A DNA stretch of 37,032 bases, from NCBI GenBank assembly GCA_947625695.1, contig CANQPO010000016.1:1-37032 (forward strand), given 5' to 3'. The notes under the pieces were generated by a model that had not been told where the DNA came from, made no database searches, and was given only the letters and a program-made list of their open reading frames with translations. Origin of the DNA: an uncultured Clostridia bacterium. GTDB taxonomy: Bacteria > Bacillota > Clostridia > Christensenellales > Borkfalkiaceae. The translations under genes and the position numbers were made by a program. This document shows, one piece after another, positions 1 to 37,032 of the stretch. Positions within the stretch are counted from its first letter, which is position 1. The number at the start of each line of letters is the position of its first letter.

Positions 1-340
1 ACACCCTTCGACGGAGCTCAGGGTGACGTAGTTAGAACAAAGGACACCACCCCCCTACCCCCTTCCTAAGGAGGGAGCATGTAAGCGGTACTTCCACGGA
101 GGGAGTGAACCCCGCTCTCAACTGGACCCCCTCCTAAGGAGGGGGACTAAGGGGGTGGGCAACATTCTTAAATGTCATTTCGAGCGTAGTCGAGAAATCT
201 CTACCTTATTACAACAATGTGAGATTTCTCCACGCGCTACGCTTGGTCGAAATGACAAAATAAGAGCAGTAAGCGGAACCCCCTCCATTGGAGGGGGGCT
301 AAGGGGGTGGGCTTACTAAACCTACACATTTCTAAAACCA
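1..340. repeat. Composite intergenic repeat cluster 1
   Basis: This stretch carries no credible gene. It is built from the same modules found in four other clusters of the window. One module is C/T-rich and G/A-rich arms around 'ggagggggactaagggggtggg' type sequence (about 100-160 and 280-315). Another is a palindromic module at 174-256 that opens GTCATTTCGA and closes TCGAAATGAC, with GAGAAATCTC / GAGATTTCTC inside. A 'cttcgac..ctcagggtgac' motif lies at the very start. The palindrome could fold as a long RNA hairpin on either strand. No transposase is linked, so it may be a REP- or MITE-like element. Confidence 0.75.
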
Positions 341-383
341 AACGCCGCGCCGCCGAAATTTTTCGGCGGCGCGGCGCTCATCA

Positions 384-683
384 TTATTTTTTGTTGAGGA
401 ATTTCTGAATTTCGCTTAGCCTGTTTCTGACGTCCTCCAACTCATCTATCACGGCGGTCGTGTCTTTTAAGTCGCGCTCGCTCACGCCGAGCAGATAATC
501 GCAGGTGACGCCGAAAAATTCGGCAAGACGAATGATCGCATAGCTGTCAGGCAAGGTCTTTCCCGTTTCGTAGTTGGAAAGGGATCGCTGGTCAATTCCT
601 GTCGCATGAGCCACGTCAATTTGTCGCAAATCTCTATCTTCTCGCAGTTCTTTTATTCGGTTCTTAGAAATTTCTTTCCCCAT
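384..683 (-). CDS. XRE-family (Cro/CI-like) helix-turn-helix transcriptional regulator
   Basis: The 99-residue protein carries one N-terminal HTH_3 domain at about residues 8-65: RIKELREDRDLRQIDVA, then TGIDQRSLSNYETG as the recognition part, then a 'FGVTCDYLLG' end typical of the family. A short helical tail (70-99) probably dimerises. It should bind operator DNA as a repressor. It is divergent from the coiled-coil membrane gene at 785 and the two promoters overlap at their -35 boxes, so autoregulation and control of that gene are likely (inference). The ATG lies only 12 bases after the predicted -10 and has no Shine-Dalgarno sequence, so the message may be leaderless or nearly so. Confidence 0.88.
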   Translation of the reverse strand: MGKEISKNRIKELREDRDLRQIDVAHATGIDQRSLSNYETGKTLPDSYAIIRLAEFFGVTCDYLLGVSERDLKDTTAVIDELEDVRNRLSEIQKFLNKK

Positions 684-695
684 AAACTATATTTT

Positions 696-724
696 ACTAT
701 AAATTTTCTATTTTATATTGACAA
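696..724 (-). promoter_or_regulatory. Promoter of the XRE gene
   Basis: On the minus strand there is TTGTCA (724-719), a 17-base spacer and TATAGT (701-696). It overlaps the -35 box of the opposite promoter, so one bound protein would affect both. Confidence 0.6.
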
Positions 725-746
725 ACCAAAAATCTGCAATTATAAT
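718..746 (+). promoter_or_regulatory. Sigma-A promoter of the coiled-coil membrane gene
   Basis: Perfect consensus TTGACA (718-723), 17-base spacer, TATAAT (741-746). It lies 38 bases before the ATG at 785, which is preceded by a good AGAGGAG ribosome binding site. Confidence 0.85.
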
Positions 747-784
747 ATCATCATACCAGAATATTAGTAAAGAGGAGCAAAGAA

Positions 785-2152
785 ATGGAAGAACGGTCGA
801 AGGAAGAAATTTTAAGCGATCTTTACGCCATCCGCGCGGCAATGTCACTTGTGTCGGAGCGGCAGGATATGACTACAAAATATCAAAAAGCAATCGAGGG
901 CGCGAACGAGAAAATCAGATTTGATATGGAAAGCGTGCGGAAAATAAGCAATGAAATAGACAGCGAACGGGATAGTTTCTTAGTAACGAAAAAAATTCGA
1001 GATCTATCTAATGAGACGCAAGAATTATCGAAGCAAAAAGAAGCGATTGAAAAAGAAAAAAGTAAGTTGCAAGAGACAATAAGAAAGAACGAAAAAACGA
1101 TAAGCGATACTAAAAGGTATGCTGTCAAACGCTTTCGGCCTTCTGTGCCGATAATATTTTTTGTTATCGTCTTTTCTATAGGATTAGTGTTCGCTTTTCC
1201 TATTATGAATGGTATTGACGCCAAAGGTTGGCAAATAGGTTTAATTTTTGGTCTCGCAATAGGAGTCATACCTGTTGCAACTACATTTATACTTGTGCTA
1301 ATATATTATAAAATAGTCACGCAACTTAATGGTGGTGAATTGCAAAACATTCGGGAATCCAAGGAAGAAATCAGTAGGTGCCGACAGAAAATTCTTCATT
1401 TAGAAAACAGTATAAAGGAGCTTAGAGATAATATAAATCGAATGAATGAAGAAATATCTCAGCAAAATTTGTTGACAAAAAAGGGTACGAGATATAATAA
1501 TGTGAACCAAGTAGAAGAATTGGAAGAAAAAAAACGGCGATTGGAAAGTGAAAGAAAAGAGAGGGAAAACGAGGAAAAGCAATTTATTCTGACAAAACAA
1601 TCAAAAATTACCGAACTCGCCAAAGAGTCGCAGGAGATCATCAACAACGCGCAGAAGCTCTATCCCGTTATCGATTTCCGCGATTGGGGCAATGTCGATC
1701 TCATCATCTTCTATTACGAAACGGGGCGCGCCGATACCATGAAGGAAGCCCTGCAACAGGTAGACCGCCAACGGCAGAACGACACGCTCGTCAAAGCGGT
1801 CGGCATGGCGACGGAGATGATCGCAAAAACCATTCAACGATCGGTCGGCGCGTTGGAGCAAACACTCGATAATTCTTTCAGAAAACTTTCGGTGCAGCTC
1901 GAATTTCAACATCAAACATCTTTGGAAGAAGTCTCGAAACTCGGCGAAAAACTCGAAGCGCAGAACGAACGGTTGGAAAAGCTAAACGAACAGGCGGAAG
2001 AATTGCGGCTTTCCGCAGAAGCGCAGGCGCGGGTGCAGGCGACAAACCAAGCAATGACAAACGCCCTGCTTGCAAAGATCAATGTATCGAGCGCGGAACT
2101 TGCCCACGATATGGACAAACAAATGAAACTCGTTCATCACATTTATGTATAA
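785..2152 (+). CDS. Coiled-coil membrane protein of unknown function
   Basis: 455 residues, not recognised as a named family. The N-terminal ~110 residues are strongly charged coiled coil. Two hydrophobic helices follow (about 118-140 and 150-176), then a second long coiled coil (about 185-290). The last third begins with an aromatic 'LYPVIDFRDWGNVDLIIFYY' segment, then 'ETGRADTMKEALQQVD' and a further coiled coil; similar GRA-x-(3)-KEAL segments recur in Firmicutes coiled-coil proteins (from memory). The start is fixed by AGAGGAG 7 bases upstream. Base use is mosaic: about 880-1600 is AT-rich, while 1620-2150 matches the GC-rich surroundings. This suggests fusion or import of the front part. 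Pairing with a divergent XRE regulator suggests an accessory, possibly stress- or phage-related, module (inference). Confidence 0.8.
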   Translation: MEERSKEEILSDLYAIRAAMSLVSERQDMTTKYQKAIEGANEKIRFDMESVRKISNEIDSERDSFLVTKKIRDLSNETQELSKQKEAIEKEKSKLQETIRKNEKTISDTKRYAVKRFRPSVPIIFFVIVFSIGLVFAFPIMNGIDAKGWQIGLIFGLAIGVIPVATTFILVLIYYKIVTQLNGGELQNIRESKEEISRCRQKILHLENSIKELRDNINRMNEEISQQNLLTKKGTRYNNVNQVEELEEKKRRLESERKERENEEKQFILTKQSKITELAKESQEIINNAQKLYPVIDFRDWGNVDLIIFYYETGRADTMKEALQQVDRQRQNDTLVKAVGMATEMIAKTIQRSVGALEQTLDNSFRKLSVQLEFQHQTSLEEVSKLGEKLEAQNERLEKLNEQAEELRLSAEAQARVQATNQAMTNALLAKINVSSAELAHDMDKQMKLVHHIYV

Positions 2153-2170
2153 AATTTCAAAAACGTGTCA

Positions 2171-2204
2171 AACATCCTCTCGAATTCCCGAGGGGGTGTT
2201 TTTT
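2171..2204 (+). terminator. Intrinsic terminator overlapping the next gene's ribosome binding site
   Basis: A 12-bp stem (2171-2182 with 2189-2200, some G-U pairs) with a 6-base loop is followed by six T. The 3' arm carries the GAGGGGG sequence that would serve as Shine-Dalgarno for the ATG at 2206. Confidence 0.7.
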
Positions 2205-2205
2205 C

Positions 2206-2631
2206 ATGAGACGATTTTTCGGGGTGGTCGGCAATCTGCTGTGCGTTGCGCTCGTTGCGGCGTGCGCGTTCTTTCTCTTTGCGGTTTTGCACTCTCCCAT
2301 GCTCAAAGAGGGCGAGAGCCACATCTTCTATTTGGGGGAAAGCTCCTCCGCGCCAGCAGTTTCCGCAAACTCCCCGCTTGCAAAGCTGTTTTTGGGGGAC
2401 GTGAAGGGGGAGAGCGCGGTCTACAGCGGCGACCGCTACGCAGAATTTTCGCAAAAATTCGATGCAAAGCTCCTCTTCACCGAACAGGTGGAAGGCGCAA
2501 CAAGCTACTATCTCTACTCCCCCGCGCTCGGCGGCGGCGTTTTCCTCAAGGGGGAAAAGGTCAATCTGCAGATCGCGGTCGGCGGCGGGCAGACGGTCGT
2601 GGGCACCCCGCTCATCTTCGGCAGCTGGTAA
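2206..2631 (+). CDS. Small membrane-anchored or secreted protein, unknown function
   Basis: 141 residues with an N-terminal hydrophobic helix (about residues 5-28, a signal anchor) and an exported domain ending LIFGSW. The family is not recognised. It directly precedes the SpoIIQ-like LytM gene (71-base gap) and may act with it in the cell envelope or forespore membranes, but only position supports this. Its likely Shine-Dalgarno lies in the 3' arm of the preceding terminator hairpin, so translation may depend on transcription starting inside the hairpin or on hairpin opening. No other start with a better site was seen. Confidence 0.65.
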   Translation: MRRFFGVVGNLLCVALVAACAFFLFAVLHSPMLKEGESHIFYLGESSSAPAVSANSPLAKLFLGDVKGESAVYSGDRYAEFSQKFDAKLLFTEQVEGATSYYLYSPALGGGVFLKGEKVNLQIAVGGGQTVVGTPLIFGSW

Positions 2632-2702
2632 AATTTTCCAAACGGTAGGTATAAAGGGCGGCTCTGCCGTCAATCATTTACATAAATTTTCGGAGGATTC
2701 CC

Positions 2703-3437
2703 ATGAAAGAAAAGGAAAATACCGTACCTACCTCAAGAAAAAAGAGAATTATCTATTCCATTGTGCTTGCGGTCTGCGCCCTCCTGCTGATCGCGGCGAT
2801 CGTGCTCACCGCGTACTTTGTGACAAACAGCGGGCGCGAGGTGGTCGAGAACCCGCCCATCGACAATAACGATCCCCCCGCAAGCGGCGACCAAGACCCT
2901 CCCACGAGCGGCGAACAGGACCCTCCTACAGGCGGCGAGACTCCCCCTGTAGACGATCAGCCCACGGGCGGCGAGACTCCTCCCGTAGACGACAAGCCCA
3001 CGGACGGCGAGAAGGTCGCGTTCGTCTCTCCGCTTGAAAACGTCAAGACCTGCTCGGTGGAGTACTTCAAGATCTACGAGAACACCACCCTCGATAAATG
3101 GTATTACCACAAGGCGGTGGACTATTCCGCTCCCGCAGGCACCGAAGTGAGGGCGATGGCGGACGGCGAAGTGATCTCCGTGAGCATGTCCGAGCGGCTG
3201 GGCAATCTCATCGTGGTACAGCATGAAAACGGCATCCAGAGCACCTACCGCTTTGTGGAGCCCGTCGCCTCCCTCAAGGAAGGGGACACGGTGAAGCAGG
3301 GCGAGGTGATCGCCAAGGTGGCGGAGGCATACGGCACCGAAGCAAACGACGGCACCCATCTTCACCTCGAAATGGAGCTGAACGGAAAGTCGGTAGACCC
3401 GACGGACTATATCGACGTCACGCTCGAGGAGAAGTAA
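2703..3437 (+). CDS. LytM/M23 family metallopeptidase, SpoIIQ-like
   Basis: 244 residues. There is a cytoplasmic N-terminus, one transmembrane helix (about 15-38), a low-complexity linker of repeated PP-T-x-GGE / PVDD units (about 50-100), and a C-terminal LytM domain. The zinc ligands of active M23 enzymes are all present: H136 and D140 in HKAVD, and H219 with H221 in HLHLE. Unlike SpoIIQ of B. subtilis, which has lost a ligand, this copy looks able to cut peptidoglycan cross-bridges. In clostridia SpoIIQ partners SpoIIIAH across the forespore membranes; spmA/spmB in this window suit a spore former. A general wall-remodelling endopeptidase is the alternative. A strong terminator follows at once. 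Confidence 0.82.
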   Translation: MKEKENTVPTSRKKRIIYSIVLAVCALLLIAAIVLTAYFVTNSGREVVENPPIDNNDPPASGDQDPPTSGEQDPPTGGETPPVDDQPTGGETPPVDDKPTDGEKVAFVSPLENVKTCSVEYFKIYENTTLDKWYYHKAVDYSAPAGTEVRAMADGEVISVSMSERLGNLIVVQHENGIQSTYRFVEPVASLKEGDTVKQGEVIAKVAEAYGTEANDGTHLHLEMELNGKSVDPTDYIDVTLEEK

Positions 3438-3445
3438 AAACGGGA

Positions 3446-3472
3446 AGAGCGCATCCCCCGCGCTCTTTTTTT
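3446..3472 (+). terminator. Intrinsic terminator after the LytM gene
   Basis: AGAGCGC (3446-3452), 7-base loop, GCGCTCT (3460-3466), then a run of T. Confidence 0.85.
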
Positions 3473-3512
3473 ATGAAAATTTTTTCCCAAGACGGGAAAA
3501 GGCATGCAGAAC

Positions 3513-3541
3513 TTGCATTTCTCGGAAGAAAATGGTATAAT
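3513..3541 (+). promoter_or_regulatory. Promoter of the helicase-comEC-holA operon
   Basis: TTGCAT (3513-3518), 17-base spacer, TATAAT (3536-3541). It lies 51 bases before the helicase ATG, which has an ACGGAG site just upstream. Confidence 0.8.
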
Positions 3542-3592
3542 CATAGCACAAAACAAAGAAAACGGTCGGTTTTTGCCGACTGACGGAGTATC

Positions 3593-6500
3593 ATGCCCAA
3601 GCAAAAAAAGGAAATCAAACTCATCGGCGTCACGCTCGAGCCGCCGACATACGTGGGATATTCGGATTGCCTCCTCCAAACGCCGCTCAAGGTGCACATC
3701 GACAACCGCGACAGCGAGGCCCACGAACTCAAGATCGCCCTATATGGGGAAGAGGGGCTGCTCATTCCCTATGAGGGGAGCTGCGTCGCTCCCTTCGAGA
3801 GCAGGGTGGAACACGTCGCAAGCGGCGTGTTTTCGCCCGTCTTTCTCGTGGAGAACAAACTGCCCTGCGCGCTCACCGTCACCGCCGCCGTCTCTATGGA
3901 CGGGAAGGAAGTAGGCCGCGACAGCCGCACTTTGACCGCCCTTCCCTTCGATTGGTGGGAGGGGCTCGGGGGGAACCCCGAACGGCTCGCCGCCTTTGTG
4001 CGTCCCCGCCTCTCCGACTGCGGGCGGATGCTTGAGGAGGCGGGCAGACGGCTTCGGAAATGGACGTCGAGCGCGGACGTGTACGGCTACACGGGCGCGG
4101 ACAAAAACGCCGTCCGCATGACCTCGGCCGCGATCTTTGCCGCGATCAAGGCGCTCAGCATCGAGCGGGAGCCGTGCGATCTCACCCGCCCCGTGCGCGC
4201 CTTTTCGGAGGAGCTCGTCCGCGGCAGAAAGGGGAGCACGCTCGAGGTTGCGCTCTTTGCTGCGGCGTGCCTCGAAGGGGCGAAACTCAACCCCGTCATC
4301 GCCGTCGGAAAGGGGGGCGTGGGCGTCGGCGTGTGGCTGTACAACAGCTGTTTCCTCGACACCGTCACGGACGACGCGGAGATCGTCGGCAAATATATCT
4401 CGGACGGCATCAACAACCTCAGCTTTTTCGACGCGGACGACCTCTTCGCCGACAAGAGCGTAAATTTCACGACTTCCGAAAAGCACTTTGCGCAGTCGGT
4501 GAACGACTACGATTATTTCATCGACGTCAGGCGGTGCCGTATGGCGGGCATTCCCGTGCTCCCCTTGCGGGAATACGGCCTTAAAGGACTTGAGCTCATC
4601 GGGCACGACGAGATGTCCCCCGAGTCCGCTCCCGCCCCTTTGCGGGAACTCAAGAGCGCGGGAATTGAGGGGAAACTCACCAAGAACAAAATCTGGGAGA
4701 GGCGGCTCCTCGACCTCACCAACCGCAACGCTCTCCTTAATTTCAACGGGCGGGGGAGCCTCAAAGTCCGCTCGGACGACGCGGACGGGCTGTATGCAAA
4801 CCTTCTCTCCTCGGAGGGCATGAAACTCGTTTCGGGGGAGAACGGCGGGGCAATCACGGCGGCGGAGCGTCAGCTTCTTGCCCTCGAACAGCAAAAGGGA
4901 CTGCTCCGCGTCTCGCCCGCAAAGGGGGAGGAACTTTCGGAGGCCGCCCGCCTTCTGCAGCGCAAAAACCGTGAAGCGGACGAGGAGTCGGGCGCGAAAA
5001 TTCTCTACCTTGCGCTCGGTTTCCTCGAATACGTCTCCAAAGAGGACGCAAAGCCCAAGCGCGCGCCCCTCGTGCTCGTCCCCGTGGACATCGCGCGGGC
5101 AAAGGGCAACGAAGATTTCTCGGTGCACATCGCCGAGGGGGAATACTTTGTCAACAGCACCCTGCTCGAATATCTCAAGCAGGAGTTCAACATCGACGTG
5201 CGGGGGCTTGGCGGCGACGTCTCCGCGCTCAAGATGAGCGAAATTTTCGCCATGGTGCTCGCGGAAACGGCGGGCATGAAGGGCTGGCGGGTGGTCAAGG
5301 ATATCTACATCGCCGTCTTTTCCTTCCGCCGCTACCTCATGTGGAACGACCTTCATTCCCGCTTCGAGGACCTCAAAAGGAACACCATCGTCTCCGCTCT
5401 CCTCGAAAACCGCATGGAGAAGCAGGTGTACGATCCCCCCAAGGAGGAGGACGAGGGGGAGGGGGCGCTCATCCCCCTGCCCGCGGATAGCTCCCAATAT
5501 TCGGCGATCGCGCTCTCCCGCGCGGGCGTGAGTTTCGTTTTGCACGGTCCTCCCGGCACGGGCAAGAGTCAGACGATCACCAACATCATCGCAAACGCCC
5601 TCGAGGACGGCAAGCGGGTGCTCTTTGTCGCCGAAAAGAAGGCGGCGCTCGACGTCGTCAAAAAGCGGCTCGACGCGATCGGGGTGGGGGACTTCTGCCT
5701 CGAGCTCCACGCGGGCAAGGCGGACAAGGCGGACGCGCTTAAAAAGCTTGAAGATACCCTCGCACTTCCCGCATCGGGAGAAGAGGGGAGTTTTGCGGCG
5801 CGCGCGGAGGAGATAAAACGCCTCACCTCAGAGCTCAAAGCGCCCATGCTCGCCCTTCACAAGAAGAGACGGCTCGGCATCTCTGTGTACGAGGGGATCC
5901 TCCTCTATCTCAAAAACAAGGACGCGCCCGACGTGCTCGACATCGGAAGCGCCTTTTACGATACCCTGAGCGAGCAAAAACTCGCCGACTGCAGAAACCG
6001 CATCCTCTCTGCGGCGGCGGCCGCCAAGGAGTGCGGCGGGGTGGTGAATTCCCCCTTCGAGAACGTCAACCTCACCGAATACTCGCAGGGCCTGCGCGAT
6101 AAACTCTACTGCGCCTCCGAGGTGCTCATCGCGGAGATACGGCACCTCAAGTCTTTTTTAGGGCTCTTCCTCGAATTCTACCGCCAAAAGCTCTCCTCCG
6201 TCACCCGCAAAAAGCTCGAAAATCTCTGCACGCTCGCGCGGAACTTTTCGGCGGACATGTACGCAAAATACTTCTCCTCGGTCACGGAAGAGGAGTTCTA
6301 CGTCTTTTATCATTCCAACCGCAGGCTGGACGAGCGGTTCAACTTCTACAACAGCCACTTCAAGTCCTTCGTCGATCTCGGCAAGGACTACGCCGAAGTG
6401 AAAAACGCGCTCGAAAACGGCGGCTACAAGCGGAGCAAGGCGGCGACGGCGGCGGCAAAGCGGCTCTCCCGCGTCGCGCTCCACCCCCTCACCGAGGAGG

Positions 6501-9145
6501 ATACCGCCAAATTCTTGCAGACCCTGATCGACATCCGCGAAGCGACGGACAGAATAAAGAGCGTCCCGCTCTCCAAAAACTTCCTCGACCGCGGCGGGGA
6601 CATCGTGTTCAAAAAGAGGAGCGAATTCCTCGGCGGGCTGTATGCCCTGCACGACCTCTGCGCCTCCACCTTCCTCGACTACGACCCAGATACCTTCAAC
6701 GGCATGTGCCTGAGGGCGCAGAACGGGTACACAAAACCCGTGCTCGAGGGGTATCTGAAGGCGGCGGACAGCTTTTTCCGCGCCCTCGACAGCTTCCTCA
6801 CCGTCACGCGGGCAGACCGCGCCAAACTTCCCGAAGAGGACATTTTGGACGAATTTTCGGCGAAGGCGAGCGCCCTCATCGACAACGTGGATATGCTCTC
6901 CAATTGGTGCATGTACAAGCACACGGCGGAGGAGCTCAAATCGCTCGGGTGCAACTTTGTCACCGAGGCGCTCGAGAGCGGCAAACTCACCACCGAAAAT
7001 ATCTTGAGCGGGTTTGAAAAGAACGTCTATAAAAATTTCCTCGAGATCAACATTCCCGCCGACCCCGAGCTCTCCCGCATGACGGTGGGCTCCTTGGAGG
7101 ACACGGTGGAAAAATTCCGCCTCGCATGGGAGGATTTCACCCGCGACACCCGCGAAAAGATCAGAGGCGACCTCATTTCCCGCCTGCCCGCGGAGGACGG
7201 CGAGGGGAGCCTTTCGGTAGAAGTTTCCGCCTTTCGCCGCCTCGTCAAGAGCAATTTGCGCGGCGTGGGCTTGAGGGGCCTCTTTGCCGAAATTCCCAAC
7301 CTTCTCGGCGTTATCGCGCCCTGCATGCTCATGAGCCCCACCACGGTGGCGCAATATCTGAAGCCGCAAGCCGATCTTTTCGACCTCGTTATCTTCGACG
7401 AGGCCTCGCAGATGACCACGGCGGAGGCGGTGGGGGCGATCGCCCGCGCCAAGTCTGCGATCGTCGTCGGCGATCCCCGCCAGCTCCCGCCCACCTCCTT
7501 CTTCCGCACGGGGTACGTGGACGAGGAGAACCTCGAAAACGAGGACCTCGAGAGCATTCTCGACGACTGTCTCGCCCTCGGCATGCCCGAACGCCACCTC
7601 ATCTGGCACTACAGAAGCAAGCACGAGAGCCTCATCGCCTTTTCCAACAGCATGTACTACGATAACAGGCTGTGCACCTTCCCCTCTCCCGACGCGGACA
7701 GCAAGGTGCGGCTCGTCCTTACCGAGGGGACGTATGACCGCGGCTTTACCAAGTGCAACAAAAAGGAGGCGGAGGCGCTCGTTGCGGAGGTCGTGCGGCG
7801 GCTCAAAGACCCCGCGCTCCGCCGTTCGAGCATGGGCGTCGTCACCTTCTCGAGCGCACAGCAGAACTTCATCGAACGCCTTCTGCACAAGGCGATCGTT
7901 TCGGAAAAGCTCGAAGGGTACGCCTTCGACGGCGAGGAGCCCCTCTTTGTCAAGAACCTCGAGAACGTGCAGGGGGACGAGCGGGACGTCATTCTCTTCT
8001 CCGTCTGCTACGGGCCCGACCCCTCGGGGCGGCTCTCCCTCAACTTCGGCCCCCTCAACCAGACGGGCGGCTGGCGGCGGCTGAACGTCGCCGTGTCCCG
8101 CGCCCGCGAGGAGATGATCGTCTATTCCTCGATGACGTCGGGCATGATCGATCTTTCAAAGACCTCCGCAAAGGGGGTGGCGGGCTTAAAGGCCTTCCTC
8201 GAATTTGCCGAAAAGGGGAGGACGACCCTCGCCGTCAAGTCGGCGGCCGTCAAGGAGGGCGCGGGCGTCGGGAAGTACCTCGCCGCCGAGCTCGAGGGCT
8301 ACGGCTACCGCTGCCGCGTCGACGTGGGCGCGTCCGATTTCAAGATCGACGTCGCCGTGCTCGACCCCAAGGACCCGCACAGGTATCTGCTTGCCGTCCT
8401 CTTCGACGGCGCGGAAAAGTTCTCCGTCAAGGACAGAAACATTCTGCAGGTGCAGACCTTGAAGCGCACCAATTGGAATGTGCTTCGGGTCAACTGCGTC
8501 AACTATTACAACAACCCCAAGCGGGAGATAAAGCGCATCAAGGAGTTCCTCGACAGGCTTACGGGAGCGGAAAAGAAGAGCGGGAACGCCCTCTCTTCCT
8601 ATCTCAAGCCCTACCGCGCCGTCAAGGCGGGGGCGGCGGAGCCCGTTTCCTTTATCACGAGCGGCGAAAACGACAGAGCGGTCATGTCCCGTCTCAAAGA
8701 AATTGTAGCTCAAGAGGAGCCCATTTCCCGCGCCTTCCTCAAAAAGAGGTGTCTTGCGAGCTTCGGCATGACAAAGGCGGGGACGCGCGTCTTTGCAAAG
8801 CTCGACCTGCTCATCGACGCCTGCGCCTTCCGCAGGGAGCGGGTGAACGGCGCCGATTATTTCTACAAGACCGACCGCGCCATCGGGCTTGGACGGTTCC
8901 GCACCGACGAGAGCGGGATAAGGGGGGAGGAGGACTTCACTCCCTTCGAGATCGTCGCCCTCATCAAGGGCTTGCTCGAGGAGAAGGTGAGCCTCTATCT
9001 CGATGAGCTCTGCGGCGTGCTTGCGGGCTATTGCCGCGTGCGCCCGAGCGAAAAGTTCACCGCGTTTGTCATCGGCTGTATTGCCTACGGGGAGCAAAAG
9101 GGGGCGCTGGTGCGCTCGGTGTCCGACCGCATCGCCCTCGCATAA
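3593..9145 (+). CDS. Giant DUF4011-SF1 helicase with Vsr-like C-terminal domain (Hhe-like)
   Basis: 1850 residues. Order: a transglutaminase-like region (about 100-350), DUF4011 (from about 360, KIWERRLLDLTNRN), a split superfamily-1 helicase core (Walker A GPPGTGKS near 652-659; DEAS box near 1269; VVGDPRQLPPT near 1292; QGDERDVILFS near 1460; NVAVSRAREEM near 1498) with a long helical insert between Walker A and DEAS, a Vsr/PD-(D/E)xK-like domain (about 1560-1650) and a DUF3320-like tail. This matches the helicase-DUF4011-Vsr architecture of the single-gene antiphage system called Hhe (recalled, not searched). Two accessory domains look degenerate: the transglutaminase Cys and His positions read T216 and Gly, and the nuclease strand reads VLFDG where relatives usually have IExDG. 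It has its own promoter and lies 29 bases before comEC without a terminator between them. Confidence 0.88.
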   Translation: MPKQKKEIKLIGVTLEPPTYVGYSDCLLQTPLKVHIDNRDSEAHELKIALYGEEGLLIPYEGSCVAPFESRVEHVASGVFSPVFLVENKLPCALTVTAAVSMDGKEVGRDSRTLTALPFDWWEGLGGNPERLAAFVRPRLSDCGRMLEEAGRRLRKWTSSADVYGYTGADKNAVRMTSAAIFAAIKALSIEREPCDLTRPVRAFSEELVRGRKGSTLEVALFAAACLEGAKLNPVIAVGKGGVGVGVWLYNSCFLDTVTDDAEIVGKYISDGINNLSFFDADDLFADKSVNFTTSEKHFAQSVNDYDYFIDVRRCRMAGIPVLPLREYGLKGLELIGHDEMSPESAPAPLRELKSAGIEGKLTKNKIWERRLLDLTNRNALLNFNGRGSLKVRSDDADGLYANLLSSEGMKLVSGENGGAITAAERQLLALEQQKGLLRVSPAKGEELSEAARLLQRKNREADEESGAKILYLALGFLEYVSKEDAKPKRAPLVLVPVDIARAKGNEDFSVHIAEGEYFVNSTLLEYLKQEFNIDVRGLGGDVSALKMSEIFAMVLAETAGMKGWRVVKDIYIAVFSFRRYLMWNDLHSRFEDLKRNTIVSALLENRMEKQVYDPPKEEDEGEGALIPLPADSSQYSAIALSRAGVSFVLHGPPGTGKSQTITNIIANALEDGKRVLFVAEKKAALDVVKKRLDAIGVGDFCLELHAGKADKADALKKLEDTLALPASGEEGSFAARAEEIKRLTSELKAPMLALHKKRRLGISVYEGILLYLKNKDAPDVLDIGSAFYDTLSEQKLADCRNRILSAAAAAKECGGVVNSPFENVNLTEYSQGLRDKLYCASEVLIAEIRHLKSFLGLFLEFYRQKLSSVTRKKLENLCTLARNFSADMYAKYFSSVTEEEFYVFYHSNRRLDERFNFYNSHFKSFVDLGKDYAEVKNALENGGYKRSKAATAAAKRLSRVALHPLTEEDTAKFLQTLIDIREATDRIKSVPLSKNFLDRGGDIVFKKRSEFLGGLYALHDLCASTFLDYDPDTFNGMCLRAQNGYTKPVLEGYLKAADSFFRALDSFLTVTRADRAKLPEEDILDEFSAKASALIDNVDMLSNWCMYKHTAEELKSLGCNFVTEALESGKLTTENILSGFEKNVYKNFLEINIPADPELSRMTVGSLEDTVEKFRLAWEDFTRDTREKIRGDLISRLPAEDGEGSLSVEVSAFRRLVKSNLRGVGLRGLFAEIPNLLGVIAPCMLMSPTTVAQYLKPQADLFDLVIFDEASQMTTAEAVGAIARAKSAIVVGDPRQLPPTSFFRTGYVDEENLENEDLESILDDCLALGMPERHLIWHYRSKHESLIAFSNSMYYDNRLCTFPSPDADSKVRLVLTEGTYDRGFTKCNKKEAEALVAEVVRRLKDPALRRSSMGVVTFSSAQQNFIERLLHKAIVSEKLEGYAFDGEEPLFVKNLENVQGDERDVILFSVCYGPDPSGRLSLNFGPLNQTGGWRRLNVAVSRAREEMIVYSSMTSGMIDLSKTSAKGVAGLKAFLEFAEKGRTTLAVKSAAVKEGAGVGKYLAAELEGYGYRCRVDVGASDFKIDVAVLDPKDPHRYLLAVLFDGAEKFSVKDRNILQVQTLKRTNWNVLRVNCVNYYNNPKREIKRIKEFLDRLTGAEKKSGNALSSYLKPYRAVKAGAAEPVSFITSGENDRAVMSRLKEIVAQEEPISRAFLKKRCLASFGMTKAGTRVFAKLDLLIDACAFRRERVNGADYFYKTDRAIGLGRFRTDESGIRGEEDFTPFEIVALIKGLLEEKVSLYLDELCGVLAGYCRVRPSEKFTAFVIGCIAYGEQKGALVRSVSDRIALA

Positions 9146-9174
9146 ATTAAGGCAGTTTTACGGAGGAAAAGACG

Positions 9175-11160
9175 TTGGAAGAGAAGGGCAAGCGAAAAAA
9201 TCTCGTCAATTTCCGCCCCGTCCTTTTTTGCGCACTCGGGCTTGCCTTCGGCGTCTTTCTCTACGGGAAAATCAGATTCGGCGGGCTCGCTCCCTCCGAT
9301 TTTCTCTTCCTCACCCTCTTTCTCGCCTGCGCCCTCTATCCCCTCAGAAAGGGTCGCGTCGTCGCGCTTGCGCTTGCCGTTCTTCTCTTTGCTGGAGCGG
9401 GCGCGCTTTCAATTCACATTTACACTTCGTCTTATACCTCCGCACTTCCCGCAGGGGAATACCGCCTCATGGGCACGGTGGAAACGCTCTCCGTGCACAA
9501 GACGTACACCGTCGTCATTCTCGGCGATTTGAGTTTCGACGGCGAAGAGGAGGGCGGAAAGTGCCGCGTCATCTTGGGCAACGACGAGTGCCGTCCCGCA
9601 GACATTCTCCTTCTCGACGCCAAGGTGGAAGAAAGGGAGCTTGACGACTTCAAGGACGACGCGTACACCGAGAGTGACTTTGCAAAGAATATCCGCTACA
9701 TGGCGTCCGTCGATAGCATGGAGAAGGTCGGGCGGTCGAAGAACCCCTTCCTGCTGTTGAACGCCTCCCTCTATGACAGTCTGCACGCACACATGGGGAG
9801 AGAGGAGGCGGACCTTGCCTTTGCCCTTCTCACGGGGAATTCTGGGTGCATCGACGACGAGGTGTCCGAAATTGTGCGGCAGGGCGGCGTCGCCCACATC
9901 TTCGCCGTCTCGGGACTGCACATCGGCATTCTCTATGCCGCGGCATACGCCTGCTTTCCCTTCCTCAAAAAGTCCCGCTTTCTGCCGCCCCTTCTTTTGT
10001 GCCTCTTTTATTGCGGGCTGTGCAATTTCACCGTCTCCTCGGTGCGCGCCCTCATCATGTGCGCCGTGCTCGGCACGACCCGCTCCTTGGGCAAAAAGTA
10101 CGACTTCCTCGAATCTATCTCCCTCGCCGCCCTCATCACCTTGCTCTTTTTGCCCCAGCAGTGGTTTGCGGCGGGAATGCGGCTCTCCTACGGCGCGTGC
10201 CTCGGGCTCGCCCTGCTCTCGCCGCCGCTTGCCAATCTTTTCAAACGTATCAAATTTCCCCGCTTTCTCGCGCAGTATCTTTCGGCGGCGCTCGCCGTGC
10301 AGATCTTCACCCTGCCCGTCATGCTCGAATCGTTCGGCTACGTCTCCGCGCTCGCCCTTCTCTTTAACTTCTTCCTTCTGCCCGTTCTGCCCGTCCTCTT
10401 TTTGGGGACGCTCCTCTGCGCCGTCCTCGCCCTCGTCATTCCGCCCGCCGCGTCCTTTTTCCTCCTCTTCCCCGAGGGAATGTTCTCGGCGTTTTTGTAC
10501 GTTCTCACAGTGGTGGACGTTACCCTCCTCATTACGGGGTTTGCGCTCGGGGCGGGGAGCGCCGTCTTTTTGACGGGCTGCGTCGCGCTTTCGGGCAGGG
10601 TCCGCCTCTCCGGAAAGGGCAAGGCGGTCGCAGCTGCAGCATTGTCCGTGCTGTTGGTGTTTGCGGCGGTTATGCAAAACGTTGTGTTCACGGGGTGCAG
10701 AATCGAAGTTTTCTCCCGCGACGGAGATACCGTCGCCCTCGTGCGCACTGCAAAGGAGAGCGCTCTTCTCATCGACGGCGATATTTCCCTCGGCGAATGC
10801 GAGGACTTTCTGCACCGCACCTACGGCGGAACGCTAAACGCCGTCTTTGTGCTCTCCGAGGACGAGGTGGCGGGAGCGAACGTTGCGGCGTTTCTTCCCA
10901 CCGAGCTGGTGTGCCTCTTCAAGGAATGCGAAACGGGCTTTGCCCACGCGCCCCTTCTCTTCGGCGGGGAGTGGACGGCGGGCGGCCTTTCCTTCCGCTT
11001 TGAGACCTCTTTCAAGCTCGTCATGCTCGCTGAGGGCTGTGCGGTAGAGTTCGACTTTGAGGAGGGGGAAGCGCTCGGCGCCGACCTCTTCGTGGGCGAA
11101 ACGCAGGGCGCGAAACGCTTGAATTATTCTCTGAAAAATGGTACAATAAAGTCGCTATGA
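9175..11160 (+). CDS. comEC: ComEC/Rec2 family DNA-uptake channel protein
   Basis: 661 residues, TTG start chosen because GGAGG lies 8 bases upstream. An N-terminal membrane pair and an OB-like extracellular part lead into the Competence domain, with AVSGLHIGIL at 244-253 (the family signature), then many membrane helices including SVRALIMCAVLG and MRLSYGACLGLALL. In the family this protein forms the channel for single-stranded DNA during transformation. The C-terminal ~150 residues align in position with the metallo-beta-lactamase domain of full-length ComEC, but the HxHxDH metal motif is replaced by LSEDE (560-564). Nuclease activity is therefore unlikely. The stop overlaps the holA start (ATGA), a classic Firmicutes pairing. 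No other competence gene is in the window. Confidence 0.9.
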   Translation: MEEKGKRKNLVNFRPVLFCALGLAFGVFLYGKIRFGGLAPSDFLFLTLFLACALYPLRKGRVVALALAVLLFAGAGALSIHIYTSSYTSALPAGEYRLMGTVETLSVHKTYTVVILGDLSFDGEEEGGKCRVILGNDECRPADILLLDAKVEERELDDFKDDAYTESDFAKNIRYMASVDSMEKVGRSKNPFLLLNASLYDSLHAHMGREEADLAFALLTGNSGCIDDEVSEIVRQGGVAHIFAVSGLHIGILYAAAYACFPFLKKSRFLPPLLLCLFYCGLCNFTVSSVRALIMCAVLGTTRSLGKKYDFLESISLAALITLLFLPQQWFAAGMRLSYGACLGLALLSPPLANLFKRIKFPRFLAQYLSAALAVQIFTLPVMLESFGYVSALALLFNFFLLPVLPVLFLGTLLCAVLALVIPPAASFFLLFPEGMFSAFLYVLTVVDVTLLITGFALGAGSAVFLTGCVALSGRVRLSGKGKAVAAAALSVLLVFAAVMQNVVFTGCRIEVFSRDGDTVALVRTAKESALLIDGDISLGECEDFLHRTYGGTLNAVFVLSEDEVAGANVAAFLPTELVCLFKECETGFAHAPLLFGGEWTAGGLSFRFETSFKLVMLAEGCAVEFDFEEGEALGADLFVGETQGAKRLNYSLKNGTIKSL

Positions 11161-12140
11161 AATTTACCCAGCTTGCCAAAAGTTTAGAGGAGGGGGTAGC
11201 TCCCGTCTATCTCGTCGAGGGAGAGGAGAGCTATTTCCGCGACCATGCGGTGGAGAGCATCCGCGCCGCGTGCAACATTTCTCAGCCCCTTCTCAACGAT
11301 ATGCGCTTCGAGGGGGAAGCGCTCAAGGGAGACAAACTTTCCGCCTTCCGCGACGGACTGTATTCGCTTCCCTTCTTCGACGAAAAGCGGCTCGTGCGTG
11401 CGTATGAGTTCTACCCCTCCGAGCGGGAGTGGGAACAGCTGCAAAAGTATGTCGAAGCCCCCTGCCCCTCCACCGTGCTCGTCATCGTAAACAGCGGAAA
11501 GAAGGGGACGGACCTCAAAAAGAAGAAGGGGCTCGCGTATGTGGACTGTTCGCGGGCGGACAAAGATACGCTCTCCCGCTGGCTCTTCCACCTCATGAAA
11601 AAGAGCGGGCTCGTGCCCGACGGCGACGCGATGGAGCTCATGGTAAAGTTTTGCGCGCAGGACGCCGCCCGCATGAAGAAGGAGACGGAAAAGCTGCGCC
11701 TTCTGCTTGGCGAGGGGGGAAGAGTCACCTGCGCCGCCGTGGAGGAGTATATTGCAAAGGACGCGGAATATAAAATTTTCGAGCTCACGCAGGCGGCCTC
11801 CAAGGGAAACTACACCCTCTTTTCGGAGATCTTGTCCGACCTCATGCAGAAGGGGTTCGACGAAAACGCCGTGCTCTCCTCGCTCACTTCTCATTTCAAA
11901 ACCCTTCTCGAAGTGTCAAGGGTAAGGGGAAGCGAAGAGGCGGTCGGAAAGAAGCTCGGCATGCACCCCTATTCGGTGCGGGCGAACAGGGAAGTCGCCC
12001 GCCGTTTGGGGGAAAAGCGGACGGAGGAGCTCTACCGCGCCCTCTATTCGCTCTACTCCCAGATGCGGGGCGGGCTGTATTTCAAAACGGGCGCAATGCA
12101 GGCGGCAATCGCAAAAATCTTCTTTTCCGAGGCAAAATAG
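11157..12140 (+). CDS. holA: DNA polymerase III subunit delta
   Basis: 327 residues, the usual length for HolA. It opens with the family-like VAPVYLVEGEESYFRDHAVE, where the P-loop position is not a Walker A motif, as expected for delta. A three-domain clamp-loader fold is implied by the helical C-terminus (SSLTSHFKTLLEVSRVRG and QMRGGLYFKTGAMQAAI). Delta opens the sliding clamp for the replicative polymerase. Its ATG overlaps the comEC stop by four bases, indicating coupled translation. It is the last gene of the operon that starts at the promoter near 3513. Confidence 0.93.
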   Translation: MKFTQLAKSLEEGVAPVYLVEGEESYFRDHAVESIRAACNISQPLLNDMRFEGEALKGDKLSAFRDGLYSLPFFDEKRLVRAYEFYPSEREWEQLQKYVEAPCPSTVLVIVNSGKKGTDLKKKKGLAYVDCSRADKDTLSRWLFHLMKKSGLVPDGDAMELMVKFCAQDAARMKKETEKLRLLLGEGGRVTCAAVEEYIAKDAEYKIFELTQAASKGNYTLFSEILSDLMQKGFDENAVLSSLTSHFKTLLEVSRVRGSEEAVGKKLGMHPYSVRANREVARRLGEKRTEELYRALYSLYSQMRGGLYFKTGAMQAAIAKIFFSEAK

Positions 12141-12161
12141 CCAAAAATAGGGGAAAAATAC

Positions 12162-12190
12162 TTTTCTTTTTTGCAAACGGAAGTTATAAT
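12162..12190 (+). promoter_or_regulatory. Probable promoter of the cdaA operon
   Basis: A perfect TATAAT (12185-12190) has only a weak -35 (TTTTCT, 12162-12167) at 17 bases. It lies 37 bases before the cdaA ATG. Confidence 0.5.
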
Positions 12191-12227
12191 AAGGGAGAGA
12201 AAACGCAAAAATCTACAGGAGTGCGCT

Positions 12228-13052
12228 ATGGCAAACGTCTGGGAAAATATCAAAAACGTGTTTTTGCAGTTCGGGACGAATTGGCTCGTCTATATCGCCG
12301 AGGGGATCTTTCTGTTCCTCCTCATCTATTACGTGTTCCGCACGCTCAAGGCGAACAACGCAAAACAGCTCATCGGCATCTATGTCGCGCTCATCGTCGT
12401 CATGGGGCTCGTCTGTCTCATCTCGCAGAAGCTCGACAGCACCGTTTTCCTCGTCTTTTTGATGATCTTGTCCCTCTTCTTCCTTCTTCTCTTCAGTCAG
12501 GAAATCAAGCGCACGATCTGGACGGGCAAGCGCATGGGGGAGACGAAGGGAGAAATGACCGCAAAGAGCGCGGTCGCCGCCCGCGCGGAGGAGTACATCG
12601 CCTCCATCGTGCGCGCCGTGCAGAACCTCTCCAAGAACAACACGGGCGCGCTCATCGTGCTCTCCAACGGCAATCTGCCCAAGGAGATCGTCGATAGCGG
12701 CGTCAAGCTCGGGGCGAATATCTCCAACCAGCTCATCGAGGGCATCTTCATCAACAAGGCGCCCCTGCACGACGGCGCGATGATCATCTACGGCGATAAA
12801 ATTCAGGCGGCGGGGTGCTTTTTGCCCCTCACTCAGCGCGACTTCCCCAAGGATTACGGCACCCGTCACAGAGCGGGGATCGGCGTCACCGAGGTCGCGG
12901 ACGTCTCCACGATCATCGTCTCCGAGGAGACGGGCATCGTCTCGGTCGTCAAGCGGGGGGACATCACCCGCTATGCCGATTCCGAACTTCTCAAAAAATT
13001 CCTGCGGGAGTACTATTGGAAAGAATTCAACGCGGAGGGCAAGAAGGCATGA
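12228..13052 (+). CDS. cdaA: Diadenylate cyclase CdaA (c-di-AMP synthase)
   Basis: 274 residues from the ATG at 12228, preceded by AGGAG 6 bases upstream; the in-frame ATG at 12171 lies before the promoter -10 and is rejected. Three N-terminal membrane helices (about 10-90) are followed by a DAC domain. The catalytic DGA (182-184, LHDGAMII) and RHR (213-215, TRHRAGIG) motifs are intact. It condenses two ATP into c-di-AMP, the messenger for potassium, osmotic and wall homeostasis. Usually cdaR and glmM follow. Here only a 35-codon cdaR remnant follows, overlapping by 4 bases, and glmM is absent. Confidence 0.95.
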   Translation: MANVWENIKNVFLQFGTNWLVYIAEGIFLFLLIYYVFRTLKANNAKQLIGIYVALIVVMGLVCLISQKLDSTVFLVFLMILSLFFLLLFSQEIKRTIWTGKRMGETKGEMTAKSAVAARAEEYIASIVRAVQNLSKNNTGALIVLSNGNLPKEIVDSGVKLGANISNQLIEGIFINKAPLHDGAMIIYGDKIQAAGCFLPLTQRDFPKDYGTRHRAGIGVTEVADVSTIIVSEETGIVSVVKRGDITRYADSELLKKFLREYYWKEFNAEGKKA

Positions 13053-13156
13053 AAGTTCTCGAATTTCTCAAAAGGGCATTTACCGAAAACATTCCCCTCA
13101 AGCTCGCGGCGCTCGCGCTCGCCGTGGCGGTCGTCATCATCATCAACGCGCTATGA
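13049..13156 (+). CDS. Miniature CdaR-like peptide (membrane helix only)
   Basis: 35 codons, ATGA overlap with cdaA upstream and another ATGA overlap with the DUF1015 gene downstream, so it is translated in the chain. The peptide reads a basic start MKVLEFLKRAFTENIPLKL and then one hydrophobic helix (AALALAVAVVIIINAL). This is the pattern of the N-terminus of CdaR/YbbR proteins, which always follows cdaA in Firmicutes, but the extracytoplasmic YbbR domains are entirely missing. Either it is a decayed gene or a membrane peptide that still regulates CdaA, since CdaR is thought to contact CdaA through the membrane (inference). Confidence 0.65.
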   Translation: MKVLEFLKRAFTENIPLKLAALALAVAVVIIINAL

Positions 13157-14055
13157 AAAGTTGCATCCGCGTCCCGCGGCTGTTCGTTCCCAAGGACTAC
13201 GAGAGTTGGGTCTCGCCCGCCTGCGACGCGCCCGCCGACCTTTGGCAGCCGCTTGAAGGGGAGGGAAATATCACCGCGCGCGACTGTCTCATTCCCGACT
13301 TCCTTCGGGGAGGAGCCGAAGAGGCACAGCTTGAAAAAATGCGGGAAAACATGTATGCCGCGCTTGAAAAGGGAGAGATCGAACGCCTCGAGCGCGGCTT
13401 TGTGCTTGTCACGCGTAAAACTTCCTACGGGGAGAGGAAGGGGCTGCTTGCCTGCGTCGATCTCGAGGAATTTTCCCCCGAGGGAGGCGGCGCAGTCCGC
13501 CTTTCCACCGAGACCGACCCCGCGCTCGTAGAGTGGCGGGCGCGCTGCAGGGAGTGCGCGGTGCTCGAATTCCCGCACACCGTCCTCTGCTATAAGGATA
13601 AGCGCGATCGTCTCATGCGCGACCTCGAAGAGGAGGAGCTCGGTCCTTTGTACGACTTCCACACCCCCCTTCTGTCGGTCACGGGGGAGTTCGTGTACGA
13701 CTTTCTCGCCGAGGAGATCATCCACGAGCTCATGAAATATGCCGACCCCTGCTTCGGCGTGCTCGACGGGAACCATTCCCTCGCCGCCGCAAAGCTGCAT
13801 TGGGAGCGGGTGAAGGAAAAAATTTCGGCGGGCGAAGCAAAGAACCACCCCGCGCGTTTTGCGCTTGCGGAGTTCGTCAACCTGTGCGATCCCGCCGTGC
13901 GTCCCGTATATGCGGAGAGCGGCGCGGCCGTCAAGAAGGACGACCTTCTCGCCCTCTTCAAAGCAAATAAAAAACTGCCCGCAAAGAGCCTTCTTCTCGG
14001 CAACGTGCGGGAGCAGAGATGCTGTCTCGAAGGAAGAGAGATTTCCTATGATTAA
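13153..14055 (+). CDS. DUF1015 family protein
   Basis: 300 residues from the ATG at 13153, which overlaps the mini-CdaR stop; an upstream in-frame ATG at 12973 inside cdaA is rejected. Family features are the start IRVPRLFVPKDY, a central RGFVLVTRKTSYGERKGLLACVDL strand region rising to charged repeats, and VLDGNHSLAAAK near residues 210-220, the counterpart of the DGHHR motif seen in other members. Biochemical function is unknown. In clostridia relatives often sit beside serine biosynthesis genes; here it precedes aspartate kinase with an 8-base overlap. It is about 100 residues shorter than many relatives. Confidence 0.75.
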   Translation: MKSCIRVPRLFVPKDYESWVSPACDAPADLWQPLEGEGNITARDCLIPDFLRGGAEEAQLEKMRENMYAALEKGEIERLERGFVLVTRKTSYGERKGLLACVDLEEFSPEGGGAVRLSTETDPALVEWRARCRECAVLEFPHTVLCYKDKRDRLMRDLEEEELGPLYDFHTPLLSVTGEFVYDFLAEEIIHELMKYADPCFGVLDGNHSLAAAKLHWERVKEKISAGEAKNHPARFALAEFVNLCDPAVRPVYAESGAAVKKDDLLALFKANKKLPAKSLLLGNVREQRCCLEGREISYD

Positions 14056-15361
14056 AGTGTGTAAATTCGGCGGCACGTCCATGTCGGACGGCACCAATTT
14101 CCGCCGCGTTGCCGATATTTTCGCCGCCGATCCCGCGCGGCGCTTTCTTGTCGTCTCCGCGCCGGGCAAGCGGTTCGGCGGGGACGTCAAAATAACAGAC
14201 CTCTTGTACGAGACCCACCGCGCCCTTGTAAGCGGCGCTCCCCTCACCCCTTTTCATAAGGTGCGGGAACGTTTTTCGGGAATCGTGCGGGAGCTCGGGC
14301 TCTCCCTCGACATCGAGAGCATTTTATCTCAGACAGAGGAGGCGATCGTGCGCGAGCGGAGCGAGGAGTTCACTGCCTCCCGCGGGGAATATCTTTCGGC
14401 GGTCGTCATGGCGGCGCTCATCGGCGTTCCATTCATCGACGCAAAGGACGTCGTGCGCTTTGGAGAGGACGGACGACTCGACAGCGAGCGGACGTTTGCC
14501 CTCACCGCCGCGGCCTTGAGAGGAAAGAAGCGGGCGGTCGTCTCGGGCTTTTACGGCGCGGACGAAGAGGGGCATATCCACACCTTTTCGCGCGGCGGGA
14601 GCGACGTCTCGGGCGCCATCGTGGCGCGCGCCGTGGGGGCGGACCTCTATGAGAATTGGACGGACGTCAGCGGGTTTTTCGCCTGCGACCCCCGCATCGT
14701 AGACAGCCCCGCCCGCATCGAAGCGCTCTCCTACCGCGAACTGCGGGAGCTTTCTTACATGGGGGCGAATGTCCTGCACAGCGAGAGCATCTTCCCCGTG
14801 CGCGAGGCGAATATCCCCATTCTCATCAAAAACACCTTCCGTCCTGAGGACGCGGGCACCCGCATTATGCCCGCCGCAGGCTACATTCCCACGGCGCGGC
14901 CCGTCACGGGCATTGCGGGCAAGAAAAACTTTGCGGTCGTCTTTATCGAAAAATCGCTCATGAACACCGAGATCGGCTTTGCCCGCCGCATTCTCTCCGT
15001 GCTCGAACGGCACAAAATAAGTTTTGAACACATGCCCTCGGGCATCGACACCATCTCCTTTGTCATCGACGAAGCGGAGCTCCCCGAGGGAATGCTTGAA
15101 AAGATCACTAAGGAGATCTGCGAGGAGGTCCACCCCGACCAGTGCAAGACCCTCACGGACATCGCGCTGCTTGCGGTCGTGGGGCACGGCATGAGCAAAA
15201 ACGTGGGTACTTCCGCCCGCCTCTTCGACGCGATCGCCCGCGCGGGGGTCAACGTCCGCATGATCGACCAAGGCTCCTCCGAGCTCAACATCATCGTCGG
15301 CGTGGACAACGAGAACTACGAGCGCACCCTCCGCGCCGTATACGAAGAATTTTTCAAGTAA
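14048..15361 (+). CDS. lysC: Aspartate kinase
   Basis: 437 residues from the ATG at 14048, which overlaps the DUF1015 stop; the longer frame from 13859 lies inside DUF1015 and is rejected. The start MIKVCKFGGTSMSDG holds the family KFGGTS motif. The kinase domain (about 1-290) includes TFSRGGSDVSGAI, and two C-terminal ACT-type segments (VVFIEKSLMNTEIGFARRIL and AVVGHGMSKNVGTSARLF, then IDQGSSELNIIVGV) give allosteric control by lysine or threonine. It phosphorylates aspartate, the first step to lysine, threonine, methionine and diaminopimelate. A bidirectional terminator follows. Confidence 0.92.
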   Translation: MIKVCKFGGTSMSDGTNFRRVADIFAADPARRFLVVSAPGKRFGGDVKITDLLYETHRALVSGAPLTPFHKVRERFSGIVRELGLSLDIESILSQTEEAIVRERSEEFTASRGEYLSAVVMAALIGVPFIDAKDVVRFGEDGRLDSERTFALTAAALRGKKRAVVSGFYGADEEGHIHTFSRGGSDVSGAIVARAVGADLYENWTDVSGFFACDPRIVDSPARIEALSYRELRELSYMGANVLHSESIFPVREANIPILIKNTFRPEDAGTRIMPAAGYIPTARPVTGIAGKKNFAVVFIEKSLMNTEIGFARRILSVLERHKISFEHMPSGIDTISFVIDEAELPEGMLEKITKEICEEVHPDQCKTLTDIALLAVVGHGMSKNVGTSARLFDAIARAGVNVRMIDQGSSELNIIVGVDNENYERTLRAVYEEFFK

Positions 15362-15370
15362 AAGAGAACG

Positions 15371-15412
15371 AAAAAAGCCCGCCGCGCAATGAGTTGCGCG
15401 GCGGGCGTTCCT
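15371..15412. terminator. Bidirectional terminator between lysC and marR
   Basis: A perfect 13-bp stem (15377-15389 with 15394-15406) with a TGAG loop, preceded by six A and followed by a T-rich tail. It serves both convergent genes. Confidence 0.9.
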
Positions 15413-15415
15413 TAT

Positions 15416-15856
15416 TTATTCCTTATTTTCGTTCAAAAGGTCGGAACGCACAATGAGGTCGGAAATGCGCACAAACGTCCGCGCGTCCTCCTCGCCGATG
15501 ATCGAGATCGCCGTCCTTGCAAGCTCGAGCGACTGTTCGTGCACTTTCAAGAATACGTCGAGGTTTTCTTTCACGGGGCGGACGAACGTCGTGCGCTTGT
15601 CCTCGCCCTCGCACCGCTCGATGAGGTTTTTGCGCACGAGCGAATCAATGGTGCGGTTCACGAGCGATTTGAGCATCTTCGTCTTTGCAACAATGCTCTT
15701 AAAGGAAGTCAGTCCCTCGCCGTTTTGGTACTCGTGATAGGCAATGTTCATCACGATCGCCTCGTTGTAGTTGAGCCCCTGCGTCATGCGGCTGTTTTTG
15801 AGCACCCCCGTCAGCGCGACCCATGCGGTGACGAGCTCTTCGTCCAGCTCTTCCAT
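15416..15856 (-). CDS. MarR-family transcriptional regulator
   Basis: 146 residues with a winged-helix DNA-binding domain: helices around LNYNEAIVMNIAYHEY, then SFKSIVAKTKMLKSLVNRTIDSLVRKNLIER as the recognition part, and a wing at GEDKRTTFVRPVKEN. N- and C-terminal helices form the dimer. The ligand is unknown. It has a consensus promoter 32 bases upstream and a GAGGGGGAGAT ribosome binding site. It is divergent from the small acidic gene at 16063, so that gene is a candidate target together with marR itself (inference). Confidence 0.9.
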   Translation of the reverse strand: MEELDEELVTAWVALTGVLKNSRMTQGLNYNEAIVMNIAYHEYQNGEGLTSFKSIVAKTKMLKSLVNRTIDSLVRKNLIERCEGEDKRTTFVRPVKENLDVFLKVHEQSLELARTAISIIGEEDARTFVRISDLIVRSDLLNENKE

Positions 15857-15888
15857 ATCTCCCCCTCATTCCCCAAACGGGCAAATTC

Positions 15889-15917
15889 ATTATAGTTAAG
15901 GGCGCTCAAAATGTCAA
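15889..15917 (-). promoter_or_regulatory. Consensus promoter of marR
   Basis: Minus strand TTGACA (15917-15912), 17-base spacer, TATAAT (15894-15889). Both boxes are perfect. Confidence 0.9.
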
Positions 15918-15926
15918 GTGATTTCG

Positions 15927-15955
15927 TTGATTTTTCCGCTCCGTTCTGTTATAAT
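15927..15955 (+). promoter_or_regulatory. Promoter of the small acidic gene
   Basis: TTGATT (15927-15932), 17-base spacer, TATAAT (15950-15955). It is back-to-back with the marR promoter, 9 bases between the two -35 boxes. Confidence 0.8.
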
Positions 15956-15982
15956 CGGGGAAAACGGACAAAAACCACACGG

Positions 15983-16015
15983 TTATCCACATATCAACAG
16001 TGGACATGTGGATAA
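15983..16015. promoter_or_regulatory. Inverted pair of perfect DnaA boxes
   Basis: TTATCCACA (15983-15991) and its exact reverse complement TGTGGATAA (16007-16015) lie 15 bases apart. The symmetry extends to 11 bp per arm (GTTATCCACAT / ATGTGGATAAC). The pair falls between the promoter and the ribosome binding site of the gene at 16063, so it is transcribed and could act as a DnaA roadblock, or as an RNA hairpin. Confidence 0.75.
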
Positions 16016-16062
16016 CTTTTGCGTTTTACACATCGCGTGGAAAGTCATTCAGAGGTTTAACA

Positions 16063-16266
16063 ATGTCGCAGTACGACTTGATGAAATTGTTTGCACAGTA
16101 CGACGGAGAGATCTCCGAGTCCGATTTTACGCCCGAAGAATTGGAGGAGTATCTCAAGTATGCCGAAGGGGAGGAGACGCCTCTTTCTCCCCATGAGTGG
16201 AAGGCACAGTACTTCGATTTTTACGACGACGTAAAGGATAAATCGCTCAAAAAGCAGGATTGGTGA
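16063..16266 (+). CDS. Small acidic protein of unknown function
   Basis: 67 residues from the ATG at 16063, with AGAGG 7 bases upstream; an in-frame ATG at 16000 falls within the DnaA-box hairpin and lacks such a site. The protein is rich in Asp, Glu, Tyr and Phe (for example ISESDFTPEELEEYLKYAEG), with no membrane helix and no motif I recognise. A dedicated promoter and the DnaA-box pair in its leader argue that it is real and possibly tied to replication state (inference). It ends six bases from the convergent DUF378-like gene, with no terminator between them. Confidence 0.7.
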   Translation: MSQYDLMKLFAQYDGEISESDFTPEELEEYLKYAEGEETPLSPHEWKAQYFDFYDDVKDKSLKKQDW

Positions 16267-16272
16267 GCTTTT

Positions 16273-16482
16273 TCAAGAGAGGGGTTTTGTCGGGCGGAAG
16301 GCGATGAGCCAGAACAAAAGCCACAGCGCGCCCACCCCCGCAAGGGAGAGGAGAGAGCGGTAGACGACGGAATTTCCCGCGCACAAAAAAAGCAGCAGGT
16401 CGAAGCCCGAGAGGGCATAAACCGCCGCCAAAACGCCGAACACTATCAAAAATCCGCAGCAGATGAGGGTGGTAAGTTTCAT
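16273..16482 (-). CDS. Small two-helix membrane protein, DUF378-like
   Basis: 69 residues from the ATG at 16482; a GTG at 16500 would add six residues. Two hydrophobic segments are separated by a short polar loop: LICCGFLIVFGVLAAVYALS-GFDLLLFL and then SLLSLAGVGALWLLFWLIAF. Spacing and the GFDLL-x(7)-S-x-VYR-x-L pattern resemble DUF378 (YuzA) proteins, in which a NWGL stretch would be expected where this has VYAL. The match is by eye only. Function is unknown. The gene's upstream side borders a repeat cluster. Confidence 0.55.
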   Translation of the reverse strand: MKLTTLICCGFLIVFGVLAAVYALSGFDLLLFLCAGNSVVYRSLLSLAGVGALWLLFWLIAFRPTKPLS

Positions 16483-16499
16483 ACCACGCAGTATGCGCA

Positions 16500-16860
16500 C
16501 CCTTCATAAACCTATGCGCCTCAATAAGTACCTGCCCCTTACTCCCCCTCTAAAAAAGCTTCCCCCCAACGAGTTGGGGGGCTCCCGTGTAGCGGGTGGC
16601 GGGGGTCTTGCTGCCACGCGCATTCTTTTTTTGTCATTTCGACCGAAGCCGCAGGCGGAGTGGAGAAATCCCGCCTTATTAAAACTGCGGTAGAGATTTC
16701 TCGACTTCGCTCGAAATGACAATTTGGAATTTTCTTGGCTGCCCCTTGAGGGGGAGCTGTCATGAGCTTGCGAATGACTGAGGGGGTGTTTTGTTTTACG
16801 ACACCCCTTCCGTCACGCCTTGCGTGATACCCACCCCTCAAGGGGTGGGCAAGGGGGGAG
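16500..16860. repeat. Composite intergenic repeat cluster 2
   Basis: No credible gene. It includes a CCCCCAACGAGTTGGGGG palindrome (about 16563-16580), a GTCATTTCGA...TCGAAATGAC palindromic module at 16633-16720, and a module running from about 16731 with 'gccccttgagggggagctgtc', ending in 'acccctcaaggggtgggcaagg'. Frames through the palindrome give short peptides containing the HFERSREI-type string, which are artefacts of the repeat. Confidence 0.75.
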
Positions 16861-17053
16861 CGAGCAAAGAATTGTTTGAAACTAAAATCACATGCATTAG
16901 GCGGAATCACTTCCGCCGTGGGCGACCAATTTGCCGTATGCTTACGGCTTGTTGTCGGACAAGGCGACCGAGAGGACCAACTAAGTTATGGCGCAAAAGC
17001 ATGTTTCCTCACGGAAAAAGATTTTGCGCAGCAAAAGATTTTTCGTGAATATA
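16861..17053. other. Intergenic stretch with several inverted repeats
   Basis: No convincing gene. Perfect small hairpins lie at GGCGGAA-TCAC-TTCCGCC (about 16901-16918) and GCCGTA-TGCT-TACGGC (about 16934-16949). A longer imperfect one spans 17010-17047. The last lies just past the stop of the minus-strand gene at 17054 and may act as its 3' end signal, though no T-run follows. Confidence 0.4.
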
Positions 17054-17311
17054 TCATCCTATATTTTCCAACACCAATCTGTCGAAATTCACCGTCTCCA
17101 TAAAATCGGCGGGGCGGAATACGACGTGGCGGAACTTCGCATAGTTGAAGATATGCGGCTTCAAAAGAACGGGCGTGGGGATATCGAGCGCGTCGCAGAT
17201 CTCCGCGAGATAGTGGAAAAAATCGGCGTAAGTAAATTTCTCCTCGCGCTCGTAAGTCGTCTGCTTGATAATGCGTCCTTCTTTCAACACTTTTGCCCAA
17301 ATGCGGAACAT
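17054..17311 (-). CDS. Conserved small protein of clostridia, unknown function
   Basis: 85 residues, soluble. The pattern MFRIWAKVLKEGRIIKQ, then ICDALDIPTPVLLKPHIFNY, then ending DFMETVNFDRLVLENIG, resembles a small hypothetical family common in clostridial genomes (from memory). No catalytic motif is visible. The ATG sits exactly 6 bases after a predicted -10 (TAAAAT) and has no Shine-Dalgarno, so a leaderless message is likely. It is divergent from greA. Confidence 0.75.
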   Translation of the reverse strand: MFRIWAKVLKEGRIIKQTTYEREEKFTYADFFHYLAEICDALDIPTPVLLKPHIFNYAKFRHVVFRPADFMETVNFDRLVLENIG

Positions 17312-17317
17312 GGCTCT

Positions 17318-17346
17318 ATTTTACCCTGTTTTCCGCAAAAAAGCAA
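17318..17346 (-). promoter_or_regulatory. Promoter of the conserved small gene, leaderless geometry
   Basis: Minus strand TTGCTT (17346-17341), 17-base spacer, TAAAAT (17323-17318), then six bases and the ATG. Confidence 0.6.
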
Positions 17347-17386
17347 CGCATTTCTCACAAATTTTTGCAAGGTGCGGGCAAGTGAG

Positions 17387-17415
17387 TTGACAAGCGTGCA
17401 TAAAAAGGATATAAT
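17387..17415 (+). promoter_or_regulatory. Consensus promoter of greA-lysS
   Basis: TTGACA (17387-17392), 17-base spacer, TATAAT (17410-17415), both perfect. A leader of about 100 bases follows, with a 6-bp ACCGTG/CACGGT stem and a GCGCC/GGCGC stem near the greA ribosome binding site. Confidence 0.92.
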
Positions 17416-17519
17416 GAGGGCAGGATCGAGAGGATACCGTGGTTTCCGTTTCAGGGAGATCACGGTCGTCTTATAAAATAACGCGCCGCAAACAAGAGGC
17501 GCAAAGGGGTTCAAAAAGT

Positions 17520-17990
17520 ATGGCAGAACAATTTTACATGACGCAGGAAGGCTACGAGGCGGCAAAAAAGGAGCTCGAATATCTCCAGACGGTCAAGCGC
17601 AAAGAGATCGTAGACCGCATTGCCGAGGCGCGCAGTCACGGCGATCTTTCCGAAAACGCCGAGTACGACGCGGCGCGCAACGAGCAGGCGGCAAACGAGG
17701 GCGAGATCGCCGAGCTCGAATATAAGGTGAAAAACGCCGTCATCATCGAAGAGACGGACGACAATTCGGTGGTGCACATCGGCTCCACCGTCACCGTTTG
17801 GGACAACGACCTTGAGGAAGAGGTCGCCTATACCATCATGGGCACCACCGAAGTGGACCCCATGAAGAACATCATCTCCAACGAATCTCCCGTGGGGGCG
17901 GCTCTTCTCCGCCACAAGAAAGGGGACAAGGTCACCGTCAAAGCCCCCAATAATTTCGAATATCAACTGACGATCCGCAAGATCGACTGA
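17520..17990 (+). CDS. greA: Transcription elongation factor GreA
   Basis: 156 residues, normal GreA length. The N-terminal coiled coil ends in MTQEGYEAAKKELEYL and RSHGDLSENAEYDAARNEQ, the signature that reaches the polymerase active site with its acidic tip residues (D, E in GDLSENAEYD). The C-terminal FKBP-like half includes VHIGSTVTVWD and SNESPVGAALLRHKKGDKVTV. It rescues backtracked RNA polymerase by stimulating transcript cleavage. The start at 17520 is preferred to an in-frame ATG at 17439 because a GGGG site lies just before it and the family begins there. It is followed by lysS after 10 bases, a common clostridial operon. Confidence 0.96.
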   Translation: MAEQFYMTQEGYEAAKKELEYLQTVKRKEIVDRIAEARSHGDLSENAEYDAARNEQAANEGEIAELEYKVKNAVIIEETDDNSVVHIGSTVTVWDNDLEEEVAYTIMGTTEVDPMKNIISNESPVGAALLRHKKGDKVTVKAPNNFEYQLTIRKID

Positions 17991-18000
17991 GGAAACAGAC

Positions 18001-19491
18001 ATGGAAGAGAAAAATCTCCCCGCCACGGAGGAAGAACTGCACGAGCAGGCGCGTATCCGGCGGGAAAAGCTCGAAAAGCTCATCTCGGAGGGCAACAACC
18101 CCTACGAAAAGACAACGTATAACGTCACCTCGCGCTCCTCTCTCATCAAGGAGAATTTCGAAGCGCTCGAGGGAAAGGAAGTCTCCGTCGCGGGGCGGCT
18201 CATGTCCCGCCGCGTCATGGGGAAGGCCTCCTTTTCGCACATTTCCGACCGCGATGGGCTTTTGCAGGTGTACATCACCCGTCAGGACGTGGGGGAGGAC
18301 GTTTACGCCGCCTATAAAAAAGATTACGACATCGGCGACATCGTCGGCGTAAAGGGGTTCGTATTCAAGACGCAGACGGGGGAGATCACCGTCCATGCGA
18401 CTCACCTCGAAATGCTTTCGAAGGCCCTTCTGCCCCTGCCCGAAAAGTACAACGGGCTGCAGAATATGGACATGAAATACCGCCTCCGGCACGTCGATCT
18501 CATCATGAACCAGGACGTGCGCGAGACCTTCTTCAAGCGCGCCAAGATCATTAAGGCGATCCGCGATTTCCTCGACGGAAAGGGCTTTTTGGAGGCGGAC
18601 ACTCCCATTCTGCTCCCCCTTGAGATCGGCGCGGACGCCCGCCCGTTCAAGACCCACCACAACGCCCTCGACCTCGACATGTATCTCCGCATCGAGACGG
18701 AGCTCTACTTGAAGCGGCTCATCGTGGGCGGCTTTGAGAAGGTGTACGAAATGGGCCGCATCTTCCGCAACGAGGGGATGGACGCCAAGCACAACCCCGA
18801 GTTCACTTCGGTGGAAATTTATCAGGCGTATGCCGACTATCACGATGTGATGGACTTTGTCGAAGAATTGCACCGTCACGTCGTCCAAGAGGCGTGCGGG
18901 ACGCTGCAAATTTCCTATCAAGGGGTGGAGCTCGACTTCTCCAAATGGGAGCGCCTCACCATGGTAGAGGCGGTGAAAAAATATTCGGGCGTGGACTTTG
19001 ACGCCATTCATTCGGACGAGGAAGCGCAGAAGATCGCCGCCGAAAAGGGCGTGGAATTCGAAAAGGACAAGAATACCAAGGGGCATATTCTGGCGGAATT
19101 CTTCGACGCGTTCGTCGAGGACAAGCTCATTCAGCCCACGTTTATTTACGACTATCCCGTGGAGATCTCCCCGCTTGCAAAGCGCAAGCCGAGCGATCCC
19201 ACGATGACCGAACGGTTTGAATATTTCATGATGGGCATGGAGATGGGCAACGCCTTCTCCGAGCTCAACGACCCCATCGACCAAAAGAAGCGCATGGAGG
19301 CGCAGGCGGCGAAGAAGCGCGCGCAGGGAACGAACGCGCAGGTAGACGAGGACTTTATCGACGCGTTGGAGCACGGCATGCCGCCCACGGGCGGGCTAGG
19401 GCTCGGGGTGGACCGACTTGTCATGCTCCTCACGGACAGCCCCACCATCCGCGACGTCCTCCTTTTCCCCACCATGAAACCGAAGAAGTAA
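18001..19491 (+). CDS. lysS: Lysyl-tRNA synthetase, class II
   Basis: 496 residues, full length. An N-terminal OB-fold (about 55-150: VSVAGRLMSRRVMGKASFSHISDRDG) binds the anticodon. The class II core has motif 1 (FLDGKGFLEADTPILLP), motif 2 (EMGRIFRNEGMDAKHNPEFTSVE) and motif 3 (GLGLGVDRLVMLLTDS). It charges tRNA-Lys. One difference from most relatives is LLPLEIGADARPF where a GGA(T/A)ARPF run is usual; other binding residues look normal. It is co-transcribed with greA. No clear terminator follows before the repeat cluster. Confidence 0.97.
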   Translation: MEEKNLPATEEELHEQARIRREKLEKLISEGNNPYEKTTYNVTSRSSLIKENFEALEGKEVSVAGRLMSRRVMGKASFSHISDRDGLLQVYITRQDVGEDVYAAYKKDYDIGDIVGVKGFVFKTQTGEITVHATHLEMLSKALLPLPEKYNGLQNMDMKYRLRHVDLIMNQDVRETFFKRAKIIKAIRDFLDGKGFLEADTPILLPLEIGADARPFKTHHNALDLDMYLRIETELYLKRLIVGGFEKVYEMGRIFRNEGMDAKHNPEFTSVEIYQAYADYHDVMDFVEELHRHVVQEACGTLQISYQGVELDFSKWERLTMVEAVKKYSGVDFDAIHSDEEAQKIAAEKGVEFEKDKNTKGHILAEFFDAFVEDKLIQPTFIYDYPVEISPLAKRKPSDPTMTERFEYFMMGMEMGNAFSELNDPIDQKKRMEAQAAKKRAQGTNAQVDEDFIDALEHGMPPTGGLGLGVDRLVMLLTDSPTIRDVLLFPTMKPKK

Positions 19492-19494
19492 ACC

Positions 19495-20060
19495 CGCTTT
19501 CTTGGCGAAACCGCGCTCAACGGAACCCCCTCCGTGGGGGTGGAGCGGCGCAATTCTGTTCAACAGCGCAGTGCGCTGTGAACTGCGCCGCGACATGAGG
19601 CGTGGCATCGCCGAAGGGGTTTTGGCGGTCCCTGCCGCCAAAACGGGTAGGGGGTGGGGCGGCGAACGAACTCTTCCAAAGCGTCATGCTGAGCCGAAAT
19701 GGTGGGTACGCAGTCCCGTTAGAAAGTCTGCGAAGGCATCTTGGTACGTTTGGGTGTGGTTTTAATCGTACTTGGACGTAGTAAGATTCCCTCGGAGAAT
19801 TGCCAAGTCGAACTTCGTTAATTCTGTTACGGCTACTTCGTCGCAGGCTCCTCGTGCCGCGCTTAGAGAATCGGAACTTCGCGCGGGGCGACTTTGCTCA
19901 ACATGACGTGATTTAAGAAACATCAACCTCCACCGCCACTTGCTGTCCCTGAAAGGGAAAGTGGCGAACGTAGTGAGCCGAAAGGGTTCTCGTTAAAACC
20001 CCTCAGTCGCGCAAGCGCGACAGCTCCCCTATAAGGGGCGCCGAGGACGCTCCCAAACAT
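19495..20060. repeat. Composite intergenic repeat cluster 3
   Basis: 566 bases without a credible gene. It contains the 'ggaaccccctccgtgggggtgg' module (about 19520-19545), a module with 'gcgtcatgctgagccgaaatgg' ending in 'ctcaacatgacg' (about 19680-19910) that seems a diverged GTCATTTCGA element, and a 'cttgctgtccctgaaagggaaag ... cccctataaggggcgcc' module (about 19938-20045). The same modules occur in the other clusters. Confidence 0.7.
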
Positions 20061-20073
20061 CACCAAAAACACT

Positions 20074-21003
20074 ATGGACGCACGGATCACAAAACAGAGA
20101 CTTTCCAACATGCTCTCCTATGATTGGCTCAAGATCATCGCGGCAATCGCGGTCGCGGTGCTTTTTATCTGCGTCTTTTTTACGACGGTAAAGACCCGTC
20201 CCGGGGACAATCAAGTCTTTACCGTCTACGGCTATCGCGAACTCGTCGCGGGCGAACAGGCCGGCAGTCTTTTGGACGATTTCAAAAAAGCGGGCGTGTT
20301 TTCCTACGACATTCTGGATACGGAGCAGGAGACTTTCGGCACGGGGCAGTATGCGGAAGCGGCGTTCACCGCCCGCCGCAGCGTGATGAAGGGGACGGTG
20401 ATGTTCACCACCACCAACCGCACGAGTGAGGACGACCCCTCGGCGACCGTCATCAAAGAGCTTCTCGGCGGAGAGAATCACGCGCTTGCGCTCGACCTCG
20501 ACGTGTATTTGAACGACTGCCAAAACTACCTCGTCCGCTTTTTCGGCGAGGAATGGGAGACGGGAACGCTCGACAAGGCCGAAGCGGAGGCATGTTTTCA
20601 ATCGCGCAACGGCAAGGACCGCCGCTACCGCTCGGAAGCGAAAAAGGCGGAGGGCATTCTGCAGGAGTACGACCGCCTCGAACAGCTCCGTAAGGACTAT
20701 TCTTTTGTAAAGCAATGCGTGAACGACGGCACGCTCCCTTACGTTGACGTCGCGGACGAAAACGGCGCTCTGCGCCACAAGGCGTTTGCGCTCGGAAAGC
20801 TCGCCGATCTGCGCAGTTATTACTATTATACGGAAACGACGACAAGCGGCGAAGAGGAGACGACGATCGCAAGTTCTTCCAACATCTGTCTCTTCCTCTT
20901 CCGCAACGACGAGGACGAGGGAAGGTCGGCGAAGTATGTGGAAAACGACCTCCGCTACGAGCCCATTTCCTACGTGCGCGCGCTCGTCGAACGTTTTTCA
21001 TGA
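20074..21003 (+). CDS. Membrane-anchored extracytoplasmic protein, unknown function
   Basis: 309 residues. A short cytoplasmic start leads into one transmembrane helix (about 17-38, IIAAIAVAVLFICVFF) and a soluble domain outside the membrane. The domain shows alternating strands and helices, an acidic linker and no catalytic motif I recognise. No good Shine-Dalgarno is visible, and the repeat cluster ends 20-30 bases upstream, so the true start may differ (an ATG at 20110 is possible). Its stop overlaps the next gene's ATG by 4 bases, so the two are translationally coupled. Confidence 0.7.
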   Translation: MDARITKQRLSNMLSYDWLKIIAAIAVAVLFICVFFTTVKTRPGDNQVFTVYGYRELVAGEQAGSLLDDFKKAGVFSYDILDTEQETFGTGQYAEAAFTARRSVMKGTVMFTTTNRTSEDDPSATVIKELLGGENHALALDLDVYLNDCQNYLVRFFGEEWETGTLDKAEAEACFQSRNGKDRRYRSEAKKAEGILQEYDRLEQLRKDYSFVKQCVNDGTLPYVDVADENGALRHKAFALGKLADLRSYYYYTETTTSGEEETTIASSSNICLFLFRNDEDEGRSAKYVENDLRYEPISYVRALVERFS

Positions 21004-22049
21004 AAGAGCGGTCGATCGCGGCAATGCTCCGCGCACAAAAAAAGCACATTTCCTTCCACACCCCGGGGCATAAGCGCGCGGGCGCAGACATCACCGAGCT
21101 CTCCTATTCGGACTGTCTGCTCTCCCCCCGCGGGATCCTCAAAGAGGCGCAGGAAAAGATCGCTTTTACCTTGGGCGCAGAGCGCAGTTTTCTCTTGACG
21201 GACGGAAGCACTTCGGGCGTGTTTTCCATGCTTTGGGCGCTCAAAACGGCGGGAGCGCGCAGTGTCGCCGCACCCGTCTTTTCTCATCCGAGCTTTTTTA
21301 ACGCCTGCAAAGCCTTCGGGCTCACGGTCGTTCCCATTCCGCAGAACGTGCGGTTCGGAATTCCCGTCCAGCCCTCCCCCCAAGAGACAGAAGATGCGCT
21401 ATTAAAGGCGGACGCCCTTTTTTGCACCTCGCCCGATTACTATGGGAATTTCCCCGACCTTGCCGCTCTCTCCTCGCTCTGCAAAGGGGCGGGAAAGCCG
21501 CTTCTTCTCGACGGCGCGCACGGCGGGCATCTGCACTTTACCCCGTCCCTCTATGCGGGGAGCTACGCCGACCTCTGGGTGGACGGCGTGCACAAGTCCC
21601 TTCCCGCGCTCACGCAGGGGGCGGTCGTCTCGGCAAAGACGGAGGAGTGGGGGACCCTCCTTGAAGAGGGAGTCAAGATGTTCCGCACGAGCTCGCCCTC
21701 CTATCCTATCATGGCGAGCGTGGAATACGCGGTAACCTTCCCGCGCAATCTTCCCATCGAGCGGGCGGCAAACGCCTTCAAAACGCAATACGGTTGCGCG
21801 AATAACGCCGATTGGACCAAACTTCTCGTCCCGTTCGGGGAATTATGCGACGAGGCGCAACGCGCTCTCGAACGCCGCGGGGTATATCCCGAGTTCAACG
21901 ACGGAAACTATTTAATGTTCTATCTCTCCCCCTGCACCAAGGCGGGGGAGCTGAAAAAGTTGGGGAAACTGCTCAAACAGTTGCCGCGCGGCGGGGTGGA
22001 AGAGAACGCGCCCGCTGGGGTCATCCCCATGTATCGGGAGGAACTATGA
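21000..22049 (+). CDS. YaaO-like PLP enzyme (Orn/Lys/Arg decarboxylase family, short form)
   Basis: 349 residues. The start HISFHTPGHKRAGADI is the decarboxylase-family opening. The fold-type I PLP site shows DGSTSGVFSML (phosphate side), LLLDGAHGGHLHF, and the Schiff-base lysine K199 in DGVHKSLPAL. Relatives are about 450-480 residues with a C-terminal extension that is mostly missing here. In B. subtilis yaaO precedes tmk, yaaQ, yaaR, holB and yaaT; here it precedes holB directly, so tmk is absent from its usual place. Substrate is uncertain: arginine or lysine decarboxylation is the family's activity. ATGA overlaps couple it on both sides. Confidence 0.85.
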   Translation: MKERSIAAMLRAQKKHISFHTPGHKRAGADITELSYSDCLLSPRGILKEAQEKIAFTLGAERSFLLTDGSTSGVFSMLWALKTAGARSVAAPVFSHPSFFNACKAFGLTVVPIPQNVRFGIPVQPSPQETEDALLKADALFCTSPDYYGNFPDLAALSSLCKGAGKPLLLDGAHGGHLHFTPSLYAGSYADLWVDGVHKSLPALTQGAVVSAKTEEWGTLLEEGVKMFRTSSPSYPIMASVEYAVTFPRNLPIERAANAFKTQYGCANNADWTKLLVPFGELCDEAQRALERRGVYPEFNDGNYLMFYLSPCTKAGELKKLGKLLKQLPRGGVEENAPAGVIPMYREEL

Positions 22050-22942
22050 AGCAACTGCTTCGCTCCACAACCGCATACAAGGCGATGAGCGGGGGAGAAT
22101 TCCGTTCCGCCCTCGTCATCTTCCCCGACGAAAAGTATCTGCGCGCCCTCTTAAAGGAGTGCGCCAAGCGCTTTTTCGGCGCGGCGGACGGCTCCCGCAC
22201 GGCGACCCTCATCGACGGCGAGAACTTTTCGGACTGTCTCCTTCTCCCCAAGGAGGGGGCAAAGTGGACGGTGGACGACTGCGAAAAAATTTCGGAGGAG
22301 AGTCTGCTCGCCCCCGTGGAGGGGGAAAAGAAACTCTTCCTTCTCGACGCATTCCACACCGCGCCCGCCCTCGTCCAGAACAAGCTGCTGAAAATTTTGG
22401 AGGAGCCGCCCGAGGGGGTGTATTTCCTACTCGGCGCGCCCGCGGAATTTTCGGTGCTGCCCACTGTTCTTTCGCGCACGGTGAAGTACGTCGTCCCTCC
22501 CTTTGCGGAGGAGGAGGTGGAGAGGGCGCTCGCCCGCAAATATCCCGCCGAAGACGTGAAGCGGGCGGCGGGCGCAAGCGGCGGCATCTTCTCGGTGGGG
22601 GAGAGCCTGCTTTCGGGAGAGAACTTCGCGCTCGCGCGGCGGTTTTTGTCCCTCGAGGAGCCGGAACTTTTTTGCCGCGAATTGGGGGAACGGAAGGATA
22701 GAGAGGAATTTTTCGCTGCGCTCAAGAGCCTGCTTCGGGACATGCTCATGCAATCGGCGGGGCAGACGAAGTATGTGCGCTCGGAAACGCCCGACGAAAA
22801 TTATCCGATGGGCGCGCTCATCGCCGCGCTCGAGCTCGTCGGCGAGGCGGAAAAACAAATCAAATTCAATGCAAACTTTGCAAGCTGTCTGTATGCGCTT
22901 GTGCTCGGTATCAAAGAGGAGAAAGAAAAGTGGCAAAGGTAG
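22046..22942 (+). CDS. holB: DNA polymerase III subunit delta' (degenerate P-loop)
   Basis: 298 residues from the ATG that overlaps the yaaO-like stop; the frame open from 21812 lies within that gene and is rejected. The C-terminal two thirds fit HolB: LFLLDAFHTAPALVQNKLLKILEEPPEGVYFLL, then VLPTVLSRTVKYVVPPF. The N-terminal P-loop region of other clamp-loader subunits is replaced by LVIFPDEKYLRALLKE, with no GxxGxGK, and the zinc cysteines of gamma-type subunits are absent. Delta' does not need ATP binding, so it can still work. It is followed by ricT with a 13-base overlap, as in Firmicutes. Confidence 0.85.
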   Translation: MKQLLRSTTAYKAMSGGEFRSALVIFPDEKYLRALLKECAKRFFGAADGSRTATLIDGENFSDCLLLPKEGAKWTVDDCEKISEESLLAPVEGEKKLFLLDAFHTAPALVQNKLLKILEEPPEGVYFLLGAPAEFSVLPTVLSRTVKYVVPPFAEEEVERALARKYPAEDVKRAAGASGGIFSVGESLLSGENFALARRFLSLEEPELFCRELGERKDREEFFAALKSLLRDMLMQSAGQTKYVRSETPDENYPMGALIAALELVGEAEKQIKFNANFASCLYALVLGIKEEKEKWQR

Positions 22943-23787
22943 TCGTCATCAAATTCAAAGGGAATTGCAAGCCCTACTATTTTACCTCGGGCGGACTCAC
23001 GCTCAAGCGAGGGCAGGGGGTCATCGTGGAGACCTCCCGCGGCACCGAGTACGGCACGGTGGTGGAGCCCGAATGGGAGGCGGAGGCAACTTCGCCCTTA
23101 AAGCCCGTTCTGCGCGTCGCGACGGAAAAGGACCTCGAAACGGTGCGCTATAACGAAAGCCGCCGCGCCGAGGCGCTCAAGATCTGCAAGGAAAAGGTCG
23201 CCGCACGCGGGCTCAAGATGAAGATCATCTCCTGCGAATTCACCTTCGACGGGAGCAAGGTCATCTTCTACTTCTCGGCAGAGGGGCGGGTGGACTTCCG
23301 CGAGCTCGTAAAAGACCTTGCGGCGGTTTTCCACATCCGCATCGAACTTCGTCAGGTGGGCATCCGCGACGAAACGCGCATCTTGGGCGGCGTCGCCCCC
23401 TGCGGCAGGGAGTGCTGCTGCGCGAGTTGTATGCCCGACTTCCGCAAAGTCAGCATCAAAATGGCGAAAAATCAGGGACTGTCGCTCAACCCCACCAAGA
23501 TCAGCGGGCTGTGCGGGCGGCTCATGTGCTGCCTCTCCTATGAGAACGATTACTACGCGGGCGCCTTCAAAAAGATGCCCAAGATCGGCTCCATGGTGGG
23601 CACTCCCGAGGGGCAGGGCTCGGTCATCACCGTCAACATGCTCAACATGCAGGTGCGGGTGAAGATCGAAAAGGACGGCAGTCTTTTCTACCGCGATTTT
23701 CCCGTCGATCAGCTCGCTTTCAAGCGCGCGCCCGAGAAGAACGAGAAAGAGGATGACGACGACAGCGACAAAATTCCCGAAGAATAA
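22930..23787 (+). CDS. ricT: PSP1-domain protein RicT (YaaT)
   Basis: 285 residues, GTG start with AGAGGAG 8 bases before. The PSP1 domain covers most of the protein. The conserved cysteine set is intact: CGRECCCASC and then CGRLMCCLSY. In B. subtilis RicT with RicA and RicF carries Fe-S clusters and steers RNase Y processing, sporulation, biofilm and competence. Its neighbour holB is the conserved partner. The C-terminus is a highly acidic tail (EDDDDSDKIPEE). A new promoter lies shortly after its stop. Confidence 0.95.
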   Translation: MAKVVVIKFKGNCKPYYFTSGGLTLKRGQGVIVETSRGTEYGTVVEPEWEAEATSPLKPVLRVATEKDLETVRYNESRRAEALKICKEKVAARGLKMKIISCEFTFDGSKVIFYFSAEGRVDFRELVKDLAAVFHIRIELRQVGIRDETRILGGVAPCGRECCCASCMPDFRKVSIKMAKNQGLSLNPTKISGLCGRLMCCLSYENDYYAGAFKKMPKIGSMVGTPEGQGSVITVNMLNMQVRVKIEKDGSLFYRDFPVDQLAFKRAPEKNEKEDDDDSDKIPEE

Positions 23788-23806
23788 AAAAATTCCGTGA
23801 AAAAAC

Positions 23807-23835
23807 TTTACGAAATAAAAATCTTGTGATATAAT
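23807..23835 (+). promoter_or_regulatory. Promoter of the ferredoxin gene
   Basis: TTTACG (23807-23812), 17-base spacer, perfect TATAAT (23830-23835) preceded by TG. Confidence 0.75.
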
Positions 23836-23864
23836 ACGGATAAGATTTTTATGGAGGTGTCACT

Positions 23865-24035
23865 ATGGCTCATAAGATCAGCGACGCTTGCGTCTCCTGC
23901 GGCGCGTGCGCGGATACTTGCCCCGTAGGCGCCATCGCACCCGGCGATACGACGTATGTTGTCGATCCCGACGTCTGCATCGACTGCGGCGCATGCGAGG
24001 ACGGTTGCCCCACCGGAGCGATCGAAGCCGAATAA
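23865..24035 (+). CDS. 2[4Fe-4S] ferredoxin
   Basis: 56 residues, the classic size of clostridial ferredoxin. It holds two CxxCxxCxxxCP clusters: CVSCGACADTCP and CIDCGACEDGCP, in two symmetric halves. It carries electrons at low potential in the cytoplasm, typical of fermentative anaerobes. GGAGGT lies 6 bases before the ATG. It has its own promoter and terminator, so it is a single-gene unit. Short length explains why open-frame scans above 60 codons miss it. Confidence 0.96.
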   Translation: MAHKISDACVSCGACADTCPVGAIAPGDTTYVVDPDVCIDCGACEDGCPTGAIEAE

Positions 24036-24052
24036 CATCGGAAGAAAAAAAC

Positions 24053-24076
24053 GGGCGCGTCTTAGCGCCCTTTTTT
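24053..24076 (+). terminator. Intrinsic terminator after the ferredoxin gene
   Basis: GGGCGC (24053-24058), six-base loop, GCGCCC (24065-24070), then six T. Confidence 0.9.
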
Positions 24077-24089
24077 CTTAGGCGAAAAT

Positions 24090-24752
24090 ATGCAAGTCAT
24101 CGAACCCCTTCTCATCGGCAATTATCAAATCATACAGGACACTTCTCTTTACCGCTTCACTTCGGACAGCGTGCTTTTGGCGCGCTTTCTGCGGGCGAAA
24201 AAGGGGGAGCGCGTCGCCGACTTCTGTTCGGGAAGCGGCATTGTGGGACTCCACTTTTTTGCCGAAAACAAGGGGGTGGAGCACGTCACCCTCTTCGAAA
24301 TGCAGAAAGAGCTCGCCGAAATGAGCCGCCGCACCGTCGCGCTCAACGGGCTGAAAGATACCTTCACGGTGGAAAACTGCCGCCTGCAGGACATTCCCGC
24401 CGAGTACACCGAAAAGTTTTCCCTCATTCTCTGCAACCCGCCCTACGAGCGGGAGGGGTTTGAAAAGGCGGACGGGGGAAAGGCAATTTGCCGCAAGGAG
24501 CTCTCGCTCACCCTTCAGGAGCTCGTGCGCGCCGCGGGCAGGTGCCTCAAATTCGGCGGCAGGTTTGCGCTCGTGCACCGCGCGGACAGGCTCGCCGAGG
24601 TATTCTGCGCCCTGCATCAGGAGAACCTCGAACCCAAAAAGCTGCAGCTCGTTGCGGGAAAGGAAAACGCCAAACCGTATGCTGCGCTTGTGGCGGCGGT
24701 CAAGGGCGGCAAGGCGGGGCTCGAAGTGCTTCCCGCAAAAATCAACGCATAA
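24090..24752 (+). CDS. trmN6: tRNA1(Val) (adenine37-N6)-methyltransferase family protein
   Basis: 220 residues. Family opening is YQIIQDTSLYRFTSDSVLLARFL; the SAM loop is ADFCSGSGIVGL; the N6-adenine catalytic motif NPPY lies in LILCNPPYEREG; the substrate-binding strand is GGRFALVHRADRL. It resembles YabB of B. subtilis. It sits before rsmI, as in the yaaT-yabB-yabC series. The start is only 14 bases past the ferredoxin terminator, so its promoter is unclear: read-through, or initiation inside the ferredoxin gene, is needed. Confidence 0.9.
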   Translation: MQVIEPLLIGNYQIIQDTSLYRFTSDSVLLARFLRAKKGERVADFCSGSGIVGLHFFAENKGVEHVTLFEMQKELAEMSRRTVALNGLKDTFTVENCRLQDIPAEYTEKFSLILCNPPYEREGFEKADGGKAICRKELSLTLQELVRAAGRCLKFGGRFALVHRADRLAEVFCALHQENLEPKKLQLVAGKENAKPYAALVAAVKGGKAGLEVLPAKINA

Positions 24753-24763
24753 AGGGGGGATAT

Positions 24764-25564
24764 ATGGTAAGTTTTGTCGCAACGCCCATCGGGAATCTCA
24801 AGGACATCACCCTGCGCGCCCTCGAAGCGCTCAAGTCTGCGGACGTCATCTTCTGTGAGGATACCCGCCACACCTTAAAACTTCTCACGGCGTACAACAT
24901 CAAAAAGCCCCTTTTGTCCTGTCATAAATTCAACGAACGTGAGGCGGCGGAAAAAATTTTGGCGGCTTCCCGCGAGGGGAAGGAGGTCGTTATCGTCTCG
25001 GACGCGGGCATGCCCGCCGTCTCCGACCCCGGGAACGTCGTCTGCAGTATTTTGCGCGAGGCGGGGGAGCCGTACACCGTCCTTCCGGGCGCGTGCGCGT
25101 TCGTCTGCGCGCTCGTCCTCTCCGCCTTGCCCTCCGACCGCTTCACTTTCATCGGCTTTTTGCCCGACAAAGCGGGGGAGCGCAAAGCCCTTCTTGCAAA
25201 GTACAAGGAGTATGGGGAGACGCTCGTCTTTCACTCCGCCCCGCAGGACGTGGAGCGGGACATTGCCGCTATGTACGAAGTGTTCGGCGAGAGAAAGGCG
25301 TGCGCCGTGCGGGAGATCACGAAGATCCACGAGGAGAGCCTTCCCTTTCTTCTTTCGGAGGGACTTTTGGGCGAAAAACGGGGGGAATACGTCCTCATCG
25401 TGGAGGGCGCAAAGGAGGAAAACCCCCTCAATTTGCTCTCCCCGCGCGAGCACGTCAAAAAATATATGGACGAAGGGCTCGACAAAAAGGAGGCGCTCAA
25501 ACGCGCCGCCAAGGACCGCGGAGTCCCCAAGAGCGAACTTTATAAGGAGACGCTCGATCTGTAA
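24764..25564 (+). CDS. rsmI: 16S rRNA (cytidine1402-2'-O)-methyltransferase RsmI
   Basis: 266 residues from the ATG at 24764, with AAAGGGGGGA just before it. Tetrapyrrole-methylase fold: VSFVATPIGNLKDITLRALEALKSADVIFCEDTRHT at the start (the SAM site), then VSDAGMPAVSDPG and VLPGACAFVCAL. It modifies C1402 in the decoding centre, with RsmH as partner. The gene starts 11 bases after trmN6, so they form an operon. The C-terminal helical tail is present. Confidence 0.95.
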   Translation: MVSFVATPIGNLKDITLRALEALKSADVIFCEDTRHTLKLLTAYNIKKPLLSCHKFNEREAAEKILAASREGKEVVIVSDAGMPAVSDPGNVVCSILREAGEPYTVLPGACAFVCALVLSALPSDRFTFIGFLPDKAGERKALLAKYKEYGETLVFHSAPQDVERDIAAMYEVFGERKACAVREITKIHEESLPFLLSEGLLGEKRGEYVLIVEGAKEENPLNLLSPREHVKKYMDEGLDKKEALKRAAKDRGVPKSELYKETLDL

Positions 25565-25588
25565 TTTCACCAAAGCGCCCCAAAGCGC

Positions 25589-25617
25589 TTGCCATTGCAG
25601 TGGGAAAGGGCTATAAT
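25589..25617 (+). promoter_or_regulatory. Promoter of the O-antigen-ligase-like gene, leaderless geometry
   Basis: TTGCCA (25589-25594), 17-base spacer, perfect TATAAT (25612-25617), then six bases and ATG. Confidence 0.65.
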
Positions 25618-25623
25618 GAAGGT

Positions 25624-27084
25624 ATGTTAATAGAGTGTATGAACAAAATCGGGGAATGGCGCGCCGTCAGGCTTTTGCGCGCCTTTTTGCAGTCCGCGTG
25701 GTTCACGGCGCTCACCGTTTTGCTCATGGTGTTTTCCAACGTCTTTTCGCTGGAACTTCCCGTATTCTATCTCTATTTCTTTTTTGCGCTTCTCATCGTT
25801 CTTTTTTGCGACGACTTAAAGCCCGTCGTTCCCATCATGCTCTGCTGCTACATGTCCATCTCCTACGCCAATAATCCCGCGGCGTTTCCCCCCAAGGACG
25901 AAGCGGGTTGGCGGGCGTCCGTCTTTTACGACCCGTCCTTCGTTCTGCAGATTTCTTTCCTCATCGCAGCGGCGGTCATCCTCGTGTTGGGGCGGCTCGT
26001 CGTCATTCTCATGCGCGGCGAAAACAAAAAATTGCCCGCGCTTGCGTTGGGGTTCGGCGGGCTCGGCCTCTCCTACGTGCTTGCGGGGCTGTTCAGCGGC
26101 TATTACGATTTCCGAACCGCGCTCTTCGGCGCAGCGCAGATCCTCTCCCTCTGCGGACTGTACTTTTTGTGCTATTACGGAATAGATTGGAAGAACACCA
26201 AAAAAGAGGCGTTTGCGGTCATGTTCACGGCGCTCGGGATCGGCATTTTGTGCGAGGTCTTCGGTATGTACTGCCTTTCGGGGGAACTTTCCTCCGTCTT
26301 TACGGAGGGCGAGGTCAATCGGGGCAACTTGGTCACGGGCTGGGGGGTCTACAACAACGTCGGGTGCGCGCTCGCCATCTGCGCCCCCGCGCCTCTCTAC
26401 TTTGCCGCGACGAAAAAGCATGGGTATCTCGGCATTCTCCTCGCCACCGTCCTCTATCTCGGGGTCGTCTTTACCCAGAGCCGCGGCTCCATGCTCCTTG
26501 GCGGAGTTGCCTTTTTCATCGGGATCGTCGCCATGCTTGTCGTCGGCGGGAAGAGCAGGTTAAAAGCAAACTTCATCACGGTGGGAGCGATCGCCGCAGT
26601 CGCGGTCGTCGTTCTCGTCGTCATTCTGTGCGACCCCGCCTTCAAGCAGAGGGTGTTGGAGGCGTTTTCGGGACTCTTCGAAGTGGGACTCGACGACAGC
26701 GGACGGTGGGAGATCTACCAAGGCGGCATTGATCAGTTCAAAAAGGCTCCCTTCTTCGGCGTCGGGTTTTACCAGTGCGGCGCATTCCGTTGGGGAGATC
26801 TTCCCGATAACGCCTTTTTGCCGCCCCGCTACCACGATACATACGTGCAGCTCCTCGCCTCGGGCGGGATCTTCGCGCTCGCCTGCTATGCGCTGCACCG
26901 GTTCGAAACGGTCGTGCTCCTCTGCCGCCATATCACCGCCGAAAAGATCTTCGTCGCCGTCTGCATCGCGGCGTTCCTGCTCACGAGCTTTGTCGATTGC
27001 CACTTCTTCAATTTCGGCCCGGGCATGCTGTACGGCACCCTTCTCGCCTTCGCCGAGGGAAGCGAAAGAACGGACATACAATAG
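25624..27084 (+). CDS. O-antigen ligase / Wzy-type polymerase family membrane protein
   Basis: 486 residues from ATG 25624; GTG 25600 and ATG 25639 are alternatives. About 11 membrane helices are visible. The Wzy_C signature stretch LGVVFTQSRGSMLLGGVAF lies in the middle. A periplasmic-type loop has GVGFYQCGAFRWGDLPDNAFLPPRYHDTYVQLLASGGIF, with the H-x-T-Y of ligase-like proteins. In Gram-positive bacteria such proteins join or polymerise lipid-linked sugars of capsule, teichoic or wall glycans. No glycosyltransferase is beside it. The position of the -10 six bases before this ATG and the lack of Shine-Dalgarno suggest a leaderless message. Confidence 0.82.
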   Translation: MLIECMNKIGEWRAVRLLRAFLQSAWFTALTVLLMVFSNVFSLELPVFYLYFFFALLIVLFCDDLKPVVPIMLCCYMSISYANNPAAFPPKDEAGWRASVFYDPSFVLQISFLIAAAVILVLGRLVVILMRGENKKLPALALGFGGLGLSYVLAGLFSGYYDFRTALFGAAQILSLCGLYFLCYYGIDWKNTKKEAFAVMFTALGIGILCEVFGMYCLSGELSSVFTEGEVNRGNLVTGWGVYNNVGCALAICAPAPLYFAATKKHGYLGILLATVLYLGVVFTQSRGSMLLGGVAFFIGIVAMLVVGGKSRLKANFITVGAIAAVAVVVLVVILCDPAFKQRVLEAFSGLFEVGLDDSGRWEIYQGGIDQFKKAPFFGVGFYQCGAFRWGDLPDNAFLPPRYHDTYVQLLASGGIFALACYALHRFETVVLLCRHITAEKIFVAVCIAAFLLTSFVDCHFFNFGPGMLYGTLLAFAEGSERTDIQ

Positions 27085-27109
27085 CGCATTTTCAAAATAA
27101 CCGCAAAAC

Positions 27110-27147
27110 GGAAGCCCCCCCGAAACTCGCGTCTCGGAGGGGCTTCC
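27110..27147. terminator. Bidirectional terminator between the ligase gene and spmB
   Basis: A 14-bp stem with one mismatch (27110-27123 with 27134-27147) and a 10-base loop. It sits between convergent genes. T-runs are short on both sides, so efficiency is uncertain. Confidence 0.7.
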
Positions 27148-27149
27148 TA

Positions 27150-27338
27150 TAATGATAAGGGGGAAAATTATGAGCTGATTTATTTTTGTGCCTTTATTAT
27201 ATGCGGTCATTCGACAAAAGTAAACAATTTTTTTGCGGATTTTCGAAAAAAGATTTTTTTTAACATGTCGGACACATTTTGAAAAAGTCTCTCAAAAAAA
27301 ATCGAAAAACTGAATTTTTCTAACCATCGTTCACTTTT
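27150..27338. other. AT-rich spacer between convergent genes
   Basis: No gene seen. A minus-strand TATAAT (27201-27196) lies in it and could start a short RNA ending at the terminator at 27110, but its -35 is poor. Confidence 0.35.
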
Positions 27339-27851
27339 TCAAATAAACCGGCAGAGGAAACAGCCGAAAATGACCGCGCAAAAGTTGGAAAATAAGGCAA
27401 TGACAATGGGTTTTGCCAAATTTTTTCGCTTGGTGCCCGCAAAGTAGACGGCAGAGATGTAGAACACCGTCTCGCTCGAGCCGTATGCAACGCACGCACA
27501 GCGGGCGATGTAGCTGTCCGCGCCGTAGGTAGAGAAAATTTCAGAAAGGAGTGCGGTGGAGCCGCTCCCCGAAAAGGGCTTGAGTAGCACGAGCTTTGCG
27601 ATCTCGGGCGGAATGCCGAGGAAGCGAAAGGCGGGCGCAAGAAAGGAGGTGAGCTTTGCCGCAAGCCCGCTCGCCTCGAAGAGCTCGGAGAGCATGAGCA
27701 TCGCGGCAAGGTAGGGGAAGAGGGAGCAAAGCAGGGGAATGGCCTCTTTGATGCCGTCGGTGAAGCAGTCGTAGAGCTTCACCCTTTTTATGAGCGCGTA
27801 CACAAACAGCGCGAGAAAGAGGAGGGGAACGATGAGGGCGAGATATTTCAT
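27339..27851 (-). CDS. spmB: Spore maturation protein B
   Basis: 170 residues with about four membrane helices. Family features: LLFLALFVYALIKRVKLYDCFTDGIKEAI, then LKPFSGSGSTALLSEIF, then YGADSYIARCACVAYGSSETVFYISAVYFAGTKRK. SpmB works with SpmA in dehydration of the spore core. The nucleoside-recognition (Gate) family fold is shared. Its ATG overlaps the spmA stop by 4 bases, so the pair is translationally coupled. Confidence 0.93.
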   Translation of the reverse strand: MKYLALIVPLLFLALFVYALIKRVKLYDCFTDGIKEAIPLLCSLFPYLAAMLMLSELFEASGLAAKLTSFLAPAFRFLGIPPEIAKLVLLKPFSGSGSTALLSEIFSTYGADSYIARCACVAYGSSETVFYISAVYFAGTKRKNLAKPIVIALFSNFCAVIFGCFLCRFI

Positions 27852-28399
27852 TTTACCCTCTTACGGGTGAGAAAGACGAGAATTCCACCGAGCAATGTGG
27901 AAAAAAAAGTGGCAAGCAGGGTGGGCAAAAAGATATCCACACTGTTTGTGGAGCCGTATGCAAGGCGCAGGGCAATGACGGTGGTTGGCAAAAGTTGTAA
28001 ACTTGTGGCGTTGAGAACAAAGAGCATATCCGCGCCGTAGTGTTCGCGGGCGGCGCAGAATTTTTCGGCGGCTTTTATGCCGAGGGGTGTGGGCGCGCCG
28101 GAGAGCCCCAAAAAGTTGGCGGTGAGGTTACAACTTGCATAGTACACCGCCTCCTTGTTTTGGGAGCGGAAGAGTCTTTTCGCCGCGGGAAAGAGGAGAC
28201 GGGCGAGCTTTTGGGAGAGCCCGCTTTGTTCCATCACCTTAAAAAAGCCGAGCCACACGCAGTACACAGCAAGGAGGGAGAGGGAAAGAGTCGCGGCCTT
28301 TTCCCCGCCTTTTAAGAGCGCGGCAAGAAACCCGTTCGGGTTCACAAACAAAAGCGCAACGGTGGAGATGAGAAAGACGATGGCAAAAATACCGTTCAC
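27848..28399 (-). CDS. spmA: Spore maturation protein A
   Basis: 183 residues from the GTG at 28399, which matches where SpmA relatives start (NGIFAIVFLISTVALLF). The frame stays open upstream to 28540, but that part is repeat DNA and is rejected. Motifs: WLGFFKVMEQSGLSQKLARLL, SCNLTANFLGLSGAPTPLGIKAAE, LNATSLQLLPTTVIALRLAYGS. It acts with SpmB in spore core dehydration. There is no Shine-Dalgarno. A TACAAT lies five bases upstream, and a minus-strand terminator lies just before that, so the promoter region is squeezed against repeat DNA. Confidence 0.88.
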   Translation of the reverse strand: MNGIFAIVFLISTVALLFVNPNGFLAALLKGGEKAATLSLSLLAVYCVWLGFFKVMEQSGLSQKLARLLFPAAKRLFRSQNKEAVYYASCNLTANFLGLSGAPTPLGIKAAEKFCAAREHYGADMLFVLNATSLQLLPTTVIALRLAYGSTNSVDIFLPTLLATFFSTLLGGILVFLTRKRVK

Positions 28400-28424
28400 G
28401 CTTGATTGTATGTGGAAAACTTTT

Positions 28425-28464
28425 AAAAAATGCCCCGCCGACGCGCGTTGCGCTTCGGCGGGGC
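28425..28464 (-). terminator. Intrinsic terminator upstream of spmA on the same strand
   Basis: Minus strand stem of 10 bp (28464-28455 with 28441-28432), an inner GCGC/GCGC stem, then A and six T (28430-28425). It would stop transcription arriving from the repeat cluster and so isolate spmA. Confidence 0.75.
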
Positions 28465-28494
28465 AAGGAAGGCTTTCTCCGCGCACATCACTAC

Positions 28495-28852
28495 TCTTGC
28501 CCTCCCCCAACTCGTTGGGGGAGGGGTAGGGGAGGGGCAAGTAGGGGGGTAGGGGGTGGGGCGTGTTTCATGTCATTTCGCCACGCGCTTCTAAATAATG
28601 TCATTTCGACCAAGCGCAGCGCGCGGAGAAATCTCACATTATTAAAAATAAGGTAGAGATGTTTCGACTCCACTGCGTTCCGCTCAACATGACATTTGGG
28701 AACAGTTTACCCCCTCCAGTGGAGGGGGACTAAGGGGGTGGGCTTGCTGTCCCTTTTAGGGAAAGTACCCGCGAAGCGGGGGAAAGGGTTCTCAAAAACC
28801 CCTCAGTCTCGCTCCGCTCGCCAGCTCCCCTAAAAGGGGCGCCAAGTATCTC
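28495..28852. repeat. Composite intergenic repeat cluster 4
   Basis: No credible gene. It contains a CCCCCAACTCGTTGGGGG palindrome (about 28504-28521), a GTCATTTCGAC...GTTC...CATGAC palindromic module at 28600-28693, a 'cccctccagtggagggggactaagggggtgggc' module (about 28711-28743) and a 'ctgtcccttttagggaaag ... cccctaaaaggggcgccaag' module (about 28747-28847). It ends at the stop codon of the leucine-rich-repeat gene. Confidence 0.78.
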
Positions 28853-30491
28853 TCACCCCTCCCGTTTCCAAGAATATCTGCAGTAAGTGTCCGTCAAATA
28901 CTGTGCCGCTGTTGCAGGGTCATCAAGCCCAGAAAGAGGTTGCTCTATGCCGAAATATATTAACAACGCTTTCCACTCATTAGGGTTTTCAAAATACACT
29001 TTTTTCAAACTGCCACAATCCTCAAACGCACTATATCCAATTTCGGTCACATTGCTTGGAATGGTGATTGAAGTTAACCCACTGCAACCATAGAACGCGC
29101 CATCTCCTATTGAGGTCACGCCACTGCCAATGCTGATAGAAATCAATCCTATGCAATTCTCAAACGCGCCATCTCCAATCGAGATCACGCTACTGCCAAT
29201 GCTAACAGAAGCCAATTTAATGCAAGTGGAGAACGCGAAGGGTCCGATCGAATGTACATTCTTTCCGATGGTGACGGAAGTTAATTCAATGCAATTAAAG
29301 AAGGCGGAATTTCCAATCGAAGTGACGCCGTCGCCGATTACAACCGACGTCAAACTGTTACAATGTTCAAAAGCATAATCTTCAATAAAATTCACATTGT
29401 CTGGAATTTTAAGTTCATCTTTCAATCCGCACCCTACAAATGCATACGCCCCAATCGAAACGATGCTGTCGGGTATGGATATTTCGGTTAATTCGGAGTT
29501 TCCAGAAAATGCTTCACCCGCAATCACCGTTGTGCCTTCTTTGATCTTGTATTTCCCCGAAATCTCTTCAGATGCTTCCATCAAATATTTTCCGAGATAA
29601 ATTACGCCGCTCTCATCTTTCTCTCCGTTTTTCTCCAAAATAATCGGTCCCGCCGAAAACATATTCTCCGATCGACGTAAGCGTTTCGGGGAGAACGAGA
29701 TCGGTCAACTCGGTACATCCGTAAAACATGTGACCGGGGATCGAGAGAATACCTTCTCCAAAAGTCACCTTTTGCAACTTTGTTTTATTAAAAAGGCCGG
29801 GTTCTAAGCTTAACGAATAAACTTCTTTGCAGTTCTTGGCATTCCAGTTGACCGTCGTTAAGTTTTCGCAGGCGTAAAACGACCGATCTCCTATCTCCGT
29901 CACATTTTTCGGTATCGTAACAGCGGTCAATCCGTTGCAACCATAAAACGCATTACTTCCAATCGAGGTCACGCTGTCGGGAATGGTGATTGAAGTCAAC
30001 CCGCTGCACTCCGCGAACGCCCTTCTTCCAATCGAGGTCACGGGCTTGCCGTCATAGTTGTTTGTAATGATGAGATCGGTATCTTTGCAATCGCCGAGAC
30101 CTGAAACTTCGTATTCTTTGTCCTCGTTGATGAGGGTATATTCGAGTCCGAGGCTTGCCTTTGTTCCGCAGACTTTGCAGGTCATATTCTCAAAGTCATG
30201 CCCCACGAGCGGAAGGGCCTCCGTCTCCTTTTCCCCGCAGGCGCAGGAACGCTCTTTTATGCCCGTTTTTTTGCAGGTCGCTTCTTTTGTCACCTTCCAT
30301 TCGCCGAAAGAATGGACGTGCGGCGCGGGTGTGCTCCCTTGCTCACCCTGTTCGCCTTGATTGCCGCTCGGGTCGGTGATGGGTGGATTGTTGCCCGTTT
30401 CGTCGCTCTTCTCGCCGCACGCCGTAACGCTAAACGCCATGCAGAAGGCCGTTGCGATCGCCATGAGGACGACCAAAAATTTGTGTTTCAT
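28853..30491 (-). pseudogene. BspA-like leucine-rich-repeat lipoprotein, one-base frameshift
   Basis: Two open frames overlap at 29613-29662: 30491-29613 (292 codons) and its continuation to 28853. The front part has a lipoprotein signal (SVTACGEK), a GNQGEQGEQG linker, a cysteine/histidine zinc-ribbon-like unit (HVHSFGEW...CACGEKE...CKVCGT) and BspA-type LRRs (LTSITIPDSVTSIGSNAFYGC). The rear part continues with eight or so repeats (GVTSIGNSAFFNC, SVISIGDGAFENC). Removing one A from the A5 run (plus strand T5 at 29628-29632) joins them into GGTDYFGENGEKDESGVIY, which fits the family. This may be a sequencing error, a true pseudogene or phase variation. Such proteins are surface adhesins. AAAGGAGAT lies before the ATG. 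Confidence 0.85.
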
Positions 30492-31197
30492 TTGTTTCTA
30501 TCTCCTTTTTAATTTTTACATTATTATTTTATTTTGTTTGCCCACCCCCTTAGTCCCCCTCTGGTGGAGGGGGTTCCGTTGCGCGAGGTTCCGCTTGCCC
30601 CCTCCGTGGGAGGGGGGGTAGGGGGGTGGGGCGTTTTCTATTTGTCATTTCGCCCTGCACTTCTAAATATGTCATTTCGACCGCGCGCAGTTCTGATTCT
30701 CTAAGCGCGGCACGAGCCGCAGGCGAAGTACCAAGCGCAGCGCGTGGAGAAATCTCACATTACTAAAATAAGGTAGAGATTTTTCGACTACGCTCGAAAT
30801 GACATTTTAGAATGGCGTGCTAAATCACGTCACCCTGAGCCTGTCGAAGGGTGTCCGCATTATAAACAAGGACATTCCTCGACTACGCTACTTCGCCTTC
30901 GGCTCGTGCCGCGCTTAGAGAAACAGAACTTCGCGCGGGGCGGAATGACGTGATTTTAGAATTGTGTTCCGCTAACCCCCACTTGCTGTCCCTTTTAGGG
31001 AAAGAGGCATGAGCGTAGCGAATGACGAAAGGGTTTCTGTAAATTCGCTGAAACCCCTCAGTCACCTGCGGTGACAGCTCCCCTACAGGGGCGCCAAGGT
31101 TGCCCACCCCCTTGGTCCCCCTCCGGTGGAGGGGGTTCCGTTGCGCGAGGTTCCGCTTGCCCCCTCCGTGGGAGGGGGTTCGGTGGAATGGGAGGGC
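30492..31197. repeat. Composite intergenic repeat cluster 5
   Basis: Starts after the AT-rich leader of the lipoprotein gene (30492-30534). From 30540 it holds two copies of a 'cccacccccttagtccccctc ... ggaggggg' module (30540-30632 and 31101-31190), a GTCATTTCGA...TCGAAATGAC palindrome at 30671-30803 enlarged by an insertion near 30690-30740, a 'caccctgagcctgtcgaagggtg' element (about 30831-30852), and a 'ctgtcccttttagggaaag ... cccctacaggggcgcc' module (about 30986-31095). No credible gene. Confidence 0.78.
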
Positions 31198-31229
31198 AAA
31201 AAATAAGGACGCTCCAATACGGAGCGCCC
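31198..31229 (-). terminator. Intrinsic terminator of the small RNA
   Basis: A 9-bp stem (one G-U) with a 5-base loop and TTATTTTTT tail on the minus strand. Confidence 0.8.
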
Positions 31230-31343
31230 GCAAATGAGTATCCCCGTATTGTTTGCGTCACAATTCTTTTACACACATGGGAAAAAGAAGGATACACCAA
31301 CTGCCTGTTGTAACCCAGTGTGTACAGTATGAAATTGTGACGC
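31198..31343 (-). ncRNA. Candidate structured small RNA or attenuator
   Basis: A minus-strand promoter at 31378-31350 would start RNA near 31343, exactly at a perfect 11-bp closing stem (31343-31333 with 31265-31255). An 8 x 4 internal loop follows, then a second stem (31324-31314 with 31281-31270, one bulge) and a 32-base apical region. The 3' end is an intrinsic terminator (31229-31221 with 31215-31207, loop AATAC in plus orientation) followed by a T-run (31206-31198). An 8-base antiterminator pairing (31251-31244 with 31222-31215) excludes that terminator. About 145 bases. I could not match it to 6S, SRP, tmRNA or a known riboswitch class. Confidence 0.65.
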
Positions 31344-31349
31344 GGTTTT

Positions 31350-31378
31350 ATTCTACCATAGGTTGTGGAAAATTGCAA
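31350..31378 (-). promoter_or_regulatory. Promoter of the candidate small RNA
   Basis: Minus strand TTGCAA (31378-31373), 17-base spacer, TAGAAT (31355-31350). Confidence 0.7.
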
Positions 31379-31398
31379 GCAATGTGGAAAAAATTTTC

Positions 31399-31434
31399 AA
31401 AAAAGCCGCCCGCGGACGAAGGTCCGCGGGCGGC
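31399..31434 (-). terminator. Intrinsic terminator of fba
   Basis: A perfect 13-bp stem (31434-31422 with 31417-31405), 4-base loop, then six T on the minus strand. It lies 32 bases past the fba stop and 21 bases before the small RNA promoter. Confidence 0.93.
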
Positions 31435-31466
31435 GAAATTTTCCACAATGTTTTCAACAATATAAT

Positions 31467-32402
31467 TTATGCTTTTCCTGCGCTTCCGAGCACGTCCACG
31501 ATCTTGTGCTTCACCATTTCCTTCATGTTCGCCCGTGCGTCGCCGAGATACTGGCGGGGGTCGAAGTGGGAAGGGTTCTCCGCAAGGTGCTTTCTCACCG
31601 CCGCGGTAAAGGCGACGCGCAGGTCGGAGTCGATGTTGATCTTGCAGACGGCGAGTTTTGCGGCCTTTCTCAGTTCGCTTTCGGGAATGCCGATCGCGTT
31701 GGGCATGGAGCCGCCGAATTCATTGACGATGGCGACTTGGTCTTGCGGCACGCTCGAAGCGCCGTGAAGGACGATGGGGAACCCGGGAAGCCTTCTGCCG
31801 ATCTCTTCCAAGATGTCGATGCGGAGCTTGGGGTCCTGCCCGGGCTTGAATTTATAGGCGCCGTGGGAGGTGCCGATGGCGATCGCAAGGGAGTCGATGC
31901 CTGTTCTCGAGGTAAATTCCTGCACTTCGTCGGGAGAGGTGAACATCGCGTCGTGCGCTTCCACGTGGACGTCGTCCTCAATGCCCGCAAGTTTGCCGAG
32001 CTCGGCCTCTACGACAACGCCGTGGTCATGGGCGTATTCCACCACCTGCTTGGTGAGGGCGATGTTCTCCTCCCAAGGCTTGGAGGAAGCGTCGATCATG
32101 ACGGACGTAAAGTTGTTTTCGATACAGCTCTTGCAGATCTCGAAGTCTGCGCCGTGGTCGAGGTGAAGGGCGATGGGAATATCCGTCTCCTCCGCCGCGG
32201 CATATACAAGGTGGCGAAGATAGGTGGGGTTGGCGTACTTTCTCGCGCCCGCGGACACCTGCAAAATGACGGGAGAACGGCATTCGTTGGCCGCTTCCAC
32301 GATGGCTTGGATCATCTCCATATTGTTCACGTTGAATGCGCCGACCGCATAGCCGCCCGCATACGCTTTTTCGAACATTTCCTTGGTTGTTACTAAAGGC
32401 AT
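31467..32402 (-). CDS. fba: Class II fructose-bisphosphate aldolase
   Basis: 311 residues, full length. The class II aldolase fold starts at EMFEKAYAGGYAVGAFNVNNMEMIQAIVEAA. Zinc and substrate residues are visible: IALHLDHGADFE (the D and H of HLDHG), VEAELGKLAGIED, HDAMFTSPDEVQEF, AIAIGTSHGAYKF (zinc His), LHGASSVP (zinc His) and CKINIDSDLR. It splits fructose-1,6-bisphosphate in glycolysis. GGAGGGG lies before the ATG. It has its own promoter and terminator. A short inverted repeat (ATTGAA/TTCAAT, 32415-32431) sits just past the -10 and could be an operator. Confidence 0.96.
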   Translation of the reverse strand: MPLVTTKEMFEKAYAGGYAVGAFNVNNMEMIQAIVEAANECRSPVILQVSAGARKYANPTYLRHLVYAAAEETDIPIALHLDHGADFEICKSCIENNFTSVMIDASSKPWEENIALTKQVVEYAHDHGVVVEAELGKLAGIEDDVHVEAHDAMFTSPDEVQEFTSRTGIDSLAIAIGTSHGAYKFKPGQDPKLRIDILEEIGRRLPGFPIVLHGASSVPQDQVAIVNEFGGSMPNAIGIPESELRKAAKLAVCKINIDSDLRVAFTAAVRKHLAENPSHFDPRQYLGDARANMKEMVKHKIVDVLGSAGKA

Positions 32403-32429
32403 AATTCCCCTCCGATTGAATTTTTTTCA

Positions 32430-32458
32430 ATTATACCCCATTTCTTTGGAAAATGCAA
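32430..32458 (-). promoter_or_regulatory. Promoter of fba
   Basis: Minus strand TTGCAT (32458-32453), 17-base spacer, TATAAT (32435-32430). An ATTGAA/TTCAAT dyad follows at once. Confidence 0.85.
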
Positions 32459-32558
32459 GGGGGTTTTTATAAATCACGGGGGAAATTTTCGGAAAAAATC
32501 AAACCGATAAAGAAAGCGTTCATTCGCCAACATCGGCGTTTTTTTGCGGGCAGGGCGT

Positions 32559-32566
32559 GATAAAAT
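32559..32566 (+). promoter_or_regulatory. Possible extended -10 promoter of the surface protein gene
   Basis: TG-A-TAAAAT with no -35 at the usual distance. It lies 44 bases before the TTG start. Confidence 0.4.
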
Positions 32567-32610
32567 CAAATTTACCTCGCGCCTCTTGCGCAGGGAAGGA
32601 GGAAACCATT

Positions 32611-35600
32611 TTGAAAACAGTCCGCAAGACATTTCTCACACTCTTTGTCACCGTCTTTTCGGTGACGTTCGCGCTGCTTCTCACCGTGCTCGTCTCGGCG
32701 GCGTGCAGTAACAAGATCACTCTCCGTTTCGAAACGGGGGACGGCACCTACGTCGCCTCCATCGAAGGCGCGGCGGGGAGCAGTTACCAAAAACCGAAGG
32801 ACCCCGAAAAGGAGGGGTACTTCTTCGACGGCTGGTATGCTGACCCCTCCTTTACGGGAGAAAGTCTGACGCTTCCCGACTTTCTGCCCAAGGAGAGCGT
32901 TACATACTATGCAAAGTATCTCCGATGTCCCGTGCTCACCCTCGATACGGAGGGGGGCCTTCTCGCGGAGACGGAGCACCGCATCCGCCCGGGGACCGAT
33001 CTTTTGGGGTATCTTTCGGACTTTGTTCCCCAAAAGGAGGGGCTACTGTTCGGCGGCTGGGAGCTCGGCGGCGTCCTTCTTTCGGACGGCGCGGAGATGA
33101 CGGAGGAGGACATGAGCCTCACCGCGCGCTATAAGGCGGGCTATGAAGTGGACGTCTTTTTGCAGTCCGCCGACGACCCGCTTACTTACGAAAAGAGCTC
33201 CGAGCTCAGCTACACAGGCGCAGATTGGCTGGGCGTCACGTACACGGCCAACATGCCCGCGCTCGATCACTTCCTCTACGATGCGGACCGCTCTTCCGCC
33301 TCCGCGCAGCTGCATGCGGGGGAAAATAAATTCGAACTCCGCTTTTCGCGGGAAAAGATGAAACTGCATTACTTCACTCAAATTCCGAACGGGGAGACGC
33401 GGGAGGGGACGGTCGACTCCCGCTACGGCGCGCACATTCCTCTCGAAGAGCTTTCCTGCCCCGAGGGATACACCTTCTTCGGCTGGTCGGACGGCGAAAA
33501 GGAATACGCGGGCGGCGAGATCTATACCCTTGAAACCAACGCCGAGCTCAAGGGCGGCTGGGGGAAACTCTCTCAAAATTTGCGCGGCGAGGGGACGCTT
33601 GCCGTGGAAGTGGGGGAGGGCGAAATTCTCCGCGCCGACTATCTTCTCGGCGGCGAAAAGGTCACGGGGCAGTTCTTCTCCGAAACGCAGACCTTTGTCG
33701 CGGGAACGCATCGGGGCAGATTGGCGATCGGCGGCTTTTTGCCCGACGATTCGGGGCGCTATCTCGGCTCGAACCTTGCAAAAAACGCAACGGGGGAGCA
33801 ATTCGGCGTGCTCACCCTCGACTTTGACCGCGGCGAAGCGACCTATCTCCTCGCCGAGTCGGAGATCGGCGGCGACTATGTCTATGACTATGACGAGGGG
33901 GCGGGCAAATATACGGGAGATTACGTCTTTTCGTCGGGCGCGCTCACCTTCCGCTTCCGCCTCGGCGAGAACACCTTCCTGCGGCAGGGAGAGGAGAAAA
34001 ACAACTACACCGTGTACGACAGGAGCGCGGGACGGTTCCTTTCTGATACCCTCGCCCTCGACGGCTACGGCGGCGGCGTTTGGAAAAAAGACGAGATTTC
34101 TTTGAGCGGCGCATACCGCGGCGGCGCGCGGACGGGCGAGTGGGAGTTCACCCCCGCGGAGGGGGCTCCCTTTACCGTGCTGCTCGGCGAGCGGGTGTGG
34201 TCGGACGGGGCCGATTTTGCGGGCGAAAACGCCTTCCTTTATCGCGATCCCACCCTTGCGGGAAGGTACGAGTCGGCGCAGGGCGCCCTCGAGCTCGACG
34301 GTTACGGCTTGAAAGCGGTCTACCGTAGCGGGGAAGAGGAGGTGTTCGGCCCCTTTACCCGCACGGGGAACATCATTTCGTTGCAGGCGGAAACGCCCCT
34401 TCGCTTCACCCTCGTCGGCAGCGGGTTTGCGGCGACGGGGGAGGAGAGCGGCGTCTATTCGGGCGAGAAGGGAATTCTCACCCTCGACGGCGCGGGAGGC
34501 GCGACCCTCTCGCGCGGAAGCCTTGTGCTCGCGCGCGGCAGTTATACATGCGGCGAAAACGATTGGAGTTTTGAGGGCGAGGAGGGCTTCCGCTTCCGCC
34601 TCGACGGGGACGGCTATCTCCTTTTCGATGAGACGAAATTCGGCGCCTTCAACGCCTATTACGGCCCCGCTCTCTTCCTCGACGGCTACGGCGGCGGGAA
34701 ATATCTGCAACGCTTCTCCAAGGAGGAGACGTTTCCCATCGACGTGGAGACCCTCTATTGCGGCGGGGAGCTCATCGTGCTTGCGGCCGAGGGGGAGACC
34801 CTTTCCTTCCGCAGAAACGGGGAGACGATCGCCGAGATCCCCACGCTTTCCTCGGGGGTGTACCCCGTTTTGGAGAACGGCGCGGTTACGGGGGAGGAGC
34901 TCGTCTTGGACGGGCTGAGCGGCGCAATTTTGCGCGGCGAGAGCGAAAAGACAGGGAGCTATGTGCAGGACGGCGAGGAGATCGTCTGTGACTTCGGCGG
35001 CGGGGAACGGTTTTTCCGCTTCGGCAGCGCGCGGGAGGCGCAGGGGAGCCTCATCGCGCGCGGTGTGTGCGGCGTCTTTACGGACGGAAAGGGGACCATT
35101 GATCTCGACGGCTACGGCACGGCGCGCTACCGCGAAGAAAACGGGGAATTTTCCGCTCCCTACCTCATGTACGGCTCCGTCGCCGAGCTTGAGCGGGGCG
35201 GAGAGGTTTGGCGGTTCACCCTCTCGGGGGAGAGCTATTCCCTCGCCCGCTACTCTGTCTACCGCGCCGCCGACGGGGAGGGCGAATTGCTCCTTCAAAA
35301 CGGGGGGAATTTTGCCATCTACCGCGCGGAGAAAGATTATACGGGTATGTATTCGGGGGCGCAGATCTTCGTCTCCGAGCAGGGAGAATTCTCCTACCGT
35401 CTGTACGGCGACGTGTTCCGCGTGTATCAAAAGGAGCGCGCCCTCACCTACGCGGTCGCAGGCGGGGGAAGGCTCGAGGCGGACGGCTGCGGCCTCGGCG
35501 TCTACACGTTGCAGGACGGCACGGAATATGCGGGCAAAGTCACCCTCACCGACGTGGGACTCGTCGTGTTCTCCTCGGGAGAGCTCCCCGTGCCCTCGGG

Positions 35601-36075
35601 CATGGCCGGTTTCAGGCAGAGCGGGGGCGGCACGCTTGAAAAGCTCGGCAGTGAGTTCGGGCTGTATGCGGCGGAGGGAGAGGGCGGCGAGCTCTTCCTG
35701 CAGGGGGACGGCGTTGCCTACTTCCGCAAAAACGGCGTCTGGCGGGTCGGCTCCTATCAGGCGGTCGAGGGGAACGAATTTTCCTTCTCCCTCTACGGCG
35801 AAGGGTTCCGCTTCCGCGTGCAAAGAACGAAGAAGGGGAGCGCCTATTCCGTCTACAGCGACGTGCTCGCAAAGTATGCGGGCAGCTATCAGACGGAGGA
35901 GGGGCTTCTCGTCGTGGACGGCTACGGCGCGCGCCTCGGCGAGAGAGAGTTTACCTTTGTCTGCGGCGGGCAGAACGGATTTATCGCCTATGAGGAGGGC
36001 GCGCAGAGCTACTTTTCCGTCCGCTTCGGCGAGAAAACGGAGCTGCATTCCGCCAACTCCCGCTATTGTGTATAA
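32611..36075 (+). CDS. Large surface lipoprotein with InlB B-repeats and LDGYG repeats
   Basis: 1154 residues from the TTG at 32611, chosen because AAGGAGG lies 8 bases upstream; an in-frame ATG at 32557 has no such site. A signal sequence ends LVSAAC, a probable though imperfect lipobox. Three Listeria-Bacteroides (InlB B) repeats follow: about 35-108 (GYFFDGWYADPSFTG), 110-180 (GGWELGG) and 235-310 (GYTFFGWSDGEKEY). The remaining ~830 residues are about nine degenerate units, each centred on L-x-LDGYG-x-(A/G)-x-Y (for example LALDGYGGGVW, LELDGYGLKAVY, IDLDGYGTARY, LVVDGYGARL), which I do not recognise as a named domain. It probably acts at the cell surface. Strongly acidic, few lysines late in the protein. 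Confidence 0.85.
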   Translation: MKTVRKTFLTLFVTVFSVTFALLLTVLVSAACSNKITLRFETGDGTYVASIEGAAGSSYQKPKDPEKEGYFFDGWYADPSFTGESLTLPDFLPKESVTYYAKYLRCPVLTLDTEGGLLAETEHRIRPGTDLLGYLSDFVPQKEGLLFGGWELGGVLLSDGAEMTEEDMSLTARYKAGYEVDVFLQSADDPLTYEKSSELSYTGADWLGVTYTANMPALDHFLYDADRSSASAQLHAGENKFELRFSREKMKLHYFTQIPNGETREGTVDSRYGAHIPLEELSCPEGYTFFGWSDGEKEYAGGEIYTLETNAELKGGWGKLSQNLRGEGTLAVEVGEGEILRADYLLGGEKVTGQFFSETQTFVAGTHRGRLAIGGFLPDDSGRYLGSNLAKNATGEQFGVLTLDFDRGEATYLLAESEIGGDYVYDYDEGAGKYTGDYVFSSGALTFRFRLGENTFLRQGEEKNNYTVYDRSAGRFLSDTLALDGYGGGVWKKDEISLSGAYRGGARTGEWEFTPAEGAPFTVLLGERVWSDGADFAGENAFLYRDPTLAGRYESAQGALELDGYGLKAVYRSGEEEVFGPFTRTGNIISLQAETPLRFTLVGSGFAATGEESGVYSGEKGILTLDGAGGATLSRGSLVLARGSYTCGENDWSFEGEEGFRFRLDGDGYLLFDETKFGAFNAYYGPALFLDGYGGGKYLQRFSKEETFPIDVETLYCGGELIVLAAEGETLSFRRNGETIAEIPTLSSGVYPVLENGAVTGEELVLDGLSGAILRGESEKTGSYVQDGEEIVCDFGGGERFFRFGSAREAQGSLIARGVCGVFTDGKGTIDLDGYGTARYREENGEFSAPYLMYGSVAELERGGEVWRFTLSGESYSLARYSVYRAADGEGELLLQNGGNFAIYRAEKDYTGMYSGAQIFVSEQGEFSYRLYGDVFRVYQKERALTYAVAGGGRLEADGCGLGVYTLQDGTEYAGKVTLTDVGLVVFSSGELPVPSGMAGFRQSGGGTLEKLGSEFGLYAAEGEGGELFLQGDGVAYFRKNGVWRVGSYQAVEGNEFSFSLYGEGFRFRVQRTKKGSAYSVYSDVLAKYAGSYQTEEGLLVVDGYGARLGEREFTFVCGGQNGFIAYEEGAQSYFSVRFGEKTELHSANSRYCV

Positions 36076-36104
36076 AATTTTCACCGAAACATAACGGATA
36101 GGCA

Positions 36105-36133
36105 TTGCAATTTTCCGCGAAATTTGTTATAAT
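36105..36133 (+). promoter_or_regulatory. Promoter of trpS
   Basis: TTGCAA (36105-36110), 17-base spacer, perfect TATAAT (36128-36133). It begins 29 bases past the surface protein stop; no terminator was seen between. Confidence 0.85.
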
Positions 36134-36163
36134 CGAAAGGAAGTTCGAATTCCGGAGAAAAAA

Positions 36164-37032
36164 ATGGAAGGGAAAATTGTCTATTCGGCCATCCAGCCGA
36201 GCGGAAATCTCACCATCGGGAACTACGTCGGCTCCATCCGCAATTGGCTCGCCATGCAGGAGGAGTACGAGTGCTATTTCGCCATGGCGAACATGCACGC
36301 CATCACCGTGCGGCAGGAGCCTTCTGAGCTGAGAAGAAGAACGCTCGAGCTTGCCGCGCTCTACATCGCGTGCGGCATCGACCCCGAAAAGTGCACCCTC
36401 TACGTGCAGTCGCAGGTCCCCCAGCACGCCGAGCTTGCGTGGGTGCTCAATACCCTCACCTATGTGGGCGAGATGGAGCGCATGACACAGTTCAAGGATA
36501 AATCGCAAAAACATGCCGACAATATCAACATGGGGCTCATGGATTACCCCGTGCTCATGGCGGCGGATATCCTTCTCTATCAAACGGACCTTGTGCCCGT
36601 CGGCCAAGACCAGACCCAGCATGTGGAGATTACGCGGGACATCGCCGTTCGCTTCAACAACCGTTTCGGCGAAACGTTCACCGTGCCCAAGGCGCTCATC
36701 TTAAAGCAGGGCGCGAAGATCGGCTCTCTGCAGGAGCCCACCAAAAAGATGAGCAAGTCGGACGAAAACCCCAACGCCTCCGTCTACCTCACCGACGATA
36801 AGGACGCGATCGTGCGCAAATTCAAGCGCGCCGTCACGGACAGCGGGAGCGAAATTCGCTATGCTCCCGACGAAAAGCCCGGGGTCTCCAACCTTCTCAC
36901 CATCTACGCTTCCTTTGCGGGAAAGACGGTGGAGGAGGCGGAAAAGGAGTTCGCAGGCAAGGGCTACGGCGAATTCAAACTTGCGGTGGGGGAGACGGTC
37001 GCGGACAAGCTCGCCCCCGTGCAGGCAGAGCA
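36164..37032 (+). CDS. trpS: Tryptophanyl-tRNA synthetase (3' end beyond window)
   Basis: The first 289 codons are present; the gene runs off the window. Class I synthetase: the HIGH-type motif is TIGN in IQPSGNLTIGNYVGSI, and KMSKS is complete in PTKKMSKSDENPNASVYL. Tryptophan-pocket features are PVLMAADILLYQTDLVPVGQDQTQHVE. It charges tRNA-Trp. GGAG lies 6 bases before the ATG. The visible length fits a normal ~330-residue protein. No T-box leader is present in the short upstream region. Confidence 0.96.
   Translation, partial: MEGKIVYSAIQPSGNLTIGNYVGSIRNWLAMQEEYECYFAMANMHAITVRQEPSELRRRTLELAALYIACGIDPEKCTLYVQSQVPQHAELAWVLNTLTYVGEMERMTQFKDKSQKHADNINMGLMDYPVLMAADILLYQTDLVPVGQDQTQHVEITRDIAVRFNNRFGETFTVPKALILKQGAKIGSLQEPTKKMSKSDENPNASVYLTDDKDAIVRKFKRAVTDSGSEIRYAPDEKPGVSNLLTIYASFAGKTVEEAEKEFAGKGYGEFKLAVGETVADKLAPVQAE

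What the first reader, a model, noticed from the sequence alone, without database searches (positions are those of the whole stretch)
31198..31378. Structured minus-strand RNA with promoter, terminator and competing antiterminator
A -35/-10 pair with a 17-base spacer would start RNA at the first base of a perfect 11-bp closing stem. A second 11-bp stem, an internal loop and a strong terminator follow. The 8-base segment at 31251-31244 can pair with 31222-31215, which destroys the terminator. That is the layout of a riboswitch or attenuator, but none of the known classes I could recall fits. The next gene downstream is the BspA-like lipoprotein, though about 700 bases of repeats intervene, so a stand-alone small RNA is also possible.
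Basis: partly seen in the sequence, partly recalled or inferred. Interest (0 to 1): 0.75.

Follow-up and report, generated by a model that had tools for sequence, protein, structure and literature searches.

The report
Unnamed RNA switch before lipoprotein genes
This stretch encodes one copy of an RNA switch, shared by many related Clostridia, that usually sits at the start of genes for cell-surface proteins and seems to decide whether they are read; it matched nothing in the RNA library searched, and its signal is unknown.

Summary
The minus-strand RNA 31343-31198 is one of 11 matches in this genome (R2, E<=2e-4). The family occurs in 86 of 103 genomes of its genus (R1, E<=0.01), 114 of 396 sampled from its order and 85 of 391 from its class (R2, E<=0.001). 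In 299 genomes sampled from the phylum only the window's own matched. No Rfam 15 family reached its cut-off.

The copies share one layout: promoter close before P1, variable P2, apical hairpin a.b, then c, a' (near-repeat of a, complementary to b) and a terminator whose c' pairs with c. All five pairings fit their own copy better than other copies (0-2 of 5000 permutations in the genus; 0 of 10000 in other orders).

A gene starts within 60 nt in 65 of 97 genus copies, 32 of 39 in other genera of the order and 17 of 40 in other orders. In the genus 62 of 93 targets carry a lipobox (background 11 of 295); 39 of 93 match BspA-type LRR. Here repeats push the BspA gene 706 nt away.

Best reading: a strand-swapping transcription attenuator of an unnamed class, controlling envelope-protein genes. 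Effector and ON/OFF direction are not shown.

The parts
31373..31378 (-). -35 box TTGCAA
   Evidence: a promoter-like pair scoring >=9 of 12 lies in the 48 nt before P1 in 91 of 99 genus, 35 of 41 order and 34 of 40 class copies; shuffled 7-17%
31350..31355 (-). extended -10 box TAGAAT; its end lies 6 nt before P1
31332..31343 (-). P1 5' arm GCGUCACAAUUU, at or next to the expected transcript start
31314..31324 (-). P2 5' arm (sequence and length vary between copies)
   Evidence: own-partner permutation 0/5000
31309..31315 (-). segment a (GGUUACA): local partner of b; its first two bases belong to P2
31302..31305 (-). apical loop motif GGCA (GCCAA or GGUAAAA in other families)
31290..31295 (-). 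segment b (GUAUCC): pairs with a or with a'
31282..31289 (-). pyrimidine-rich single strand 3' of b
31270..31281 (-). P2 3' arm
31255..31266 (-). P1 3' arm GAAUUGUGACGC
31244..31251 (-). segment c (CAAUACGG), antiterminator 5' strand
31238..31243 (-). segment a' (GGAUAC), pairs with b (pseudoknot)
31215..31222 (-). segment c' (CCGUAUUG), pairs with c; overlaps terminator 5' arm, loop and first base of 3' arm
31207..31229 (-). intrinsic terminator hairpin GGGCGCUCC-GUAUU-GGAGCGUCC
31199..31206 (-). U-rich tract of the terminator
30530..31196 (.). dispersed repeats between leader and gene
   Evidence: 148 matches in the own genome; 79-nt direct repeat 30538/31100
29613..30491 (-). BspA-type LRR lipoprotein gene, the likely target (start 706 nt after the terminator)
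   Evidence: LRR_5 E 2.2e-33; distance

Best explanation
A cis-acting transcription attenuator leader of a class not matched in Rfam 15. Shown by sequence comparison: nearly all copies carry their own promoter just before P1 and can form P1, P2, a.b, b.a', c.c' and a terminator; b can pair with a or a', and c' can be in the antiterminator (c.c') or in the terminator. Inferred: while a holds b, c.c' alone is too weak and the terminator wins, leaving a short RNA of about 145 nt. When the nascent a' takes b from a by strand displacement (the unpaired pyrimidine side of b as toehold), b.a' and c.c' form side by side as a pseudoknot-stabilised antiterminator and the envelope-protein gene is transcribed. 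What tips the balance (small molecule, ion, protein or transcription speed) is unknown; the order a.b = OFF, b.a' = ON is my choice at about 0.6 to 0.3 against the reverse.
For: Copy-specific complementarity (own partner against partners of other copies). Genus N=99: P1 -18.9 vs -11.7, P2 -14.2 vs -4.7, a.b (N=94) -6.55 vs -5.96, c.c' -13.8 vs -9.45 kcal/mol, all 0/5000; b.a' -17.0 vs -16.4, 2/5000. Other genera of the order N=36: all 0/5000 (a.b N=35), b.a' -15.8 vs -12.3, also 0/5000 when permuted within genus; one copy per genus N=16: b.a' and c.c' 0/5000. Copies from other orders N=39: a.b, b.a', P1, P2, c.c' all 0/10000; R2 pairs only P1 and the terminator and was built without those copies, so P2, a.b, b.a' and c.c' there are independent of its structure. 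Pair counts on 29 copies. Promoter >=9 of 12 before P1 in 160 of 180 copies, its -10 box ending 4-6 nt before P1 in 148 of these (for the 40 class copies P1 was taken as match start + 6). Downstream gene within 60 nt in 65 of 97 and 32 of 39. Target coherence: lipobox 62 of 93 and 14 of 34 against 11 of 295; LRR_5 in 39 of 93; in the own genome 7 of the 10 best leaders (8 of 12 with two weaker ones) have an LRR_5 gene within 3 kb downstream on the same strand, chance fraction 2.5%, p 6e-10 for the ten. In the window copy P1+P2 with terminator is -51.1, with c.c' -42.1, and b.a' offers -7.4: antitermination comes within reach only with the pseudoknot. Closely spaced tandem copies occur.
Against: No transcript, termination assay, ligand or protein is shown. 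In the unconstrained best duplexes c.c' and b.a' share 2-10 bases in 135 of 135 copies tested, so joint formation needs the shared G residues to be divided, and the reverse reading (b.a' blocks c.c') is not excluded. b.a' hardly varies inside the genus: no double change in 29 copies and only a small margin; its support comes mainly from other genera. The own a.b in the window is weak (-4.3). In 18 of 97 genus copies the first gene starts more than 200 nt away or none was found, and in other orders only 17 of 40 copies have a start within 60 nt and 12 of 40 none within 400 nt by my coarser rule. Target coherence was not measured for those 40. Permutations do not fully remove relatedness.
Confidence: 0.75

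Rival explanations
1. Same leader, opposite sign: b.a' invades c, so antiterminator and pseudoknot exclude each other; a.b leaves c free and the gene ON, b.a' turns it OFF.
For: Best c.c' and b.a' duplexes share 2-10 bases in 135 of 135 copies.
Against: In the window copy c (31251-31244) and a' (31243-31238), as defined here, abut without overlap, and c.c' alone is 9 kcal/mol weaker than the terminator, so it would need help.
Confidence: 0.25
2. Stand-alone small RNA family: promoter and terminator make a stable ~145-nt RNA acting in trans, and the neighbouring gene is incidental.
For: Own promoter in 160 of 180 copies; in this window the next gene is 706 nt away; in other orders only 17 of 40 copies have a start within 60 nt; b/a' nearly constant within the genus.
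Against: A start codon with ribosome site lies within 60 nt in 65 of 97 and 32 of 39 copies; downstream genes are strongly non-random; c.c' covaries in cis.
Confidence: 0.12
3. Protein-regulated leader: P1 with its conserved AAUA/GG internal loop is bound by an RNA-binding antitermination or stabilising protein rather than a small molecule. (A variant of the best explanation as to the effector, not exclusive of it.)
For: P1 and the AAUA next to it are among the best conserved parts by eye across the class; target genes share a cell-envelope theme, not a metabolic pathway.
Against: No candidate protein was sought or found.
Confidence: 0.3
4. DNA-level element: the P1 arms are inverted half-sites for a DNA-binding repressor next to the start site, or the whole is a mobile palindromic repeat.
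For: P1 starts 4-6 nt after the -10 box in most copies and its sequence is well conserved; copies are dispersed.
Against: P1 position 4 is UA, AU, CG, GC or GU with the partner changing along, which keeps pairing but not a DNA site; P2, a.b, b.a' and c.c' covary too.
Confidence: 0.04
5. Leader-peptide attenuator sensing translation.
For: The 1:2, 2:3 layout of a, b, a' resembles classical attenuators (established knowledge).
Against: A ribosome site with start, at least 5 codons and stop inside the leader is found in 1 of 99 genus and 5 of 41 other copies (the 40 class copies were not scanned), and the transcript should start at or next to P1.
Confidence: 0.03

Closest known systems
Transcriptional ON riboswitches with a pseudoknot next to a terminator (ZTP/pfl, fluoride/crcB; largely recalled, motifs mentioned in passages of PMC2864571, and in the abstract start of PMC7337938)
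   Same: 5' leader, pseudoknot, terminator competing with an alternative pairing, strand displacement as plausible mechanism
   Different: No Rfam match; fixed promoter-P1 spacing; a is a near-repeat of a'; targets are envelope proteins, not a pathway; no ligand known
c-di-GMP riboswitches (recalled: several copies per genome, often before surface-protein genes)
   Same: Several copies per genome before surface-protein genes
   Different: No Rfam match in the window or in 32 further loci
Guanidine-IV (mepA) riboswitch (recalled: pseudoknot plus terminator, Firmicutes)
   Same: Hairpin followed by terminator with long-range pairing
   Different: No Rfam match (I did not check that this class has a model in the library); different target genes
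Classical 1:2 / 2:3 / 3:4 attenuators (trp type, recalled)
   Same: One segment with two alternative partners decides termination
   Different: No conserved leader peptide
Unnamed human-microbiome RNA candidates (PMC8040213; passages seen)
   Same: 3161 candidates, some with terminators, from human microbiomes
   Different: Its supplementary tables could not be read, so a catalogue entry for this family cannot be excluded

Membership tests
Transcription attenuator (cis leader) | intrinsic terminator before the coding region of the regulated gene | tested here: met
   start with ribosome site within 60 nt after the terminator in 65 of 97 and 32 of 39 copies, 17 of 40 in other orders
Transcription attenuator (cis leader) | mutually exclusive antiterminator conserved by compensatory change | tested here: met
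   c.c' own-partner tests 0/5000, 0/5000, 0/10000
Transcription attenuator (cis leader) | termination efficiency changes with a signal | not testable with these tools
   needs transcription assays
Riboswitch (small-molecule) | conserved folded domain with alternative structures | tested here: met
Riboswitch (small-molecule) | direct ligand binding | not testable with these tools
   no ligand candidate follows from the target genes
Any family in Rfam 15 | match to the covariance model | tested here: not met
   window 0 at gathering; 331-base stretch at E<=10: 19 matches, all below their gathering scores; 20 loci give only tRNAs; 12 loci at E<=0.1 give 2 families, both below cut-off
Leader-peptide attenuator | translatable short ORF in the leader | tested here: not met
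   1 of 99 and 5 of 41 copies
Stand-alone sRNA | own promoter and terminator | tested here: met
Stand-alone sRNA | no fixed relation to a downstream gene | tested here: not met
   for genus and order; weaker in other orders
REP/MITE-type repeat | copies related as repeats without pairing constraint or fixed side of genes | tested here: not met
   copies are diverged with compensatory change and mostly lie upstream of genes

The most novel reading that the evidence does not exclude
A class-wide, so far unnamed RNA sensor: a promoter-anchored leader that swaps one strand between two near-identical partners and so sets, in one stroke, the expression of a regulon of surface lipoproteins and BspA-type adhesin-like proteins in Clostridia, in response to one general signal still to be found.
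Probability: 0.5. Interest if true: 0.86.

Novelty: new variant of a known kind. Interest (0 to 1): 0.76.

Why it matters
It would be a widespread regulatory RNA class with an orphan signal. It is present in 48 of 222 sampled genera of the class, while none of the other 298 genomes sampled in the phylum matched. In the genus and order it precedes mainly cell-surface protein genes, which such bacteria may use to meet host and neighbours (inference). Because each copy is promoter-bound and can form two exclusive folds, it gives a clean test bed for co-transcriptional strand displacement, and finding its effector would reveal what these bacteria sense before remodelling their surface.

Tried and rejected
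Rfam at gathering and at relaxed thresholds: nothing relevant. Most of the 19 low-score matches overlap the fba terminator at 31405-31434 (best E 0.0015, below the family's gathering score). A third alternative pairing (P1 3' arm with c) looked attractive by eye but was not consistent: 4907/5000 in the genus, 27/5000 elsewhere. Pairing of the apical loop with the bases after a' was not supported either (202/5000 and 2327/5000). Viral contigs: 0 matches for three exact patterns. Plasmids: none for one query. Two phage-labelled records match at about 79% identity, but MT835845 carries genes that read as bacterial chromosomal to my eye (no family search), so phage carriage was not accepted. No effector could be read from the target genes. 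SLOG-like proteins recur to my eye, but L222, the one scanned singly, had no Pfam match, and no such family is among those listed (25 of 30 shown).

Rows dropped: one search gave 50 matches, 41 used (8 opposite-strand shadows of the P1 palindrome and one truncated copy left out). One search gave 94, 76 used (14 shadows, 4 truncated). With the 29 of A1 this makes 146 items, 140 distinct. 5 with misparsed or unclear P1 were left out (135 used). The a.b test lacks 5 genus copies and 1 other without a recognised loop. One search lacks 1 of 40 (L275). One search is superseded because of parsing faults there. Targets: 93 of 99 genus and 34 of 41 other copies gave a distinct protein within 600 nt. 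In one search, 80 of at least 116 stretches were listed. For one search I entered the stronger of the 111 LRR_5 matches, not all. The fetched distant copies are the better-scoring part, not all.

Full report
What is there. On the minus strand, 31378-31198 holds TTGCAA-17-TAGAAT, a 12-pair P1 starting at 31343, an 11-pair P2 with one bulge, and a terminator with a U-rich tract. The fold is -53.1 kcal/mol, z -5.4, 0 of 200 shuffles as good. Upstream, fba (31467-32402, aldolase) ends in its own strong terminator-like hairpin at 31434-31405, so the unit looks insulated.

It is a family. BLAST in the own genome gave 8 places below E 1e-7; R2 later gave 11 at E<=2e-4. In 61 genomes the clear matches all lay in the same genus; outside it the best E was 0.04. 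I aligned 29 copies. RNAalifold gave P1 and the terminator with 12 of 20 pairs changed on both sides in at least one copy. Named-structure counts gave 96.5% paired cells, with 0 of 500 shuffles and no slid version reaching that. A model from these (R1) found matches in 86 of 103 genus genomes and 52 of 297 order genomes in 23 of 125 genera, both at E<=0.01. A model from 36 diverse copies (R2) found 114 of 396 order genomes in 39 of 142 genera and 85 of 391 class genomes in 48 of 222 genera, at E<=0.001; 78 of those 85 lie outside the window's order. In 299 genomes drawn from the phylum only the window's own matched. That is a useful negative control, though at least nine same-class genomes are among its negatives. 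The named records listed by a pattern scan, 80 of at least 116, all bear titles of uncultured Clostridia MAGs called 'Lapin', which I take to be rabbit samples.

Anatomy. Distant copies show what the genus hides. The apical part is a hairpin a.b, and after P1 come c and a', where a' nearly repeats a. For example L259 has GAGAAGTATTTTT (a), AAAAATGCATTCTC (b) and GGAGTTATGCATTTTT (a'). So b has two alternative partners, and c' has two states. I tested each pairing by asking whether a copy's own partner binds better than partners taken from other copies. All five pairings pass in the genus, in other genera of the order and in other orders (numbers in the For line). R2 pairs only P1 and the terminator, so P2, a.b, b.a' and c.c' in the class-level copies were not selected for. 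Direct likeness of a to a' in those copies is also above chance but modest (best 8-mer 6.46 against 6.05 identities, 1/10000). Results against a simple story: b.a' is nearly invariant within the genus and its margin there is small, 2/5000; a further alternative, P1 3' arm with c, was inconsistent; best c.c' and b.a' duplexes overlap by 2-10 bases in 135 of 135 copies; a few distant matches (L219, L225 and the second one in L210) show no clear P1.

Promoter. A sigma70-like pair lies directly upstream in 160 of 180 copies, and in 148 of these its -10 box ends 4-6 nt before P1 (P1 start approximated for the class copies). Such tight coupling is unusual for a riboswitch (my knowledge) and suggests that P1 is the transcript's 5' end or lies within a few bases of it.

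What it controls. With my ribosome-site criterion, a gene starts within 60 nt after the terminator in 65 of 97 genus copies that have room, in 61-200 nt in 14, in 201-600 nt in 13, and further or not at all in 5. In other genera of the order 32 of 39 start within 60 nt. In other orders, with a coarser rule (60 residues or more), 17 of 40 start within 60 nt, 11 within 61-400 nt and 12 show none, some for lack of contig. Pfam on the first 330 residues gave LRR_5 (BspA type) in 39 of 93 genus targets and Zn_Ribbon_1 in 10. The 34 targets of other genera gave LRR_5 in 6, Flg_new (List_Bact_rpt) in 3 and Band_7_1 in 2. A lipobox is found in 62 of 93 and 14 of 34, against 11 of 295 neighbouring ORFs. 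Lipobox, N-terminal hydrophobic segment or CxxC pair is found in 85 of 93 against 59 of 295; the CxxC part alone is not enriched in other genera, 1 of 34 (simple pattern rules of mine). In the own genome 7 of the 10 best leaders precede one of 31 LRR_5 clusters within 3 kb. In this window the leader is separated from its BspA gene by 706 nt, filled by dispersed repeats with 148 matches in the genome.

Mechanism. I favour: a.b keeps b busy, the terminator wins, OFF; a' displaces a, and b.a' plus c.c' make a pseudoknot-stabilised antiterminator, ON. The energy estimate in the window copy (terminator state -51.1, c.c' state -42.1, b.a' -7.4) fits a near-balanced switch that needs the pseudoknot. 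Direction and effector are inferred, not shown.

Known or not. No Rfam 15 family reaches its cut-off at the leader. Seven paper searches listed no paper that I recognised as describing it; each list shows only the top 1 to 15 papers. I saw passages only of PMC11109978, PMC8040213 and PMC2864571, and listings with abstract starts of the others. PMC8040213 reports 3161 candidates whose tables I could not read, so an unnamed catalogue entry is possible.

Checking. On re-reading the calls I added the class-level gene distances, toned down 'every copy' and habitat statements, and counted loci that were searched twice in Rfam.

Noticed in passing
window 28853-29662 and 29613-30491, minus strand: The BspA-type gene is in two overlapping frames, both matching LRR_5: a frameshifted gene, two genes, or an assembly fault. 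Described only.
   Followed up: no
window 30530-31196: Dense dispersed, partly palindromic repeats, 148 matches in this genome; one match (C23:23724-23851) lies about 100 nt after another leader copy (C23:23474-23625).
   Followed up: partly
L229:2035-2183 and 2258-2410; L019:1240-1404 and 1506-1650; G632:C42, G636:C80, G735:C33, G051:C30: Two leaders close together on one strand, as known for some riboswitches; the genes around were looked at only for L019 and L229.
   Followed up: no
L222, L228, L229 downstream ORFs, one genus target, and the first codons after L263 and L276: Small proteins that look SLOG/DUF1273-like to my eye (a GH motif near the start) recur after leaders of different families; no Pfam match for L222.
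   Followed up: partly
L191, L204, L209: tRNA genes within about 300 nt of the leader start in 3 of 20 distant loci.
   Followed up: no
L287 (MT835845.1), L288 (MT837627.1): Records labelled Bacteriophage sp. carry the leader before a lipoprotein-like and a zinc-ribbon-like ORF (by eye); L287 otherwise reads as bacterial chromosome.
   Followed up: partly
L023:1501-1650: One leader lies about 170 nt before a gene matching S-adenosylmethionine synthetase, an odd target among envelope genes.
   Followed up: no
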